DNA of 64,000 nt from Allobosea sp. UNC402CLCol. GTDB lineage: Bacteria; Pseudomonadota; Alphaproteobacteria; Rhizobiales; Beijerinckiaceae. Made by a program: the position numbers and the translations under genes. This document shows positions 1 through 64,000 of this stretch, piece after piece. Location of the stretch: positions 806,001-870,000 of the forward strand of contig NZ_JQJJ01000009.1 in the NCBI RefSeq assembly GCF_000745475.1. Direction: 5' to 3'. The first letter of the stretch is position 1; every line of letters begins with the position of its first letter. Below the pieces are notes generated by a model. The model saw nothing but the letters and a program-made list of their open reading frames with translations, was not told the DNA's origin and did not search any database.

Positions 1-104
1 GCGCGCCATGCGTCGCAGGACGGTGACTGGGCGGCTGCCGTCCCGCTCAAAGCCGCCAGCGCCAGCAGGGCCATGCCGAAGCGTCTGGAAAGTCGCAGCA
101 TCAT
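1..104 (-). CDS. N-terminus of an exported protein (partial, runs off left edge)
   Basis: Only the first 34 codons are inside the window. The ATG at 104-102 (a second ATG follows directly) opens a classic Sec signal peptide: basic start MMLRLSRRFG, hydrophobic core MALLALAALSG, and a TAAAQ-type cleavage region near residue 25. A Cys follows at residue 30. The rest lies outside the window, so the product cannot be named. It is divergent from purC, and the 284 bp between them should hold both promoters. Seen: the signal sequence. Inferred: periplasmic or secreted location. Confidence 0.6.
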   Translation of the reverse strand, partial: MMLRLSRRFGMALLALAALSGTAAAQSPSCDAWR

Positions 105-388
105 CGCAGGTCGGGTCACGTCATCCACTGTCGGAGCAGGCCGTCGGGCCACAAACTCCTGCCAACAACACCCGCCAAACGCGACGGAACTATGGAGCCC
201 CCGCGTCTCCCGACGCCGAGTCGGCCGAGGTGACGCGGCTTTCGCATGCCACATCCGGGCGCGCGCAGCAATCCGCGGCGAAGGGCGCCGGACAGGTGGT
301 GGAAAACGCGCGCTTCGACTAGAAGCGCGGGGCTGGCGCCGCGATTGCGGCGTCGGCAGCTCCTTTCGTCGCGAGGCCAGCGCCGCTC

Positions 389-1339
389 ATGTCCGAATTC
401 CTGCCGCTTCACGAAGCCGTCATCCCGGAGCTGCCGAACTATTATCGCGGCAAGGTCCGCGAGAATTACGATCTCCCGGATGGACGCCGTATCCTGATCT
501 CGACCGACCGGCTCTCCGCCTTCGACCGCGCCATCGCCTCGATCCCGCTGAAGGGGCAGGTGCTGACGCAGACGGCGCGCTACTGGTTCGAGAAGACCGC
601 CGATATCTGCCCGAACCATGTCCTCGAATATCCTGACCCGAATGTCGTCGTCGGCCGGCGCCTCGACATCCTGCCGGTCGAGATGGTGGTGCGCGGCTAT
701 CTCGCCGGCACGACCGGCACCTCGATCCTGACCATGTACAAGCAGGGCCGGCGCGAGATGTACGGCATGACGCTGCCGGACGGCTTGCGCGACAACGAGG
801 CCCTGCCGCAGCCGATCATCACCCCGACCAGCAAGGCCTTCGACGGCGGTCATGACGAGCCGCTTTCGGCCGGCCAGATCGTCGGGAGCGGCCTGCTGAC
901 GCAGAAGCAATGGGACACCGTCTCAGGCTATGCGCTGGCGCTCTTCGCCCGCGGCCAGAAGCTCGCGAGCGAGCGCGGCCTCATCCTGGCCGACACGAAA
1001 TACGAGTTCGGCACCGACGCCGACGGCAACATCCTGCTCGCCGACGAGATCCATACGCCCGATTCGAGCCGCTACTGGTTTGCGGAAAGCTATCCCGAGC
1101 GCTTCGCCAGCGGCGGGAAGCCTGAATCCTTCGACAAGGATTTCGTGCGCAACTGGGTCGTGGCGCGCTGCGACCCCTACAAGGAGGAGCTGCCGCCGAT
1201 CCCGCAGGAGCTGATCGACCAGACCTCGGCGGTCTATGTCCGCGCCTATGAGACGATCACCGGCCAGGCTTTCGCCTATCCGCCGGCGGGCGAGAACCCG
1301 CAGGAGCGGATCAGGCGCAATCTCGCGCGGTATTTCTGA
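389..1339 (+). CDS. purC: Phosphoribosylaminoimidazole-succinocarboxamide synthase (SAICAR synthetase)
   Basis: Joins aspartate to CAIR with ATP in step 8 of de novo purine synthesis, in the cytosol. The 316-residue product has the family hallmarks: [14 protein letters not shown] near residue 20, STDRLSAFD near 40, VVRGYLAGT near 100, LADTKYEFG near 205 and the [12 protein letters not shown] block near 225. It is the long form (about 300 aa, as in yeast ADE1) rather than the roughly 240-aa form usually found beside purSQL in alphaproteobacteria. No other purine genes are nearby. The ATG at 389 gives the full family N-terminus; the upstream Shine-Dalgarno is weak. Followed at once by an intergenic palindrome. 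Confidence 0.96.
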
Positions 1340-1357
1340 AGGCGTCGGAGGGGCGTC

Positions 1358-1449
1358 CGTCATTCTCGGGCTTGGCCCGAGAATCTCAGGCCGAAAGAGG
1401 CGAGGTTCCTCCGCGTCACGAGATGCTCGGGTCAGGCCCGAGCATGACG
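1358..1449. repeat. Intergenic palindromic repeat, copy A
   Basis: Bounded by CGTCAT (1358-1363) and ATGACG (1444-1449). Inside are two strong hairpins: ATTCTCGGGC / GCCCGAGAAT (1362-1371 / 1375-1384) and ATGCTCGGG / CCCGAGCAT (1423-1431 / 1437-1445). One of five related copies in this window. Lies between the convergent purC and marR genes, where it could act as a bidirectional terminator. Confidence 0.85.
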
Positions 1450-1459
1450 ACTGGCCGCC

Positions 1460-1957
1460 TTACGACCCGTCTTCCTCGCGATAATTCCCCGCGAGCAGGC
1501 GGCCGCGCTCGGTCAGGGTCGAGAGCACGCGCTCGAACACCTTGATTTCCTCCGGCGCGATGCCTTCGATCCAGCGCGCCTCGAAGCCGAGCGCCAGCGG
1601 CACGATCTGGTCGTAGATCCGCTTGCCGGCCGGCGTCAGGGTCACGAAGGATTCGCGCCGGTCCTGCCGGTTCTCGGCGCGCGAGACGAGGCCGCGCTTC
1701 TCCAGCTCGGTGACGGCGCGCGAGACCTTGGTCTTGTGCATCTGGGCGAGCTCGCCGATGTCGCGCGAGGTCAGCTTGCCGAACTCGCCGAGCTGCGCCA
1801 CCACGCGCCATTCCGGGATGCCGATGCCGAAATGCTCGCCATAGATCCGGCCGAGCGCGCGGCCGCCCAGCGTGCCGACGACATTCAGGCGATAGGGCAA
1901 GAAGCGCTCCAGCCGGAGCATCTGGTCCTGGAGCGAGGGCGAGGTTTTCTCTGACAT
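1460..1957 (-). CDS. MarR-family transcriptional regulator
   Basis: A 165-residue winged-helix regulator. The DNA-binding core is visible at about residues 45-110: EWRVVAQLGEFGKLTSRDIG, then KTKVSRAVTELEKRGLVSR as recognition helix and ENRQDRRESFVTLTPAGKRI as wing. The flanking helices form the dimer interface. I chose the ATG at 1957-1955 (MSEKTSPSLQ). The reading frame stays open for 24 more codons upstream, but those are low-complexity and unlike the family. Its ligand and targets are not evident. Its 3' end faces purC, and the CHAD gene is divergent. Confidence 0.88.
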   Translation of the reverse strand: MSEKTSPSLQDQMLRLERFLPYRLNVVGTLGGRALGRIYGEHFGIGIPEWRVVAQLGEFGKLTSRDIGELAQMHKTKVSRAVTELEKRGLVSRAENRQDRRESFVTLTPAGKRIYDQIVPLALGFEARWIEGIAPEEIKVFERVLSTLTERGRLLAGNYREEDGS

Positions 1958-2202
1958 GGGCGGCTGTGTAGCTGGTTCCGGAGAGGCCGGCGAGCCGGTG
2001 CGGCTGCCATCAGCAGGAGAGGGCCACAACCATACAGTCGAAAGACGATGCTGTCGCGTGGCGGTGGCCGCGTCGGTCGCGCCGGTGAAGGAGCAACGCG
2101 GCTCCTGCCTCGAACGCGCGCGATCCGAGCCGGAGGCGTGGTAGAATTGCGGCCTGCCGCTCGGATACGTTGCCGTCGGGGAAACGCGCGAAACAGGTCA
2201 GC

Positions 2203-3084
2203 ATGGCAAGCATCTCGAGAACCGGTCCGGATGCGAGGGTGTCGATGACGCGGCGATGGGCCCGGCACTGGCTGCGCTCCTGCCGTGAGTTTCCGGTCCG
2301 TGCCCTGGCCGTGCTCGATCGCCGGGAGGGCGATCCGGGACGGACGATTCATGAATTCCGCCGCCTGATGAAGGCGTGGCGCGCTTTGCTGAAGCTTGCT
2401 CCCGCCGAGCTGGCCGAGGAGGGGAAAGCGGTTCGCGGGGCTATCGGAGGCTTGCGCCGCGGCTTCGGCATCGCCCGCGACACGGCGGTCGTCGCCAAGG
2501 TGCTCAGTGCGCTCTGTCCCGACCATACCTCCGAGGACGACGCGCAGGATGCAGCCGCCGCGCTGCTGGCCGAGCAGGCAGATGCCGTCCGCGACGAGCT
2601 CCGGCACCTGTCGGCCGAGATGGCGCGCTGGTCCGTGTCGGACGAGACGGGCGACTTTCTGGTCCGGGCCTTCCGGCGCAGCTATCGGCGGGCACGGCGC
2701 CAGGCGCGCCGCGATCCGCGCCGGATGGACGCGGAGCATCTGCACGACTGGCGAAGCATGATCGTCGATCTGAGCTATCAGCTCAGCTTCTTCGCGCCGG
2801 CCGATCCGGCAGGGCTCGGGCAGCAGGCCAAGGCGGCGGAGCGCCTGCGCTCGCGGCTCGGCAATGCGATCGACCTCGGCATGGTCCGTGCGCATCTCGC
2901 CGAAAGGCCAGCGCTGGATGGCGTCGATGCGCTTGCGCAGGAGATCCCGCGCAAGATCGCCAAACAGCGCCGCAAGGCGGCGAAACTGGCTAAGCGCCTT
3001 CTCGCTCGCCGCCCCAGGCGTGCCGGCGCCGATCTGCGCGAGGCGATGGAGCACCGGCCGCCGAGGCGGACCAGCTTCGGCTGA
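2203..3084 (+). CDS. CHAD domain-containing protein
   Basis: A 293-residue, very Arg/Ala-rich, all-helical protein with the CHAD (conserved histidine alpha-helical domain) pattern: TIHEFRRLMKAWRALLKL (His near residue 50), RGFGIARDTAVVAKVL, and a second histidine motif HLHDWRSMIVDLSYQL near residue 190. The basic helices of this family bind polyphosphate and inorganic phosphate, so a polyphosphate-related role is likely. No CYTH or triphosphate tunnel domain is fused, and no ppk or ppx is adjacent. The ATG at 2203 is preferred over a TTG at 2170; ATG 2245 is also possible. Its end converges on the TRAP gene, with a small CG-rich hairpin between. Confidence 0.8.
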   Translation: MASISRTGPDARVSMTRRWARHWLRSCREFPVRALAVLDRREGDPGRTIHEFRRLMKAWRALLKLAPAELAEEGKAVRGAIGGLRRGFGIARDTAVVAKVLSALCPDHTSEDDAQDAAAALLAEQADAVRDELRHLSAEMARWSVSDETGDFLVRAFRRSYRRARRQARRDPRRMDAEHLHDWRSMIVDLSYQLSFFAPADPAGLGQQAKAAERLRSRLGNAIDLGMVRAHLAERPALDGVDALAQEIPRKIAKQRRKAAKLAKRLLARRPRRAGADLREAMEHRPPRRTSFG

Positions 3085-3123
3085 TCCGTTCCGGGCGACG
3101 GGCGGGGATGGCGCCGGCGCGCC

Positions 3124-4209
3124 TCAGCGCGCCTTCAGCCGGTTCATGAACGAGTCGTAGGAGAGCTCCGCGATCTGCCACCAGAGCAGGTTCTCGCCGC
3201 GGAAGGCGACCATCGAATCGTAGCCCTTCTTGAAGTCCGGGCTCTTGGCCCCGGTCTCGGCGTAGTATTCCTCGGCCGCCTTCAGCGCCGCTTCCATCAC
3301 CGGCAGGGGGAAGGCCCGCAATTGCGCGCCCTGCGCGACGAGCCGGCGCAGGCCGCCCGGATTCACATAGTCGTATTTCGCCAGCATCCAGTTGTTCGCC
3401 GCCTCGCAGGCGTGCTGGACGATGGCCTGATAGGGCTTCGGCAGCTTGGCCCAAGCCTCCTTGCCGATGATCAGATGCAGCATGGCGCCGCCCTCCCACC
3501 AGCCGGGGTAGTAGTAATATTTGGCGACGCGGATGAAGCCGAGCTTCTCGTCGTCATAGGGGCCGACGAACTCGGCCGCGTCGATCGAGCCGCGCTCCAG
3601 CGCCGGATAGACGTCTCCCGGCGCGATCTGCGTCGGCACCACGCCGAGCTTGGACAGCACGGCGCCGCCCATGCCGCCAATGCGGAATTTCAGTCCCTTG
3701 AGATCGTCGACGCCCTTCAGCTCGTTGCGGAAGAAGCCGCCCATCTGGGTGCCGGAGTTGCCGCAGGGGATGGAATAGGCGTTGAAGCGGTCGAGCACGC
3801 CGTTCACGATCTGCTCGCCGCCGCCGAAATACCACCAGCTATGCTGCTGGCGGGCGTTGAGGCCGAAGGGGATGCCGGTGCCGAGCCCCAGCGTCGGGTC
3901 CTTGCCGATGTAGTAGTAGGTCGGCGAATGCGCGCATTCGACCGTGCCGGAGGAGACGGCGTCGAGCGCCTGCAATCCGGGCACGATCTCGCCCGGCGCG
4001 AAGACCTGGATCTCGAATTGGCCGTCGGTGGCGTCGGAGACGTATTTCGCGAATTGCTGCGCCGTGCCGAAGATGGTGTCGAGCGACTTCGGAAAGCTCG
4101 AGGTCAGCCGCCATTTCACCTGAGGCTGGGACTGCGCGATCGCGGGCGCGGCGACGGCCGTTGCGGCCGCGGCGAGCGCTCCCGTTTTCAAAAACGAGCG
4201 ACGTTCCAT
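3124..4209 (-). CDS. TRAP transporter solute-binding protein (DctP family), orphan
   Basis: A 361-residue periplasmic binding protein. The N-terminus has a twin-arginine-like signal (MERRSFLKTGALAAAATAVA) with cleavage near residue 25 after AIA. The mature part shows DctP-family features: KWRLTSSFPKSLDTIFG, FEIQVFAPGEIVPGLQALDAV, the GLKFRIGGMGG strand with its carboxylate-binding Arg, and ALERGSIDAAEFVGP. These resemble binders of alpha-keto acids or lactate (TakP-like). In a TRAP system it would deliver an organic acid to DctQ/DctM membrane subunits, but neither lies next to it here. The start is preceded by GGAG. The substrate is inferred only. Confidence 0.9.
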   Translation of the reverse strand: MERRSFLKTGALAAAATAVAAPAIAQSQPQVKWRLTSSFPKSLDTIFGTAQQFAKYVSDATDGQFEIQVFAPGEIVPGLQALDAVSSGTVECAHSPTYYYIGKDPTLGLGTGIPFGLNARQQHSWWYFGGGEQIVNGVLDRFNAYSIPCGNSGTQMGGFFRNELKGVDDLKGLKFRIGGMGGAVLSKLGVVPTQIAPGDVYPALERGSIDAAEFVGPYDDEKLGFIRVAKYYYYPGWWEGGAMLHLIIGKEAWAKLPKPYQAIVQHACEAANNWMLAKYDYVNPGGLRRLVAQGAQLRAFPLPVMEAALKAAEEYYAETGAKSPDFKKGYDSMVAFRGENLLWWQIAELSYDSFMNRLKAR

Positions 4210-4283
4210 ATGGTCTCCTCCCAGAGCCTGTTCACAAGGCTTGTTGCGTCTTTATTGGCGCGTCCGGGAAGGAATGAAAAGAG

Positions 4284-5294
4284 ATGAAGCTTGCCTCCCT
4301 CTCGCATGGCCGCGAAGGCCGCCTCGTCGTGGTTTCCGCAGACCTGACGCGCGCGACCGACGCCTTTCCGGTCGTCGCCACCCTGCAGGCGGCGCTGGAC
4401 GATTGGGAGCGCCTCGCGCCCCGGCTCACCGATCTCGCCGAGGGGCTGGAGCACGGCTCGGTGCCGTCCTTCCGTTTCCACGAGCATGATTGCGCCGCGC
4501 CCCTGCCGCGCGCCTTCCAGTGGCTCGACGGTTCGGCCTATGTGAATCACGTCGAACTCGCCCGGAAGGCGCGGGGCGCGGCCATGCCGGACAATTTCTG
4601 GACCGACCCGCTGATGTATCAGGGCGGGAGCGATGCGCCGCTCGCCCCGCGCGCGCCGATCCACGCCCGCAGCGAGGAGGACGGCATAGACTTCGAGGCC
4701 GAGATCGCGGTGATCACGGGCGATGTGCCGATGGGCGCGACGCGCGAGCAGGCGCTCGCCGCCATCCGCCTCGTCATGCTCGCAAACGACGTGAGCCTGC
4801 GGAATCGGATTCCGAGCGAATTGGCGAAAGGCTTTGGATTCATTCAGTCAAAGCCGTCCACCTCCTTCTCACCGGTCGCCGTCACGCCCGGCGCGCTCGG
4901 CTCGGCCTGGCGCGACGGCAAGCTGCATCGTCCGCTCCTGGCCCAGCTCAACGGCGCGCCCTTCGGCAGGCCGGATGCCGGCACCGACATGACCTTCGAT
5001 TTTGGCACGCTGATCGCCCATGCGGCGGCGACGCGCCGGCTTTCGGCCGGTACGATCATCGGCTCCGGCACGGTCTCGAACCGCGACGCCGATGGCGGGC
5101 CGGGCAAGCCGGTGACCGAGGGCGGGGTGGGCTATGCCTGCATCGCCGAGCAGCGCATGGTCGAGACGCTCCGCCATGGCGAACCGAAGACGTCGTTCCT
5201 GCGTTTCGGCGATACGGTCCGCATCGAGATGAAGGACGCCGACGGCCATTCGATCTTCGGCGCCATCGAGCAGGAGGTCCTGCCGCATGACTGA
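4284..5294 (+). CDS. Fumarylacetoacetate hydrolase family protein
   Basis: A 336-residue FAH-fold enzyme that cleaves C-C bonds or hydrates/decarboxylates beta-dicarbonyl acids in aromatic degradation. Visible metal-site regions are EEDGIDFEAEIAVITGDVP near residue 130 (acidic ligands) and FDFGTLIAHAAATRRLSAGT near 235, followed by the GSGTVSN motif. The size and N-terminal extension resemble fumarylacetoacetases of the tyrosine/homogentisate pathway, but no hmgA or maiA is adjacent, so the substrate is open. Its last 8 bases overlap the DinB gene, so the two are translationally coupled. It diverges from the TRAP gene. Confidence 0.85.
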   Translation: MKLASLSHGREGRLVVVSADLTRATDAFPVVATLQAALDDWERLAPRLTDLAEGLEHGSVPSFRFHEHDCAAPLPRAFQWLDGSAYVNHVELARKARGAAMPDNFWTDPLMYQGGSDAPLAPRAPIHARSEEDGIDFEAEIAVITGDVPMGATREQALAAIRLVMLANDVSLRNRIPSELAKGFGFIQSKPSTSFSPVAVTPGALGSAWRDGKLHRPLLAQLNGAPFGRPDAGTDMTFDFGTLIAHAAATRRLSAGTIIGSGTVSNRDADGGPGKPVTEGGVGYACIAEQRMVETLRHGEPKTSFLRFGDTVRIEMKDADGHSIFGAIEQEVLPHD

Positions 5295-5868
5295 GGCGGG
5301 TTTCGGCCGGCGCGGGGCGCTCGCCGCCCATTGCCGCAAGATGGCCCATAACAACGCCTGGGCGAACTGGCGGCTGCTCACGGCCTGCGCGCAACTCAGC
5401 GATGCGGATTTCAAGGCGCAGCGGACGAGCTTCTTTCCCTCGCTGCACGAGACGCTGAACCACAATCTGATGGTCGATCTCTATTATATCGACGCGCTCG
5501 AACGCGGCGGCCTCGGCCGGCTGGTGTTCGAGCGCTTCCGGCCCTTCGACATGGCGCAGCTCCTCCCGGCCCAGGCCGCTGCAGACCGGCGGCTGATCGC
5601 CTTCTGCGACGGCTTGAGCGACGACATGCTCGCAACCACCGTCACGACGGACCGCGGCGAGCACGGACAGGTCGAGGAGCGCGTCGACGATCTGCTGGCG
5701 CATCTCTTCCAGCACCAGATCCATCATCGCGGTCAGGCTCATGCCATGCTGGCCGGCACCGCCGTCGCGCCGCCGCAGCTCGACGAATATTTCCTGCGCT
5801 ACGATTCGCAGCAGACCCGCGTCGAATTGCGCCGCCTCGATCTCGCCCCACCCGAAGAGCTGCTCTGA
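5287..5868 (+). CDS. DinB family protein
   Basis: A 193-residue four-helix-bundle protein of the DinB/YfiT superfamily, whose members are metal-dependent thiol S-transferases or hydrolases. The metal-binding histidines are visible in LHETLNHNLMVDLYYIDALE (about residues 50-70) and in HLFQHQIHHRGQAHAML (about 138-154). Within the family these can carry out thiol-dependent chemistry, and maleylpyruvate isomerase is a relative. The 8-bp overlap with a fumarylacetoacetase-family gene makes a thiol-dependent isomerase acting just before the hydrolase an attractive but unproven idea. The start is the ATG inside the preceding gene's last codons. Confidence 0.85.
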   Translation: MTEAGFGRRGALAAHCRKMAHNNAWANWRLLTACAQLSDADFKAQRTSFFPSLHETLNHNLMVDLYYIDALERGGLGRLVFERFRPFDMAQLLPAQAAADRRLIAFCDGLSDDMLATTVTTDRGEHGQVEERVDDLLAHLFQHQIHHRGQAHAMLAGTAVAPPQLDEYFLRYDSQQTRVELRRLDLAPPEELL

Positions 5869-5902
5869 CGCCCGCCCCGCAGCTCCAGCTTGTTGGCGGG
5901 CG
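5869..5902 (+). terminator. Possible hairpin terminator after the FAH-DinB pair
   Basis: CGCCCGCC (5869-5876) can pair with GGCGGGCG (5895-5902) around an 18-nt loop directly after the DinB stop codon. There is no U-run, so intrinsic termination would be weak. Confidence 0.3.
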
Positions 5903-5957
5903 AGACGCCGGATAACCTGCGCCGCGAAACACCGCCCGCCGCGAGAGCCGAGACGCC

Positions 5958-6491
5958 ATGATCGACCCCGTGCCGCTCTATTCCACAGCGATCCCGCTGG
6001 CCTTCTTCGTCTGGGGGCCGCTTCTCGTCGTGGTGCTGTTCTGGCTCGTCGGCTTCTGGTCGAACCGTCAGGGCGTGCCGCGCATGCTAGAGAGCGACTG
6101 GAACGGCTACAACGTCGCCGATGTCGAGAAGCTCTTCGGGCTCTATGGCGAGACGACGCGGGCGCGCTACCGCAACCGGGTGCTGCCCGCCGACGTCGCC
6201 TTCGCCTTCGTCTACGCCATCGTCGGAGCCATCCTGATCGCGGGGCTCGCGATGCGCGGGCAGCCCTGGTGGGTCGCGGCGCTCTGCGGCGGCGGCTGGC
6301 TCCTCGGCGGGCTTTGCGACGTGGCCGAGAATCTGGCGGTGGCCCGTCTTCTCGACAGATATCCCCGCGTCGAGGCCGGCGATGTCGCCTTCGCCAGCAG
6401 GATGACGCGGCTGAAGCTGGTCTTCTTCTCGCTCGGCATCATCGGCGCGCTGGTTGCCGCCTATCTCGTCTTCAAGCCCCTGGCGGCGTGA
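5958..6491 (+). CDS. Integral membrane protein, unknown function
   Basis: A 177-residue protein with about four hydrophobic segments: residues 10-33 (FFVWGPLLVVVLFWLVGFW), 75-95, 96-115 and 150-172. Between the first two is a soluble stretch ending in TRARYRNRVLPADVAF. I do not recognise a characterised family. The next gene starts 3 bp after its stop, so the two form an operon. The start is the ATG in GACGCCATG, the only sensible one before the first membrane segment. Confidence 0.75.
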   Translation: MIDPVPLYSTAIPLAFFVWGPLLVVVLFWLVGFWSNRQGVPRMLESDWNGYNVADVEKLFGLYGETTRARYRNRVLPADVAFAFVYAIVGAILIAGLAMRGQPWWVAALCGGGWLLGGLCDVAENLAVARLLDRYPRVEAGDVAFASRMTRLKLVFFSLGIIGALVAAYLVFKPLAA

Positions 6492-6493
6492 CC

Positions 6494-6874
6494 ATGCGGC
6501 GCTGGTGGCACTTCCTGCCGGTCCTCGTCGCTCTCGCATCCCCGGCTGCGGCCGACGAGGTCTACAAGCGCTGCATCGACGATTCGGACGGCACCAATCC
6601 GGCCTGGGGCGCCTGCGGCGGCGAATGGGTTGCGCGCGAGGACGCCAAGCTCAACGCGACCTGGAAGCGGCTCTACGGGGCGAGCGAGCCGAACACGAAG
6701 AAGGACCTGCTCGCGGAGCAGCGCGCCTGGAACGCCTTCAAGGAGAAATCCTGCAGGTTCTACGGCAATGGCGATTTCGGGCGGGAAGGGCAGGTCCTGC
6801 ATTTTCCGGCCTGCCGCGCGGAGGTCATCGCCCGGCGTACCGAGGCGCTGAAACGCTATGAGGCCGGGCCCTGA
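6494..6874 (+). CDS. LprI/DUF1311-like exported protein
   Basis: A 126-residue protein with a Sec signal peptide (residues 1-20, ending SPAAADE). The mature domain carries four cysteines (27, 41, 87, 107), enough for two disulfides. It has the LNATWKRLYG ... LLAEQRAWNAFKEKSCRFYG pattern typical of the LprI N-terminal (DUF1311) family, whose mycobacterial namesake inhibits lysozyme. It probably acts in the periplasm. The ATG at 6494 sits 3 bp after the upstream membrane gene. Its last 19 bases overlap the end of the convergent GNAT gene. Confidence 0.8.
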   Translation: MRRWWHFLPVLVALASPAAADEVYKRCIDDSDGTNPAWGACGGEWVAREDAKLNATWKRLYGASEPNTKKDLLAEQRAWNAFKEKSCRFYGNGDFGREGQVLHFPACRAEVIARRTEALKRYEAGP

Positions 6875-7401
6875 CGCCGCTCGGGGCGCCCGAGGCGCAG
6901 CCGGGTCGCGACCACAGGTGGCGTGCCGATCAGGAGCTCGGCCCGAGTTGGTGCCGGCTCGAAACCCAGCCGGGCTGCAAGCCGCAGCGACGCCGCATTC
7001 TCCGGATGGGTGGTAATGAGGATCTCCGGCAGGGCGAGGGCCTCGAAGCCATGGCGCAGCAGGCAGGCGGTCGCTTCCCGGGCATAGCCCTTGCCCCAAT
7101 GCCGCGTGTCGAACCGATAGCTCAACTGGGCGACGTCCATGTCATTGCCATCGGGAATTAGCCCGACATAGCCGGTGAAATCTGCCGGATCGATCTTGGC
7201 GAAGACCGACCAATAGCCGAGCCCGCGTGCGACATGGGTGAAGCTGCGCGCGGCGACGGCGTCCCGTCCCATCGCCGGGTCGTCGATCGAGGCGATATGG
7301 CGCATCACCTGCGGATCGGCGTTCATCCGGGCAATGGCATCGAGATCGTCGAGCCGGCGCGGCCGCAGCAACAATCTCTCGCTTTCCAGCTCGGGTAGCA
7401 T
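6856..7401 (-). CDS. GNAT-family N-acetyltransferase (RimJ/RimL type)
   Basis: A 181-residue acetyltransferase starting at ATG 7401 (MLPELESERLLLRPRR). Family features in order: the ESERLLLRPRRLDDLDAIA start, FTGYVGLIPDGN beta strand, the acetyl-CoA loop RHWGKGYAREATACLL (Q/RxxGxG/A), and HPENAASLRLAARLGFEP near the end. This Acetyltransf_3-type pattern matches RimJ/RimL and aminoglycoside- or ribosomal-protein-modifying enzymes; the substrate is unknown. Longer upstream frames exist but do not resemble the family. It overlaps the LprI-like gene tail to tail by 19 bp. Confidence 0.88.
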   Translation of the reverse strand: MLPELESERLLLRPRRLDDLDAIARMNADPQVMRHIASIDDPAMGRDAVAARSFTHVARGLGYWSVFAKIDPADFTGYVGLIPDGNDMDVAQLSYRFDTRHWGKGYAREATACLLRHGFEALALPEILITTHPENAASLRLAARLGFEPAPTRAELLIGTPPVVATRLRLGRPERRQGPAS

Positions 7402-7509
7402 TGGTCGCCTCTGCTTTGATGTGGGGGCGGCTGCAGAACTCTGGTGCGCCGGCGCGGGGCTTCCCATATCCTGCCGGGCGCCGAACCGAAACGCGCCGGG
7501 AGAATGGGA

Positions 7510-8025
7510 ATGTTGCTTCGTCGTTGGATCCTGGCTGCGTTGGCCGTTGCTCTGTCCGGGGCGTTCGTGGCGCCGGCCATGGCGCAGGAAGACCTGATCT
7601 TCAAGAAATCGACGGTCTGGAAGGCGCTGACGCCGGACGACAAGCTCGCCGTCTACGGCGTCGACGATCCGCTCGTCGAGGGCGTGGCCTGCCACTACAC
7701 CGTGCCGGAGAAGGGCGGCGTCAAGGGCATGTTCGGTGTGGCCGAGGAGGTCTCGGAGGTTTCGCTGGCCTGCCGGCAGATCGGGCCGATCAAGTTCAAG
7801 GAGAAGGCCGAGCAGGGCGATGTCGTCTTCCGCGAGCGCCGCTCGCTGATCTGGAAGAAGATGCAGATCGTGCGCGGCTGCGACGCCAAGCGCAACGTGC
7901 TGGTCTATCTGGTCTATTCGGACAAGCTCATCGACGGCTCGCCGCAGAATTCGACCTCGACCGTGCCGATCATGCCCTGGGGCAATACCGGCGATGCGCC
8001 GAAATGCAGCGACTGGATCCGGTAG
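7510..8025 (+). CDS. creA: CreA family exported protein
   Basis: A 171-residue protein with a signal peptide (MLLRRWILAALAVALSGAFVAPAMAQ). The mature sequence has the CreA pattern: VYGVDDPLVEGVACHYTVPEKG, LACRQIGPI, RRSLIWKKMQIVRGCD and VLVYLVYSDKLIDGSPQNS. CreA proteins are widespread periplasmic proteins of unknown biochemical role (in E. coli next to creBCD, which is absent here). GGGAG at 7498-7502 is 7 nt before ATG 7510, which favours this start over ATG 7504. It is divergent from the GNAT gene. Confidence 0.85.
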   Translation: MLLRRWILAALAVALSGAFVAPAMAQEDLIFKKSTVWKALTPDDKLAVYGVDDPLVEGVACHYTVPEKGGVKGMFGVAEEVSEVSLACRQIGPIKFKEKAEQGDVVFRERRSLIWKKMQIVRGCDAKRNVLVYLVYSDKLIDGSPQNSTSTVPIMPWGNTGDAPKCSDWIR

Positions 8026-8034
8026 GCGAGGGGA

Positions 8035-8364
8035 TTATTCGCCGCAGGTGATGCTGAGCGGCTGCTCGGCGGCTGCCGCCGGGGTCGGCTTGGTCACCGT
8101 GCCGGTGAAATCGGCACGGTCGGCGATGCCGAAGGTCACGGCCTTGCCGAAGCCCTGCGATTCGCACCAGGCATTGGCGACGATCTTGCCGCATTCCGAC
8201 CGGGTCGAGATGCAGTCGGCAACGCCGTAGCCGTCGCTGGCGGGAATCAGGAAGGTGCGCTGTTCGCTGGGGGCGGCGGCAGGGCGGCTCATCGGCATGA
8301 TCGAGAGCGAGATGCCGGCGACGGCGATCCCGAGCAGTCCGACGAAAGCCACGGCGCGGCGCAT
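8035..8364 (-). CDS. Small exported cysteine-containing protein, unknown
   Basis: A 109-residue protein with an N-terminal hydrophobic segment (MRRAVAFVGLLGIAVAGISL) that could be a signal peptide or anchor, and four cysteines at 51, 58, 67 and 107 that probably form two disulfides in the periplasm. The conserved-looking core is GYGVADCISTRSECGKIVANAWC. I do not recognise a named family. The ATG at 8364 is chosen because everything upstream lacks protein character. It ends 9 bp from the convergent creA gene. Confidence 0.65.
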   Translation of the reverse strand: MRRAVAFVGLLGIAVAGISLSIMPMSRPAAAPSEQRTFLIPASDGYGVADCISTRSECGKIVANAWCESQGFGKAVTFGIADRADFTGTVTKPTPAAAAEQPLSITCGE

Positions 8365-8686
8365 GGGGTGAGATTCCTGAGGGCGACGGGCGGGAGACCC
8401 CGAGAATCGGGAGGATGGTTCCGGCCGGTTAAATTTGCGTGAATGGCGGCGGCGATGTTGCGGCGCAGCAAGTCGGGCGCCCTCTTGACGGAAAGCGCGC
8501 GGACAGGCAATCACTTTTCCCCATGACGCGAGCCGCCATCAACAGCCCTTGCATTATTTGCCGCTAGCTTTCGCTGGCCGGCTGCTCACGTCCTCGTCCT
8601 GAAAACGAACAGACAAAAGCGCCCCGGCCAGCGGCCAGGCTGTTTCTTGTCTTCTGTCGTTTCGTTCGTTCCAGGATTTGCCCCCG
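8365..8686. other. Intergenic region upstream of cysS
   Basis: These 322 bp separate two divergent genes. I see no convincing coding frame. A TTGACG box at about 8483 is a weak promoter candidate. The region should hold the cysS promoter and leader. No T-box-like specifier structure was recognised. Confidence 0.4.
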
Positions 8687-10159
8687 ATGTCGCCGACCCT
8701 GAGGCTCTACAACACGCTGACGCGGACGAAGGAGGATTTCGCTCCGGTCGATCCGCAGAACGTGCGCATGTATGTCTGCGGCCCGACGGTCTACGACTAC
8801 GCCCATATCGGCAATGCCCGCCCGGTCATCGTCTTCGACGTGCTCTACCGGCTTTTGCGGCACGTCTACGGGCCCGAGCACGTCACCTATGCCCGCAACC
8901 TCACCGACGTCGACGACAAGATCAACGCCCGTGCGGCGCGCGACTTCCCCGGTCTGCCGCTGAACGAGGCGATCGCGAAGGTCACCGCGACCACCACGGC
9001 GCAGTTCCATCATGATGTCGACGCGCTCGGCAATCTGCGCCCGACGAGCGAGCCGCGCGCCACCGAGCATATCGAGGAAATGCAGGCGATCATCCATAGG
9101 CTGATCGCGCGGGGCGTCGCCTATGTCGCCGAGGAGCATGTGCTGTTCCACGTCCCCGCGGTGACGCATCTGGCGAAGGCGCCGAAATACGGCTCGCTCG
9201 CCCGCCGCTCGCTCGACGAGATGGTCGCCGGCGCGCGCGTCGATGTGGCCCCTTACAAGCGCGATCCGATGGATTTCGTGCTCTGGAAGCCGAGCCGCGA
9301 GGGTATCGACCCCGGCTGGCTCTGGCCGAACGGCGCGCCGGAGGGGATCACCCGCCCCGGCCGCCCGGGCTGGCATATCGAATGCTCGGCCATGTCGATG
9401 GCGAAGCTGCTCGCGCCCTTCGGTGGCGGCTTGTCATGCGACGATCCGGCGAAGAACGTCTTCGACATCCATGGCGGCGGCATCGACCTCGTCTTCCCGC
9501 ACCATGAGAACGAGATCGCCCAGTCCTGCTGCGCCTTCGGCGGCGGGGAGGGGGCGCCGCGCATGGCCAATATCTGGATGCATAACGGCTTCCTGCAGGT
9601 CGAGGGCGAGAAGATGTCGAAATCCCTCGGCAACTTCGTCACGATCAACGAACTGCTGGCGACGGAAACCTTCGGCGGCCGCAAATGGCCGGGCGAGGTG
9701 CTGCGCCTCGCGATGCTGAAGACGCATTACCGCCAGCCGATCGACTGGACGGTGAAGGCGCTGGAGGAGGCGGAGAAGACGCTGCAGGACTGGGCGGGAG
9801 CCGCACAGGGTGTGGCAGCTTCCCAGCCTTCCGTCGAACTGCTCGACGCGCTGGCCGACGATCTCAACACCGCCCGCGTGCTGGCCGAGCTCCACGCGCT
9901 CCGCAAGTCCGATGATCTGCCGGCGCTACTGGCGGGCCTCGATCTGCTCGGCATCAAGCTGCCAGAGCTGGCAAAACCTGTTGCCGTCGCGCCGGAGGTC
10001 GAGCGCCTGATCGCCGCCCGTCTCGACGCCCGCCGCACGAAAAACTTCGCCGAATCCGATCGCATCCGCGACGAACTCGCCGCCATGGGCATCGCGCTCA
10101 AGGACGGCAAGGACCCGGCCACCGGCGAGCCGACGACCACCTGGGAGGTGAAGCGATGA
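8687..10159 (+). CDS. cysS: Cysteinyl-tRNA synthetase
   Basis: Charges tRNA-Cys with cysteine; essential and cytosolic. The 490-residue class I synthetase shows [15 protein letters not shown] at 29-43 (zinc ligand Cys31 and the HIGH-type HIGN at 40-43), [13 protein letters not shown] (second zinc Cys region), [18 protein letters not shown] and the KMSKS loop at 309-313. The C-terminus has the usual [17 protein letters not shown] anticodon-binding helix. ATG 8687 follows CCAGGA by 10 nt; a TTG at 8678 is less likely. Its stop overlaps the start of a 36-codon ORF (ATGA). Confidence 0.97.
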
Positions 10160-10266
10160 GCCCGAAGATCCGTCCTGCCGGCTCGCTGTCGCTCGCCATC
10201 AAGCTCGTCATGCTGGCCATGGTCGTGCCGCGCGTCGTTCGCTTCAAGCTGAGGCGCGGGCGATGA
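10156..10266 (+). CDS. 36-residue small protein between cysS and cimA
   Basis: A complete small ORF whose ATG overlaps the cysS stop (ATGA at 10156-10159) and whose TGA overlaps the cimA start (ATGA at 10263-10266). The peptide begins [20 protein letters not shown]. It has a hydrophobic middle ([13 protein letters not shown]) between a basic N-terminus and a very basic tail ([11 protein letters not shown]), so it looks like a small membrane-associated peptide. Double ATGA coupling argues that it is translated. Function unknown; it could alternatively serve only to couple cysS and cimA translation. Confidence 0.55.
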
Positions 10267-11873
10267 GCCAGATCACCGAACGCTGCCGCATCCATCTCTT
10301 CGACACGACGCTGCGCGACGGCGCGCAGACCACCGGCGTCGACTTCTCGCTCGACGACAAGCGCGCCGTCGCCGCCCTGCTCGACCGGCTCGGCGTCGAT
10401 TACGTCGAGGGCGGCTATCCCGGCGCCAACCCGCTCGACACCGCCTTCTTCGAGGAGAAGGCGACGAAGCAGGCGAAATTCGCCGCCTTCGGCATGACCA
10501 AGCGGGCAGGGCGCTCGGCCGCCAACGATCCCGGCATCGCCGCGCTGCTGGCGGCGAAGGCCGACGCGATCGTTTTCGTCGCCAAGGCCTGGGACTACCA
10601 TGTCCATGTCGCGCTCGAGATTTCGCTGGAGGACAACCTTGCCGGTATCCGCGAGAGCGTCGAGGCGGCGAGGGCCGCTGGCCGCGAGGTGATGCTCGAT
10701 TGCGAGCATTTCTTCGACGGCTACAAGGCCAACCCCGATTATGCGCTCGCCTGCGCCCGCGCGGCCTATGAGGCCGGTGCCCGTTGGGTCGTGCTCTGCG
10801 ACACCAATGGCGGCACGCTGCCCGACGAGATCGGGGCTATCGTGCGCGAGGTCGCCAAGGTCGTGCCGGGCGACCATCTCGGCATCCATGCTCATGACGA
10901 TTGCGGCTGTGCCGTCGCCAATTCGCTGGCGGCGGTCGAGGCCGGAGTGCGCCAGATCCAGGGCACGCTGAACGGGCTGGGCGAGCGCTGCGGCAATGCC
11001 AATCTCGTCACGCTGATCGGCGCGCTGAAGCTGAAGGAGCGCTATCGCGAGCGCTTCGCGCTCGGCGTCGACGAGAGCCAGCTCGCCGATCTCGCCCATG
11101 TCTCGCGCGCCCTCGACGAGATGCTGAACCGCGCGCCGAACCGCCACGCGCCCTTCGTCGGCGCCTCGGCCTTCGCCACCAAGGCCGGCATCCACGCCTC
11201 CGCCGTGCTGAAGGATCCGCGCACCTATGAGCATGTCCTGCCCGAGGCGGTCGGCAACACCCGCAAGGTGCTGATCTCGGATCAGGGCGGCAAGTCGAAC
11301 CTCGTGGCGGAGCTGGAACGGATCGGCCTGACGCTCGGCCGCGACGATCCCCGGCTCAATCGCGTGCTGCAGGAGGTCAAGGACAAGGAGGCGCAGGGCT
11401 ATGCCTTCGAGGGCGCCGACGCCTCCTTCTTCCTGCTCGCCAAGCGCATTCTGGGCGAGCTTCCGGCCTATTTCGAGATCGAGCGCTTCACGGCCAATGT
11501 CGAGCGCCGCTACAACGCGCTGGGCGAGCTCGTCACCTTCTCCGAGGCGATCGTCAAGGTGAAGGTCGGCGACGACGTGCTGATCTCGGTCGCCGAAAGC
11601 GTGCTCGGACCGGTCAACGCGCTCGATCTCGCGCTGCGCAAGGATCTCGGCCGCTACCAGTCGCTGATCGGCGGCCTCAGGCTGGTGGATTACAAGGTCC
11701 GCGTCTTCCAGGGCGGCACGGACGCCGTCACCCGTGTGCTGATCGAATCCGGCGACGAAACCGGCGAGCGCTGGACCACGGTCGGCGTCAGCGCGAACAT
11801 CATCGACGCCTCGTTCCAGGCGCTGGTGGATTCGATCACCTACAAGCTGGTCAGGGCCGGCGCGACGGCGTGA
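10263..11873 (+). CDS. cimA: Citramalate synthase
   Basis: Condenses pyruvate and acetyl-CoA to (R)-citramalate, opening the threonine-independent route to isoleucine. The 536-residue protein has a DRE-TIM barrel with FDTTLRDGAQTTGVDFS at its N-terminus, the HAHDDCGCAVANS metal-binding histidines near residue 210, and NGLGERCGNANL. A C-terminal LeuA-type allosteric domain (about 400-530) would bind isoleucine. Length and the TTGVDF sequence fit CimA better than LeuA or HcsA. It is coupled by ATGA to the upstream 36-codon ORF and through it to cysS. Followed by a palindromic repeat. Confidence 0.93.
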   Translation: MSQITERCRIHLFDTTLRDGAQTTGVDFSLDDKRAVAALLDRLGVDYVEGGYPGANPLDTAFFEEKATKQAKFAAFGMTKRAGRSAANDPGIAALLAAKADAIVFVAKAWDYHVHVALEISLEDNLAGIRESVEAARAAGREVMLDCEHFFDGYKANPDYALACARAAYEAGARWVVLCDTNGGTLPDEIGAIVREVAKVVPGDHLGIHAHDDCGCAVANSLAAVEAGVRQIQGTLNGLGERCGNANLVTLIGALKLKERYRERFALGVDESQLADLAHVSRALDEMLNRAPNRHAPFVGASAFATKAGIHASAVLKDPRTYEHVLPEAVGNTRKVLISDQGGKSNLVAELERIGLTLGRDDPRLNRVLQEVKDKEAQGYAFEGADASFFLLAKRILGELPAYFEIERFTANVERRYNALGELVTFSEAIVKVKVGDDVLISVAESVLGPVNALDLALRKDLGRYQSLIGGLRLVDYKVRVFQGGTDAVTRVLIESGDETGERWTTVGVSANIIDASFQALVDSITYKLVRAGATA

Positions 11874-11884
11874 AAGCCCACGCC

Positions 11885-11988
11885 CGTCATGCTCGGGCCT
11901 GACCCGAGCATCTCTTGCCAGAGGAGGCTCTAGAACCTCATCGTCCGGAGATTCTCGGGTCTGTGCTTCGCTTCGCCCGAGAATGACG
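11885..11988. repeat. Intergenic palindromic repeat, copy B
   Basis: CGTCAT (11885-11890) to ATGACG (11983-11988), with a GCTCGGG/CCCGAGC hairpin on the left and a TTCTCGGG/CCCGAGAA hairpin on the right. It is therefore inverted relative to copy A. Lies between convergent cimA and a small exported-protein gene. Confidence 0.85.
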
Positions 11989-12000
11989 GTTCCCGGGAGG

Positions 12001-12339
12001 TCACTCCGTCAGACGGATCACGCGGTCCTTGCACAGATCCATGTCAGCGTCGCTCGTGGCCTCGTCGTCGAACTGCGCCTGCACCGTATAGCTGCAGCCC
12101 TGCGGCTTGTTGAGCTTGAGTGCGACGCTCTTGCCGGGAGCGAGCGGCTTGGCGAGCTTCGCCACGAGTCGGGGCTGGTCGCCCGCCGTCGCGATCGCGA
12201 AATTGCTCAAGGGCACCGTGCGCTGATTGGTGATGGTGATCTGCGGATGAGGCCGCGTGGCCTGCGCCGCGGCCGGCAGGGCGAGGCCGAGAGCAGCCCC
12301 TAAACCCAGCCCGATCACTGCAAGATTGCGGAATACCAT
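12001..12339 (-). CDS. Small exported protein, unknown
   Basis: A 112-residue protein with a Sec signal peptide (MVFRNLAVIGLGLGAALGLALPAAAQ). The mature part has two cysteines (in PQGCSYT and DLCKDRV) and beta-strand-like segments (ITITNQRTVPLSNFAIAT, KSVALKLNKPQ) suggesting a small beta-sandwich. No family recognised. GGGGAG lies 8 nt before ATG 12339 but only 2 nt before ATG 12345, so I prefer the former. Divergent from the ABC exporter. Confidence 0.7.
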   Translation of the reverse strand: MVFRNLAVIGLGLGAALGLALPAAAQATRPHPQITITNQRTVPLSNFAIATAGDQPRLVAKLAKPLAPGKSVALKLNKPQGCSYTVQAQFDDEATSDADMDLCKDRVIRLTE

Positions 12340-12557
12340 GGTCATGTCTCCCCATTCGAGAGCGTTGAGCGCTCTTTCGCGAGGAGACATTCTCCGTTCG
12401 ACGAGAACAAGGCAACTCCGGGGCGCCAGTTTACGCGGGCGCCTCGCTTCTGCTGTTTCGCAACAGCCTCCAGGCGCAATGCCCCCCTTGCAACAAGCCG
12501 CATGCATGGACGCGGAATTGCGCCTATATGGGCCGCATAAACTGGAATCGCTCGAAA

Positions 12558-14471
12558 ATGTCCGTGCCCGCAGCGCCGTCCCCGGTGCCGAGCCTCGCTC
12601 GTTCCGTCGTCATCAAGCCGGGCTCCGGCTTCATCGCCACCTTCCGTGCGCTCTGGCCCTATCTCTGGCCGGCGGAAAGAGCCGATCTGCGAGGGCGCGT
12701 CGTCGCGGCCTTCGGGCTGATGCTGATCGGGCGCCTGATCCTGATGGGCGTGCCCTTCAGCTTCAAATGGATCACCGACGCGCTGGCCCAGACCCATTCC
12801 AGCGTCGAGAACTGGCTGCCCTGGCTCGTCGGCGCGCCGCTGGCGCTAACGGTGCTCTACGGTCTGGCGCGGGTCGGCTCCTCGGCCTTCGTGCAGATGC
12901 GCGACGCGATCTTCGCCCCGGTCTTCATGCATGCGGTGCGCACGCTGGCGCTCCAGACCTTCGGGCACCTGCATTATCTCTCGCTGCGCTTCCATCTCGA
13001 GCGCAAGACGGGCGGGCTGACGCGCGTGCTGGAACGGGGCCGCAACGGCATCGAGGAGATGGTCCGGCTCGGCCTCAACCAGCTCGTGCCGGTCATCGTC
13101 GAGGTCGCGCTGATCATCGCCGTGCTGCTCGCGCTGTTCGACTGGCGCTATGTCGCGGTGCTCGTCACGATGGTCGTCGCCTACATGACCTACACCATCA
13201 AGGCGACCGAGTGGCGTATCGCCATCCGCTCGGCGATGAACGAATCCGACACCGACGCCAATTCCAAGGCGATCGACTCGCTGCTCAACTACGAAACGGT
13301 GAAGTATTTCGGTGCCGAGGCCCGCGAGACGGCGCGCTACGACGTGGCGATGGCGCGCTATGAGCGCAACTCGATCAAGTCTTACACCTCGCTCGCCTTG
13401 CTGAATTTCGGCCAGGCCACGATCTTCGCCGTCGGGCTGACGCTGTCGATGCTGATGGCGGTGCGCGGCTTCCAGGCTGGCACCAACACGGTCGGCGATC
13501 TCGTGCTGATCAACTCCATGCTGATCCAGCTCTATCTGCCGCTGAACTTCATGGGCACCGTCTATCGCGAGATCAAGCAGGCGACGCTCGACATCGCCGA
13601 GATGTTCTCCCTCATCGGCCGCGATCCGGAAATTCAGGACAAGCCGGGCGCGCTGCCGTTGCAGGTGCCGGCCGGCGAGGTCGTCTTCGACAACGTGCAT
13701 TTCGCCTATGTGCCGGAGCGGCCGATCCTGCGCGGCATTTCCTTCAAGGTTCCGCCCGGCCGCACCGTCGCCATCGTCGGCCCCTCCGGCGCCGGCAAAT
13801 CGACGATCTCGCGGCTGCTCTTCCGGTTCTACGAGCCGCAGAAAGGCCGCATCCTCATCGACGGCCAGCCGATCGCCGATATCCAGCAGGTGAGCCTGCG
13901 CGCCGCCATCGGCATGGTCCCGCAGGACACGGTTCTGTTCAACGACACCATCGAATACAACATCCGCTACGGCCGCCCCGAGGCGACGATGGAGGAGGTC
14001 GAGGACGCTGCCCGCCTCGCCCAGATCGACCGCTTCATCCGCACCTTGCCGGAGGGGTACGCCACCTCCGTCGGCGAGCGCGGCCTCAAGCTCTCCGGCG
14101 GCGAGAAGCAGCGCGTCGCCATCGCCCGCACCATCCTGAAGGGACCGCCGGTGCTCGTCCTCGACGAGGCGACCTCGGCGCTCGATTCCTTCACCGAGAA
14201 GGAGATCCAGGACGCGCTCGACCGGGTGAGCGAGGGGCGCACCACGCTGGTCATCGCGCACCGGCTCTCCACGGTGGTCAATGCGGACGAGATCATCGTG
14301 CTCGACAAGGGCGTCATCGTCGAGCGCGGCCATCACCGCGACCTGCTCGCGGCGGACGGCGTCTATGCTGCGATGTGGAACCGCCAGCGCGAGGTCGACG
14401 AGGCCAAGGCGACCCTCCAACGCGCGACGCAGGAAGAAGGCGAGAGCGTCAGGGTCACGCTGGCGCAGTGA
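12558..14471 (+). CDS. Atm1-type ABC exporter (fused membrane and ATPase domains)
   Basis: A homodimeric half-transporter of the Atm1/HMT1 group, which exports glutathione-metal or glutathione-persulfide species from the cytosol. The N-terminal half has six membrane helices; the coupling region NSKAIDSLLNYETVKYFGAE (about residue 235) is diagnostic of Atm1. The ATPase half has Walker A GPSGAGKST at 408-416, signature LSGGEKQR at 512-519, and Walker B VLVLDEATSALD near 530. 637 residues from ATG 12558; ATG 12528 would add ten residues and neither has a strong Shine-Dalgarno. Known family role: Fe-S homeostasis and heavy-metal tolerance. Confidence 0.92.
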   Translation: MSVPAAPSPVPSLARSVVIKPGSGFIATFRALWPYLWPAERADLRGRVVAAFGLMLIGRLILMGVPFSFKWITDALAQTHSSVENWLPWLVGAPLALTVLYGLARVGSSAFVQMRDAIFAPVFMHAVRTLALQTFGHLHYLSLRFHLERKTGGLTRVLERGRNGIEEMVRLGLNQLVPVIVEVALIIAVLLALFDWRYVAVLVTMVVAYMTYTIKATEWRIAIRSAMNESDTDANSKAIDSLLNYETVKYFGAEARETARYDVAMARYERNSIKSYTSLALLNFGQATIFAVGLTLSMLMAVRGFQAGTNTVGDLVLINSMLIQLYLPLNFMGTVYREIKQATLDIAEMFSLIGRDPEIQDKPGALPLQVPAGEVVFDNVHFAYVPERPILRGISFKVPPGRTVAIVGPSGAGKSTISRLLFRFYEPQKGRILIDGQPIADIQQVSLRAAIGMVPQDTVLFNDTIEYNIRYGRPEATMEEVEDAARLAQIDRFIRTLPEGYATSVGERGLKLSGGEKQRVAIARTILKGPPVLVLDEATSALDSFTEKEIQDALDRVSEGRTTLVIAHRLSTVVNADEIIVLDKGVIVERGHHRDLLAADGVYAAMWNRQREVDEAKATLQRATQEEGESVRVTLAQ

Positions 14472-14604
14472 CGGCGTGGGCCTGCCCGGCGCGGCAGGCT
14501 CGCCTTTCGATCGGCCCCGATGACATCGGCGCGGAGTGGCGTCGCGGGCCGGTTTCGGTCATGATGCGCCTCGGGAAGCAGCATCGAGCGGCTTGGGGGC
14601 TGTC

Positions 14605-15096
14605 ATGTTCGATCCGACGACACTGGTTGGCTTTCATACCTGGTTGAGCCTGATCGCCATCGTCGCCGGCTTCCCGGTGACGGCGGGGTTGTTGAAGGGC
14701 CACACCAAGCCCGGCTGGACCGGAATCTTCCTCTCGACCGCCTTTGCCACGAGCGCGACGGGCTTCGCCTTTCCGGTCAGCGGCATCCTCCCGTCGCATA
14801 TCGTCGGCGCGATCTCGCTGGTGCTGATCGTCGTGGCGGGCGTCGCGCTTTACGCGAAGATGCTCGAAGGAGCGTGGCGGCGGATCTATGCGATCACGGC
14901 CGTGCTCGCCTTCTATCTTCTGATGTTCGTCCTGGTCGCTCAGCTCTTCCTCAAGCTGCCGGCGCTGCATGCGCTCGCTCCGACCGGCTCCGAGCCGCCC
15001 TTCGCCATCGCGCAGGGCATCCTGCTCGTCGTCTTCGCCTGGCTGACCTGGCAGGCGGCGCGGCGCTTCAATCAGGTCTGGCACCCCGCGCATTGA
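14605..15096 (+). CDS. Small integral membrane protein, unknown
   Basis: A 163-residue protein made almost wholly of hydrophobic helices: about residues 12-30, 44-60, 65-88, 97-120 and 136-152, ending in a basic tail (RRFNQVWHPAH). Short loops include KGHTKPGWTG and KMLEGAWRRIYA. I do not recognise a family. The ATG at 14605 (MFDPTTLVGF) is used because upstream residues are low-complexity. It sits 134 bp after the exporter, probably as a separate unit, and is followed by a good hairpin terminator. Confidence 0.7.
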   Translation: MFDPTTLVGFHTWLSLIAIVAGFPVTAGLLKGHTKPGWTGIFLSTAFATSATGFAFPVSGILPSHIVGAISLVLIVVAGVALYAKMLEGAWRRIYAITAVLAFYLLMFVLVAQLFLKLPALHALAPTGSEPPFAIAQGILLVVFAWLTWQAARRFNQVWHPAH

Positions 15097-15124
15097 ATGC
15101 CGGGCCGCCCGGCATTTCGTCTTT
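15096..15124 (+). terminator. Hairpin terminator after the membrane gene
   Basis: AATGCCGGG (15096-15104) pairs perfectly with CCCGGCATT (15108-15116) around a 3-nt loop, followed by the U-rich TCGTCTTT. It begins at the stop codon. Confidence 0.65.
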
Positions 15125-15282
15125 CCGGGGATGAAGGGGCCCGCGCCGGAGCGCCGCGGCCTTCCGCTCTTTCCCTCGCGGCGGGAAGGCCCTAAATCAG
15201 CGCAGCGCCCGCGCTGGCTTCCCAGCGCTGCGGCAAGCCCATTCCCGCGTGCCTCGCGCCGCCAAGAACAGCGGAACTCTCC

Positions 15283-15984
15283 ATGTCCCTCGTCGATTCC
15301 GTCCGCAAGGTGATCGTGCCCATCCACAAGGAGGGCTATGTCTTCATCGCGATCGGGCTGGTGGCGACCATCATCCTCGCCAATCTCTGGTCGCCCTTCG
15401 GCTGGATCGGCGCGATCATCACCGTCTGGATCTGCTATTTCTTCCGCGATCCCGTCCGCATCACGCCGCAGCGGGAAGGGCTGGTGATTTCGCCGGCCGA
15501 CGGCCGCGTCAGCCAGATCGCCACGGCCCTGCCGCCGCCGGAACTCGACCTGCCGGCCGAGCCGATGACCCGCGTCTCGATCTTCATGAACGTCTTCGAC
15601 TGCCATGTGAATCGCAGCCCCGTGCCCGGCCGCCTCCTGAAGATGGCCTATACGCCCGGCCTCTTCCTGAACGCCGAGCTCGACAAGGCGAGCGATGACA
15701 ACGAGCGCAACGCGCTGGCGATCGAGACGCAGGCCGGTACCATCGCCGTCGTCCAGATCGCCGGATTGATCGCGCGGCGGATCGTGCCCTTCGTCAAGGA
15801 AGGCGACGTGCTGGCGACCGGCGAGCGCTTCGGCCTCATCCGCTTCGGCTCGCGCGTCGACGTCTATCTGCCTGCCCATGTCGTGCCGCTGGTCGGCGAG
15901 GGGCAGACGGCGATCGCCGGCGAGACCGTGCTGGCCGATCTTGCCGGCAACGAGGCCATCCTGCGGACGTTCCGCGGAATCTGA
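15283..15984 (+). CDS. psd: Phosphatidylserine decarboxylase (short, PSD-B related form)
   Basis: Converts phosphatidylserine to phosphatidylethanolamine at the inner membrane using a pyruvoyl group. The 233-residue proenzyme has two N-terminal hydrophobic segments ([31 protein letters not shown]), [22 protein letters not shown], the [12 protein letters not shown] motif, and [11 protein letters not shown]. Within that last motif Ser190 is the expected self-cleavage site that becomes the pyruvoyl residue of the small subunit. It pairs with pssA downstream across a palindromic repeat: the two consecutive steps of PE synthesis. Start ATG 15283. Confidence 0.95.
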
Positions 15985-15998
15985 CCGGCGGTGAACCG

Positions 15999-16108
15999 CG
16001 TCATTCTCGGGCGCCCGCAGGGGAACCCGGGAATCTCGGGACGGTAAGGGATCGGAGACTCCAGAGCCCCGTCGGTTCGAGATGCTCGGGTCGAGCCCGA
16101 GCATGACG
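15999..16108. repeat. Intergenic palindromic repeat, copy C
   Basis: CGTCAT (15999-16004) to ATGACG (16103-16108). The right hairpin (ATGCTCGGG / CCCGAGCAT) is perfect. The left one is degraded by an insertion, ending in a GGGAATCTC remnant. Lies between psd and pssA on the same strand. Confidence 0.8.
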
Positions 16109-16169
16109 CCGCCGATGCCGTTATCTCCCCGCCTAGCTTCCGCCTGCAAAACCGCGTATTTCGGCTCGC

Positions 16170-17006
16170 ATGAGCGACCTCTTTCCTCCCTTCGAGCCCG
16201 AGCGCCTCGAGCCGAAGCGCGCGCGTTTCAAATCGATCCCGTTCCGGCTGATCGCGCCGAACCTCGTCACGCTGCTGGCGCTTTGCCTCGGCCTGACGGC
16301 GATGCGCCTCGTGGTCGAGGGCAAGCTCGAGACCGCGACGATCTGCATCCTGATCGCGGCGGCGCTCGACGGCATCGACGGCCGTCTCGCGCGCATGCTC
16401 AAGGGCACCTCCCGCTTCGGCGCCGAGCTCGATTCGCTCTCGGATTTCGTGAATTTCGGCGTCGCCACTGGCTATGTGCTGTGGATCTTCGTCCTGCACG
16501 ACCTGAAATCCTTCGGCTGGATCATCGTGCTGACGCTGGCCTGCGCCATGGCGCTCAGGCTCGCGCGCTTCAACGTGATGATCGACGATCCCAACCGGCC
16601 CGACTGGCAGAAGAACTTCTTCGTCGGCATGCCGGCCCCGGCCGGCGCCATCACCGCCATGCTGCCGGTCTATTTGCAGGCGATCGGCGTTCCGGTGCAG
16701 GAATACGGAGCGCCTTTCGTCGGGCTCTACATCCTCTTCATCGCCTTCCTGACGATCTCGCGCATCCCCTGCTATGCGGGCAAGACGCTGGGTGCGCGCA
16801 TTCCGCGCGACATGGTGCTGCCGATCTTCGTCGCGGTCGTGGTGGTCGCGGGGCTGCTCTTCGCCTACACCTTCGAGGTGCTGACGCTGGTGGTGGTCGC
16901 CTATCTCGCGCTGATCCCGCTCAGCGTCGCCCGTTACCGCAAGCTCGAGCGCGAGCATGCCGCGTCAGCGACCCTGCCGGAGGAGACGCCGGAAAGCGCC
17001 GCCTGA
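16170..17006 (+). CDS. pssA: CDP-diacylglycerol-serine O-phosphatidyltransferase
   Basis: Makes phosphatidylserine from CDP-diacylglycerol and serine, feeding Psd. The 278-residue integral membrane protein contains the CDP-alcohol phosphatidyltransferase signature in the form DGIDGRLARML...GAELDSLSD (DGxxAR...G...D...D) at about residues 70-95. About seven or eight membrane helices follow. The cytosolic N-terminus is acidic then basic, and the C-terminus is Glu-rich. Start ATG 16170. Its neighbour psd makes the next product in the pathway. Confidence 0.95.
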   Translation: MSDLFPPFEPERLEPKRARFKSIPFRLIAPNLVTLLALCLGLTAMRLVVEGKLETATICILIAAALDGIDGRLARMLKGTSRFGAELDSLSDFVNFGVATGYVLWIFVLHDLKSFGWIIVLTLACAMALRLARFNVMIDDPNRPDWQKNFFVGMPAPAGAITAMLPVYLQAIGVPVQEYGAPFVGLYILFIAFLTISRIPCYAGKTLGARIPRDMVLPIFVAVVVVAGLLFAYTFEVLTLVVVAYLALIPLSVARYRKLEREHAASATLPEETPESAA

Positions 17007-17033
17007 CGGATAGTATCTGCTAGGCTGATCGCT

Positions 17034-17417
17034 CTAACGGCGCCGGCCGGTCAGCCGGGCCGCGTTGGCGCGGGTGCGGCGGGCGAAAGGCTCGAGCGTG
17101 CTGTTCGCCACCTTGGCGGCGGCCTCGCTCAGATCGATCTGCGCCAGCGGGTTCAGCGCCAGGCCCCACCAGAACATCGTGGCGGCGCAGCTCGCGGCGA
17201 AGCTGCTTTCCACCACCGCCGACACTTTCTCGACCACGGCCTTCGTCGCCTCGCGCTGGCCCGACGAATCGCCGAGAGCGCCCTTCATCAGGATCGGCAT
17301 CCGCATGGCGATGGTGAGCCCGGCCTCGGCCTGCATCGCCAGGACGCGCGTGGCGAGCGCCTGCGCCTCCACCCCAGCCGGGGCGGCGGGGCGCAATGGC
17401 TTGCGCGATGTTGGCAT
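17034..17417 (-). CDS. Small helical protein, phasin-like (tentative)
   Basis: A 127-residue protein, amphipathic and Ala-rich, with segments such as VEAQALATRVLAMQAEAGLT and EATKAVVEKVSAVVESSFAA and a C-terminal AKVANSTLEPFARRTRANA. This helix pattern and size resemble phasins (granule-surface proteins of PHA granules), but no phaC or phaR is nearby and I cannot confirm the family. GGAG lies 8 nt before ATG 17417. A perfect 14-bp palindrome sits about 90 bp upstream. Converges on pssA. Confidence 0.6.
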   Translation of the reverse strand: MPTSRKPLRPAAPAGVEAQALATRVLAMQAEAGLTIAMRMPILMKGALGDSSGQREATKAVVEKVSAVVESSFAASCAATMFWWGLALNPLAQIDLSEAAAKVANSTLEPFARRTRANAARLTGRRR

Positions 17418-17505
17418 GAGGCGAACTCCGGAGAATAGGGCCGAGAGGCGGTGGAGCATCGATGAAGGGCGCGTAGTGTGGCGCGGCCGGAGGCGCTTGG
17501 CAATG

Positions 17506-17519
17506 GCTGGTATACCAGC
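17506..17519. promoter_or_regulatory. 14-bp perfect palindrome, FadR/GntR-like operator
   Basis: GCTGGTATACCAGC, containing the TGGT..ACCA half-sites typical of FCD-type GntR regulators. It lies between the divergent phasin-like gene and maf. Function inferred only from shape and position. Confidence 0.35.
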
Positions 17520-17680
17520 TGTCCAGCCCGTTATCTGTGCAGATCGCGGATGGCGCGCAAACGACGACCCACCCGCCGGCGCATCGCCGCAAGGGTTTCG
17601 GATTTATTAGCGCGCCGAAATACTCTAAAGCCTGAGACATCCGATCGTCATCGTCATCCGATCGTCCTGCAAACCGGAAT

Positions 17681-18349
17681 GTGGCCGAGCCGCCCTTGAG
17701 TTTCTTTTCCCCGCCCAAACAACCTGGCTGGCGGCCGATGCTGGTGCTGGCCTCGGCCTCGCCCCGGCGGCTCGCTTTGCTCGAACAGGCCGGCCTTAAG
17801 CCTGATGCGCTGCTGCCGGCCGATCTTGACGAGACGCCCCACAAGTCCGAGCGCCCGCGCGATCTCGCCCGCCGCCTCGCCCGCGAGAAGGCGGAAGCCG
17901 CGCGGGAGGGCGCAAAGGCGCGCGCCGACCTCGAAGGCTGCTACATCGTCGCGGCCGACACCGTCGTCGCCGTCGGCCGGCGCATCCTGCCCAAGGCCGA
18001 GATCGTCGACGAGGCCGCCGCCTGCCTGCGCCTGCTCTCGGGCCGTGCCCACCGCGTCTATACTGGCGTGGCGCTGGTCACGCCCTCGGGCGCGATTCGG
18101 GACCGGATCGTCGAGACGCGGCTGCGCTTCAAGCGTCTGTCGACCGAGGATATCGAGCATTATCTCGCCTCCGGCGAATGGCGCGGCAAGGCGGGCGGCT
18201 ATGCCATCCAGGGCATTGCCGGCTCCTTCGTCATCAAGCTCGTCGGCTCCTATACCGGTGTGGTCGGCCTGCCGCTCTACGAGACGGTGAACCTGTTGGG
18301 CGGCGAGGGCTTCCCGATCCGCTTCGGCTGGATGAATCTGGAGGCCTGA
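17681..18349 (+). CDS. maf: Maf-like nucleoside triphosphate pyrophosphatase
   Basis: House-cleaning enzyme that hydrolyses non-canonical or excess nucleoside triphosphates (dTTP/UTP/m7GTP group) to monophosphates. The 222-residue product has [19 protein letters not shown] near residue 20, [24 protein letters not shown] near 90 and the [16 protein letters not shown] motif near 170. A GTG at 17681 is assumed; ATG 17738 ([11 protein letters not shown]) matches the usual family start and may be correct. In many alphaproteobacteria maf sits beside yacG; here yacG is about 4.3 kb away. Confidence 0.9.
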
Positions 18350-18410
18350 GAGGGCCATTTGGCCCCACGCGAGAGATCCGTGCAGGGCGGCCGCATCTCC
18401 TGGGGTTGGC

Positions 18411-19631
18411 TCAGGCGCGATTGGATTGCCGGAGGAGGAAGCCGGCGGCCACCGCGGCGGCGGCGAAGCCGGACGCGGCCCCGACGCCGAGCGCCCAGCG
18501 GGGGCCGAAATGATCGGCGACCCATCCCACGATTGGCGCGCCGATCGGCGTGCCCCCGAGCGCGATGCCGATGCGAAGCGCCATCACGCGCCCGCGCATG
18601 GACGGCGCGGTCGAGAGCTGCATCAGGCTGTTGGTCGCGCTGGTGAGGGTCAAGGTGGCCACGCCGATCACGACGAGCGCGCCGGCGAAGAGCCGGTAGC
18701 TTGGCGCAAGGGCGGCGAGGGTGCAGCCGAGCCCGAAGACGCCGGCGGCCGGCAGGAGCGAGCCGAACTCGATCCTGTCGCGGCCGGCGGCGATCAGGGC
18801 GCCGGACATCGTGCCGACCGCCATGATCGACGACAGCAGGCCGAAGGCGCGCGCATCGGCGTGGAAGACGCCGACCGCCATGGTCGAGATGAAGATCGGG
18901 AAGTTCAGGCCGAAGGTCCCGATCAGGAACAGCATGACCAGGATCGCCTTGAGGTCCGGGCGGCCCCGGACATAGCGGAAGCCTTCCAGAAAACTCCCTT
19001 TGGCGCGCGCTGCCCGCGCATTGGGGCGCAGCTCGGAGACGCGCAGCCGGAAGAGGGAGATCAGCACCGCCACGAACGAGGCCCCGTTGATCAGGAAGGC
19101 CCAGCCCGTGCCGACCGCGGCGATGGTCAGGCCGGCGATCGCTGGCCCGACCATGCGCGCGGCGTTGAAAGAGGTCGAGTTGAGCGCGACGGCGTTGGGC
19201 AGGTCCTCGTCGCCGACCAATTCGGCGACGAAGGTCTGGCGCACCGGCGCGTCGAAGGCGGCGGCGCAGCCCTGAAGAAAGGCGAGCGCATAGACCTGCC
19301 AGAGCTGGACGACGCCGGCCACCGTCAGGCCTCCCAGGATCAGGGCCAGGGCGCCCATCGCCGCCTGGGTCGCGATCAGCAGCTTGCGCTGGTTGAAATG
19401 GTCGGCGGCGAAGCCGGTCCAGGGCAGGAGGAGAAGCTGCGGCCCGAACTGGAGCGCCATCACGACGCCCACGGCCGAGGCGCTGTGCGGCGTGAGCTGG
19501 GTCAGCACGAGCCAGTCCTGGGCCATGCGCTGCATCCACGTCCCGACATTCGAGACGAGCGCGCCACCGGCCCAGAGCCGGTAATTGGGGCTCCGGAGAG
19601 ACCGGAAGACGCCCGCCCCGAGGGCGTTCAT
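18411..19631 (-). CDS. MFS transporter (EntS/enterobactin-exporter-like group)
   Basis: A 406-residue, 12-helix secondary transporter of the MFS_3 type. Visible markers: FRSLRSPNYRLWAGGALVSN start, GTWMQRMAQDWLVL, loop DHFNQRKLLIATQAAMG between helices 2 and 3, and VAELVGDEDLPNAVALNS. Probably a drug or metabolite exporter. Its start overlaps the preceding membrane-protein gene by 4 bp. It is the last gene of a marR - isochorismatase-like - membrane protein - MFS operon, a layout typical of toxin- or aromatic-compound-responsive efflux. Confidence 0.9.
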   Translation of the reverse strand: MNALGAGVFRSLRSPNYRLWAGGALVSNVGTWMQRMAQDWLVLTQLTPHSASAVGVVMALQFGPQLLLLPWTGFAADHFNQRKLLIATQAAMGALALILGGLTVAGVVQLWQVYALAFLQGCAAAFDAPVRQTFVAELVGDEDLPNAVALNSTSFNAARMVGPAIAGLTIAAVGTGWAFLINGASFVAVLISLFRLRVSELRPNARAARAKGSFLEGFRYVRGRPDLKAILVMLFLIGTFGLNFPIFISTMAVGVFHADARAFGLLSSIMAVGTMSGALIAAGRDRIEFGSLLPAAGVFGLGCTLAALAPSYRLFAGALVVIGVATLTLTSATNSLMQLSTAPSMRGRVMALRIGIALGGTPIGAPIVGWVADHFGPRWALGVGAASGFAAAAVAAGFLLRQSNRA

Positions 19632-19957
19632 GAGCGTTCTGGCGTGTTCCCACCGTTGAAGCGGCCGAACAGCCGCGCCGTCAGGAGGGCCAGCAGGAAC
19701 ATGCCCAATCCCAGCGCCGCGGCGTCCGAGGCGTCACGCAGGTCGAACGCGCCGACACGGCAAACGAGAAGATAGCCGACGGCGAGGTTGAAGAACCCCC
19801 AGAGCACGTTGACGGTCGAGGAGGACAGGCCTTGCCCGGGCGGCTTGGCGAAGGGGCTCTGGAACGGCTTGCCCATCATGCCGCTGACGAGGTGCGGAAC
19901 GGCATTGGCCAGGAACGCCCCGCCGAAGACATAGGGCGCGAGATGAAGCCACGGCAT
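19628..19957 (-). CDS. Small membrane protein in MarR operon
   Basis: A 109-residue protein with about three hydrophobic segments: YVFGGAFLANAVPHLVSGMMG, TVNVLWGFFNLAVGYLLVC and AAALGLGMFLLALLTARLFG. The N-terminal APYVFGGAFLANAVPHL pattern is shared by small uncharacterised membrane proteins; no function known. It lies 1 bp after the isochorismatase-like gene and overlaps the MFS start by 4 bp, so it is firmly in the operon and may assist the transporter. Confidence 0.75.
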   Translation of the reverse strand: MPWLHLAPYVFGGAFLANAVPHLVSGMMGKPFQSPFAKPPGQGLSSSTVNVLWGFFNLAVGYLLVCRVGAFDLRDASDAAALGLGMFLLALLTARLFGRFNGGNTPERS

Positions 19958-19958
19958 G

Positions 19959-20525
19959 TCATGCGCTCCTTTCTTGCAGGAGGTCGATGATCTCCTGGCT
20001 GGTTCCCGTCTCCCCCAGTCGCGGGAAGACGTTCTTGATGCTGTAGTCGTGAGCCTCGGGGCGCATGTCGGTCATGGCGTCGATGGCGAGGGTGACGTTG
20101 AACCCCTGCTCATAGGCCTGGCGCGCCGTCGCCTCCACGCCCGTCCCGGTGGCGACGCCGAGAACGACGACCTGGGTGACGTCCGCCGCCTTCAGCCGCC
20201 TTTCGAGGTCCGTGCTGGCGAAGGCCCCCCAGCTTCGCTTGGTCACGACGATGTCGTCGGGCTGCTGGCCGAGCTCGGGGATGAAGTCGGTGAAGTCCTG
20301 GCTGAACGCGCCGCTGTGACGCGGCGGTTGCTCCGTGCGGCCCGGCGCGCCGCCGGCGACGTTGATCAGCACGACCGGCAGGCCGCGCTCGCGGAAGGCG
20401 TCGATCAGCGCCCGGGCCCGCCGCACGACCGCGACGATGGAATGGGCGAGGGGGGAGCCGGCAATGCCCTTCTGCAAATCGACGACGAGCAGGGCGGTCC
20501 TGGGGTCGATGGTCGTCAGCGCCAT
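19959..20525 (-). CDS. Isochorismatase-family hydrolase lacking the usual Cys nucleophile
   Basis: A 188-residue cysteine-hydrolase-fold protein. The catalytic Asp (LLVVDLQKGI near residue 17) and Lys (VVTKRSWGAF near 96) are present. At the position where amidases of this family have the nucleophilic Cys (VxTxxCVxxTA) this protein reads VATGTGVEATA, so Cys is Gly. True isochorismatases such as EntB and PhzD also lack the Cys. It may therefore be a vinyl-ether hydrolase rather than an amidase, or be catalytically altered. First enzyme gene after marR. Start ATG 20525 with AGGAGA upstream. Confidence 0.87.
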   Translation of the reverse strand: MALTTIDPRTALLVVDLQKGIAGSPLAHSIVAVVRRARALIDAFRERGLPVVLINVAGGAPGRTEQPPRHSGAFSQDFTDFIPELGQQPDDIVVTKRSWGAFASTDLERRLKAADVTQVVVLGVATGTGVEATARQAYEQGFNVTLAIDAMTDMRPEAHDYSIKNVFPRLGETGTSQEIIDLLQERSA

Positions 20526-20567
20526 GGGATGTTCTCCTGAGAGGCGTGATCTCGGCGGGGCCGGACC

Positions 20568-21020
20568 TCAGTCGTCGGCGATCCGTTTGAGCAGGCCGAT
20601 CGCCGCGGCGAGGGTTTCCAATTCGTCGCGGGAAAGCCGCGCCTGGAGCCTTCGCGACAGCCAATCCTGCCGCGCCGCGCGGCCCTCCTGAATCCATTGG
20701 CGGCAGGTCTCCGTGAGCGACAGGAGGGTCTGTCGCCCATCGGCCGGGTCCGGCGCGCCGCTGACCAGTTTCGCGGCTTCGAGCGCGGCGATGACCGTGG
20801 CCATGGACTGCGGGCGCATGCCCTCGGCGCGCGCGAGGCTGGACGTGGTGGCCTGCCCCTCCTTTTCCAGGCGAAGGAGCACCGACACCTGGGAGGGCGT
20901 CAGATCCCCGCCGCCCGCCTGCTCGCGCAGCCGGCGTTTCAGCTTGCCCACCAAGGCGCGAAGCTCGGCCGCCAGGGCGGAGGCGCGTGCGAAGCTGGAC
21001 TCGTCCGAGGAAATATCCAT
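20568..21020 (-). CDS. MarR-family regulator of the adjacent efflux/hydrolase operon
   Basis: A 150-residue winged-helix repressor: LTPSQVSVLLRLEKEGQATT, recognition helix region ARAEGMRPQSMATVIAALEA, and wing GAPDPADGRQTLLSLT. It heads the operon running through the isochorismatase-like, membrane and MFS genes (42 bp gap to the next gene). A 53-bp inverted repeat begins 14 bp upstream of its start, so autorepression of the whole operon is very likely. The inducer is unknown. ATG 21020 begins MDISSDESSF. Confidence 0.9.
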   Translation of the reverse strand: MDISSDESSFARASALAAELRALVGKLKRRLREQAGGGDLTPSQVSVLLRLEKEGQATTSSLARAEGMRPQSMATVIAALEAAKLVSGAPDPADGRQTLLSLTETCRQWIQEGRAARQDWLSRRLQARLSRDELETLAAAIGLLKRIADD

Positions 21021-21033
21021 GGCGGCTGAATGC

Positions 21034-21086
21034 CATATATGCAGATAAACTGTAAAGCTAAATTTTACAGCTTATCTGCATATATG
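21034..21086. promoter_or_regulatory. 53-bp near-perfect inverted repeat (MarR operator)
   Basis: Left arm 21034-21056 (CATATATGCAGATAA, one base, CTGTAAA) and right arm 21064-21086 are complementary at 22 of 23 positions, around a 7-nt centre. The arms are AT-rich in a GC-rich region and sit 14 bp upstream of the marR ATG. There is no U-run, which fits an operator/promoter rather than a terminator. Confidence 0.75.
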
Positions 21087-21156
21087 CCCGACCGGCGCTC
21101 GGGCCTGGCGCGCTCCGCCTGTTCGCGGAGCGGCAAGGCCGCTGACTCCGCCCCAT

Positions 21157-21600
21157 CTATTGCGACTGATAGAGATCCGCCCGGAGGATTTCCATGAAGC
21201 GCGAGGGGGCTCCGAGCGGTCCAAATCCAAACTGGCTATACAGGCCGTGGGCGTCCGAGGTGAGAAGCAGGAGGCGCCGCAAGCCCTGCAGATCATCGTG
21301 CTCGATGACGCTCTGCATCAGCCATTTGGAAAGCCCCTTGCCGCGATGCTCCTTGAGAATGAACACGTCGGCAAGCAGCGCGAAGGTCGCCTTGTCCGTC
21401 ACCACCCGCGCGAGACCGATCTGGGCCGCGCCGGCATAGACTCCGAAGCAGAGCGAGTTCGCGACGGCTTTTTCGACGGTCGATCGCGGCACGCCGCGCG
21501 CCCAGTAGCTCTCTTCCGAGAGAAACCGGTGAATGACAGCGATGTCCAGCCGCCCGGCGTCGGTGGAAATCTCGTAACCCGCCACGGTGTCGTGCTGCAT
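21157..21600 (-). CDS. GNAT-family N-acetyltransferase
   Basis: A 147-residue acetyltransferase from ATG 21600 (MQHDTVAGYEISTDAGRLD). Motifs: FLSEESYWARGVPRSTVEKA near residue 25, beta strand FALLADVFILKEHRGKGLSK carrying the acetyl-CoA pyrophosphate loop (RGKGLS), and GLYSQFGFGPLG near the end. This compact form matches the Acetyltransf_1 group common in proteobacteria; the substrate is unknown. Frames open further upstream but do not match the family. Its 3' end faces away from the MarR operator. Confidence 0.85.
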   Translation of the reverse strand: MQHDTVAGYEISTDAGRLDIAVIHRFLSEESYWARGVPRSTVEKAVANSLCFGVYAGAAQIGLARVVTDKATFALLADVFILKEHRGKGLSKWLMQSVIEHDDLQGLRRLLLLTSDAHGLYSQFGFGPLGAPSRFMEILRADLYQSQ

Positions 21601-21867
21601 ATGTCCGGCTCCTCGCGCGTCGAATGTCTGAACGCCGAGCGATGCTGTGCGGCCGAGCCCGGCATTCATAGGATGGAATTGCCGGGTCCCGTGCTGAGAG
21701 CAAGGCTGAGGTGGCGGCGCGGGGACATCTCGAGCTGCCGCCAGGGGCTCCTTGCCATGCATCGCGCAGCTCAGCCCTGACCCGCTCTTGCACCCCGCCC
21801 CATAACCCCTGATCCTGCCCCTGCAAGCGCGCCGGCCTCACAAGGCGCGCCTCCAGGAGGAACACAT

Positions 21868-22689
21868 ATGACGGGACGTCTCAGGGGCAAGGTCGCGATC
21901 GTGGCCGGGGCCGGGTCGATCGGGCCGGGCTGGGGCAACGGCAAGGCGACCGCGACGGTTTTCGCCCGCGAGGGCGCCAAGGTGATCTGCGCCGACATCA
22001 ACCGCGACGCCGCCGAGGAGACCGCTGCCATCATCCAGAACGAGGGCGGCCAGGCCTTCGCCGTGCAGGCCGACGTCACCAGGGCGGACCAGGTCGCCGA
22101 TCTCGTCGGCCGCGCGCTCGGCCGCTATGGCCGCATCGACATCCTCGACAACAATGTCGGCATCGCCGAGGTCGGCAGCGTCGTCGACCTGCCCGAGGAG
22201 ACCTGGGAGCGCGTCTTCCGCGTCAACCTCACCGGCGCCTTCCTGGCGATGAAGCATGTGATTCCGGTGATGCTGCGCCAGTTCGAGGAGGCCGGCGAGG
22301 GCGGCTCGATCATCAACATCTCCTCCATCGCCTCGATCCGCCACACCGGCGTGCCCTATGCGAGCTATTCCACCACCAAGGCCGGCCTCAACCAGCTCAC
22401 CCGCACCACGGCGGCGCAATATGCTCCACAGAAAATCCGGGTGAACGCCATCCTGCCCGGGCTGATGAAGACCCCGATGGTCGAGCATTCCGCCGGGCTG
22501 GCGCAGGCCTATGGCGACGGCGATATCGAGGCGATGTGGGCTGCCCGCGCGGCGCAGGTGCCGATGGGCCATATGGGCGAGGCCTGGGATGTCGCCAACG
22601 CCGCGCTCTTCCTTGCCAGCGACGAGGCGCGCTATGTCACGGGCATCGAGCTCGTCGTCGACGGAGGCATTACGCTTAAATATGGCTGA
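21868..22689 (+). CDS. SDR-family oxidoreductase
   Basis: A 273-residue Rossmann-fold NAD(P)-dependent dehydrogenase. Nucleotide loop [20 protein letters not shown] near residue 12 (a variant, longer glycine loop), NNVG near 90, catalytic Ser in NISSIASI, and Tyr/Lys in [10 protein letters not shown] near residue 165. The C-terminus ends [15 protein letters not shown], normal for classical SDRs. The substrate cannot be told. Its stop lies 8 bp inside yacG, so the two are coupled. AGGAGG precedes the ATG by about 6 nt, a strong ribosome site. Confidence 0.9.
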
Positions 22690-22885
22690 AACCGAGAAGA
22701 AGCCGCCGGCCGAACGGCCGTGCCCGATCTGCGGCAAGCCGGCAGTGGAACGCTATCGCCCCTTCTGCTCGCCGCGCTGCGCCGATATCGACCTCGGCCG
22801 CTGGCTCAAGGGCAGCTATGTGATTCCCGGCGAGCCGCTCGAGCAGAGCGACGAGGCCGCGCCCTCGCGCGACAAGGAGGAGTGA
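22682..22885 (+). CDS. yacG: YacG, DNA gyrase inhibitor (zinc-ribbon protein)
   Basis: A 67-residue zinc protein. The four zinc ligands are in [20 protein letters not shown] (two CxxC/CxxxC pairs), followed by [17 protein letters not shown], the standard YacG tail that contacts GyrB. In E. coli YacG binds GyrB and blocks DNA binding. The ATG at 22682 overlaps the end of the SDR gene by 8 bp. The C-terminus is acidic. A 9-bp GC hairpin follows. Confidence 0.93.
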
Positions 22886-22892
22886 GGAATAG

Positions 22893-22918
22893 GCCGGCGC
22901 CTGCGGACCGGCGCCGGC
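22893..22918. terminator. Bidirectional hairpin between yacG and the convergent small gene
   Basis: GCCGGCGCC (22893-22901) pairs perfectly with GGCGCCGGC (22910-22918). It is between two convergent stops. No U-run on either side, so Rho may be needed. Confidence 0.4.
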
Positions 22919-22927
22919 AGGCAGGCT

Positions 22928-23116
22928 CTACCCGAGAGCCTCGCGTCGCTTCAGGAGTTCGTTGAGCAGATCCTGCTGCTCGGCGATCCGGTTGGCGATG
23001 GTTTCCTCCACTGCAGCGCCGGCTGCGCCGGTGGCCTGCTCGGTCAATTCGGCAATGTTGCGCCGGGCGATGGCGATCCGGGCATCCAGATCCTGCTGCG
23101 TCGCATTCTCAGGCAT
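22928..23116 (-). CDS. Small helical (coiled-coil) protein, unknown
   Basis: A 62-residue protein predicted almost entirely helical: DLDARIAIARRNIAELTEQA followed by EETIANRIAEQQDLLNELLKRREAL, with heptad-like Leu/Ile spacing. No family recognised. GGAG lies 6 nt before ATG 23116 (MPENATQQD); ATGs further upstream (23125, 23140) are possible. It converges on yacG. Confidence 0.6.
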   Translation of the reverse strand: MPENATQQDLDARIAIARRNIAELTEQATGAAGAAVEETIANRIAEQQDLLNELLKRREALG

Positions 23117-23367
23117 GGGGGGCTCCATAGCTTCCTGCATCGGAACGATCATGTTCCGCACGATACGATCATGCACCGCCGGCATCGTCGGTGCCCGGTT
23201 TTTTCATCGAGCCGCGTGATTATTCTCCCGCAGCTTCGCGGCTCGCGTCCAGTGCCGGACGTCACCGATCCGGCTTTGAGCGACACAGGTCCTGCAATGC
23301 GCGCGGATGGTTGTTCATCGTCAAGGCTGGGGGGTTTCCTGACGATCACGATGCGCTATTTTGAGGA

Positions 23368-23634
23368 ATGGCCGACTTTCCTGGGATCATCCGCTCGCCT
23401 CTCTCGCAGACCATCACGCATGATGGCATCACCGTGCAGGTCGAGATCTATCGCCTCGAGGGGACCGAGGGCTGGACGCTCGAACTGGTCGATGCCGAGG
23501 GCGGCTCGACGGTCTGGCAGGACAGCTTCGCCACCGATGCCGAAGCCTTCGCCGAGTTCATGGACGGGGTCCGCCAGCTCGGCCTGGCCAAGCTGATCGA
23601 TCCCGACGAGGACGACATCGCGACGGTGCATTGA
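23368..23634 (+). CDS. Small acidic protein, unknown
   Basis: An 88-residue acidic protein: VQVEIYRLEGTEGWTLELVD, then STVWQDSFATDAEAFAEFMD and LIDPDEDD near the end. The layout (short beta strands, then helix) resembles small uncharacterised alphaproteobacterial proteins, but I cannot name a family. GAGGA directly precedes ATG 23368. The next small gene starts 8 bp after its stop, so they form an operon. Confidence 0.6.
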   Translation: MADFPGIIRSPLSQTITHDGITVQVEIYRLEGTEGWTLELVDAEGGSTVWQDSFATDAEAFAEFMDGVRQLGLAKLIDPDEDDIATVH

Positions 23635-23642
23635 GGCCCGCA

Positions 23643-23930
23643 ATGGCTCGCTATACGGACGAGCTCGCAGCGATCGTCGCCTATGAGCAGGAGTTGCGCC
23701 GCCGGATCGGTGAGCGCCTCGCGCTGGAGCGCGGCGAATCGACCCGCGACGGCCTTTCCGAGGAGCAGGTCGCCCTGGCCGATGCCGCTATCCTGGCCTG
23801 GCAGCAACAGGGTGAGGAAGAGCAGGACCTGCATGCCTTCAGGGCGATGGGGCCCCTTCAGGAACTGCTCGTCGAGCATCGTGCCGCTCTCGACAGGATC
23901 GACGACATCCACGACCGCAGGCTCTCATGA
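23643..23930 (+). CDS. Small charged helical protein, unknown
   Basis: A 95-residue, highly charged and mostly helical protein: TDELAAIVAYEQELRRRIGE, then LSEEQVALADAAILAWQQQG and LLVEHRAALDRIDDIHDRR. No family recognised and no membrane segment. ATG 23643 is 8 bp after the upstream acidic gene, and in-frame codons before it are not protein-like. The opposite charge balance and tight pairing with the acidic neighbour could mean the two interact. Confidence 0.6.
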   Translation: MARYTDELAAIVAYEQELRRRIGERLALERGESTRDGLSEEQVALADAAILAWQQQGEEEQDLHAFRAMGPLQELLVEHRAALDRIDDIHDRRLS

Positions 23931-23996
23931 CGACCGGCGGGGATAACTTTCCGACACTCGTTCGAGGCTCCGGCTACGTCGCCGGCGAGCACTGTC

Positions 23997-25166
23997 TCAC
24001 GCAGCCAGAACTTCCGCTGCCGCCGTCACCTGCCAGCCCTGCAATTCGCGCCAGTTGGGCTCCAGCGCGGCGAAGCGCGACAGCTTGAAGCTCGAAATGT
24101 CGGCGAAGCCGCATTCGCCGTCGACGACCAGATCGCGGATCGCGTGGCCGCTCGCCGGTGAGAGGCCGAACCCGACGCTCGACAATGTCGCGACCACGAC
24201 ATTCGCCTGCGAATCCAGCCGGTCGATGACGGGGCGGCCATCGGGCGTGTTCTCGATGACACCGGCCCAGGAACGGATGATCCGGGCATGAGCCGCCTTG
24301 GGCAGAAGCTCGGCCAGGCGCTTGCCCATATGCAGCATCAGCGGCGTGGTCGGCTTCGCTGGCGTGCCTTGCTCAGCCAGTGCGAGCCATTCATGCGGGC
24401 CGCCGCCATAGGCGAGATTGCCACGCAGGGTCTGGCGCCCGTAGAGGCCGCAGCCATCGACGCCGCCGAGCGGCATCAGCGGCAAGGGCTCCGTCACGAT
24501 CATCTCGCAGCGGGCCGACTGCACCGGCACCTCCTGCCCGAGCAGCGCCGAGAGCCGCCCGGTCTGCGGGCCGGCGGCGAGCACGAGGCTGTCGCAGCCG
24601 ATGACGCCGCGATCGGTCTCGACGGCGGTCACGCGCCCGCCTTCGCTGCGGAAGCCGGTGACGGTGGTGTGCTGCAGGAGACGCCCGCCATGATCCTGCA
24701 TCGCCCAGGCATAGCCCTGCAGCGTGCGGTGCGGGTTGGCATGGCCGCCGAATTTGTAGTGGTAGCCGCCGACGATGGTGTCGCCCGCCAGCGGCACCAT
24801 CTCCTTGGCCTGCCTGACGTCGAGCACCTCGGATTGGAAGCCCTGCCGCTCGGCATTGCGCAAGGCGCGGCCGTAAAGCGCCATCTGGTGTTCGCTGGAG
24901 GCGAGGCGGATGCGCTCGCCCCGGAACTCCGTGGGATAGCCGAGCATGTCGTCCAGGATCGGCCAGAGCCGCTGCTCCTCGGCAAAGAGCGGCGAGTGGT
25001 GGTGCGAGCAGCCGCCGCCATTGCGGCCGGAAGCCTCCCAGCCGATCAGGCCCTTCTCCAGCACCAGCACATCGACGCCATCGCGCGCCAGCCACCAGCC
25101 GGCGGAGAGGCCGGTGACGCCGCCGCCGACGATGACGACCGAAGCTCCCTTGATCTCGTTCATCAT
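23997..25166 (-). CDS. FAD-dependent amine/amino-acid oxidase subunit (DadA/OoxB-like)
   Basis: A 389-residue DAO-fold flavoprotein: ASVVIVGGGVTGLSAGWWLA dinucleotide motif near residue 8, VDVLVLEKGLIGWEASGRNG (FAD ribose and active-site loop), and GSWAGVIENTPDGRPVID-like C-terminal region with SVGFGLSPASGHAIRDLVV. It is the small catalytic subunit of heteromeric oxidases such as octopine/nopaline oxidase, D-hydroxyproline dehydrogenase or HcnC. It lies 5 bp after the HcnB-like gene and is the last gene of an amino-acid uptake and oxidation operon. ATG 25166 is used; ATG 25163 is equally possible. Confidence 0.85.
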   Translation of the reverse strand: MMNEIKGASVVIVGGGVTGLSAGWWLARDGVDVLVLEKGLIGWEASGRNGGGCSHHHSPLFAEEQRLWPILDDMLGYPTEFRGERIRLASSEHQMALYGRALRNAERQGFQSEVLDVRQAKEMVPLAGDTIVGGYHYKFGGHANPHRTLQGYAWAMQDHGGRLLQHTTVTGFRSEGGRVTAVETDRGVIGCDSLVLAAGPQTGRLSALLGQEVPVQSARCEMIVTEPLPLMPLGGVDGCGLYGRQTLRGNLAYGGGPHEWLALAEQGTPAKPTTPLMLHMGKRLAELLPKAAHARIIRSWAGVIENTPDGRPVIDRLDSQANVVVATLSSVGFGLSPASGHAIRDLVVDGECGFADISSFKLSRFAALEPNWRELQGWQVTAAAEVLAA

Positions 25167-25171
25167 GGCTC

Positions 25172-26782
25172 TCACTCGCTCGCGACGGGGCCGGTCGCGT
25201 CGTTGCCCGCGACGGTGTAGCGTTCCGGCACCTCCCAGAACGGTCGCCACTGCGCATGCATGCCGAACCAGGTGTCCCAATGCTCGGCCTGCTCGGGCGC
25301 TTCCGGGACGGATAGCGTCATGGACAACGGCATCGGGCGAGTCGGAGCCCGGTAGCCGGCAAGGGGGATCGCCGAGAGCGGTTGCGCGGCGCCGAGCGCC
25401 AATAGCGCCGCGACCTGCTCGCGGCAGCGGCGACCCTGGCAGGGGCCCATGCCGGCGCGGGTCAGGCGCTTGACCTGGTCGGGATTGGGCGGGCCGTCGC
25501 CGAGCAGCGCCGCGAGGGAGCGGTCATTGCGGCGCTCGTTCTGCCAGTCCAGATAACGCGGCGGCCGGACCTCGAGAATCTCGCGGGCCGTCACCTCCTC
25601 GCATTGGCAGACATGAAACTCCGCGCGGGCCTCGACGACGCTCGCACGGACCCAGGCCAGGCGATAGGCGCTGATATCGTATTCCGGCGCCGGCGGTTGC
25701 GAGGCTGTTACTGTGATCGCCTCCGCGTCGAGGGCCGCGACGGCGCAGGCGGCTTCAGCCTCGGCGATCGCGCGGTCGCGGGTCTTCGCGGCCCAGATGC
25801 CGGCGCAGTCGCCGACCGCATGGACATTCGCGATGTTGGTGCGCTGGTTCGCATCGAGGACCGGCGCATAGCCTCCACGCTCGGGCTGGAACGCGACCTT
25901 GCCGCCAGCGGCATCGAGCAGGTCAATGACCGGGGTCGTGCCGACGGCGAGCACGATGCCGTCGCAGGCGAGGCTGCGTTCCTCGGCCGAAGGCTTTCCG
26001 GCCTCGTCGAGCCTTGCGAGCAATGCCGCCTCGACACCGTCGCGGCCGGCTGCCTCGCGCACGACATGGCGGGTCAGAATCTCGGTTCCGCCCTCGCGCA
26101 GGCTGGCCAGCAGCGCCGCGTCGCCAACGATCTCCGCGGCCTGCTCGACGACTGCCGCAATGCTGGCGCCAGCCTCCCGCAAGGCGAGCGCCGTGCTCAG
26201 CGCTTCCGTGCTCGAGCCAAGAACGACGAGCTTGCGCGGACCGAGCGCGCCGTAGCGCGTGGCCAGAGCAAGCGCGGCGGTGGCGCCCGTCACCCCCGGC
26301 TTCTCCCAGCCGGGGAAGCCGAGCCCCATGTCGCGCCGGCCGCAGGCGAGGATGACGTGCCGCGCCTGGATGAGAAAGCTGCGCTCCTCATCGGCCAGGC
26401 CCGCGACGAGGCCGGGCATCCAGCCGAGAGCCGGGCCATTAGCGTAGAGCCCCCAGCAGGCGGTGCCGAGGCGGACATCGATGCCGGCCTCGAAAGCCTC
26501 CGCAATCCGCGGTTCGGAGGCCACGAATGCCTCCATCATGGCGTTGCGATTGCGGGCGCTGGCTGCCATGCCCTGCCCGAAATGCAGCGGCACCTCATCG
26601 CCCATCGTCTTGAACGGGACGGGGTTCTCGTCGACCAGCAGCACGCCGAACCCGCGCGCAGCCGCCCCGATCGCGGCTTCGAGGCCGGCCGGACCGGCAC
26701 CGACGACGAGGACATCGACATTTGCGTCGATGGTCAGGGGCTTGCCGGTGACGGATTTGGGATCTGAGGCCGGGATGTTCAT
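25172..26782 (-). CDS. FAD/NAD-binding oxidase large subunit with [2Fe-2S] domain (HcnB/OoxA-like)
   Basis: A 536-residue protein: FAD motif VDVLVVGAGPAGLEAAIGAA near residue 23, a second nucleotide-binding fold near 190 (RKLVVLGSSTEALSTALA), and TNIANVHAVGDCAGIW near 325. A BFD-like [2Fe-2S] domain follows, with Cys392, Cys394, Cys448 and Cys453. This architecture is that of HcnB, octopine oxidase OoxA and D-hydroxyproline dehydrogenase alpha. It would pass electrons from the partner flavoprotein. A separate HcnA-type 2Fe-2S small subunit is not present here. It heads the two oxidase genes, 98 bp after the ABC ATPase. Confidence 0.87.
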   Translation of the reverse strand: MNIPASDPKSVTGKPLTIDANVDVLVVGAGPAGLEAAIGAAARGFGVLLVDENPVPFKTMGDEVPLHFGQGMAASARNRNAMMEAFVASEPRIAEAFEAGIDVRLGTACWGLYANGPALGWMPGLVAGLADEERSFLIQARHVILACGRRDMGLGFPGWEKPGVTGATAALALATRYGALGPRKLVVLGSSTEALSTALALREAGASIAAVVEQAAEIVGDAALLASLREGGTEILTRHVVREAAGRDGVEAALLARLDEAGKPSAEERSLACDGIVLAVGTTPVIDLLDAAGGKVAFQPERGGYAPVLDANQRTNIANVHAVGDCAGIWAAKTRDRAIAEAEAACAVAALDAEAITVTASQPPAPEYDISAYRLAWVRASVVEARAEFHVCQCEEVTAREILEVRPPRYLDWQNERRNDRSLAALLGDGPPNPDQVKRLTRAGMGPCQGRRCREQVAALLALGAAQPLSAIPLAGYRAPTRPMPLSMTLSVPEAPEQAEHWDTWFGMHAQWRPFWEVPERYTVAGNDATGPVASE

Positions 26783-26880
26783 GGGTACCCCTCTCGAATG
26801 ACGCCGTTCATTCCTGAGTCGATGGCCTGTGGCGGCTGGCCAAAATGCGATATCGGCCCGCCCGGAGACGGCATGGCGCG

Positions 26881-27633
26881 TCAGAGAACCTGTTCAAGGA
26901 AGGCACGGGTGCGCGTCTCGCGCGGCGCGCCGAAGAATTCGGCCGGCGGCGCGTGCTCGACGATCACGCCGCCATCGGTGAAATAGACATGGTCGGCGAC
27001 CTCGCGGGCGAAGCCCATCTCATGGGTGACGAGGATGCAGGTCATGCCCTCCGCCGCGAGATCGCGGATGGTGACCAGCACCTCCTTCTTGGTCTCGGGG
27101 TCGAGCGCGGCGGTGACCTCGTCGAACAGCATCACCTTGGGGTTCATCGCCAGCGAACGGGCGATGGCGACGCGCTGCTGCTGCCCGCCCGAGAGCTCGC
27201 CCGGATAGGCGTCGTGCTTATGCGAGAGGCCGACCTTGGCGAGCAGGCGCCTGGCCCGCTCCTCGACCTCGGCGCGGTCCTGCTTCAGCACATGGACCGG
27301 CGCCATCATCACGTTCTGCAGCGCGCTCTTGTGCGGGAAGAGATTGTACTGCTGGAAGACGATGCCGACATCGCGGCGCAGCGCCAGCTTGTCGAGCGCG
27401 GGGTCGTTGACCTGCCGGCCGGCGACCGTGATCGAACCCTTGCTGATCGGCACCAGCGCGTTGATGCAGCGCAGCAGCGTCGACTTGCCCGAGCCCGAGG
27501 GGCCGATGATGCAGACGGTCTCACCGCGGCGGATGGTCAGGCTGACGTCCTTCAGCACCGGGAAGGCGCCGAAGGCTTTTTCGACGCCCTCGACCACGAC
27601 GACCGGCTCGCCGAGTTCATGCTTGGCAGCCAT
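26881..27633 (-). CDS. Polar amino-acid ABC transporter ATPase
   Basis: A 250-residue GlnQ/HisP-type ATPase: Walker A IGPSGSGKSTLLRCINALV, Q-loop FQQYNLFPHKSALQNVMMAP, signature LSGGQQQRVAIARSLA, Walker B VMLFDEVTAALDPE, switch ILVTHEMGFA, and the family C-terminal FFGAPRETRTRAFLEQVL. It energises uptake with the two permeases upstream in the operon. AAGGG lies 6 nt before ATG 27633, which I prefer over the ATG that overlaps the permease stop (27639). Confidence 0.95.
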   Translation of the reverse strand: MAAKHELGEPVVVVEGVEKAFGAFPVLKDVSLTIRRGETVCIIGPSGSGKSTLLRCINALVPISKGSITVAGRQVNDPALDKLALRRDVGIVFQQYNLFPHKSALQNVMMAPVHVLKQDRAEVEERARRLLAKVGLSHKHDAYPGELSGGQQQRVAIARSLAMNPKVMLFDEVTAALDPETKKEVLVTIRDLAAEGMTCILVTHEMGFAREVADHVYFTDGGVIVEHAPPAEFFGAPRETRTRAFLEQVL

Positions 27634-27635
27634 GG

Positions 27636-28487
27636 TCATCCCTTCACGTTGAAGCGGCGCTCGATCGCCATGGTGAGCCGGGCGATCGGGTAGCAATAGG
27701 CGAAGAACATCAGCAGAAGCAGCAGGTACATCGGCAGCATGAGATCGGGCCGGCTCTCGGCGACGAGGGCGGCGCGCGTCACCGTCAGCCCGTCCTGGAT
27801 GCCGACGACCGAGATCAGTGTCGTGGCCATGGTCAGGATGGCGTAGAGGTTCATCCAGGGCGGGATCATCCGCTTGAAGGCCTGCGGCAGGATGATCATC
27901 CACATCGTCTGACGCCGCGTGAAGGCGAGCGCCTCGGCCGATTCCCATTGGCCGGAGGGAATCGAGCGGATGCCGCCGCGTACGATCTCCGAGACATTGG
28001 CCGCGACCGGCAGCGCGAGCCCGATGATCGCCTTGACCCAGGCCGGAAAGGCGATGGTGAACGGGCCGAGCCTGATCTCGAAGGGCAGCAGGAACATCGC
28101 GTAGAACAGCAGGACGAGCCAGGGCGCGTTGCGGAAGAACTGCGTCGCGGCCCAGGCGGGCTTGCGCAGAGCCGCTGAAGGCGAGACCTGCCCGATGCCG
28201 AACAGCACGCCGACAGCCGTGCCCAGCGCCATCGAGAGGAAGCTGATCAGCAGGTTGAACAGGAAGCCCTGGAAGATCAGCGGCGCCCAGCGCAGCAGGA
28301 TGGTGAAGGCCCCGTCGCGGGTTGCCGGCCCGGTGGCCTGGGCGACAGCCAGCGAGGCGGCGAAGAGCAGCGCGATGCTGGCGACGACACCGAAGCTCAG
28401 GATCGCCGGCGCGGCGAGCCCGCTCGATGCGATCGGCACTGCGCGAAACGGTTTCAGGACGGGGAGGTCGGTGGCGCCGGTCTTCAT
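27636..28487 (-). CDS. Polar amino-acid ABC transporter permease
   Basis: A 283-residue inner-membrane permease of the HisMQ family. It has a longer N-terminus with an extra hydrophobic stretch (LSFGVVASIALLFAASLAVA), then FNLLISFLSMALGTAVGVLFG, and the EAA-loop equivalent ESAEALAFTRRQTMWMIILP followed by AFKRMIPPWMNLYAIL. It overlaps the other permease by 4 bp and probably forms a heterodimer with it. Confidence 0.93.
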   Translation of the reverse strand: MKTGATDLPVLKPFRAVPIASSGLAAPAILSFGVVASIALLFAASLAVAQATGPATRDGAFTILLRWAPLIFQGFLFNLLISFLSMALGTAVGVLFGIGQVSPSAALRKPAWAATQFFRNAPWLVLLFYAMFLLPFEIRLGPFTIAFPAWVKAIIGLALPVAANVSEIVRGGIRSIPSGQWESAEALAFTRRQTMWMIILPQAFKRMIPPWMNLYAILTMATTLISVVGIQDGLTVTRAALVAESRPDLMLPMYLLLLLMFFAYCYPIARLTMAIERRFNVKG

Positions 28488-29224
28488 GGCATGTAACCGG
28501 GAATGCGCATGGCCTTCTCCCAGCGATGCATCACCCAGACCAGCACGGCGACCAGCAGCACATAGGTCACCAGCAGCACGTTCATCATCTCACGGACGTT
28601 GAAGACCTCGGACCAGATCTGCGACGCCGCATAGAGCAGTTCCGGCACGCCGATCGCATAGGCGAGGGTGGTGGTCTTCACGAGGTTGACGAGGTTGTTG
28701 TTCAGCGCCGGCAGGCAGATGCGGAAGGCCAGCGGCAGCACGATCTGGCGCCAGAGCTGGAAGCGCGTGTAGCCGAGCGATTCTGCCGCCTCGACCATGG
28801 TCTCGGGCACCGCTTCGATCCCGGCGCGGAAGATCTCGACGTTGAACGCTCCGGCGAAGAGCGAGAAGGCGATGATCGCCCAGCCGGTGCCGCTGACGAA
28901 GGGGGACTGCCCGCCGAAACCGTCCGACACGGTGGGCAGCAGGCCGCCGACGGCGAAGTAGAAGAAGGAGAGCTGCACCAGCGGCGGCGTGTTGCGGAAG
29001 AACTGGACGTAAGCCCGCACCAGAAGCCGACCGAGCCGCGAATGGCTGCCGGCGACCCAGACACCGACAAGTCCGATCGCGAGCGAGGCCAGGATGGACA
29101 CGACGCAGATATAGCTCGTGGTCCACAGCCCGGTCAGGAAGCGGGAGCGGTCGAAAGCGTCGTAGAAGATCGAGAAATTGAGGCCATGAACATCGTTCAG
29201 GCGCTCGAAGAAGGCGGCGATCAT
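28484..29224 (-). CDS. Polar amino-acid ABC transporter permease
   Basis: A 246-residue HisMQ-family permease with about five helices. The EAA-type coupling loop is VEAAESLGYTRFQLWRQIVL; before it are VRAYVQFFRNTPPLVQLSFF and GAFNVEIFRAGIEAVPE, both typical of the family. It is the first membrane subunit after the binding protein, from which it is separated by a palindromic repeat (copy D) that may reduce downstream transcription. It overlaps the second permease by 4 bp. Confidence 0.94.
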   Translation of the reverse strand: MIAAFFERLNDVHGLNFSIFYDAFDRSRFLTGLWTTSYICVVSILASLAIGLVGVWVAGSHSRLGRLLVRAYVQFFRNTPPLVQLSFFYFAVGGLLPTVSDGFGGQSPFVSGTGWAIIAFSLFAGAFNVEIFRAGIEAVPETMVEAAESLGYTRFQLWRQIVLPLAFRICLPALNNNLVNLVKTTTLAYAIGVPELLYAASQIWSEVFNVREMMNVLLVTYVLLVAVLVWVMHRWEKAMRIPGYMP

Positions 29225-29250
29225 GTCCGAAACCTCGGGCGGCCTTGGTG

Positions 29251-29334
29251 CGTCATGGTCGGGCTTGACCCGACCATCTCGGAAACCAGAGCCCTCTGGT
29301 CATGAGATTCTCAGGCGCAAGCCCGAGAATGACG
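29251..29334. repeat. Intergenic palindromic repeat, copy D
   Basis: CGTCAT (29251-29256) to ATGACG (29329-29334). The left hairpin is ATGGTCGGG ttga CCCGACCAT with compensatory changes relative to the other copies. The right arm pair is TTCTCAGGC / GCCCGAGAA. It sits between the binding-protein gene and the permease of one transporter operon. Confidence 0.83.
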
Positions 29335-29342
29335 CCCCGAGA

Positions 29343-30164
29343 TTACGCGCCGCCCTTCAGCTTCTTGTTGGTCTCGATCAGGTACGGGCTCTGCTTGATG
29401 CCCCATTTGCTCTCGAGCGCCAGCAGCTTGCCGCTCTTGTGCCACTCGACCGACATGTCCTTGAGCAGCTTGCCGAAGCCGCCTTCGAGATCGTCGAGCC
29501 GCACGCCGATCGCCCAGAGCTGCGGGTCCTCGGAGGTCAGCGGCATCTCGTAATTGGCCCATTTCGGATCGCCGCCCGACAGCGTCGAGACGATCAGCGT
29601 GTCGTCGAAGAGGAAGGCGACACAGTTATTGCCCTGCAGGGCGTTGAGCCCGTCCGGCACCGAGGGGAACACGACGAGGTCCGGGGAATACATCTGCGAG
29701 ACCCGGCGGTTGTAATAGGCGCCCTGCACGGCGCAGACCTTGCGGCCCTTGAGGTCTTCCCACTTCTTCAGCCCCGCGCTCTTGGGCGCGAGCACATTGG
29801 TGGCGCCGGCATAATAGTTCGGCTCGATCATGCCGATCTGCTTGCGTCGCTCGGCCGTGTCGCCGAGCGTCGCCAGGATCATGTCGATGCGGCCCTGGCG
29901 CAGGAACTCGATGCGGTTGGCGGCGATGACGGGGACCATCTCGAGCTTGACGCCGAGCTTGTCCGCCACCTCCTGCGCGAGATCGATCTCGAGGCCGACG
30001 ATCTTGCCCGACGGATCGAGGAAGCCCCAGGGCTTGTAGTCGTTCTTGACGCCGACGGTGAGGACGCCCTTCTCCTTGATCTTGGCGAGCGTGTCCTGCG
30101 CGAGGGCGGGCATGGCGGCGAGCGTGGCGGCTACAGCGAGCGCCAGAGCGGTCAAACGTTTCAT
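29343..30164 (-). CDS. Amino-acid ABC transporter substrate-binding protein
   Basis: A 273-residue periplasmic protein of the SBP_bac_3 family. Signal peptide MKRLTALALAVAATLAAMPALA, then DTLAKIKEKGVLTVGVKNDY, GFLDPSGKIVGLEIDLAQEV, the ligand-contact stretch RQGRIDMILATLGDTAERRK, and LIETNKKLKGG at the end. It captures a polar amino acid or amine for the two permeases. The linked flavin oxidases suggest an N-substituted or D-amino acid. First gene of the operon, ATG 30164. The GlxA-type regulator lies upstream on the same strand. Confidence 0.93.
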   Translation of the reverse strand: MKRLTALALAVAATLAAMPALAQDTLAKIKEKGVLTVGVKNDYKPWGFLDPSGKIVGLEIDLAQEVADKLGVKLEMVPVIAANRIEFLRQGRIDMILATLGDTAERRKQIGMIEPNYYAGATNVLAPKSAGLKKWEDLKGRKVCAVQGAYYNRRVSQMYSPDLVVFPSVPDGLNALQGNNCVAFLFDDTLIVSTLSGGDPKWANYEMPLTSEDPQLWAIGVRLDDLEGGFGKLLKDMSVEWHKSGKLLALESKWGIKQSPYLIETNKKLKGGA

Positions 30165-30252
30165 CGGTCGCGATCCCCTGTCTTTTTTTGAAGCCCTAGA
30201 CTTCCGGTGGATCGACGCGTGGAATTGACCCCATGCGACGCTTTCTTGACAT

Positions 30253-31254
30253 TCAGCGTCGAGCGATGGGGTGCTGCGGCAGTCTCTCGGATCGCGGCGG
30301 ATAGCCGAAGCGCCCGCTATAGCTGCGGGAGAAATGGCTGGCGCTGGCGAAGCCGCAGGCGAGCGCGATTTCCAGGACGGAAAGGCTGGTCTGCCGCAGC
30401 AGGTCGCGCGCGCGGTCGAGGCGCAGCCCCAGGTAGTGCTCGCCGAGAGAACGGCCGAGATGTTGCCGGAACAGGCGCTCGAGCTGGCGCAGCGAGACAT
30501 TGGCGAGCCGGGCGAGGGCTTCGCGGGGCTCGGGATTCTCGATCGTCTGCTCCATGCGGCCGATGACCCGCAGCAGCGGAGCATGCGCGATGCCGAGCCG
30601 CTCGCGCAGCTTCATGCGCTGGGGGTCTGCGCCCTCCCGGACCTGGGTTTGCAGGAACCATTCGCTGACGGCCAAAGCGAGGTCGCTGCCATGCTCGCGG
30701 GCGATCACGGCATGCATCATGTCGAGCGGGGCGGTGCCGCCGCTGCAGGTCAGCCGGTCGCGGTCGATTTCGTAAAGCGAGCGGCGCAGATCGAGGTCGG
30801 GGTATTCTTCCAGGAACGCGGCCGCGTGCTCCCAGTGGATGGTGAACCGGTAGCCGCTCAGCAGATTGGCCCGCGCCAGCAGATAGGGCCCCCCCGAAAC
30901 GCCGCCGATCCGCACGCCGCGCCTAGCCTGCTGCCGGAGCCAGGAGAAGGTCGGCTGATGATGGAAGAGCGCCGGATTTCCTCCGGCGCAGACGAAAAGA
31001 TAGTCGAGCCGAAGCTCGGCACCGATATTGGCGTCCGGTGCGATGGCGACGCCGTTCGAGGCCGGGGCGGGCGTTCCGTCGATCGAGATGTGGCTCCAGC
31101 GGTAGAGCGAATGGCCGGAGAGCCGGTTGGCCGCACGCAACGGCTCGATCGCCGAGGCATAGGGCAGCAGCGCGAAATCCGGGATCAGCAGGAAGCCGAC
31201 ATGGGTCGGTGCGCTGTCGTCGCTAACGGGCAATCGGATGTCGCTATCGAGCAT
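30253..31254 (-). CDS. GATase1-AraC (GlxA-type) transcriptional regulator, SouR/GbdR-like
   Basis: A 333-residue regulator: an N-terminal DJ-1/PfpI-like domain (GFLLIPDFALLPYASAIEPL, LDYLFVCAGGNPALF, GVRIGGVSGGPYLLA, about residues 20-190) and a C-terminal AraC domain with two helix-turn-helix motifs (VSLRQLERLFRQHLGRSLG and SVLEIALACGFASASHFSRS). Pseudomonas GbdR and SouR, which activate glycine-betaine and sarcosine catabolism, share this layout. Here it lies between soxBDAG (divergent) and the amino-acid oxidase operon (downstream, same strand), so it probably controls one or both. ATG 31254. Confidence 0.9.
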   Translation of the reverse strand: MLDSDIRLPVSDDSAPTHVGFLLIPDFALLPYASAIEPLRAANRLSGHSLYRWSHISIDGTPAPASNGVAIAPDANIGAELRLDYLFVCAGGNPALFHHQPTFSWLRQQARRGVRIGGVSGGPYLLARANLLSGYRFTIHWEHAAAFLEEYPDLDLRRSLYEIDRDRLTCSGGTAPLDMMHAVIAREHGSDLALAVSEWFLQTQVREGADPQRMKLRERLGIAHAPLLRVIGRMEQTIENPEPREALARLANVSLRQLERLFRQHLGRSLGEHYLGLRLDRARDLLRQTSLSVLEIALACGFASASHFSRSYSGRFGYPPRSERLPQHPIARR

Positions 31255-31309
31255 GTCGCGGAGCCTATGTCGGTCAATCTCCGGATGACAAGACCGCCCG
31301 GACCCCTCG

Positions 31310-32560
31310 ATGCGCTATTCCGTCTTCTCGCTGCTCGCCCAGGCCCTTCAGGGTCACAAGGGCTGGACCCCGGCCTGGCGCGATCCCGCGCCCAAGCACG
31401 AATACGACGTCGTCATCATCGGCGGCGGCGGGCATGGCCTGGCGACGGCGCATTACCTCGCCAGCCGGCACGGCATCACCAATGTCGCGGTGCTGGAGAA
31501 GGGCTATCTCGGCTCCGGCAATGTCGGCCGCAACACCACGATCATCCGCTCGAATTACCTGCTGCCCGGCAACACGCCCTTCTACGAGCTCTCGATGAAG
31601 CTTTGGGAAGGGCTGGAGCAGGACCTGAACTACAACGCCATGGTCAGCCAGCGCGGTGTCCTGAACCTCTTTCATTCCGACGCGCAGCGGGATGCCTTCG
31701 CCCGGCGCGGCAATGCGATGCGGCTCGCCGGGGTCGATGCCGAACTGCTCGGCAGCGAGCAGGTAAGGGCGATGCTGCCCTATCTCGACTACGACAACGC
31801 CCGCTTCCCGATCCGGGGCGGGCTCCTGCAGCGCCGCGGCGGTTCGGCCCGGCATGACGCCGTCGCCTGGGGCTATGCACGGGCCGCCGACAGCCGCGGC
31901 GTCGACATGATCCAGAACTGCGAGGTCACCGGCATCACCATGGCCGGCGGGCGGGCCGTCGGCGTCGAGACATCGCGGGGACCGATCCGGGCGAAGAAGA
32001 TCGCCATGGCCGTCGCCGGCAATTCGTCGCGGGTGGCCGCGATGGCGGGCCTGCGCCTGCCGATCGAGACCCATGTGCTCCAGGCCTTCGTCTCGGAGGG
32101 CCTCAAGCCCCTCATCGACGGCGTCGTCACCTTCGGCGCCGGCCACTTTTATATCAGCCAGTCGGACAAGGGCGGGCTCGTCTTCGGCGGCGACATCGAC
32201 GGCTACAATTCCTACGCCCAGCGCGGCAATCTGCCGGTGATCGAGGACGTGATGGAATCGGCCATGGCGCTCTGGCCGGGGCTCGGCCGGGTGCGGATGC
32301 TGCGCCATTGGGGCGGCGTGATGGACATGTCGATGGACGGCTCGCCGATCATCGACCTGACGCCGATCGAGGGGCTCTATCTCAATTCCGGCTGGTGCTA
32401 TGGCGGCTTCAAGGCGACGCCGGCCTCCGGCTTCTGCTTCGCGCATCTGATCGCGACGGGAGAGCCGCACCCGGTCGCGAGCGCCTATCGGCTCGATCGC
32501 TTCGTCACCGGGCGCCTGATCGACGAAAAGGGCGCCGGCGCCCAGCCCAATCTGCACTGA
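31310..32560 (+). CDS. soxB: Sarcosine oxidase subunit beta
   Basis: A 416-residue flavoprotein subunit of heterotetrameric sarcosine oxidase, which demethylates sarcosine to glycine and passes the methyl to tetrahydrofolate. Features: DVVIIGGGGHGLATAHYLA near residue 32, GNVGRNTTIIRSNYLLPGN near 65, RRGGSARHDAVAWGYARAAD near 180 (the conserved His region near the flavin), and HWGGVMDMSMDGSPIID near 340. It is the first gene of soxBDAG and divergent from the GATase1-AraC regulator. ATG 31310. Confidence 0.96.
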   Translation: MRYSVFSLLAQALQGHKGWTPAWRDPAPKHEYDVVIIGGGGHGLATAHYLASRHGITNVAVLEKGYLGSGNVGRNTTIIRSNYLLPGNTPFYELSMKLWEGLEQDLNYNAMVSQRGVLNLFHSDAQRDAFARRGNAMRLAGVDAELLGSEQVRAMLPYLDYDNARFPIRGGLLQRRGGSARHDAVAWGYARAADSRGVDMIQNCEVTGITMAGGRAVGVETSRGPIRAKKIAMAVAGNSSRVAAMAGLRLPIETHVLQAFVSEGLKPLIDGVVTFGAGHFYISQSDKGGLVFGGDIDGYNSYAQRGNLPVIEDVMESAMALWPGLGRVRMLRHWGGVMDMSMDGSPIIDLTPIEGLYLNSGWCYGGFKATPASGFCFAHLIATGEPHPVASAYRLDRFVTGRLIDEKGAGAQPNLH

Positions 32561-32584
32561 CCGCGCGCTGCCCGAGGATCCCCG

Positions 32585-32860
32585 ATGCGCATCACTTGCC
32601 CCCATTGCGGCGCGCGCGACGCCCAGGAATTCACCTATCTCGGCGCGGCCGATCCGCAGCGGCCCGACGGGATGGCAGCGACGGAAGCGGCGATGACCGA
32701 GTACGTCTATCTGCGTGACAATCCGGCCGGCAGCCACCGCGAGCTCTGGTATCACGGGGCCGGCTGCCATGTCTGGCTGGTCGTGACCCGCGACACCCAC
32801 ACCCACGCGATCGCCTCGGTCGAGGCCGCCAGGGCGCGCAAGGCGGGAGCCGCGGCATGA
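32585..32860 (+). CDS. soxD: Sarcosine oxidase subunit delta
   Basis: A 91-residue zinc-binding subunit. It starts MRITCPHCGARDAQEFTYLG, with the CxxC zinc ligands at residues 5 and 8. It continues with LRDNPAGSHRELWYHGAGCH, which supplies the remaining His/Cys ligands. It stabilises the alpha-beta interface of sarcosine oxidase. 24 bp after soxB; its TGA overlaps the soxA ATG by 4 bp. Confidence 0.95.
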   Translation: MRITCPHCGARDAQEFTYLGAADPQRPDGMAATEAAMTEYVYLRDNPAGSHRELWYHGAGCHVWLVVTRDTHTHAIASVEAARARKAGAAA

Positions 32861-35841
32861 GCGGGCAGCCCTTCCGTCTCGCCTCCGGCGGCCTTGTCGA
32901 TCGCAGCCGGCCGCTGAGCTTCAGCTTCGACGGCAGGTCCTATCGCGGATTTGCCGGCGATACGCTGGCTTCCGCGCTGCTGGCGAATGGCGTGCGGCTC
33001 GTCGGCCGCTCCTTCAAGTATCACCGCCCGCGCGGCATCCTCTCGGCCGGCCCGGAGGAACCGAACGCGCTGGTCGAGTTGCGCTCCGGGGCCCGCCGCG
33101 AGCCGAACACGCGCGCCACGGTGGTCGAGCTGTTCGAGGGGCTCGACGCGGCCAGTCAGAACCGCTGGCCCTCGCTCGCCTTCGACCTGCTCTCGATCAA
33201 CGGATTGCTCTCGCCGGCCCTGGTCGCGGGCTTCTACTACAAGACCTTCATGTGGCCGGCGGCCTTCTGGGAAAAGCTCTACGAGCCCCTGATCCGCCGT
33301 GCGGCGGGCCTCGGCCGCGCGGCCGGCTTAGAAGATCCCGACCATTACGAGAAGGCCTTCGCCTTCTGCGACGTGCTGGTGATCGGCGGCGGCCCGGCCG
33401 GCCTGGCAGCCGCGCTGGCAGCGGGGCGCAGCGGCGCCCGGGTCATCCTCTGCGACGAGGATTTTCGCCTCGGCGGGCGCCTGCTGGCCGAGAGGCGCGA
33501 GATCGATGGCAAGCCGGCGGCCGAATGGCTGGCGGCGACGCTGACCGAGCTCGAGAGCCTGCCCGAAGTGCGGATCATGCCGCGCACCACCGTCTTCGGG
33601 CTCTACGATCACGGCATCTATGGCGCGGTCGAGCGCGTCGGCGATCACCTGCCCGAGCCGGCGCCGCATCAGCCGCGACAGCGCGGCTGGCGCATCCATG
33701 CCAAGCGCGCGATCCTGGCCGCAGGCGCACTGGAACGGCCGATCGTCTTCCCCGGCAATGATACGCCGGGCGTCATGCTGGCGGGAGCGGCGCGCACCTA
33801 CGTCAACCGCTACGGCGCATTGCCGGGCCGCGAGGCGGTGCTGTTCACGGCCGGGGACGATGGCTGGGCCACGGCACGCGATATCGCCGCAGCCGGTGGC
33901 CGCATCGCTGCCATCGTCGATGCCCGCGGCGACTCAGATCCCGCCCGCAAGGCGCTCGCCGACAAGCTTGGTGCGAGGCTGTTCGCAGGCGGCGCGGTCG
34001 AAGGCACGCGCGGCGGCCGCCACCTCAGCAGCGTCACCATCCGCGATGCATCCGGCGCGACGACGGCTGTCGATTGCGACCTGCTCGCCGTCTCGAACGG
34101 CTGGAACCCGACGCTGCATCTGACCTCGCATCAGAACGGCAAGCCGGCCTGGGACGACGGCCTGCAATGCTTCGTGCCGGGAACCTTGCCGGCGGGACTC
34201 TCCGTGGCCGGCAGTGCCGCCGGGCGTTTCACCCTGGTGCAGGCGCTGGAGGACGGCGCGCGGCTCGGCCGCGAGGCTGCCGCCGATGGGGGGCTGACGC
34301 CTGCGCCGCTGGACCCCGTGCCTGCGACCGATCCCGAGACGACCGGGCTGCAGCCGGTCTGGCGGGTGAAGGGTGCAAAGGGCAAGGCCTTCGTCGACTA
34401 CCAGAACGACGTCACCGACAAGGATGTCGAGCTCGCGGCGCGCGAGGGCTTCCGGCCGGTCGAGCATCTCAAGCGCTACACCACGCTCGGCATGGCGACG
34501 GACCAGGGCAAGACCTCGAACCTCTCCGGCCTCGCCATCATGGCCGAGCAGACGGGCAGGACGATCCCGCAGACGGGCACCACGACCTTCCGGCCGCCCT
34601 ATACGCCGGTGGCGATCGGCGCGCTCGCGGGCCATCATCGCGGCAAGCAATTCAGGCCGGTGCGGCTGGCGCCGACCCATGACTGGTCGCGGGAGCAGGG
34701 CGCCGTCTTCGTCGAGGCCGGCCCATGGCTGCGGGCGCAGTACTATCCGCGCCCCGGCGAAAACGACTGGCAGGCGACGGTCGACCGCGAGGTCAAAGCC
34801 GTGCGCGCGAGCGTCGGCCTCTGCGACGTCTCGACGCTCGGCAAGATCGACATCCAGGGGGCGGACGCCGCCGAGTTCCTGGAGCGCGTCTACATCAATG
34901 GCTGGAAGGCCCTGCCGGTCGGCAAGGCGCGCTACGGCCTGATGCTGCGCGAGGACGGCTTCGTCATGGATGACGGCACCACCTCGCGTCTGGGCGAGCA
35001 CCATTTCCTGATGACGACCACGACGGCCAATGCCGGCAAGGTGATGCAGCATCTGGAGTTCTGCCATCAGGTGCTGTGGCCGGAACTCGATGTCCGCATG
35101 GTCTCGGTCTCCGAGCAATGGGCGCAAGCTTCCATCGCCGGGCCCAAGGCGCGCGAAACCCTGCGCGGCGTCGTCGATCACGAGCACGACATCTCGAACG
35201 AGGCCTTCCCCTATCTCGCGGCGCGCGCCGTGACGGTCGGCGGCGGCATTCCGGCGCGGCTGTTCCGGATCTCCTTCTCGGGCGAATTGGCCTATGAGCT
35301 GGCGGTTCCGGCCGCCTATGGCGATGCGATGATGCGCGCCCTGATGCAGGCCGGCCAGCCCTTCGGCATCACGCCCTATGGCACCGAGGCGCTCGGGGTG
35401 ATGCGCATCGAGAAGGGCCATGTCGCCGGCAACGAGCTCAACGGCCAGACCACGGCGCGCGATCTCGGCCTCGGCAAGATGATGTCTTCGAAGAAGGACT
35501 ATATCGGCCGCCTGATGGCGGGCAGGCCGGCCCTGATCGAGCGGGACCGGCCGTCCTTCGTCGGCTTCAAGCCGGTCGATCCCTCCCAGCGCCTGCGGGC
35601 CGGCGCCCACTTCATCGGCATCGGCAAGGCGGCGGTGATGGAGAACGACGAGGGCTACATGACCTCGGTCGCCCATTCGCCGCATCTCAACCACTGGATC
35701 GGCCTCGGCCTCATCCGGAACGGCGCCGGTCGCATCGGCGAGCGCGTGCGCGCCTATGATCCCGTCCGAAACGGCGACATCGTCGTCGAGATCTGCTCGC
35801 CCGTCTTCGTCGATCCGGAAGGAGATCGCCTCCATGGCTGA
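32857..35841 (+). CDS. soxA: Sarcosine oxidase subunit alpha
   Basis: A 994-residue subunit of full length. The N-terminal part (residues 1-120) is a 2Fe-2S-like fold (YRGFAGDTLASALLANGVRL) without the cluster cysteines. Next comes an NAD/FAD region with VLVIGGGPAGLAAALAAGRS near 172 and ERPIVFPGNDTPGVMLAGAA near 290. The C-terminal half (about 610-980) is a GcvT-like tetrahydrofolate-binding domain with GLCDVSTLGKIDIQGADAAE near 655. The reaction yields glycine, hydrogen peroxide and 5,10-methylene-THF. It overlaps soxD and soxG by a few bases. Confidence 0.96.
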   Translation: MSGQPFRLASGGLVDRSRPLSFSFDGRSYRGFAGDTLASALLANGVRLVGRSFKYHRPRGILSAGPEEPNALVELRSGARREPNTRATVVELFEGLDAASQNRWPSLAFDLLSINGLLSPALVAGFYYKTFMWPAAFWEKLYEPLIRRAAGLGRAAGLEDPDHYEKAFAFCDVLVIGGGPAGLAAALAAGRSGARVILCDEDFRLGGRLLAERREIDGKPAAEWLAATLTELESLPEVRIMPRTTVFGLYDHGIYGAVERVGDHLPEPAPHQPRQRGWRIHAKRAILAAGALERPIVFPGNDTPGVMLAGAARTYVNRYGALPGREAVLFTAGDDGWATARDIAAAGGRIAAIVDARGDSDPARKALADKLGARLFAGGAVEGTRGGRHLSSVTIRDASGATTAVDCDLLAVSNGWNPTLHLTSHQNGKPAWDDGLQCFVPGTLPAGLSVAGSAAGRFTLVQALEDGARLGREAAADGGLTPAPLDPVPATDPETTGLQPVWRVKGAKGKAFVDYQNDVTDKDVELAAREGFRPVEHLKRYTTLGMATDQGKTSNLSGLAIMAEQTGRTIPQTGTTTFRPPYTPVAIGALAGHHRGKQFRPVRLAPTHDWSREQGAVFVEAGPWLRAQYYPRPGENDWQATVDREVKAVRASVGLCDVSTLGKIDIQGADAAEFLERVYINGWKALPVGKARYGLMLREDGFVMDDGTTSRLGEHHFLMTTTTANAGKVMQHLEFCHQVLWPELDVRMVSVSEQWAQASIAGPKARETLRGVVDHEHDISNEAFPYLAARAVTVGGGIPARLFRISFSGELAYELAVPAAYGDAMMRALMQAGQPFGITPYGTEALGVMRIEKGHVAGNELNGQTTARDLGLGKMMSSKKDYIGRLMAGRPALIERDRPSFVGFKPVDPSQRLRAGAHFIGIGKAAVMENDEGYMTSVAHSPHLNHWIGLGLIRNGAGRIGERVRAYDPVRNGDIVVEICSPVFVDPEGDRLHG

Positions 35842-36451
35842 GATCGCGACCTCATGGCGCCCGCGCAGCGCCTGGGCCGGCATCGCGCAACCCGGCTCCT
35901 TCGGCGCGAAGGGCAAGACCGGCGTCGTTGCGACGCTGCTGGATGGTTTCGGCCTGGCGACCCTGATCGCTGAACCGGGTGCGGCGACGTCCCTGTCGCG
36001 GGCCGTCGAAGGCCGGCTCGGCATCGCGCTGCCGGAGATGCCGAGGATCGTATCGGGCGGGGCCCATGACGCGATCTGGGCGGGGCCGGATCAATGGCTG
36101 CTACGCGCCGCCTTGCGCGACGGCTTCCAGCCATTGCTCGATGAACTCGCGGCCCACGCCGCCGTCAGCGACCAGAGCGATGCGCGCGCCGCCTTCCGGC
36201 TTCAAGGTCCCAGGACCCGCGATCTGCTGGCGAAGGGCGTGATGCTCGACCTGCATCCTTCGGCCTTCGGCGTCGGCGAGACCGCCGTGACAAGCGTGGC
36301 CTATCTCGGCGTGCAGCTATGGCGGCTCGCCGACGGGCCGGACGGACCCGTCTTCGAGATCATGGTCGCGCGCAGCATGGCAGGAAGCTTCTGGTCCTGG
36401 TTCACCGCAGCGGCGGCCGAGTTCGGCTGCCGGGTTGCTGACCAAGACTGA
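35834..36451 (+). CDS. soxG: Sarcosine oxidase subunit gamma
   Basis: A 205-residue subunit with a GcvT-like fold. It starts MAEIATSWRPRSAWAGIAQP. RAAFRLQGPRTRDLLAKGVM (about residues 118-137) and the WRLADGPDGPVFEIMVARSM region match SoxG. It pairs with the alpha subunit. ATG 35834 overlaps the soxA stop by 8 bp. Last gene of the operon; its end converges on a small minus-strand gene 35 bp away. Confidence 0.92.
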   Translation: MAEIATSWRPRSAWAGIAQPGSFGAKGKTGVVATLLDGFGLATLIAEPGAATSLSRAVEGRLGIALPEMPRIVSGGAHDAIWAGPDQWLLRAALRDGFQPLLDELAAHAAVSDQSDARAAFRLQGPRTRDLLAKGVMLDLHPSAFGVGETAVTSVAYLGVQLWRLADGPDGPVFEIMVARSMAGSFWSWFTAAAAEFGCRVADQD

Positions 36452-36486
36452 CGGCAACGCCTCGCGCGCCATCCTCCGGCTGGAGA

Positions 36487-36756
36487 TCAGGAAGAAGCGG
36501 TTCTCCGCCGAACAACGGTCTTGGCTGGCTTCGCTCGCGTCTTGGCTGGCGGCACCGCCGCGGCGGCCTCGGCGTCGGCGGCCTCCTTGGCGAGCCGCAA
36601 TGCCCGCAGTTTTGCGGTGCGCTCGCGGACGGCGATCTGTTCCACCCGCAACGCTTCCAGGGCCGTTTCGGCCTCGGCGCGGCGTTGCGCTGCGAGCGTC
36701 GCTCTGCTCTGGGCCCGCAATTGCGCCTCTTCCGGCGGAATTCTGTTGCTCGACAT
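36487..36756 (-). CDS. Small basic helical protein, unknown
   Basis: An 89-residue protein: PEEAQLRAQSRATLAAQRRA and EALRVEQIAVRERTAKLRAL form one long charged helix, followed by a Lys/Arg/Ala-rich tail (PPAKTRAKPAKTVVRRRTAS) like those of nucleic-acid-binding proteins. No family named. A perfect AAGGAG lies 7 nt before ATG 36756, good support for translation. Situated downstream of rpsU on the same strand, with 194 bp between in which I see no gene. Confidence 0.65.
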   Translation of the reverse strand: MSSNRIPPEEAQLRAQSRATLAAQRRAEAETALEALRVEQIAVRERTAKLRALRLAKEAADAEAAAAVPPAKTRAKPAKTVVRRRTASS

Positions 36757-36950
36757 CGGCAAACTCCTTCTCGAACGCAGGACGCCAGGGCGTCAGCGGC
36801 GTTTTCCGGCAGCACGCTCCTGCATGGATCGAACGGCTTCGGGCAGAACCTTGCGTGGGGCTCGGCTTCGACCCTCGCCGGCTCGGCCTGGCGAGCAGGC
36901 CCGGCCCTCGGCGAAATCCTGCGGATTGAAGCCCAAGCCCAAATCCTCGC

Positions 36951-37217
36951 CTATCGTGCCTGCGCGGGTGCCTGGCCGGGCCGTGCCGGCCGTTCCACAC
37001 GCTTCGGCATCGGCAGCAATCCTTCGCGCTGAGCCTGCTTGCGTGCCGCCTTGCGGGCGCGGCGGATGGCTTCGGCCTTCTCGCGGGTTCGCCGCTCGGA
37101 CGGCTTCTCGTAGGCGCGACGCGCCTTCATCTCGCGAAACACGCCTTCACGCTGCATCTTCTTCTTGAGGACGCGAAGCGCCTGGTCGACGTTGTTGTCG
37201 CGAACGAGAACCTGCAT
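36951..37217 (-). CDS. rpsU: 30S ribosomal protein bS21
   Basis: An 88-residue bS21: [20 protein letters not shown] followed by [20 protein letters not shown], then a long basic alphaproteobacterial tail with [20 protein letters not shown]. It contacts the anti-Shine-Dalgarno region of 16S rRNA during initiation. It lies 140 bp downstream of cspA on the same strand, the order of the known cold-shock operon of Sinorhizobium. An intrinsic terminator is located just 19 bp before its start codon. Confidence 0.96.
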
Positions 37218-37235
37218 TCGAATTTCCCTTCTGAT

Positions 37236-37268
37236 GCAAACAAAAAGGGCCGGGTTGATCCCGACCCC
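37236..37268 (-). terminator. Intrinsic terminator/attenuator between cspA and rpsU
   Basis: On the minus strand GGGTCGGG (37267-37260) pairs with CCCGGCCC (37254-37247, one G-U pair) around a 5-nt loop and is followed at once by TTTTTGTTTG. It lies directly ahead of rpsU. Either read-through feeds rpsU, or rpsU has its own promoter further up. Confidence 0.8.
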
Positions 37269-37357
37269 TCCGTGGCTATCCGCCGCTCAATCGAACGGGC
37301 GCCGGTACATCCGCGGTCGCCGCTGATCTCGATTGACGCGCCGGATGGCGTCTGGCC

Positions 37358-37567
37358 TCACTCGGCCTGCAGGTTGTCCGCGGACACCTTGCCGGAGCGC
37401 TTGTCCTGCACCAGCTCATAGGAGACCTTCTGGCCTTCCTTCAGCGTGCGCAGACCGGCACGCTCCACGGCGCTGATATGGACGAAGGCGTCCTGGCCGC
37501 CGTCTTCCGGCTGGATGAAACCAAAACCCTTGTCGGTGTTGAACCACTTAACTGTGCCACTGGCCAT
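37358..37567 (-). CDS. cspA: Cold-shock protein CspA family
   Basis: A 69-residue cold-shock domain protein: [20 protein letters not shown] (RNP1 region KGFGFI), then [14 protein letters not shown] (RNP2 region FVHI), ending VSADNLQAE. It binds single-stranded RNA and melts secondary structure. A consensus-like sigma-70 promoter lies about 130 bp upstream, leaving a long leader as is usual for cold-regulated csp genes. rpsU follows on the same strand. Confidence 0.95.
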
Positions 37568-37697
37568 GCTGACCTCCTGTAAAGGCTATTGTTCATGCGC
37601 CGCGGGTGCAGCGCATTTTTCGATTTGAGCAGGAAGTTCGTCAGCAGTGCGCGATGAAAGCGCGGGGCCAATTCGTTCGGCCTAGATCGATGTTTCT

Positions 37698-37726
37698 ATC
37701 ATGGTACTTATAAGACACATTGTCAA
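37698..37726 (-). promoter_or_regulatory. Sigma-70-type promoter of cspA
   Basis: On the minus strand a perfect -35 TTGACA (37726-37721) is followed by a 17-bp spacer and CATGAT (37703-37698) as -10. The region is conspicuously AT-rich. It implies a cspA leader of about 120-125 nt. Confidence 0.6.
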
Positions 37727-38082
37727 ATGGAAGGTTTTATCTCGCAATATTTTCGGAAAATCAGCCGGGCGCCAAATCGACCGACAGCAACCGTGTGACC
37801 CGGCCTGAGACGCGCCATCGCGATATGCTGGGGCGGCTCGGCAGCCATCGCAGACAGCTCGTGGCGGTCGCGAATTGCGCGAAGCTCGGGAACGGGGTGT
37901 GCGTCGATCATGGCGGGCGGCGAAGGGGCGCTAGCGCTTGAGGCGCGAAGCATCGCTCGACGCGGTTTCGCCGAAGCGAAGGCAGAGCCGGCGTCATTGC
38001 CGAACAGCACGAACAGGGTAGGCCGGAGGCCGCGCGGTGATCCCCGATCTTCACAGGCGCCGGACGGCGGTATCACGACCTG
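37727..38082. other. Intergenic region between cspA and nrdA promoters
   Basis: About 350 bp with no gene I can support. An open frame on the minus strand (37723-38076) has an unconvincing, low-complexity product and would end inside the cspA promoter. Nothing else seen. Confidence 0.4.
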
Positions 38083-38112
38083 TTGACAGGCGATGCCCTT
38101 TGGCTACTAGAT
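38083..38112 (+). promoter_or_regulatory. Likely nrdA promoter
   Basis: A perfect -35 TTGACA at 38083-38088. A -10-like ACTAGAT lies at 38106-38112 after about 17-18 bp. The expected start site is at about 38118, just before the riboswitch. Confidence 0.5.
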
Positions 38113-38114
38113 CT

Positions 38115-38293
38115 GGTGGTCGATGGTCTCTCGAATCGCAAGATCGAGAGCTAAGAGGGAAGCCGGTGAGAGACCGGCGCTGCCCCCGCAACTGTAAGCG
38201 GCGAGTTCACGTCCACGATTAAGTCACTGAGGCTGCAAGGCCTTGGGAAGACGGGACGAGAGCGCTGACCCGCGAGCCAGGAGACCTGCCGCG
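38115..38293 (+). promoter_or_regulatory. Cobalamin (adenosylcobalamin) riboswitch
   Basis: All main consensus blocks are present in order: closing helix strand GGTCTC (38125-38130), AGAGGGAAGCCGGTGAGA (38154-38171), CCGGCGCTGCCCCCGCAACT (38174-38193) with TGTAAGCGG, the GTCACTG...TGGGAAGACGGG arm (38223-38244), and the B12-box GCCAGGAGACCTGCC (38276-38290). GAGACC (38281-38286) closes P1 with GGTCTC. It controls nrdA, 130 nt downstream. Cobalamin binding would lower expression of this B12-independent reductase. Confidence 0.93.
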
Positions 38294-38349
38294 ACCTCGT
38301 ATACGTCCTCGGGCGGGGTGTCCCGGTGGTGCGCTTGGCAGGTCGCGGC
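38283..38349 (+). promoter_or_regulatory. Riboswitch expression platform: two mutually exclusive hairpins
   Basis: GACCTGCC (38283-38290, part of P1 and the B12 box) can pair with GGCAGGTC (38337-38344). GCCGCGACC (38288-38296) can pair with GGTCGCGGC (38341-38349). Both pairings are perfect and share bases on both sides, so only one can form. The first would break P1, linking aptamer state to downstream folding. Confidence 0.6.
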
Positions 38350-38395
38350 CTTGTGGTGCCGCGCGCCTTCTCGACGCAACCGCTCTGGCCTTTGC

Positions 38396-38410
38396 CCCCA
38401 ACATTTGGGG
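38396..38410 (+). promoter_or_regulatory. Shine-Dalgarno-sequestering hairpin before nrdA
   Basis: CCCCAA (38396-38401), 3-nt loop, TTGGGG (38405-38410). The GGGG is the only Shine-Dalgarno-like element, 9 nt before the preferred nrdA ATG (38420). This hairpin would block initiation. Confidence 0.55.
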
Positions 38411-38419
38411 TTGATGCCG

Positions 38420-41335
38420 ATGTCTCTTTCCATTGAAGCCGAGCGGCCTGCCGCCGCTCCGTCAGCCGCAGAGCCGACACTGTCGAAGCTCGCTGCGAGC
38501 GAGCCCGGCTACCAGATCATTCGCCGCAACGGCGCGGTGACGCCGTTCGATCCCTCGAAGATCACCGTGGCGTTGACCAAGGCGTTCCTCGCCGTCGAAG
38601 GATCGAACGCCGCCGCTTCGCGCCGCATCCACGAAGCCGTCGCGGAGATGACAGAGCAGGTCGTCGCGGGGCTGACCCGCCGGGCCGCGACCGGCCGCAC
38701 TTTCCATATCGAGGATGTGCAGGACCAGGTCGAGCTCGCCCTGATGCGCGGCGAACACCACAAGGTCGCCCGTGCCTATGTGCTCTATCGCGAGGAGCGG
38801 GCGCGCGAGCGGGCGAGGGCGGTTGCCGAGACGAAGCCTGTCGCCTCCGCAGCTCCCTTGCTGCACATGAAGCTCCTCGACGGGACGCTTATCCCGCTCG
38901 ACGCCGGCCGCCTCGACAAGGTGGTTCGCGAGGCTTGTGCCGATCTCGACGGCGTCTCGGCCGAGCCGGTCCTCACCGAGGCGCGCCGCAACCTTTATGA
39001 CGGCATCTCGCTGGACGAATTGGCACTGGCGCCGATCCTTGCCGCCCGCACGCTGATCGAGAGCGAGCCGAACTACGCCAAGGTCTCCGCGCGCCTGCTG
39101 CTGGACAAGCTCCGTCGCGAGGCGCTGAGCTTCGTCCATGGCCGCGCCGAGCAGGCGACGCAGGAAGAGATGTCAGTGCTTTATGCCGACTACTTCCATG
39201 CCTATCTCAAGACTGGCATCGAGAACGAGCTGATCGACCCCGAACTCGGCCGCTTCGACATCGCCCGCATCGCCGCTGCCCTCAAGCCAGAGCGCGATCT
39301 CCAGTTCGACTATCTCGGCTTCCAGACGCTCTACGACCGCTATTTCCTGCATGTCCGCGGCAACCGCTTCGAGCTGCCGCAAGCCTTCTTCATGCGTGTC
39401 GCCATGGGTCTCGCCATCCGCGAGATCGATCGCGAGGGCAGGGCGATCGAATTCTACGACCTGCTCTCGTCCTTCGATTTCATGGCCTCGACGCCGACCC
39501 TGTTCAACTCGGGCACGCTGCGCCCGCAGCTTTCCTCCTGCTTCCTGACCACGGTCGCGGACGATCTCGACGGCATCTTCAAGGCGGTGAAGGACAATGC
39601 GCTGCTCGCCAAGTACTCGGGCGGCCTCGGCAATGACTGGACGCCGGTGCGCGGTCTCGGCGCCCATATCAAGGGCACCAATGGCGAGAGCCAGGGCGTG
39701 GTGCCGTTCCTGAAGGTCGCGAACGATACGGCCATCGCCGTCAATCAGGGCGGCAAGCGCAAGGGCGCGGTCTGCGCCTATCTCGAGACCTGGCATGTCG
39801 ATATCGAGGAGTTCCTCGATCTCCGGAAGAACACCGGCGACGACCGCCGCCGCACCCATGACATGAACACGGCGAACTGGATTCCCGACCTGTTCATGCA
39901 GCGCGTCGAGGCCGGCGCCGACTGGACGCTGTTCTCGCCCGATGAGGTGCCGGACCTGCACGACCTCTATGGCAAGCCATTCAAGACGGCCTACGAGGCT
40001 TATGAGGCGAAGGCAGCCGCTGGCCAGATCAAGGTCTTCAAACGGGTGAAGGCGCTCGACCTCTGGCGGCGCATGCTGACCATGCTGTTCGAGACCGGCC
40101 ATCCCTGGATTACCTTCAAGGATGCCTGCAATCTGCGCTCGCCGCAGCAGCATGCCGGCGTGGTGCATTCCTCGAACCTCTGCACCGAGATCACGCTCAA
40201 CACTTCGGCCGACGAGGTCGCGGTCTGCAATCTCGGCTCGGTGAACCTCGCCGCGCATGTCACGGCGGAGGGGCTGGATCAGGCGCGGCTGGCCCGCACC
40301 GTTAAGACCGCGATGCGGATGCTCGACAACGTCGTCGACATCAATTTCTACACGATCCCGGAAGCGCGCCGCTCGAACCTGCGTCATCGCCCGGTGGGCT
40401 TGGGGCTGATGGGTTTCCAGGACGCGCTCCAGACACTGCGTCTGCCGGCGGCCTCGGAAGGCGCCGTCGCCTTCGCCGATACGTCGATGGAAGTGATCAG
40501 CTTCCATGCGATCCAGGCCTCGGTCGATCTCGCCGCCGAGCGCGGGCGCTATCCGAGCTTCGAGGGTTCGCTCTGGTCGAAGGGCATCCTGCCGATCGAC
40601 TCGCTCGACATCCTCTCGGACGCCCGCGACGGCGATGTCGAGCTCGACCGTTCATCTACGTTCGACTGGGACGGCTTGCGCGGGCGGGTGAAGACCACCG
40701 GCATGCGCAACTCGAACACGATGGCGATCGCGCCGACCGCGACGATCTCCAATATCGTCGGCGTCTCGCAGTCGATCGAGCCGTCCTATAGCCAGCTCTA
40801 CGTCAAGGCGAACATGTCGGGCGACTTCACCGTGGTGAATGCCGGGCTCGTTCATGACCTGAAGGCGAGGGGGCTCTGGGACGAGGTGATGGTCTCGGAC
40901 CTCAAATACTACGACGGCAAGGTCAGTGGGATCGATCGCGTCCCGGCCGATCTCAAGGCGCTCTACGCCACCTCCTTCGAGATCCCGACGGAATGGCTGA
41001 TCCGTGCCGCCGCGCGCCGGCAGAAATGGATCGATCAGGGCCAGTCGCTGAACCTCTACATGGCGCAGCCCTCCGGCCGGAAGCTCGACGAGGCCTATCG
41101 CCTGGCGTGGCGGCTCGGCCTGAAGACGACCTATTACCTGCGCGCGCTTTCGGCGACCCATGTCGAGAAATCGACGCTGAAGGGCACGGACGGTAAGCTC
41201 AATGCGGTCTCGGCCACCGTGCCGGTCGCAGCCAAGGCCGCCGCGCCGATCATCGTCGACATACCCTTGGAGAACGGCATGGCCGTCCCCAACGCCTGCT
41301 CGCTCGACGATCCCACCTGCGAAGCCTGCCAGTAA
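38420..41335 (+). CDS. nrdA: Ribonucleoside-diphosphate reductase, alpha subunit (class I, two ATP-cones)
   Basis: Catalytic subunit reducing NDPs to dNDPs, 971 residues. N-terminus has two ATP-cone allosteric domains: about 31-125 ([20 protein letters not shown]) and about 148-235 ([20 protein letters not shown]). The ten-stranded barrel has Cys374 ([10 protein letters not shown]), the active-site triad Asn586, Cys588 and Glu590 in SSNLCTEI, and Cys603 in [10 protein letters not shown]. The C-terminus ends DPTCEACQ, the CxxC that re-reduces the active site. ATG 38420 is spaced 9 nt from GGGG; ATG 38414 is an alternative. Upstream is a cobalamin riboswitch; downstream is nrdB. Confidence 0.95.
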
Positions 41336-41357
41336 CCCGCCGTCATTCCACCTCTCG

Positions 41358-41462
41358 CGTCATTCTCGGGCGAAGCGAAGCGCAGACCCGAGAATCTCCG
41401 GCAGGACAAGGCGTTGGAGCCTCCTTCGGCACGAGATGCTCGGGTCAAGCCCGAGCATGACG
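41358..41462. repeat. Intergenic palindromic repeat, copy E (inside nrdAB)
   Basis: CGTCAT (41358-41363) to ATGACG (41457-41462), with ATTCTCGGGC...GACCCGAGAAT and ATGCTCGGG/CCCGAGCAT hairpins. An extra partial CGTCATTCC lies at 41341. It separates nrdA from nrdB and ends 27 nt before the nrdB start. Confidence 0.85.
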
Positions 41463-41489
41463 CCCCTTCATTTCAGAACGGAACACCTC

Positions 41490-42614
41490 ATGCTCGACTG
41501 GTCCGACACCAAGCCCTCGATCCCAGCTAACCCCACCATCCTCGCCAACACGCCCGCCGCCGACGCCACCGGCCTCGGCGCGATCGACCGCAATGGCGGG
41601 CGCGTCACCGTCGACGAGAAGCGCATGATCAATGCGCGCGCCGACGTGAACCAGCTTCTGCCGCTCAAGTACAAATGGGCCTGGGAAAAGTACCTCTCCG
41701 GCTGCAACAACCACTGGATGCCGACCGAGGTCTCGATGCAGGCCGATATCGCGCTGTGGAAGTCGAAGGACGGGCTCAGCGAGGACGAGCGGCGCATGCT
41801 CAAGCGCAATCTCGGCTTCTTCGCGGCGTCCGAATCTCTCGTCGCCAACAACATCGTGCTGGCGATCTACCGACACCTGACCAACCCGGAATGCCGGCAG
41901 TACCTGCTGCGTCAGGCCTTCGAGGAGGCGATCCACACCCACACCTTCCAGTACATCGTCGAGAGCCTCGGGCTCGACGAGGGCGAGTTGTTCAACATGT
42001 ATCGCGAGGTGCCCTCGATCACCGACAAGGCGGCCTGGGCGCTGAAGCACACGCAGAACATCGAGGACCCGGACTTCAAGACGGGAACGCCGGAAAACGA
42101 CCAGGCCCTGCTGCGCGACCTGATCACCTTCTACGTGATCTTCGAGGGCATGTGGTTCTACACCGGCTTCGCGCAGATCCTGTCGCTCGGCCGGCGCAAC
42201 AAGATGGTCGGCATCGCCGAGCAGTACCAGTACATCCTGCGCGACGAGTCGATCCATCTGAACTTCGGCATCGACGTGATCAACCAGATCAAGATCGAGA
42301 ACCCGCATCTCTGGACCAAGGCCTTCCAGGACGAGGTCCGCGGCATGCTGCGGGAAGCCGCAGAGCTTGAGGCTGCCTATGGCCGCGATACGATGCCGCG
42401 CGGCTTCCTCGGCCTGAACGCGGCGCTCTGCGAGCAGTACATGCACTTCATCGCCAACCGCCGCTGCGCCCAGCTCGGCCTGCCGCCGGTCTTCGGCGAG
42501 ACCGAGAACCCGTTCCCCTGGATGAGCGAGGCGATGGACCTGAAGAAGGAGAAGAACTTCTTCGAGACCCGGGTGATCGAATACCAGAACGGCGGCGCGC
42601 TCAGCTGGGAGTGA
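41490..42614 (+). CDS. nrdB: Ribonucleotide reductase beta subunit, subclass Ic-like (Phe at radical site)
   Basis: The 374-residue ferritin-like cofactor subunit that generates the oxidant for NrdA. Metal ligands by spacing: Glu115 ([10 protein letters not shown]), Glu146 and His149 ([10 protein letters not shown]), Glu219 (VIFEGMWF), Glu253 and His256 ([10 protein letters not shown]). Two features depart from class Ia. The first ligand is Glu instead of Asp, and the residue four after His149, the radical Tyr of E. coli (Tyr122), is Phe153. Chlamydia trachomatis NrdB shows exactly this pattern and uses a Mn(IV)/Fe(III) cofactor without tyrosyl radical. The C-terminal Tyr (VIEYQNGG) needed for radical transfer is kept. 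Cotranscription with nrdA is likely, but a palindromic repeat intervenes. Confidence 0.94.
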
Positions 42615-42764
42615 GCCGGTGACAGGGATACCGCTCACCACGCGCCGGTCATCGACCCCTGGCAGGCAGAAACGAATGACCCATCACGGCTCTTTCCGGA
42701 CACCGTGAATCGCATCTCAGGCCAAAAGAATCGGCCCTGAGCCTAGCGATGGAGAGCTGTCGGC

Positions 42765-42791
42765 CCCGGACATTGCCCCTTCATGTCCGGG
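42765..42791. terminator. Hairpin between convergent nrdB and dehydrogenase genes
   Basis: CCCGGACAT (42765-42773) pairs perfectly with ATGTCCGGG (42783-42791). A second, bulged hairpin, CTCAGGCC / GGCCCTGAG, lies just upstream (about 42714-42740). There is no long U-run. Confidence 0.45.
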
Positions 42792-42797
42792 CATCGA

Positions 42798-43817
42798 TCA
42801 CCGATGCGCGTCGGCTTCGGCGGAAGCGATGGCCTGTTCGAGGAGGGCGAGCGCCCGTGCGCCCGCCGCCGCATCGGGAAAGTCCAGTGTCTCGCCGCGC
42901 GCCGCCCGCACGAAATCGCCGAGGATCGCGTGATAGCCCTTGTGGTCCTCGTTGGCAGCGACGGTGAAATTGGGCTCCCAGACCAGCGTATCTTCGCCGT
43001 CGACAAGGCTGGCGTCGGGGCGCGACACCTTGAAGGGGGGGCTGCGGAAATAGCGAACCTCATGCAGGTTGCGGACCTCGACGCGGCGATGGTCGCCCAT
43101 CACCTGCCACCATTCCATCGGCGTACCGCGCGACTGATGCGTCCCCATGACGAGCGTGCCGATGCCGCCGTTGCGGAAGCGGAAATCGACATGGAGCAGC
43201 AGCTTGCCCGGCTCCAGCTCGTGCCGGCGCGCGCTGACTGTCGCGACCTCGCCCATCAAATGCGGGATCAGGTCGAAATAATGCACGCAGTGATGCAGAT
43301 AGAAGCCGGTATAGTCGACATCCCCCGCGAAGTAGGTCGGCGCCGTCATGTACTGGCCGAGGAAGCTCGCGGTTTCCCCGAATTCCGGGGTGTGGATGAC
43401 ATTGGCCGCGATGCGATTGGCGGTGGAATACCGCTTCATGAAACCGACGACGACCGGAACGCCCCGGGCCTTGGCGGCATCCGCCAGTTCCTGCGCTTGC
43501 CGCGAGGTTGCGGCCGGCGGCTTCTCGATGAAGAGCGGCAATCCCCGCGCGATCGCTGCGAGGCCGACCTCGTGATGCTGCCGCGGCCCCATGGCGAGGC
43601 CAACCGCGTCGATGTCGGAGCGGGCGAGCAGGGCGCGCCAGTCGCTCAGTTGGTTCTCGGGCGCGACACCGTAGCGCCGGCCGGTCGCCGCGAGGTTGTC
43701 GGGCGAGATGTCGCAGATCGCCTGCAGGACGACGTCGTGCCGCGTGACCTGCGGCAGCAGCATCTCGTTGGCATGGGTGCCGCAGCCGATCCAGCCGAGG
43801 CGCAAGGGGGATGTCAT
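42798..43817 (-). CDS. Gfo/Idh/MocA-family NAD(P)-dependent dehydrogenase
   Basis: A 339-residue sugar or inositol dehydrogenase-type enzyme. Rossmann start LRLGWIGCGTHANEMLLPQV, then LARSDIDAVGLAMGP, the catalytic EKP motif in LPLFIEKPPAATSRQAQELA near residue 95, VVVGFMKRYSTANRIAANVI near 122, and DYTGFYLHHCVHYFDLIPHL near 170. It probably oxidises or reduces a keto-sugar. Its ATG overlaps the stop of the epimerase by 1 bp. Last gene of the GntR-esterase-transporter-epimerase-dehydrogenase operon. Confidence 0.9.
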   Translation of the reverse strand: MTSPLRLGWIGCGTHANEMLLPQVTRHDVVLQAICDISPDNLAATGRRYGVAPENQLSDWRALLARSDIDAVGLAMGPRQHHEVGLAAIARGLPLFIEKPPAATSRQAQELADAAKARGVPVVVGFMKRYSTANRIAANVIHTPEFGETASFLGQYMTAPTYFAGDVDYTGFYLHHCVHYFDLIPHLMGEVATVSARRHELEPGKLLLHVDFRFRNGGIGTLVMGTHQSRGTPMEWWQVMGDHRRVEVRNLHEVRYFRSPPFKVSRPDASLVDGEDTLVWEPNFTVAANEDHKGYHAILGDFVRAARGETLDFPDAAAGARALALLEQAIASAEADAHR

Positions 43818-44719
43818 CACGCAATTCCCTTCGTCGTCGCGAGCCGGTCGGCGAAGGCGAGCGTCGCCTTGAGATAGTCGATGCTGGCCTTGAGCTCCGC
43901 ATCCTCGTTCCGGGTGGGCGCGCGCCATTGCGCCAGCGTCACGCCTGCCGCCTCGTCGTCGCGCCGGAACGGCTCCAGCACGATCGGGCCCTGATAGCCG
44001 GAGGCCGCGAGGGCCCGTGCGATCGACGGCCAGTCGATATGGCCCGAGCCGACGAAGCCGCGATTGTTCTCGTTCGCCTGGAAATGCACGAGCCGCGATC
44101 CCGCCAGCCGGATCGAGGCGGCGAGATCGTATTCCTCCATGTTCATGTGGAAGGTGTCGAGCATCACGCCGACGGCAGGCGAGGCGACGGCCTCGACATA
44201 ATCCAGCGCATGGCGGCAGGTGTTGCACATGTCGGTCTCGAACCGGTTCAGGGGCTCGACGCCGAGGACGACGCCCTTGTCGGCGGCGCGTTTCGCGGCC
44301 TGCGTCAGCCCGCGCACGACGGCATCGACCCGCCGGCGGCGCTCGGCCGGCTCGACCGGATGCGGCGCCCGGCCGGCGAAGACGAGCGGCGCGCCATAGA
44401 GCGGCCCGCCGACGATTCCCGCCCCCAACGTTCCAGCGATGTCGACGCATTGCTCGAGATAGGCGATGCCGGCTGCATGCGCCGCCGGGTCGGCGCTGGC
44501 GAGATCGCGGGTCAGGTTCACCCGCGCCGCCAGCACGATCGAGAGGCCGGCATCGGCGGCGGCGGCCTTCGTCTCGGCAAGGTCGAGCTCGCCCGGCTCC
44601 GGCACCAGCAGTTCGACCACATCGGCCCCGGCCTGCTTCATGCGCCGGAAGGTCGGGAAATGCTCGCGCCCGAAGGGGCGTGCATAGAACATCGAGATCA
44701 CCCCGATCGCATTGGTCAT
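43817..44719 (-). CDS. Sugar phosphate isomerase/epimerase (TIM barrel; tagatose 3-epimerase-like)
   Basis: A 300-residue AP-endonuclease-2-fold barrel. Metal and catalytic positions resemble D-psicose/D-tagatose 3-epimerases: GVVLGVEPLNRFETDMCNTC (first Glu) near residue 155, VGVMLDTFHMNMEEYDLAAS (Asp and His) near 190, HFQANENNRGFVGSGHIDWP near 222, and PIVLEPFRRDD (second Glu) near 255. It epimerises a free ketose or isomerises a related substrate for the adjacent dehydrogenase. It overlaps the MalG-type permease gene by 4 bp. Confidence 0.9.
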   Translation of the reverse strand: MTNAIGVISMFYARPFGREHFPTFRRMKQAGADVVELLVPEPGELDLAETKAAAADAGLSIVLAARVNLTRDLASADPAAHAAGIAYLEQCVDIAGTLGAGIVGGPLYGAPLVFAGRAPHPVEPAERRRRVDAVVRGLTQAAKRAADKGVVLGVEPLNRFETDMCNTCRHALDYVEAVASPAVGVMLDTFHMNMEEYDLAASIRLAGSRLVHFQANENNRGFVGSGHIDWPSIARALAASGYQGPIVLEPFRRDDEAAGVTLAQWRAPTRNEDAELKASIDYLKATLAFADRLATTKGIA

Positions 44720-45552
44720 GATTTGACTGCTCCTGCCGTCAGCCCGCCGACGAGGCGTTTCTGCACAAAAAGGAAAAGGATGGTGACGGGCAAAGCGATG
44801 ATCGTGCCGCCCGCGGTGAGGACGCCCCACTGCACCGTGAATTCGCCGATGAACAATTGCAGCGCGACGGTCACCGGCCTGACCGTCTCGCCCGACAGCA
44901 TCATCGCGAACAGATATTCGTTCCACGAGGTGATGAAGACGTAGATCGCGGTGGTGACGATGCCGGGCATCACCAGCGGCAGCACCACCAGCCGGATCGT
45001 CTGCAGGCGCGAGGCCCCGTCGATCGTCGCGGCTTCGTCGAGATCTTTCGGGATCGCGTTGAAATAGCTGACCAGCATCCAGATCGAGAACGGGATCGAG
45101 AAGGTCGAATGGCCGATGATGACGCCGATGAAGGTGTCGATCAGCCCGAGCGTCCGCATCAGCACGAAGAGCGGGATAATCAGCAGCACGATCGGGAACA
45201 TGTTGATGACGAGGAAGCCAGTCATCAGCATGCGCCGGCCGCGGAAGCGGAAGCGCGAGAACGAATAGGCGGCCGGCACGCTGGCTGCCAGCCCCAGCAC
45301 GACGGCACCGCAGGCGATGACGAGGCTGTTCAGCAGGTTGACCGGGAAGCTCGTGCGCTGGATCAGCGTTTGATAGTGCTCGAAGGTCGTGCTGCTCGGC
45401 AGGTAGCGCACCGGGAACTGCGAGAGGTCCGCATTCGGCTTGATCGAGGTCAGCAGCATCCAGACGAACGGTGCCAGCGCGAAGGCGAGCACCAGCAGGA
45501 CGGGGATTTCGACCTGGATCAGATTGCGGGCGAAGGAGCGGCGCCGGATCAT
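44716..45552 (-). CDS. Carbohydrate ABC transporter permease (MalG type)
   Basis: A 278-residue inner-membrane permease with six helices. The EAA loop is DLDEAATIDGASRLQTIRLV followed by LPLVMPGIVTTAIYVFITSW, standard for MalG. The N-terminus has VLALAFALAPFVWMLLTSIK. It forms the channel with the MalF-type partner that overlaps it by 4 bp. The cognate ATPase (MalK/UgpC) is not encoded in this locus. Confidence 0.95.
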   Translation of the reverse strand: MIRRRSFARNLIQVEIPVLLVLAFALAPFVWMLLTSIKPNADLSQFPVRYLPSSTTFEHYQTLIQRTSFPVNLLNSLVIACGAVVLGLAASVPAAYSFSRFRFRGRRMLMTGFLVINMFPIVLLIIPLFVLMRTLGLIDTFIGVIIGHSTFSIPFSIWMLVSYFNAIPKDLDEAATIDGASRLQTIRLVVLPLVMPGIVTTAIYVFITSWNEYLFAMMLSGETVRPVTVALQLFIGEFTVQWGVLTAGGTIIALPVTILFLFVQKRLVGGLTAGAVKS

Positions 45553-46448
45553 CGCTCCATCTCCCCGGCCTGGCGGCGGACATAGAGCCAGACGATGCCG
45601 AGCAGGATCGCCGTCAGCATCAGCGAGAGCGAGGCGGCATAGCCGAACTCCATGCCGGTATAGGCGCGCAGGAAGGCGTAGAGCGGCAGCGTATGCGTGG
45701 CATAGCCCGGCCCGCCGCCGGTCATCACCAGGATGACGTCGAGCGAATTGGCGACCCAGATGATGCGCAGCAGCACGGCCGTGGTGACGATGCCGGCGAT
45801 CGAGGGCAGGGTGACGTGGACGAACTGGCGCCAGGGGCTGGCGCCGTCGATCTCGGCCGCCTCGTAGAGTTCTCCCGGCACGGTCTGCAAACCCGCGAGG
45901 ATGGTGACGGTGAAGAACGGAAAGCCCTGCCAGACCAGAGCCAGCATGATGCAGGCCAGCGCCGTGGAGGGCTGGGCGAGCCAGGGATGCGGGGCCGAGA
46001 TCAGGCCGAGGCGCAGCAGGATGTCGTTGAAGACGCCGAGATTGAAATCATAGATCCAGGTCCACATCAGGCCGATGATCACGCTCGGCAACGCCCAGGG
46101 GATGATGACGAGCGCGCGCGCCATGCCGCGCCACCAGAAGCTCTGGTTGAGCAGCAGAGCCGCGCCGAGCCCGAGCAGAAGCTGGAGCGACACGATGCCC
46201 GCGACCCAGATCGCCGAGTTCAGTAGCGCGATCCAGAAGACCTCGTCCGAGAGTGCGGTCGCGAAATTCCGCAAACCGACGAAGCGGAAATTGTCGGGGT
46301 CGTAGAGAATGTAGTCGTGCAGGCTGTACCAGGCCGTCTGCAGGACCGGAAACAGGATGACCAGCGCCGTCACCAACAGTGCCGGCAGCAGGAAACCATA
46401 GGGTGTCGCCGCGCGAAGCATCGCGCTGCTCGCCGTCGTCTTGTTCAT
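45549..46448 (-). CDS. Carbohydrate ABC transporter permease (MalF type)
   Basis: A 299-residue permease of the MalF/UgpA family: LLPALLVTALVILFPVLQTA first helix, DPDNFRFVGLRNFATALSDE periplasmic loop, and the EAA loop ELYEAAEIDGASPWRQFVHV followed by TLPSIAGIVTTAVLLRIIWV. It pairs with the MalG-type permease. It starts 67 bp after the binding-protein gene. Confidence 0.95.
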   Translation of the reverse strand: MNKTTASSAMLRAATPYGFLLPALLVTALVILFPVLQTAWYSLHDYILYDPDNFRFVGLRNFATALSDEVFWIALLNSAIWVAGIVSLQLLLGLGAALLLNQSFWWRGMARALVIIPWALPSVIIGLMWTWIYDFNLGVFNDILLRLGLISAPHPWLAQPSTALACIMLALVWQGFPFFTVTILAGLQTVPGELYEAAEIDGASPWRQFVHVTLPSIAGIVTTAVLLRIIWVANSLDVILVMTGGGPGYATHTLPLYAFLRAYTGMEFGYAASLSLMLTAILLGIVWLYVRRQAGEMER

Positions 46449-46515
46449 GGCCTCGTCCCTGTAGATCGATGGCTGGCGCCGGGTTTGGCCCGGCGCCGCG
46501 CGATGCGATCCGGCC

Positions 46516-47736
46516 TCAGCCGTGGAAGGTCTGCTCGACCGCCTTCATGAGATCGTCGGGATTCATCCCGCCGGTCAGCGCCCTCTGCAGGTTGGTGGGC
46601 AGGACGCGGCCGACGAAATCCGGCGTCTTCACATGGTCGGGGAGGGGCTTTGCGATCGGCAAGGAGGCGTCGCTCGCCTCGACGAAGCGCTTGGGATGCA
46701 CGGTCCAGCTCTTCGCATCCGAGATGGTGATCGGCAGCTGGCCGCTGAGCTTGGCCTGCTCGGCATTGTTCTCGGCGCTCGACAGGAAGCTGATCCAGCG
46801 GAAGGCCGCCTCCTTGTTCTTGCTGCCTGCGAAGATGGCGTTGGACTCGTCGCCGAAATAGGTCCAGCCGCGGCCATCCGGCCCGCGCGGCACCGGCACG
46901 GCCGAGACCTTGTCGCCGAGCGCCCCGACGATCTCCGCGACCGAGCCGATATGGTGGATCGCCATCCCGGTCCGACCGGCCTTGAAGGCATCGACGATCT
47001 GGCGGAAGGCGTCGGTCGGCGCCGAGGGCGGCGCGACCTTGTGCTTCACGGCGAGGTCGACGAACCAGCGATTGGCCGCGAGCGCCTTCTCCGTGACCAT
47101 CCCGCCCTTGTCGAAGCTGGCGCCGCCGCCCAGCACGAAGGGTCCCCAGTTGTCGTGGCAGCCGGCGCCGCCGCGCATGCCGTAGCCGTAGATGCCGTCC
47201 TTGGTCAGCGCCTTGGCGGCTGTGAGGAAGTCGTCGAAGCTCTTGGGCGGCTGGAGCCCGGCCTGCTGAAGCAGGTCCTGCCGGTAATAGAGATAGATCA
47301 CGACGTAGTGCAGCGGCATGTAGTACTGCTTGCCGTCGGGCGAGCGGTTGATTGTCCAGACGTCGTCGGAAATGTCGCTGCGGCCTTTCCAATTGGCGAG
47401 GAAGCCGTCGAGCGGCTCCAGCGCCTTCATCTGCGAGAAGCGCGAGAGATAGGACAGGCGCACCATGGCGCAGTCGGGCTGGTTGCCGGCGACCAGGGCC
47501 GAGAAGATGCGGTTGATATAGTCGGTGCCGCCGCCCCAGGGGATCGGCTCGGCCTGGATCTTGATGTCCGGATTTTCCGCCTCGAACTTCGCGACGAGGC
47601 TGGCCGGCGTGTTCTGCGGATTGTCGTAATGATACCACCAGCGCACCGTCGCCTTGCCTTGGGCGATGGCCGGTCTGGCGGCCTCGAAGGAGAGCGCGGC
47701 CGCTCCCGCGAGTTTCATGAAAGTCCTGCGTTCCAT
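46516..47736 (-). CDS. Carbohydrate ABC transporter substrate-binding protein
   Basis: A 406-residue SBP_bac_1 protein. The N-terminus MERRTFMKLAGAAALSFEAA is a twin-arginine-like signal ending ARPAIAQ. The mature domain has VRWWYHYDNPQNTPASLVAK, NPDIKIQAEPIPWGGGTDYI and DAFKAGRTGMAIHHIGSVAE. It collects a sugar or sugar derivative for the MalFG-type permeases. GGGAG is 8 nt before ATG 47736. The downstream epimerase and dehydrogenase suggest a rare or keto sugar. Confidence 0.93.
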   Translation of the reverse strand: MERRTFMKLAGAAALSFEAARPAIAQGKATVRWWYHYDNPQNTPASLVAKFEAENPDIKIQAEPIPWGGGTDYINRIFSALVAGNQPDCAMVRLSYLSRFSQMKALEPLDGFLANWKGRSDISDDVWTINRSPDGKQYYMPLHYVVIYLYYRQDLLQQAGLQPPKSFDDFLTAAKALTKDGIYGYGMRGGAGCHDNWGPFVLGGGASFDKGGMVTEKALAANRWFVDLAVKHKVAPPSAPTDAFRQIVDAFKAGRTGMAIHHIGSVAEIVGALGDKVSAVPVPRGPDGRGWTYFGDESNAIFAGSKNKEAAFRWISFLSSAENNAEQAKLSGQLPITISDAKSWTVHPKRFVEASDASLPIAKPLPDHVKTPDFVGRVLPTNLQRALTGGMNPDDLMKAVEQTFHG

Positions 47737-47758
47737 GACGTTCACTCCCTGAATTTTT

Positions 47759-48688
47759 TTATAGTCGTTCGGTGATGTAGGCGGCTCCGGCGTCGATCAT
47801 GGCCTGCGCCGGAGCGAGTTTGCGGCTCATGCGCAGGCAGCCATGGATGACGCCGGGTACATGGTCGTGGCGGAAGGCGACGCCCGCTGCCGCGAGGCGA
47901 TCCGCCAGACGGATGGTGTCGTCGACCAGCGGGTCGAGCCCGCCGACTGTCAGGTAAAGCGGCGGCAATCCGCGGAGGTCGGCATGCAGCGGCGCGGCGA
48001 GCGCCGGAGGGGCGCCGAAGGCCGCGCCGAGATAGTTGTGCCAGTACCAGCGCATATTCGCTGTGGTCAGGATGTATCCCTCGCCGAAGCGCGCATGGCT
48101 GCCGGTTTCGAAGTCGGGGGCGTAGCAGCCATAGAACAGGGCGGCTGTGGCGGGGAGGGCAAGCCCGGCATCGCGGCGATGGAGCATGGCCGCAAGCGCA
48201 AGCGTCGCACCGGCCGAGTCTCCGGCAAGCACCCAGCGCCGCGCATCGACATCGGGGCCGAGTTCGCCGCTGAGCCCGAAGGCGATGGCGCCGAGCGTAT
48301 CCTCCAGCGGGATCGGGTAGGGATGCTCCGGCGCGAGGCGATAGTCGAAGCCGAACACGGCGCAGCCGGACGACGCCGCGAGGGTCCGCATCGTGCCGTC
48401 ATGGGTGTCGACCGAGCCGAAGGTCCAGCCGCCGCCATGAACGTAGACGATGACCGGCAGGGCGGTTCCGGGCTTGGGATGATAGAGCCGCCCGCGCAGC
48501 ATAGCGCCGTCAACCTGCACCGCGATCTCACGCGCCGGTAGGTCGGGCGCGCCTTCGTTCCAGGCGATGGAGCCGGCATCGGCGGAGGCGCGGGCCTCCG
48601 CGATCGGCAGGGTCTTGAAATCGACGCCCGGCGCCGCCGCGAAACCGGCGAGGATGCGAGCCATCTGCGGATCGACGAAGGCGCTCAC
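47759..48688 (-). CDS. Alpha/beta hydrolase (hormone-sensitive-lipase family esterase)
   Basis: A 309-residue esterase. The HSL oxyanion motif is IVYVHGGGWTFGSVDTHDGT near residue 82; the nucleophile Ser is in VLAGDSAGATLALAAML near 155; and YLTVGGLDPLVDDTIRLADR and HDHVPGVIHGCLRM supply the catalytic Asp and His. It probably deacylates an acylated sugar or lactone taken up by the neighbouring transporter, or has broad carboxylesterase activity. It starts inside the last codon of the GntR gene (4-bp overlap), so it is in the operon. Confidence 0.9.
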   Translation of the reverse strand: MSAFVDPQMARILAGFAAAPGVDFKTLPIAEARASADAGSIAWNEGAPDLPAREIAVQVDGAMLRGRLYHPKPGTALPVIVYVHGGGWTFGSVDTHDGTMRTLAASSGCAVFGFDYRLAPEHPYPIPLEDTLGAIAFGLSGELGPDVDARRWVLAGDSAGATLALAAMLHRRDAGLALPATAALFYGCYAPDFETGSHARFGEGYILTTANMRWYWHNYLGAAFGAPPALAAPLHADLRGLPPLYLTVGGLDPLVDDTIRLADRLAAAGVAFRHDHVPGVIHGCLRMSRKLAPAQAMIDAGAAYITERL

Positions 48689-49350
48689 GCGGCCACCTCG
48701 TCGCCGCCTTGAATGACGATCGTATCGATATGGGAGCCGAGCGCTGCGGCGAGCCCGCTTCCATCGCCGGCAGCGAGGCGCTCGTAGAGAATGTCGTGGC
48801 GTCGCGCCGTCTCGATCAGCGGGCGGCGATGCTCCGGCGCCCAGAGCTTGTAGCGGTTCGAGTGCATGATGCAGCGTGCCAGGATCTGCCCGAGGGCATC
48901 GAGGCCGGAGAGCCGGAACAAAGCGAGGTGGAAATCCTTGTCCGCCTCGATGACACGGTATTCGTCGCCCTCCGCGGCGGCTTCCATCATCGCTGCCAGG
49001 ATGCCGCGCAGGTCGTCGAGCGCCCGTCCATCGGCATGCAGCGCCGCCTTCAGCGCGCCGCGCGTCTCGATGCGGCGGCGCAGCGCCAGCATCTCGTCGG
49101 CTTCCTCTTCCGTCAGCCGGGTCACGATCGTCCGTCGCCCCGAGCGGACGACGAGCCCATCCTCCTGCAGGCGCAGCAGCGCCTCGCGGATCGGGCCCTG
49201 GCTGCAGCCGATCTCATGGGCGAGGCCGAGCTCGGTCAGGACCGTCTCCGGGGTCAGTTCGTTCAGGATGATCCGCCGTTTGACGATGCCATAGACCAGG
49301 TCGGACGGGCGGCTGAGCTTCGGAATCAAGGCGAGCGCCTCGCTGGACAA
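48685..49350 (-). CDS. GntR-family regulator (FCD subfamily)
   Basis: A 221-residue regulator. N-terminal winged helix (RPSDLVYGIVKRRIILNELT, ELGLAHEIGCSQGPIREALL, EDGLVVRSGRRTIVTRLTEE); C-terminal FCD helical ligand domain (about residues 95-210) with the metal-binding pattern DKDFHLALFRLSG and HSNRYKLW. It heads the sugar operon and is divergent from the dehydratase gene. Palindromes with ATCGAT cores lie 16-40 bp upstream of its start, so it very probably represses both directions until a sugar acid appears. Confidence 0.92.
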   Translation of the reverse strand: MSSEALALIPKLSRPSDLVYGIVKRRIILNELTPETVLTELGLAHEIGCSQGPIREALLRLQEDGLVVRSGRRTIVTRLTEEEADEMLALRRRIETRGALKAALHADGRALDDLRGILAAMMEAAAEGDEYRVIEADKDFHLALFRLSGLDALGQILARCIMHSNRYKLWAPEHRRPLIETARRHDILYERLAAGDGSGLAAALGSHIDTIVIQGGDEVAA

Positions 49351-49365
49351 GGTCTGTCGATATGA

Positions 49366-49389
49366 ATATCGATATCATTATCGATAATG
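49366..49389. promoter_or_regulatory. Two adjacent palindromes between divergent GntR and dehydratase genes
   Basis: ATATCGATAT (49366-49375) directly followed by CATTATCGATAATG (49376-49389), both perfect, in an AT-rich patch of a GC-rich genome. A further TCGATA lies at 49358. Likely GntR operator, overlapping one or both promoters. Confidence 0.65.
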
Positions 49390-49419
49390 ATGTCAACGCG
49401 GGTTGTCGCAGGGAAGCCG

Positions 49420-50544
49420 ATGCATCACAGGATTCGGAAGATCGACGTCCACCTCGTCTCCGCCCCGGTCCTCGGCGGCTTTGCGGACGCGACGCGCAAG
49501 GTCGAGACGATCGGCTTCGTGATCGTCCGCATCACGACGGATCAGGGGCTGGAGGGGATTGGCGTCACCTATCACGAGGTTGGCGGGGAGGCGACCTGCG
49601 AGCTGATCAACCGCAACATGACGCCCAGGCTGATCGGCCGCGACCCGCTCGAAACCGAGGCGATCTGGCAGGAATTCTTCCACTATCTGCGCGGCGTCGG
49701 CCGCAAGGGGCTGATGTATTGCGCCCTCAGCGCCGTCGACATCGCGCTCTGGGATCTCAAGGGGAAGATCGTCGATCTGCCCGTCTACAAGCTGCTCGGC
49801 GGGGACCGGACCAAGGTGCCGGTTTATGCCAGCGGCGGCTGGACCTCCTATTCCGACGACCAGCTCGTCGACGAGATCAAGGGCATGGTGGGGCGCGGCT
49901 TCACGACCGTGAAGTTCAAGGTCGGCTTCGACGGTGGCCGCAATCCCAGGCGCGATGCCGAGCGCGTCCGCAAGGTCCGCGAGGCGGTCGGCCCCGACAT
50001 CAACCTCATGGTCGACGCGAATAATTCCTTCGATGCGGCGACGGCCGTGCAACTCGCCAACCGCATTCGCGAATACGACATCTTCCTGTTCGAGGAGCCG
50101 GTCTTCGCCGACGACATTCCCGGGCTCGCCCGCTTCAAGCGCGGCACCGACATCCCGCTGGCGACGGGCGAGCACGAATACACCAAGTTCGGCGTCAGGG
50201 ACCTGCTCATGCACGACGCTGCGGACATCGTGCAGGTCGATGGCGCGCGGGCCGGCGGCTATACCGAGATGCTGAAATGCGCCGCCTTGACCCAGGCCTG
50301 GAACGTCAAATTCGCGCCGCATGCGATGGAGAACCTCCATCTGCATCTCGTTGCGGCGGTGCCGAACGCGCTCTTCCTCGAGCGCCTGCTGATGTTCGAG
50401 GACATCACCGCACAGGTCTTCGACGGCGCGCCGCTGCCGATCGACGGCCATATGCATGTGCCGGACCTGCCGGGCCTGGGCCTCAAGCTCAACATGGATT
50501 TCATCCGGGAGCGGGACGAAACCTCCCCGGCGAGTCATGCTTGA
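49420..50544 (+). CDS. Enolase-superfamily dehydratase/racemase (mandelate racemase group)
   Basis: A 374-residue enolase-superfamily enzyme. Catalytic and metal positions are all present: Lys165 and Lys167 (KxK in TTVKFKVGFD), Asp199 (LMVDANNSF), Glu225 (FLFEEPVF), Glu251 (ATGEHEYTKFG) and His301 (FAPHAMENLHLH). This is the mandelate-racemase type layout used by many sugar-acid dehydratases, which dehydrate an acid sugar to a 2-keto-3-deoxy acid. The start at ATG 49420 follows GGGAAG; an ATG at 49387 would overlap the operator. Divergent from the GntR operon. Confidence 0.92.
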   Translation: MHHRIRKIDVHLVSAPVLGGFADATRKVETIGFVIVRITTDQGLEGIGVTYHEVGGEATCELINRNMTPRLIGRDPLETEAIWQEFFHYLRGVGRKGLMYCALSAVDIALWDLKGKIVDLPVYKLLGGDRTKVPVYASGGWTSYSDDQLVDEIKGMVGRGFTTVKFKVGFDGGRNPRRDAERVRKVREAVGPDINLMVDANNSFDAATAVQLANRIREYDIFLFEEPVFADDIPGLARFKRGTDIPLATGEHEYTKFGVRDLLMHDAADIVQVDGARAGGYTEMLKCAALTQAWNVKFAPHAMENLHLHLVAAVPNALFLERLLMFEDITAQVFDGAPLPIDGHMHVPDLPGLGLKLNMDFIRERDETSPASHA

Positions 50545-50567
50545 GCAGGATCAGGGTCTCGGATCGT

Positions 50568-51596
50568 TCAGCGGCTTGGTGAGGATCGCACCCCGCGCTC
50601 GTAGAGAGCCTGGTTGAACAAGCCGTCCAGGGCCGGTGCCTGGGGGAAATCGCCGAGCTCCACCTGATAGGCGAGCAGCGCCTCGGTCGCCTTGCGGATC
50701 TGGGCGGGGTCGTTGACGAAGCTCACGGCCGGCGAGACGAGCGCCTTCGCGATCGTCGATTCCGCGACCAGGTCGCCGCCAAGCACGGCCAGCACGAGCG
50801 GGGCGACCTTGGCCGGCTCCTTGCGAATCCGTTCGGTCGCTTGATGGAAAAGCCCGACGAAGCGTTCCGCCACCTCCGGGTGGTTTTTGACGAGGGCGCC
50901 CGAGGCCGCGACGACGACGCCGGGAATGTTCGGGAACATGTCCGGCGAGTTGACGATGCGCTTGATGCGCGGATCGCGTTCGGAAACCAGCGTCGCCGAG
51001 GGTTCGAGCAGCGTGCCGCCGTCGATGGCGCCGGTCAGCATCGCCTGCTGAACGACCTCGATGCCCATATTGACGATCTCGACATCGGACCGCTCGACCT
51101 TGCCGATCGTCCAGAGCCAATGGTGAAGCGCGACCGTCGGCACGCCGCCCGGCGGAAGCGTGCCGAGCTTGGCCTTGCGGCCCGTTGCGGCGCGGAACGC
51201 GGCGAAGGCCTTCGCGGGATCGTCGGCGTTCTCGGCAAAAGCCTTGGCGAGGGCAGGGCCGGCCACGAAGGCCGTACCGCCGACCGCCGCGGCTGCGATC
51301 ACGGATGCGTCGAGGCCGCGGGACCGGGCGACCGCAACCGGCGCGACGCCGATGACCAGGATATCGATCGTGCCGGACGCAAAGGCCTGGATCGCATTCG
51401 GGCCGGAATCGAACTTGGTGAGCTTGAGCTCGAGGCCGGCATCGCGCGCCGATCCGTCGCCGGCGAGGACGAACAGGGCGCTCGCCCCGATGACCGGCAC
51501 GTAGCCGATGCGCAGCGCCATGCTCTGGCCGAGGCCCGGCCTGATCCCGGCGACGGAGCCGGCCGCCAGCGCAAGCAGGGTTCTACGATCGATCAT
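50568..51596 (-). CDS. NitT/TauT-type ABC substrate-binding protein (orphan)
   Basis: A 342-residue binding protein of the SsuA/TauA/NMT1 group. Signal MIDRRTLLALAAGSVAGIRP with cleavage near residue 24, then LRIGYVPVIGASALFVLAGD, GLELKLTKFDSGPNAIQAFA, GTIDILVIGVAPVAVARS and a C-terminal helical domain. These proteins bind sulfonates, nitrate, or thiamin-precursor-like compounds. There is no permease directly attached; the ssuBC-like genes 1.5 kb downstream on the same map side (beyond the LLM gene) may serve it. Converges on the dehydratase. Confidence 0.87.
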   Translation of the reverse strand: MIDRRTLLALAAGSVAGIRPGLGQSMALRIGYVPVIGASALFVLAGDGSARDAGLELKLTKFDSGPNAIQAFASGTIDILVIGVAPVAVARSRGLDASVIAAAAVGGTAFVAGPALAKAFAENADDPAKAFAAFRAATGRKAKLGTLPPGGVPTVALHHWLWTIGKVERSDVEIVNMGIEVVQQAMLTGAIDGGTLLEPSATLVSERDPRIKRIVNSPDMFPNIPGVVVAASGALVKNHPEVAERFVGLFHQATERIRKEPAKVAPLVLAVLGGDLVAESTIAKALVSPAVSFVNDPAQIRKATEALLAYQVELGDFPQAPALDGLFNQALYERGVRSSPSR

Positions 51597-51752
51597 CTCG
51601 GGCTCCGCCTCCGCGCGGCCTCACATAAGAGCGCGCATCGGCGTTATGTCACCGGATGGGAGGTGATTGCTTCCAAATCGCGGGGCTGCGGGAGAAGGAA
51701 ACCAGCGCATGAGCGTGCGATACGGAAACGGGCTTCCCGCCGGAGGCTCCGC

Positions 51753-53102
51753 TCAGGCGGAGCGCTTGACCGGCTCGGCCGGGTCGAACTGGCTCTGAAC
51801 CGGGTCGAGGCCCAGCCGGTCGCGCAGCGTCCCGTCGCCATATTCGCTTCGGAACAGCCCACGCCTGCGCAGCAGCGGCACGACCTCGCTGGCGAAGACA
51901 TCGAATTGCGCCGGCAGGATCGGCGGCATGACGTTGAAGCCATCCGCCGCGCCGGACACGAACCAGTCCTCGATGATATCCGCGATCTGCTCCGGCGTCC
52001 CGGTCGCGGTGAAGTGGCCGCGCGCGCCGGCGAGGCTGTGCAGCAGGCCGCGCAATGTCGGCCGCTCGCGCGCGACGAGTGCGGTGATCGACTGCGCCCG
52101 GCTGCGCGAAGCCTGGACCTGCGACGGATCGGGAAAATCCTCCACCGACAGAACGTCGTCGAGCTTGAGATGCGAGAAGTCATGGCCGCCGAAGCGGCTC
52201 GACAGCCTGGCGAGCCCGACGCTCGGATGGGAGAGCTCATTCAGCTCTTCCCAGACCCGTTTCGCCTCCGCCTCGGTCGAGCCGATCGCGGCGCTGAGGC
52301 CGGGCAGGATGACGATCTGATCCGGGCCCCGCCCCAATGCCCGCGCCTGCGTCTTGATGTCGGCATAGAATTCGATCGCACTGTCCTTGGTGAGATGCGC
52401 GGTGAAGATCGCCTCGGCATAGCGCGCGGCGAAGGCGCGGCCGTCCTTCGACGCGCCGGCCTGGACGAAGACCGGGCGGCCTTGCGGCGAGCGCGGGATG
52501 TTGAGCGCCCCTGCCACGCTGAAATGGCTGCCGCGATGCGCGGCGCGCCGGACGCGATCGGGAAGGGCATAGGTGCCGCTGTCGCGGTCATCGACGATGG
52601 CGTCCCTCGCCCAGCTGTCCCAGAGCTTGGAGACGGCCTCGACGAAATCGTGGGCGCGTGCATAGCGCTGGTCGATGCCGACCTGAGCCTCCTGGCCGAA
52701 ATTGACGGCGGCGCCCGGCGCCCAGGAGGTCACGATGTTCCAGCCGATCCGCCCGCCGCTGAGATGGTCCAGCGAGGCGAACTGGCGAGCGAGGTTGTAG
52801 GGCTCGTTATAAGTGGTCGATGCCGTGGCGATCAGCCCGATCTGGCTTGTCAACGCCGCAAGAGCCCCGAGCAGCGTGACCGGCTCCAGCTCCCCGCGCG
52901 CCGCATGGGCGAGCTCGTCGCCGAGCGCGAGCTGATCGGCGAAGAAGATCGAGTCGAGCTTCGCCGCCTCTGCCGCAAGAGCGAGATCGCGGTAATAGGA
53001 GAGATCGCTCAACGCCTTCGTCGTCGAGGCGGGGTGACGCCAGGCCGTTTCGTGGTGGCCGCGGCCGTTGATGAAGAGGTTGAGGTGAAGTTCGCGTGCC
53101 AT
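51753..53102 (-). CDS. LLM-class flavin-dependent monooxygenase (NtaA/DszA/SfnG-like group)
   Basis: A 449-residue FMNH2-dependent monooxygenase of the nitrilotriacetate/dibenzothiophene-sulfone type. Features: HLNLFINGRGHHETAWRHPA start, YRDLALAAEAAKLDSIFFAD, GRIGWNIVTSWAPGAAVNFG near residue 140, RGSHFSVAGALNIPRSPQGR near 195 and VFVQAGASKDGRAFAARYAE near 215. It cleaves C-S or C-N bonds using reduced flavin from a separate reductase, not found here. It is followed, 29 bp away, by an ABC transporter of the sulfonate type, so an organosulfur substrate is likely. ATG 53102. Confidence 0.9.
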   Translation of the reverse strand: MARELHLNLFINGRGHHETAWRHPASTTKALSDLSYYRDLALAAEAAKLDSIFFADQLALGDELAHAARGELEPVTLLGALAALTSQIGLIATASTTYNEPYNLARQFASLDHLSGGRIGWNIVTSWAPGAAVNFGQEAQVGIDQRYARAHDFVEAVSKLWDSWARDAIVDDRDSGTYALPDRVRRAAHRGSHFSVAGALNIPRSPQGRPVFVQAGASKDGRAFAARYAEAIFTAHLTKDSAIEFYADIKTQARALGRGPDQIVILPGLSAAIGSTEAEAKRVWEELNELSHPSVGLARLSSRFGGHDFSHLKLDDVLSVEDFPDPSQVQASRSRAQSITALVARERPTLRGLLHSLAGARGHFTATGTPEQIADIIEDWFVSGAADGFNVMPPILPAQFDVFASEVVPLLRRRGLFRSEYGDGTLRDRLGLDPVQSQFDPAEPVKRSA

Positions 53103-53131
53103 GGCGGATCGATCCTGTCGGATATGGGTCA

Positions 53132-53878
53132 CTAGACGGCATCGGAGACGCCGAGCGCCGCGAGCAGATCGCCGCGCAAGGCTTCGAAATGAGGGTCCTT
53201 GAGGCGCGGATGCGCCAGGGCGACCGGGCGGTCGACGACGATGCGGCCGGCCTCCATGACCAGGACGCGGTCGGCGAGCTTGATCGCCTCGTCGACGTCA
53301 TGCGTGACCAGCAGGACCGTCGGCCGGTGCTGGCGGATCAGGCGGAAGAGCAATTCATGCATCCTGATCCGCGTCAGGGCGTCGAGTGCGCCGAAGGGCT
53401 CGTCGGCCAGCAGCAGGCGCGGCTGGCGCACCAGAGAACGCGCCAATGCCACCCGCTGCTGTTCGCCGCCGGAGAGCGCATTCGGCCAGGCGTCCTCGCG
53501 CCCGCCGAGCCCGACATCGGCAAGGGCGGCGCGGCCGCGCTCATCCGCGTCAGCCCCGCGCAGGCCGAAGACGACGTTCTGCAGCGCATTCTTCCAGGGC
53601 AGCAGCCGGGAGTCCTGAAACAGGACCGAGCGATCCTGCGGCACGCTGATCCGGCCTTCGCCGTCGACGCCGTCGTCGAGACCCGCCAGGGCGCGCAGCA
53701 ATGTGCTCTTGCCCGAGCCGCTCTTGCCGATCAGCGCGACGAACTCACCCGGCGCGAAGTCGAGCGAAACCTCGTTCAGCACGGTTCGGCCGGAGAAGCG
53801 GCGCGTGACCTCGCGCAGGCTGACGGCGGCAGGCGCATGGCCTCGCGGCAGGTGGAGCGGATGGGCCGAGGCGTTCAT
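53132..53878 (-). CDS. Sulfonate/nitrate-type ABC transporter ATPase (SsuB-like)
   Basis: A 248-residue ATPase: Walker A LIGKSGSGKSTLLRALAGLD, Q-loop VLFQDSRLLPWKNALQNVVF, signature ALSGGEQQRVALARSLVRQP, Walker B LLLADEPFGALDALTR and switch VLLVTHDVDEAIKLADRVLV. The LLPWKN sequence after the Q-loop is typical of SsuB/TauB. Its ATG overlaps the permease stop by 4 bp. It powers uptake by the permease and binding protein that precede it in the operon. Confidence 0.93.
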   Translation of the reverse strand: MNASAHPLHLPRGHAPAAVSLREVTRRFSGRTVLNEVSLDFAPGEFVALIGKSGSGKSTLLRALAGLDDGVDGEGRISVPQDRSVLFQDSRLLPWKNALQNVVFGLRGADADERGRAALADVGLGGREDAWPNALSGGEQQRVALARSLVRQPRLLLADEPFGALDALTRIRMHELLFRLIRQHRPTVLLVTHDVDEAIKLADRVLVMEAGRIVVDRPVALAHPRLKDPHFEALRGDLLAALGVSDAV

Positions 53879-54741
53879 GACGCCAGCGCCTTGCGGTAGG
53901 ACAGCGCCCGCCGCTCCCAGAACCTGACCGCGAAATCCGAGCCGAGGCCGAGGATGGCATAGATCGCAAGGCCGACGACGATGACATCGGTCTGGCCGTA
54001 GTCGCGGGCGCGGTTCATCAGATAGCCGATGCCCTCGGTGGTGTTGATCTGCTCGAGCACGACGAGCGCCGTCCAGCAGGTGGTGACGGCGAGCCTCAGG
54101 CCGGTGAAGAAGCCGGGCAGGGCGCCCGGCAGCGCGACCTCGCGCAGGAACGCGCCGCGGGACAACCCGACGCTGCGGGCAAGCTCGACGTGGCGGATAT
54201 CGATGCCCGTGAGCGCGGCATGGGTGTTGATGTAGATCGGGACGAGCACGCTGGAGGCGATCAGCGCGACCTTCATCGCCTCGCCGATGCCGAGCCAGAG
54301 AATGGCGAGCGGGATCAGCGCCAGCGTCGGCACGGCCCGCTTGATCTGGACGAGCCCGTCGAGCGAGGCTTCGCCGATGCGGCTGAGACCGGCGGCGAGC
54401 GCCATCCCAAGGCCGAGCGCGACGCCGATGCCGAGGCCGAGATAGGCCCGCTGGGCCGAGGCGAGGAAATGGTCGGCCAGCGTGCCGTTGCTCAGGAGCT
54501 CGATGCCGGTCAGGACGGCCGTCGACGGCGCCGCCAGGAATTTTGGCGAGAGCCAGCCGATCCTCGAGGCGAGTTCCCAGATCGCGACCAATGCGACCGG
54601 CCCGAACAGGATGCCGCCCCGCGGCAGGCGCGACGGCGCCAGTTGCGGCGGCCGTGCTGCTTGCGTTCCGACAGGATGCCTTTCGGTTTCCGCGCTGGGC
54701 TGGAAGCCGGTGGCATAGGTGATGAGACTCATGGCGTCCAT
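53875..54741 (-). CDS. Sulfonate-type ABC transporter permease (SsuC-like)
   Basis: A 288-residue permease with six helices. LFGPVALVAIWELASRIGWL, PSTAVLTGIELLSNGTLADH, LDGLVQIKRAVPTLALIPLA, LWLGIGEAMKVALIASSVLV and the EAA-loop region HVELARSVGLSRGAFLREVA match the SsuC/TauC family. ATG 54741 is used; ATG 54732 is also possible. 17 bp after the binding protein and overlapping the ATPase by 4 bp. Confidence 0.93.
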   Translation of the reverse strand: MDAMSLITYATGFQPSAETERHPVGTQAARPPQLAPSRLPRGGILFGPVALVAIWELASRIGWLSPKFLAAPSTAVLTGIELLSNGTLADHFLASAQRAYLGLGIGVALGLGMALAAGLSRIGEASLDGLVQIKRAVPTLALIPLAILWLGIGEAMKVALIASSVLVPIYINTHAALTGIDIRHVELARSVGLSRGAFLREVALPGALPGFFTGLRLAVTTCWTALVVLEQINTTEGIGYLMNRARDYGQTDVIVVGLAIYAILGLGSDFAVRFWERRALSYRKALAS

Positions 54742-54758
54742 CCGTCTCGGCCAGGGTG

Positions 54759-55802
54759 TCAGTTGGTCTTGGCGGCGATGACCTCGTCGAAGCGCAGGTC
54801 GAATTCCTCGCGCGCATCGAGCCGCTTCGGCAGGTCGCCGGCCTCGTGGATCACGTCGATCAACGATTGCTGTTTCGCGATCAGGCTGGCCAGCAGTGGA
54901 AACTGGAACTCGCCTTCGGACTCGACGATCTTGCGGGCATCGGCCGGTTTCAGGTTCTGGCGCTTGACGTAGTAGGCCTCGACCCAGGCATCGACGTTCT
55001 GGTGCGACCAGCGGCTGGCATCGATCCAGCCGGCGACGAATTCGCGGATCGCAGCCGCCTTGGCCGGATCGTCCAGCGCCTTCTGGCTGGCGTAGAGATA
55101 GGTCAGGCTCCTGGGCAGCCGGTCGTTCTGAGCCTTCGGCAGCGCGCTTGCGCCGCGATCGGCGAAGTCGGCGAGATAGCGCGAGAAATGCGGCTCGTTG
55201 AGCGCCGCGACATCGACCTGGCCGGTCCTGACCGCATCGGGGAAGTCGGCGGCCCGAAGCGGCACGAGCTTGACGTCCTTGCGCGTCAGCCCGGCGAGCT
55301 TGAGCGCGTTCAGCACGAAGGGCTGGCGTCCGGTGCCCTCGCCATAGGCGATGCTCTTGCCCTTCAGCTCCTCCAGGCTGTCGATCTTCAGGCCGGGACG
55401 CACGGCCAGGAAGTAATCGGTCTCGGAGGAGACGCGCGCGGCGATGATCGGGATCTTCTCGCCGGCGGCATGCGCCTGGATCGGCGGCGTGTTGCCGACG
55501 GTGGCGAGGTCGAGCGCGCCGGCCCGGAAGGCTTCGAGGATCGCCGGACCGCCGAGGAAATTGGCATAGGTTACGTTGCTCGAGAGCTTCGCCTGCACGC
55601 CCGAGGCACGGATCAGCGTCTGCAGCGCCTCGTTCTGATCGGCCGCCACCAGCTTCGTCCCGGCGGGGATCTGCTGGGGAAGCGCTCCCTGAGCCGCTGC
55701 GTCGCGAGCGGCAGAGGGAATGAACGGCAGCAGCAGCGCCAGCTTCAGCAGCGCGCGGCGGCTCGCTTCGAAGTGCTTGGAGTGCCCCGTCGTGCCGGCC
55801 AT
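54759..55802 (-). CDS. Sulfonate-type ABC substrate-binding protein (SsuA-like)
   Basis: A 347-residue periplasmic protein. Signal region SRRALLKLALLLPFIPSAAR, with cleavage near residue 38 (AAAQG). The mature part has the SsuA pattern NVTYANFLGGPAILEAFRAG, LDLATVGNTPPIQAHAAGEK, SLEELKGKSIAYGEGTGRQP, and a C-terminal VESEGEFQFPLLASLIAKQQ that reads like the sulfonate-binding subfamily. First gene of the ssu-like operon. AAGGTG lies 7 nt before ATG 55802. Confidence 0.9.
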   Translation of the reverse strand: MAGTTGHSKHFEASRRALLKLALLLPFIPSAARDAAAQGALPQQIPAGTKLVAADQNEALQTLIRASGVQAKLSSNVTYANFLGGPAILEAFRAGALDLATVGNTPPIQAHAAGEKIPIIAARVSSETDYFLAVRPGLKIDSLEELKGKSIAYGEGTGRQPFVLNALKLAGLTRKDVKLVPLRAADFPDAVRTGQVDVAALNEPHFSRYLADFADRGASALPKAQNDRLPRSLTYLYASQKALDDPAKAAAIREFVAGWIDASRWSHQNVDAWVEAYYVKRQNLKPADARKIVESEGEFQFPLLASLIAKQQSLIDVIHEAGDLPKRLDAREEFDLRFDEVIAAKTN

Positions 55803-55871
55803 GGTCGTCACCTTCTGCAAATTCACGGTCGTCGGCGACCAGCGCCGGACTCCCCAAATCTTGCAAAAGGA

Positions 55872-55891
55872 TCGTTTGTTAAGTCAAACGA
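55872..55891. promoter_or_regulatory. Inverted repeat in the ssuA-like promoter region
   Basis: TCGTTTG (55872-55878) and CAAACGA (55885-55891) with a 6-nt centre. It lies 70 bp upstream of the binding-protein start; on the minus strand TTGACT overlaps it as a possible -35. Could be an operator, perhaps of the decayed RpiR regulator next to it. Confidence 0.4.
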
Positions 55892-56036
55892 ATGTTCTTT
55901 TTAAGATACGACGCAAAGACGAAGAACCTTCCAACTCCGTGATGCCTTCCAGGAAGGAATGCCTCGTTCAGCCTGATGCTGGGCCTGCGGGCGGACGCCA
56001 CCATGATGCGCGCGGCCCATCGCATGGGTTCGCCCT

Positions 56037-56415
56037 ATGAATGGGCCCCGTAGCAATGACCTGACCGCCATGTCGGTCACGGAGGTGGCCGAACGGGCGG
56101 AGGCGAGCGAGGGCCGCGTGATCTCGCTCTGCCGCCAGCTCGGCGCGCGCGGCTTCCAGCAGGTCAAGATCGCATTGGCGCGCGATCTCGTGCAGCCGGT
56201 GCAGTTCATCCACGAGGATCTCGCCCGCGCGGACGACACCGGGACGGTGATCGAGAAGGTCTTCCGCAGCGATCTGCACCGAGGCGATGACGAGCCGCAT
56301 CGCCCAGCTCGCCATCACCGACGCCCTGATCGCCTGCCTGTCGCTGGCCGACTACGACAAGGCCGTCGCGACGATCGGCAAGACCTTCGACGTGCTCTCG
56401 ACCAAGCGGTTCTAG
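56037..56415 (+). pseudogene. Remnant of an RpiR/MurR-family regulator (internal deletion and frameshift)
   Basis: Two ends of one family are recognisable. 56064-56275 encodes the end of the helix-turn-helix domain (SVTEVAERAEASEGRVISLC, RQLGARGFQQVKIALARDL) and the linker. 56281-56415, in the +1 frame relative to it, encodes the family's C-terminal helix (EAMTSRIAQLAITDALIACL ... to TAG). The roughly 130-residue SIS sugar-phosphate domain between them is missing. Upstream, 55965-56036 holds another helix-like fragment (LRADATMMRAAHRMGSPYEW) in a different frame, perhaps a further piece. The frame of the first piece runs open into the next gene, which is coincidental. Confidence 0.75.
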
Positions 56416-56588
56416 TCGTCCGGATCGGTCCCGCGGCAAACTGTTCTGGCGGCATCGAGACGCCCATCTTGGAAACTCGTTCTCCGGCCCGTGGGGCGCC
56501 CGCCCGCCGCGGCTTTGGCCGGAGCGGCAGTCGCCGAATTGTCGTAAAACTCACCCAATGCTGCGGGTTCATGCTCAGCGGAGCCGGT

Positions 56589-58958
56589 ATGGACTATTTC
56601 AGGCGCTTCACCTTCCTGTTCGCAACGCCGAACTTCGATGCCGAGGATCTCGAAGGGATCCGCTTCCATCAGATCGTCGAGGAGATCGAGCGATCGGGCT
56701 TCGAGGTCGTCAAGGCGCGAAAGCTCGAAGATGCCGAGATCGCGGTCCAGACCGATGCCGCCATCGGCTGCATGGTGGTCGACTGGGGCAAGAAGGGGCT
56801 GGAGGGCAAGACGGCCGCGCTGATCAACCTGATGCGCCGGCGCGGCCTCGACTTCCCCATCATCCTGCTGATCCGCCGCAAGCGCTTCGAGGACGTGCCG
56901 GTCGAGGTGCTCGACTTCATCGACGGCTATATCTTCCTTTCGGAGGAAACCCCGCCCTTCATCGCCAAGAGCCTGATCAGCCGGCTGAAGCAATATGCCG
57001 ACACGCTGAAGACGCCGTTTTTCGGCGCTCTCGTCGATTATGCCGAGGAGGGAAACCATCTCTGGACCTGCCCGGGCCATAATGGCGGCGTGTTCTACAG
57101 CCGCAGCCCGATCGGCCGGGTGTTCATGGAGCATCTCGGCGAGGCGGTCTTCCGCGACGATCTCGACAATTCCGTGCTCGATCTCGGCGACCTCCTGACC
57201 CATGAAGGTCCGGCACTCAAGGCGCAGAAGGAAGCGGCCCAGATCTTCGGAGCGGAGAAGACCTACTTCGTCCTCAACGGCACCTCGACCTCGAACAAGG
57301 TCGCGCTCGCCGCGCTGGTCACCGATGGCGACCTCGTCCTGTTCGACCGCAACAACCACAAGGCCGCCCATCACGGCGCGCTGCTGATCGCCGGCGGCAT
57401 TCCGGTCTACATCCCCACAGTGCGCAATGCCTGGGGGCTGATCGGCCCGATGCGCTGGGAGAGCTTCGACGAGGAGGCGCTGCGCGAGCGCATCCGCACC
57501 AATCCGCTGGTCAAGGATCCGGATGCCTGGAAGAAGCCGCGCCCGTTCCGCGTCGCCGTGGTCGAGCAATGCACCTATGACGGCACGATCCACAGCGCGC
57601 AGATGATCCTCGATAAGATCGGGCATCTCTGCGAGTACATCCTCTTCGACGAGGCCTGGGCCGGCTTCATGAAGTTCCACCCGCTCTATGCCGGTCGCTT
57701 CGCCATGGGGCTGACGGGGCTGGGGCCGGAGTCGCCCGGCATCATCGCGACGCAATCGACCCACAAGCAGCTCGCGAGCTTCAGCCAGGCCTCGCAGATC
57801 CATATCAAGGACAGGCACATCAAGGGCCAGAAGCGTCGGGTCGAGCATCGACGCTTCAATGAGAGCTTCATGCAATACGCCTCGACCTCGCCCTTCTATC
57901 CGCTGTTCGCCTCGCTCGATGTCGGCGCGCAGATGATGAAGGGCCGCTCCGGCGAGGTGCTTTGGGACGATACGATCCGGCTCGGCATCGAGCTGCGCAA
58001 GAAGATCCGGGCCGTGCGACGCGAATTCGAGGAGAAAGAGGTCCGGCCCGAGCGGCGCTGGTTCTTCGAGCCCTTCGTGCCGGATCGGGTCAGCATCGCT
58101 GATGCCGCGCGCGAGGGCGCTGTCCACGACGTCGCCTGGGAGATGGTCTCTACCGACCAGCTCGCCAGCAACCCTGCCTATTGGCAGCTCGCGCCCGATG
58201 CGAGCTGGCACGGCTTCACGCGGATGGAGCCGGGCTTCGCGATGACGGACCCCAACAAGCTGACCTTGCTGACCCCCGGCTTCGACCGCGAGACCGGCGC
58301 CTATGCCGAGCATGGCATCCCCGCGCCGATCGTCGCGCAGTTCCTGCGCGAGAATCGGATCGTCGCCGAGAAGAACGATCTGAACTCGCTGCTTTTCCTG
58401 CTCACGCCCGGCGTCGAGGCCAGCAAGGCCGGCACGCTGATCAGCGGGCTCGTCGCCTTCAAGAAGCTGCATGACGACAACGCCCTGCTGGAAGACGCGA
58501 TTCCGGAATTCTACCGGCGCCGGCCCGGCCGCTATGGCGGCGTGCGGCTGCGCGATCTCTGCGGCGATATGCATCGCTTCTTCCGCGACCATGACGTCAG
58601 CGGGCTGCAGAGCCGACAGTTCTCGCCCGAGCACCTGCCGGAGATGGCGATGTCACCGCATGACGCGGCGCGCTGCCTGACGCGCAATGATGTCGACTAT
58701 CTGCCCATCGACGCCATCGCCGGGCGGATCGCGACGACGCCCTTCGTCGTCTACCCGCCCGGCATCGCCACCATCGTGCCGGGCGAGCGGCTGACCGAGC
58801 GGGCCAAGCCGATGATCGATTATCTCAAGATGTTCGAAGCCTGCTTCAATGCCTTCCCCGGTTTCGAGGTCGAGATCCAGGGCATCTACCGCGAGGTCGA
58901 TGTCGCCGGGCAGGTGCGGCTCCATACCTATGTCGTCAGCGAGCAGGCGCAGGGCTGA
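56589..58958 (+). CDS. Orn/Lys/Arg decarboxylase, AdiA-like (fold type I PLP)
   Basis: A 789-residue basic amino-acid decarboxylase. N-terminal wing (receiver-like) domain about residues 1-130; PLP-binding core with CPGHNGGVFYSRSPIG near 160, TYFVLNGTSTSNKVALAAL near 230, VVEQCTYDGTIHSA near 325, and the PLP lysine Lys393 in ATQSTHKQLASFSQ. C-terminal domain to 789. Length and lysine position are close to E. coli AdiA (arginine to agmatine), but lysine or ornithine cannot be excluded. GGAG lies 5 nt before ATG 56589. It could serve acid resistance or polyamine supply; no antiporter is adjacent. Confidence 0.92.
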   Translation: MDYFRRFTFLFATPNFDAEDLEGIRFHQIVEEIERSGFEVVKARKLEDAEIAVQTDAAIGCMVVDWGKKGLEGKTAALINLMRRRGLDFPIILLIRRKRFEDVPVEVLDFIDGYIFLSEETPPFIAKSLISRLKQYADTLKTPFFGALVDYAEEGNHLWTCPGHNGGVFYSRSPIGRVFMEHLGEAVFRDDLDNSVLDLGDLLTHEGPALKAQKEAAQIFGAEKTYFVLNGTSTSNKVALAALVTDGDLVLFDRNNHKAAHHGALLIAGGIPVYIPTVRNAWGLIGPMRWESFDEEALRERIRTNPLVKDPDAWKKPRPFRVAVVEQCTYDGTIHSAQMILDKIGHLCEYILFDEAWAGFMKFHPLYAGRFAMGLTGLGPESPGIIATQSTHKQLASFSQASQIHIKDRHIKGQKRRVEHRRFNESFMQYASTSPFYPLFASLDVGAQMMKGRSGEVLWDDTIRLGIELRKKIRAVRREFEEKEVRPERRWFFEPFVPDRVSIADAAREGAVHDVAWEMVSTDQLASNPAYWQLAPDASWHGFTRMEPGFAMTDPNKLTLLTPGFDRETGAYAEHGIPAPIVAQFLRENRIVAEKNDLNSLLFLLTPGVEASKAGTLISGLVAFKKLHDDNALLEDAIPEFYRRRPGRYGGVRLRDLCGDMHRFFRDHDVSGLQSRQFSPEHLPEMAMSPHDAARCLTRNDVDYLPIDAIAGRIATTPFVVYPPGIATIVPGERLTERAKPMIDYLKMFEACFNAFPGFEVEIQGIYREVDVAGQVRLHTYVVSEQAQG

Positions 58959-58973
58959 GGATCGCGACGATTC

Positions 58974-59513
58974 ATGGAAACCGACCGCCCCGTTATCATC
59001 CGCCCCTCGCGCGACGACGATGTCGAGCCCATGCTGGCGATTTATCGCCGGCATATCCGCCACGGCATCGAGGCCGGTGTCGAGGATACCGGCACCCCGC
59101 AGCCGGACGATCTGCGCGACCGGCGCAAGAACCTGCGCAACCGCAAGCTGCCGCATCTGGTGGCGACCCGCAGTGGCGAGGTCGTGGGCTACGCCTATGT
59201 CGTGCTGTTCCGCAAGCGGCCGGCCTACCGCTTCACGGTGAAGCACTCGATCTACGTCCACCACGAGCATCTCGGGCACGGCATCGGGCGGCTGCTGATG
59301 CAGGCGCTGATCGACGCCTGCGCCGCCGCCGGCTTTCGCCAGATGATCGGCTATATCGACGCGGAGAACAGCACGTCGCTGGCATTGCACGAGCGCTTCG
59401 GCTTCACCCGGGTTGGCCTGTTGCCGGGCGTCGCCTATCGCTATGGCCGCTGGGCCGACAGCGTCATGATGCAGCGCTCGCTCGGCGCGGGCGCCACGCA
59501 GCCGATCCCGTAG
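58974..59513 (+). CDS. GNAT-family N-acetyltransferase (phosphinothricin-acetyltransferase-like)
   Basis: A 179-residue acetyltransferase: PVIIRPSRDDDVEPMLAIYR start, HLVATRSGEVVGYAYVVLFR near residue 62, YRFTVKHSIYVHHEHLGHGI with the acetyl-CoA loop GHGIGRLL near 100, and GYIDAENSTSLALHERFGFT near 125. This is the Pat/YncA type that acetylates small amines or amino-acid analogues. It starts 15 bp after the decarboxylase stop and is likely cotranscribed, so acetylation of the decarboxylation product is a possible role. Confidence 0.88.
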   Translation: METDRPVIIRPSRDDDVEPMLAIYRRHIRHGIEAGVEDTGTPQPDDLRDRRKNLRNRKLPHLVATRSGEVVGYAYVVLFRKRPAYRFTVKHSIYVHHEHLGHGIGRLLMQALIDACAAAGFRQMIGYIDAENSTSLALHERFGFTRVGLLPGVAYRYGRWADSVMMQRSLGAGATQPIP

Positions 59514-59612
59514 CCCCTGTCCGCGAATTCGGTCGGAAAGCCATCATTCGCGCAGCCGTGGGGAATTTTCCCCGTCGCGCGTGCTGTGGAGCACCGCTCA
59601 TCGCATGGAAGC

Positions 59613-60524
59613 TCAATCGGCGCGGAATGCGCGGTGGAGCTCGCAAATGGAATCCGGTCCGATGCCGCAGCACCCGCCGATGATCCGGGCGCCGCGGCGG
59701 TGCCAGTCCCGCCCGAAGTCGCGATAGCGAAGCGGCACGATATCCTCGCGCAGGTCGCTCAGCCCCTCATTTGCCGCAGCTTCCCCGGTCTTCTCGGGGA
59801 AGGCGTTGGCGTAGACGCCGATCGGGATTCCACCCTCTCCGAGAACGTCATGTGCGAGCGCGACGGCCGGTCCCATCACCTCCGGCTGGCTGCAATTGAA
59901 CAGCACGGCGGCGGCGCCGGCAGCGCGGACCGCCGCGACGGCCTCGGCGACGCCTTCGCCCGAACGGAGGGCGGGGGCCTCTCCAGCTGTGCCATCGTCC
60001 TGCAGTGTGAAGGAAACCCAGATCGGCTTGCCGGTCGGGCGCACGGCCGCGCAAGCCGCGAGCGCCTCGGCGATGCAGCTTTGCGTTTCGGCGAGGAAAT
60101 GGTCGACGGATGGCAGCAGGGCATCCACCAGCACCTCCAGCATGGTCGGGGCCCGCGCGGGATCGAACAGATCGGGGCGGTAGGAGCCGAACAGCGGCGG
60201 CAGCGATCCGGCCACGGTGATCTTGCGGCCGCTGCGCTGCGCTTCCTCGTCCGCGGCGCGGCGCGCCAATTCGCCCGACAGGGCGGCAAGCCTCGCGCCG
60301 TCCTGCGCGAAGCGCTCCTCGCCGATATGGAACGGCACCACCGCATAGCTGTTGGTGGTGATGACTTCGGCGCCCGCCTCGATGAAGGCGCGGTGCGCTG
60401 CCAGCACGGTCTCCGGCGCCTCCATCAGCGCCAGCGCCGACCATTCCGGCTGCCGGAAGGGCGCACCCATCCGCTTCAGCTCGCGCCCCATGCCGCCGTC
60501 GAGGACGACCACCTTGTCCGTCAT
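59613..60524 (-). CDS. Homocysteine S-methyltransferase family protein (MmuM/BHMT-like)
   Basis: A 303-residue TIM-barrel methyltransferase. It begins VVVLDGGMGRELKRMGAPFR, and has EAGAEVITTNSYAVVPFHIG near residue 48. The zinc cysteines are in AAVLFNCSQPEVM near 210 and the GGCCGI pair near 285. It transfers a methyl group from S-methylmethionine, a betaine or a related donor to homocysteine. Its ATG overlaps the stop of the GntR gene by 4 bp, so it is last in an operon with an amino-acid ABC transporter, hinting at a methylated amino-acid donor. Confidence 0.9.
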   Translation of the reverse strand: MTDKVVVLDGGMGRELKRMGAPFRQPEWSALALMEAPETVLAAHRAFIEAGAEVITTNSYAVVPFHIGEERFAQDGARLAALSGELARRAADEEAQRSGRKITVAGSLPPLFGSYRPDLFDPARAPTMLEVLVDALLPSVDHFLAETQSCIAEALAACAAVRPTGKPIWVSFTLQDDGTAGEAPALRSGEGVAEAVAAVRAAGAAAVLFNCSQPEVMGPAVALAHDVLGEGGIPIGVYANAFPEKTGEAAANEGLSDLREDIVPLRYRDFGRDWHRRGARIIGGCCGIGPDSICELHRAFRAD

Positions 60525-61243
60525 GCCTGATCGCTCTTCTTGAATTCGCCTTCGGCCCCTGCGCCGCTCGCCGCGACCAGGGCATGCTGCCCCTCCAGAT
60601 CGGCGGCGAGGCTGGGCGCGATATGGGCACGCACGGCACGCTCGGCCTCATCCGGGCTACCGTGCATCACGCCCTCGAACAGCCCGCGATGATCGGCTTC
60701 GAGCGGAAAGCGCGCGGGCCAATGCGTCTCGGACCAGCGGTAGAGCCACTCCATCTTCGTCGACAGGGCGTTGTAGCGCTTGATCAGGTGGCGATGGCCC
60801 GTCGCATCGACAATCGCCCTGTGGAAGCCGAGATCGGCCGCGACGCGGTCATCGACCGAGCCGGTTTCCGCCGGCGCCAGCCGCGCGAAGGCGGCGGCAA
60901 TCAGGCTTTTGGGCTGCGCCTCGCCGCGCTCGGCGAGAATGCGGGCCGCCAGACCCTCCATCGCCTCGCGCAAGGTGTAGATCTCCCAGATCACCTGGGC
61001 GTTGAGGCTGGGGACGCGCCAGTTCGAATAGGGCGCCCGGACCACCAGCTCGTCGGCCTCCAGCGCGAACAGCGCGGTGCGCACCGTCCCGCGCCCGACG
61101 CCGAGCCGCCCCGCCAGCGCGATTTCCGTCAGCACCTCGTCGGGGGCCAGGCGGCCGCGGACGATCTCGTCGCGCAGGCGCCGCATCGCCATGTCGGCGA
61201 GGCTGAGCCGTTCGATCGGTTGCTGGTCGTCCGTCAGGGGCAC
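60521..61243 (-). CDS. GntR-family regulator (FCD subfamily)
   Basis: A 240-residue regulator: winged helix SLADMAMRRLRDEIVRGRLA, EIALAGRLGVGRGTVRTALF and ELVVRAPYSNWRVPSLNAQV; FCD domain from about residue 85 with DDRVAADLGFHRAIVDATGH and HRGLFEGVMHGSPDEAERAV, giving the usual metal-binding Asp and His residues. The start is a GTG at 61243, 7 nt after GAGGA; upstream in-frame codons are not family-like. It sits inside the operon between the ABC ATPase and the methyltransferase rather than divergently. Confidence 0.88.
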   Translation of the reverse strand: MPLTDDQQPIERLSLADMAMRRLRDEIVRGRLAPDEVLTEIALAGRLGVGRGTVRTALFALEADELVVRAPYSNWRVPSLNAQVIWEIYTLREAMEGLAARILAERGEAQPKSLIAAAFARLAPAETGSVDDRVAADLGFHRAIVDATGHRHLIKRYNALSTKMEWLYRWSETHWPARFPLEADHRGLFEGVMHGSPDEAERAVRAHIAPSLAADLEGQHALVAASGAGAEGEFKKSDQA

Positions 61244-61253
61244 GGCGCGGTCC

Positions 61254-62027
61254 TCACTGTCCGCTGCGATGCATGCCGACGAAGCGGCGGCAGCGCTCGG
61301 ATTGCGGGTCGAGGAAAACCTGCTCGGGCGGGCCCTGTTCCTCGACGCGACCATCCTGGAGATAGATGGCGTGGTTCGAGACCTCGCGCGCGAAGGTCAT
61401 CTCATGGGTCACGATCAGCATCGTGCGGCCTTCCTCGGCCAGCGCGCGGATGACGCGCAGCACCTCGCCGACCAGTTCCGGGTCGAGCGCCGAGGTCGGC
61501 TCGTCGAAGAGCAGCGCGCGCGGCCGCATCGCAAGCGCGCGCGCAATCGCGACGCGCTGCTGCTGGCCGCCGGAGAGATGGGCGGGCCAGGCGTCGAACT
61601 TGTCGGCGAGCCCGACCTTGGCGAGCATCGCCTCAGCCTCCTCGCGGCATTCCGCGCGCGGCCGCCCTTGGACGTGGAGCGGCACCTCCATGACGTTCTG
61701 CAGCGCCGTCATATGGGGCCAGAGATTGAAGCTCTGGAAGACGAAGCCGAGCTGGCCGCGCAGCCTGCGGACGGTCTGCCGCTCCGCACGGGAGAAGCGA
61801 TGCCCCGCATCCCTGATGCGGATCTGCGCATCGCCGACGCTGACCTCGCCCTGGTCCGGGATCTCCAGCAGGGGGATGCAGCGCAGCAGCGTGCTCTTGC
61901 CCGAGCCGCTGGCACCGATGATGGCGATCACGTCGCCGTCTCGGGCGGCGAGATCGATCCCGCGCAGCACCTCCTGGCCGCCAAAGCTCTTTCGGATGTC
62001 GGTCAGCTTGACCGTGATCGGCGTCAT
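61254..62027 (-). CDS. Polar amino-acid ABC transporter ATPase
   Basis: A 257-residue HisP/GlnQ-type ATPase: Walker A IGASGSGKSTLLRCIPLLEI, Q-loop FVFQSFNLWPHMTALQNVME, signature LSGGQQQRVAIARALAMRPR, Walker B ALLFDEPTSALDPELVGEVL and switch MLIVTHEMTFAREV. A GDAQIRIRDAGHRFSRAERQ insertion after strand 3 resembles histidine/octopine-type ATPases (HisP, OccP). It overlaps the permease by 4 bp. Confidence 0.95.
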   Translation of the reverse strand: MTPITVKLTDIRKSFGGQEVLRGIDLAARDGDVIAIIGASGSGKSTLLRCIPLLEIPDQGEVSVGDAQIRIRDAGHRFSRAERQTVRRLRGQLGFVFQSFNLWPHMTALQNVMEVPLHVQGRPRAECREEAEAMLAKVGLADKFDAWPAHLSGGQQQRVAIARALAMRPRALLFDEPTSALDPELVGEVLRVIRALAEEGRTMLIVTHEMTFAREVSNHAIYLQDGRVEEQGPPEQVFLDPQSERCRRFVGMHRSGQ

Positions 62028-62725
62028 GCCACGCTCCGTGCGTCGGTCGGTCGGCGATAGGGGGAGAGATGCTGCTCGAGCAGATCCACCGCCCGCGCGA
62101 TCACCGTCACCAGGACGAGATAGATCGCCGCCGCACACAGGAAGATCTCGATGGCGCGGTAGGTTTCGGAGACCTCCGCACGCGCGATGCCGGTGATCTC
62201 CATCAGCGTCACGACGCTGGCGAGCGAGGTCGCCTTGACCATGCTGGTGATCTCCGCGCCATAGGCGGGCAGCGCCTGCCGGAAGGCGAGGGGCAGCACG
62301 ATCCGGCGCAGCATGGTCAGCCGCGTCATGCCGGAAACGCGAGCCGCCTCGATCGCCCCGGAAGGCACCGCGCGAAGACCGCCGCGCAGGATTTCCGAAG
62401 TGTAGGCCGCATCGTTCAGCATCAGGGCGAGGACGGCGCAGACATAAGGTTCGCGCAGCAGCGGCCAGAGCAGCGAGTGGCGCACCGCCGAGAACTGGGC
62501 GAGCCCGTAATAGATCAGGAAGATCTGGATCAGCAGCGGCGTGCCGCGGAAGATGTAGACGTAGAAATCGGCGATCCGCGCGCCCAGCCAGGAGGTGGCG
62601 CGCAGGCCCGACAGCCCGAGCGCGATGAGGCCGCCGCCGAGCAACGACAGGACCGCCAGCAGCAATGTCAGCGGCAGGCCGGCGAGCAGCTTGGGAAAGA
62701 TCTGGGCGATGAAGGCGAAATCCAT
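62024..62725 (-). CDS. Polar amino-acid ABC transporter permease (HisM/OccM-like)
   Basis: A 233-residue permease with about five helices: KLLAGLPLTLLLAVLSLLGG, ADFYVYIFRGTPLLIQIFLI, the SEILRGGLRAVPSGAIEAAR motif, the EAA-like loop VSGMTRLTMLRRIVLPLAFR, and a C-terminal IFLCAAAIYLVLVTVIARAV. Partner of the second permease, which ends 2 bp before its start. Confidence 0.93.
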   Translation of the reverse strand: MDFAFIAQIFPKLLAGLPLTLLLAVLSLLGGGLIALGLSGLRATSWLGARIADFYVYIFRGTPLLIQIFLIYYGLAQFSAVRHSLLWPLLREPYVCAVLALMLNDAAYTSEILRGGLRAVPSGAIEAARVSGMTRLTMLRRIVLPLAFRQALPAYGAEITSMVKATSLASVVTLMEITGIARAEVSETYRAIEIFLCAAAIYLVLVTVIARAVDLLEQHLSPYRRPTDARSVA

Positions 62726-62727
62726 CG

Positions 62728-63453
62728 CTAGCTCCCGGTTCTCGCGGCGGCCTGTCCCCGCATGGAGCGCCATTCGGCGATGCGGAACACGAAACCCGAG
62801 ACGGTGGTGATGGCGAGATAGATCGCGCCGCCAGCGAGGAAGAACAGGAAGGGCAATTCGGTCGAGTTTGCCGCCACCGTGACGGCGCGCAACGTCTCGA
62901 CCAGCCCGGTGACCGAGACCAGCGCGGATTCCTTGATGACCGACTGCCATTGGTTGCCGAGGCCGGGCAGCGCGGTACGCAGGGCCAGCGGCGCGATGAT
63001 GCGCCGGAACATCGTCCAGCGGCCCATGCCGGTGACGCGCGCCGCCTCGAGCGTTCCGGGCGCGATGGCGTGGAAGGCGCCGCGCAGGACTTCCGCCTGC
63101 GTGGCGCCGGAGAGCAGGCCGATCGCCAGGCACCCCGCGGCGAAGCCGCTAATCTCGACGGGGCCGACATGCCCGAATTGCTTGGCGACCACCGAGGCGA
63201 TCTGCCGGCCGCCGAAATAGAACAGGTAGATGACGAGCAGGTCGGGAATGCCGCGCATCACCACGCCATAGCCCTGCGCGAGGCGCCGGACCGGCGCGGA
63301 GCCGGCGATCCGCGCCCAGGCGCAGAGGGTGCCGAGGCCGAGTCCGAGCGCGAAGGCGCAGGCCGATACGGCGAGCGTCATCAGCCCGCCGTTCAGCAGC
63401 GCGTGCCCCCAGCCCTCCGGGCCGAAGCCCAGCAATGTCAGGCTGTCGTCCAT
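62728..63453 (-). CDS. Polar amino-acid ABC transporter permease (HisQ/OccQ-like)
   Basis: A 241-residue permease: GGLMTLAVSACAFALGLGLG, GYGVVMRGIPDLLVIYLFYF (RGIPDLL is typical of HisQ-type subunits), EVLRGAFHAIAPGTLEAARV and the loop TGMGRWTMFRRIIAPLALRT. It forms a heterodimer with the next permease. It follows the binding-protein gene by 19 bp. Confidence 0.93.
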   Translation of the reverse strand: MDDSLTLLGFGPEGWGHALLNGGLMTLAVSACAFALGLGLGTLCAWARIAGSAPVRRLAQGYGVVMRGIPDLLVIYLFYFGGRQIASVVAKQFGHVGPVEISGFAAGCLAIGLLSGATQAEVLRGAFHAIAPGTLEAARVTGMGRWTMFRRIIAPLALRTALPGLGNQWQSVIKESALVSVTGLVETLRAVTVAANSTELPFLFFLAGGAIYLAITTVSGFVFRIAEWRSMRGQAAARTGS

Positions 63454-63472
63454 CCCGTTCGGCTCGCCCGCG

Positions 63473-64000
63473 TCAGCTCGCGGGCGTGATGTCCATCTCG
63501 AACCACTTCAGCGCCAGCTTCTTGAGCGTGCCGTCGTCGATGGTCGACTTCAGCGCCTTGTCGAACATCTCCTTCAGCTCCGGATCGCCCTTGCGCAGGC
63601 CGACCGCGGATCCGACGCCCAGGAGGCCGCCCGTGAAAAGATAGCCGGACTGGATCATCTCGCCATTCGACTTCTTCGCGCTCGCCTGGATGTTGATCTG
63701 GGAGGCCATCACCGCATCGACGCGGCCGCTCTTCAGGTCCAGGAAGGTATCCGGCCCGGACGGATAGGTGCGGACGGTCACCACGTCCTTGAAATAGCGG
63801 TTGAGGACGTCGTTCTGGATCGTGGCGACCTGTACCGCGACGGTCTTGCCGGTCAGCGCTTTCGCCAGTTCGTCGATCGCCGTCTTGGCGGCGGCCTCAT
63901 CCGTGAAGGGGACACGCGGCGCGCCCGTTCCGGGCAGCGACTTGATGCTGCCCTCCTTCATGATCGCGAAGCCCGAGCCGGCCGAGGCGTAGGGGCGGGA
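63473..64000 (-). CDS. Amino-acid ABC transporter substrate-binding protein (C-terminal part; runs off right edge)
   Basis: At least 175 codons of an SBP_bac_3 protein; the N-terminus and signal peptide lie beyond the window. Visible: LAKALTGKTVAVQVATIQND (the hinge strand), RTYPSGPDTFLDLKSGRVDA, VMASQINIQASAKKSNGEM, and GVGSAVGLRKGDPELKEMFD before the C-terminal helices. The DLKSGRVDAVMAS segment takes the place of the ligand-binding loop of Lys/Arg/Orn and octopine-binding proteins. It is the first gene of the transporter-GntR-methyltransferase operon. Confidence 0.92.
   Translation of the reverse strand, partial: SRPYASAGSGFAIMKEGSIKSLPGTGAPRVPFTDEAAAKTAIDELAKALTGKTVAVQVATIQNDVLNRYFKDVVTVRTYPSGPDTFLDLKSGRVDAVMASQINIQASAKKSNGEMIQSGYLFTGGLLGVGSAVGLRKGDPELKEMFDKALKSTIDDGTLKKLALKWFEMDITPAS

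Follow-up and report, generated by a model that had tools for sequence, protein, structure and literature searches.

A subclass Ic-type ribonucleotide reductase operon behind a cobalamin riboswitch in Allobosea sp. UNC402CLCol, probably a B12-independent reserve for NrdJ

Class Ic ribonucleotide reductases are described as occurring mainly in extremophiles and pathogens, and the accessible text of a 2014 review treats the reason for the evolution of a Mn/Fe cofactor as an open question (PMC4118035). The same text gives Glu in place of Asp as first carboxylate ligand as a class Ic feature (PMC4118035). For the R2 protein of Saccharopolyspora erythraea there is a 2.4 Å serial-crystallography structure, 6y2n, whose report in its available portion gives no subclass or metal assignment (PMC7467353). 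In Propionibacterium acnes, a cobalamin riboswitch precedes nrdAB and NrdJ is encoded in the same genome, an arrangement by which, as the excerpted report proposes, B12 would turn nrdAB down (PMC3848588). The regulatory logic of a B12 riboswitch on nrdAB beside NrdJ is, on that excerpt, already known from P. acnes. As far as the available texts of the literature searched go, neither a class Ic enzyme under a B12 riboswitch nor a metE-nrdAB pair with two riboswitches is described, and older comparative B12 surveys may list such operons. The part of the present locus worth following is the B12-gated, metE-linked setting of a class Ic enzyme.

The window, by which we mean the whole stretch of 64,000 nucleotides that was analysed, contains the following features:

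38106..38307, plus strand: cobalamin (B12) riboswitch aptamer, a full-length match (1-189) to RF00174 by Rfam cmscan
From 38276, plus strand: B12 box GCCAGGAGACCTGCC, within the RF00174 match
38396..38410, plus strand: short hairpin CCCCAA-CAT-TTGGGG, seen in the sequence, its GGGG run immediately preceding the start of nrdA
38414..41335 (ATG at 38414 or 38420), plus strand: nrdA, large subunit, with ATP-cone, lgN and barrel domains (Pfam, NCBIfam)
41490..42614, plus strand: nrdB, radical-generating subunit of the subclass Ic type (Glu115, Phe153), from the frame, profile matches and alignments

The nrdB gene is an intact open frame of 374 aa with an ATG start, and its product matches PF00268 (Pfam) and the NCBIfam NrdB equivalog NF005550, the latter with 681.7 bits against a cut-off of 309. 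Positions 115, 146, 149, 153, 219, 253 and 256 read E, E, H, F, E, E and H. The six metal ligands that the earlier note had picked out (Glu115, Glu146, His149, Glu219, Glu253 and His256) are therefore the residues claimed, in the translation and in alignment. The note had also put a Phe where other NrdB proteins carry the radical tyrosine, and our alignments with C. trachomatis and other NrdB sequences agree, with no Tyr at that position: Phe153 pairs with the Phe of EEAVHTHTF in both C. trachomatis R2c (4d8f, 1syy) and S. erythraea R2 (6y2n). Its equivalence to E. coli Tyr122 is drawn through the chlamydial, S. erythraea and Tyr-type homologues together with a numbering that we take as given, as we do the chlamydial residue numbers (presumably E89, F127 and so on). 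The first ligand, E115, is Glu and not Asp, again as proposed, and close Tyr-type homologues carry Asp in the same column.

Beyond the metal site, W76, Y248, D252 and Y365 are the equivalents of the chlamydial radical-path and electron-entry residues that we take, partly by assumption, to be numbered W51, Y222, D226 and Y338. With F197 included, these equivalents are identical in 115 of 115 Glu/Phe rows, and 56 of 56 close Tyr-type rows share them, a count that leaves out L090-L117, most of which (though not L091 and L096) duplicate other loci. Because the close Tyr types share these residues, they indicate a complete path and do not separate the classes. As a sequence assignment, the placement of NrdB in subclass Ic is well supported, and this part of the note's Chlamydia-type reading stands; the oxidant or iron-limitation part, taken up below, is not supported. 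Two other identities were rejected. The best R2lox model reaches 56.5 bits against a cut-off of 194, the C-terminal radical-path Tyr that R2lox lacks is present here as Y365, and nrdA lies directly upstream; and the protein has F153, whereas class Id NrdB, according to the available text of PMC8463856, retains the Tyr at the radical position.

We considered how the Glu/Phe pair is distributed among relatives. In 203 aligned NrdB rows, some of which are one gene fetched twice, 132 have Glu/Phe, 67 Asp/Tyr, 4 Glu/Tyr and none Asp/Phe; the 4 Glu/Tyr rows are a distant R2 type of about 29% identity. Both major states occur inside NF005550, which provides an internal control in the same columns. 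The pair is thus a fixed, linked state and not a chance substitution. A scan of genome contigs found at least 588 stretches encoding a relative, of which 80 were kept, and all 80 are Glu/Phe, as are four haloarchaeal plasmid sequences. The enzyme type occurs in many bacteria that are, by record title, mostly Hyphomicrobiales of groups associated with soil and plants, and the closest six among the matches listed are titled Bosea (93-96% NrdB identity). In a sample of 199 genomes of the order, NF005550 is over cut-off in 19, and the 18 NrdB proteins besides the window's own read Glu/Phe; within the window's genus, a class Ic NrdB is present in 8 of 25 genomes, its own genome counted. The contig relatives and the order sample may share genomes, and their counts are never summed. 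Glu/Phe NrdB is common in this lineage, not rare.

Several individual loci depart from the common pattern. A distant NrdB with Glu as first ligand and Tyr at the radical site occurs at L118-L121 (genomes G175, G146, G112 and G075; family f51) and is possibly another class I subtype; NrdJ is only weakly matched in three of these genomes, the match in G112 being at E=0. Aquamicrobium zhengzhouense contig Scf_9 carries a second Glu/Phe NrdB (L060:6001-7113) without nrdA upstream, which differs from the L058 copy at 31 of 371 residues and has a weak cobalamin riboswitch match (40 bits) downstream. An 87% identical copy in a contig titled Acidobacteria MAG ZC4RG22 (L076) is nested among Hyphomicrobiales in the tree, and the contig is probably wrongly binned. 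On Sinorhizobium meliloti plasmid p_3 (L231:4001-4159), the match covers the last 53 NrdB residues only, with no annotated gene and with transposase genes nearby.

In a quick tree built on all columns, the Glu/Phe rows (51 of 98) lie on one side of a branch with SH-aLRT 96. In a more careful tree of 65 rows from which the three trait columns were removed, the best topology needs 2 changes, and 20% of 200 bootstrap trees show a single Glu/Phe origin. By the AU test, neither one Glu/Phe clade (p-AU 0.547) nor a placement of close Tyr types inside it (p-AU 0.344) is rejected. In both trees L183, L184 and the S. erythraea sequence group together, next to alphaproteobacterial rows, which speaks for horizontal transfer.

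The large-subunit gene lies directly upstream of nrdB, and its product matches PF02867 (634 bits), PF00317, PF03477 and NF005544 (1691 bits, cut-off 965). The list of open reading frames has the gene start at 38243, within the riboswitch, and this start is probably wrong. The RF00174 match scores 130.4 bits against a gathering score of 31.5, recurs at the same place in a whole-genome search and ends about 105 nt ahead of nrdA. A cobalamin riboswitch precedes nrdA in 75 of 76 scorable relatives, 71 by the B12 box and 4 more by Rfam where the B12-box pattern missed it (L022, L024, L044 and L069); at the one exception, L039, neither a B12 box nor an Rfam riboswitch lies ahead of nrdA. Scorable loci are those with nrdA present and more than 400 nt before it, which 76 of the 80 relatives have; L023, L062 and L067 have too little DNA before nrdA, and L060 has no nrdA. 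In the order sample, a B12 box stands at nrdA in 17 of 18 other loci, in addition to the window's own riboswitch, and L213 has an Rfam riboswitch downstream of nrdB with none before nrdA. The 41340-41470 gap between nrdA and nrdB holds inverted-repeat-like stretches, recognized by eye, e.g. 'gctcgggtcaagcccgagc', looking like a dispersed intergenic repeat.

Tyr-type loci fall into two groups in this respect. Rfam finds a cobalamin riboswitch in 0 of 22 close Tyr-type loci and in 8 of 11 distant ones, where by position it sits just before nrdA (L196 being the least sure). The B12-box pattern, which like the NrdR-box pattern is a motif that we take as given, hit 0 of 33 Tyr-type loci and missed 4 of 75 true Glu/Phe cases. 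Rfam finds no riboswitch before nrdA at L183 and L184, two Glu/Phe loci that lie outside the class. The idea of the riboswitch as a mark of subclass Ic was rejected on the 8 distant Tyr-type matches; it may track NrdJ as main enzyme, not the metal.

Between riboswitch and start codon, the leaders share a further element. Adjacent to a start codon, 67 of 72 leaders carry CCCC...GGGG, whereas 200 shuffles averaged 2.3 and never exceeded 7; the pattern had been picked after the same leaders had been inspected and after a stricter test. That stricter test (a perfect stem of at least 5 pairs within 40 nt upstream of the start) is weak, succeeding in 19 of 71 leaders and in about 13% of shuffles, and the whole leader folds no better than shuffles (z -0.73). 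A loose NrdR-box pattern was found in 2 of 70 leaders and not in the window's, and promoter and terminator scans gave results at chance level. The hairpin would fit a translational off-switch.

The genomic setting places this operon beside a B12-dependent enzyme. The window's own genome encodes a full B12-dependent NrdJ (C11:698872-702603), a search for class III NrdD in it found none, and it has four other cobalamin riboswitches, of which three precede putative cobalt/cobalamin transport genes (judged by eye) and the fourth scores 43 bits. In the order sample, 181 of 199 genomes have NrdJ over cut-off, and 19 of 19 with class Ic NrdB match it at E=0; NrdJ is the standing reductase of the order. 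The B12-independent partner in the neighbourhood is metE, the gene for the methionine synthase that needs no B12 and the most frequent known neighbour of nrdAB in the neighbour clustering (37 of 107 loci, the family having been confirmed by Pfam on one member). Across the order, metE is over cut-off in 20 of 199 genomes, in 12 of the 19 with class Ic NrdB versus 8 of the other 180 (Fisher p 8e-10, a value that overstates independence because the genomes are related). In 11 of the 12 genomes with both, metE is found less than 10 kb from nrdB on the same contig; G148 carries them on different contigs. Among the 80 contig relatives, 24 loci include metE, 20 of them with its own B12 box, and a Methylocella tundrae plasmid has the metE-nrdAB pair too.

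Closer to the window, a congener (G014) has an intact divergent metE/nrdAB pair with a B12 box on each side, and in the near relatives L011, L016 and L017 metE survives at this site in fragments only, beside intact nrdAB; no full metE was found in the window's own genome. Another congener, G002, has one large subunit of the NrdA/NrdJ type, the class Ic NrdA (L232, G002:C46), with the B12 box before nrdA kept, and no NrdJ was found in its assembly of about 70 contigs (completeness 100%). The assembly may lack NrdJ; otherwise the switch operates in a cell dependent on the class Ic enzyme. In G029, which has neither class Ic nor a strong NrdJ match, metE adjoins a different class I reductase (L240, G029:C23:423-6074; NrdA identity 29%); here the pairing recurs with another enzyme. 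The CbiC/CobH marker occurs in 14 of 19 class Ic genomes and 149 of 180 others, and a test for a link to loss of B12 synthesis showed none (CbiC absent in 5 of 19 versus 31 of 180, p 0.35). Among genomes with both metE and class Ic, 5 of 12 lack CbiC, versus 31 of 187 (p 0.044), a weak result in a subset chosen post hoc.

We consider it likely that this nrdAB encodes a subclass Ic reductase that serves as a B12-independent reserve for the B12-dependent NrdJ. The reading builds on four observations: the residues of NrdB, the RF00174 match before nrdA, the genome's own NrdJ and the metE link in relatives. When cobalamin is plentiful, it would bind the riboswitch in the nrdA leader, and the CCCC/GGGG hairpin would then mask the ribosome-binding site. 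With nrdAB predicted to be off under these conditions, NrdJ would supply deoxynucleotides. Under cobalamin or cobalt shortage, the leader would open and NrdA and NrdB would be made; NrdB would then react Mn(II)/Fe(II) with oxygen to form a metal-centred Mn(IV)/Fe(III) oxidant, which may start catalysis through Trp76 and Tyr365, with no tyrosyl radical. Some observations count against a reserve role: the riboswitch occurs at 8 of 11 distant Tyr-type loci and is lacking before nrdA at the Glu/Phe loci L183, L184, L213 and L039, and G002 keeps its B12 box with no NrdJ detected, which is odd for a reserve enzyme. Class Ic genomes also mostly keep CbiC, the window's own genome lacks a full metE, and the strict hairpin test is weak.

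We lean, with some reservation, towards a broader picture in which metE and class Ic nrdAB, each riboswitched, form a mobile 'B12-independence island' of Hyphomicrobiales that is gained and lost together on an NrdJ background, its Mn/Fe reductase being conditional, for cobalt or B12 shortage. If this is true, the reason for Mn/Fe becomes testable in one cell, against NrdJ and against the Tyr-type version.

The earlier note had suggested that such an enzyme in a free-living alphaproteobacterium points to tolerance to oxidants or iron limitation. On such a reading the B12 switch would be a side detail. It seems unlikely to us that the Mn/Fe enzyme is kept for this purpose. Published proposals, as given in the excerpted review (PMC4118035), hold R2c to be suited to iron limitation and resistant to NO and peroxide, and one neighbourhood hints at iron: on a Phyllobacterium zundukense plasmid (L218), nrdAB lies between iron and haem ABC genes, upstream, and metH. 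Against this, the nrdA leader is a cobalamin riboswitch in the window as in 75 of 76 scorable relatives, the genome has NrdJ, and the commonest known neighbour is metE. Five further recurrent neighbours, the subset of clusters checked by Pfam, are a TetR regulator, an ScfRs-type regulator, a CobW-type GTPase, a FecCD transporter and a Rieske oxygenase, with no manganese-import or oxidative-stress gene among the five. The oxidant or iron-limitation story is not supported and should yield to B12 independence.

We also weighed the idea that the residues mislead about the cofactor and that the Phe-type NrdB uses another metal pair in vivo, di-iron or di-manganese. Class I cofactors are highly varied according to the available text of PMC8463856, and the 2014 review, as excerpted, stresses that ligands by themselves do not reveal the metals and states that in vivo Mn/Fe binding had been shown for no R2c (PMC4118035). 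Set against this, all residues tested match C. trachomatis R2c, which the same excerpt describes as highly active only with Mn/Fe (PMC4118035), and we regard a different metal pair as improbable. That the enzyme is a relict or redundant, recently acquired, little used and heading for loss, is very doubtful: its patchy presence in the genus (those 8 of 25 genomes), its plasmid location in Phyllobacterium, Methylocella and Aureimonas and the 53-residue leftover on the Sinorhizobium plasmid would fit, but the ligands and Phe are kept in 80 of 80 relatives read, even where the adjoining metE has decayed, and in G002 no other reductase large subunit of its family was detected.

The Hyphomicrobiales that carry this operon offer workable hosts for asking when a class Ic enzyme serves and which metals fill it in cells, and the locus carries a warning that class Ic need not imply stress tolerance.

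Among known systems, the class Ic NrdB of C. trachomatis (R2c; 1syy, 4d8f) shares with the window's protein the six ligands with Glu first, the radical-site Phe and the tested radical-path residues, at 58% identity; the window's genome adds NrdJ, and its operon a B12 riboswitch. S. erythraea R2 (6y2n) is nearer in sequence, with 86% identity over 338 residues and the same Glu/Phe, in an actinobacterial host. Tyr-type NF005550 NrdB proteins of other Pseudomonadota, at 58-70% identity, have the same ligand frame and the same C-terminal Tyr. In contrast to the window's protein, the close Tyr types (56 of 56 rows) have Asp as first ligand and a radical-site Tyr, preceded by Ala or Ser, and their loci lack a cobalamin riboswitch in 22 of 22 scanned, unlike the window's nrdAB. 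In regulation, the window's nrdAB belongs with operons of the B12-riboswitch type, having the riboswitch in the nrdA leader and NrdJ in the genome, with a predicted lowering of expression by B12. Streptomyces is said to control a class Ia nrdABS operon by a B12 riboswitch. On the partial accounts at hand, the nrdAB operons of P. acnes and Streptomyces likewise combine a cobalamin riboswitch with NrdJ, but both belong to actinobacteria and the Streptomyces enzyme is class Ia, whereas the window's operon joins this arrangement to an NrdB of subclass Ic type.
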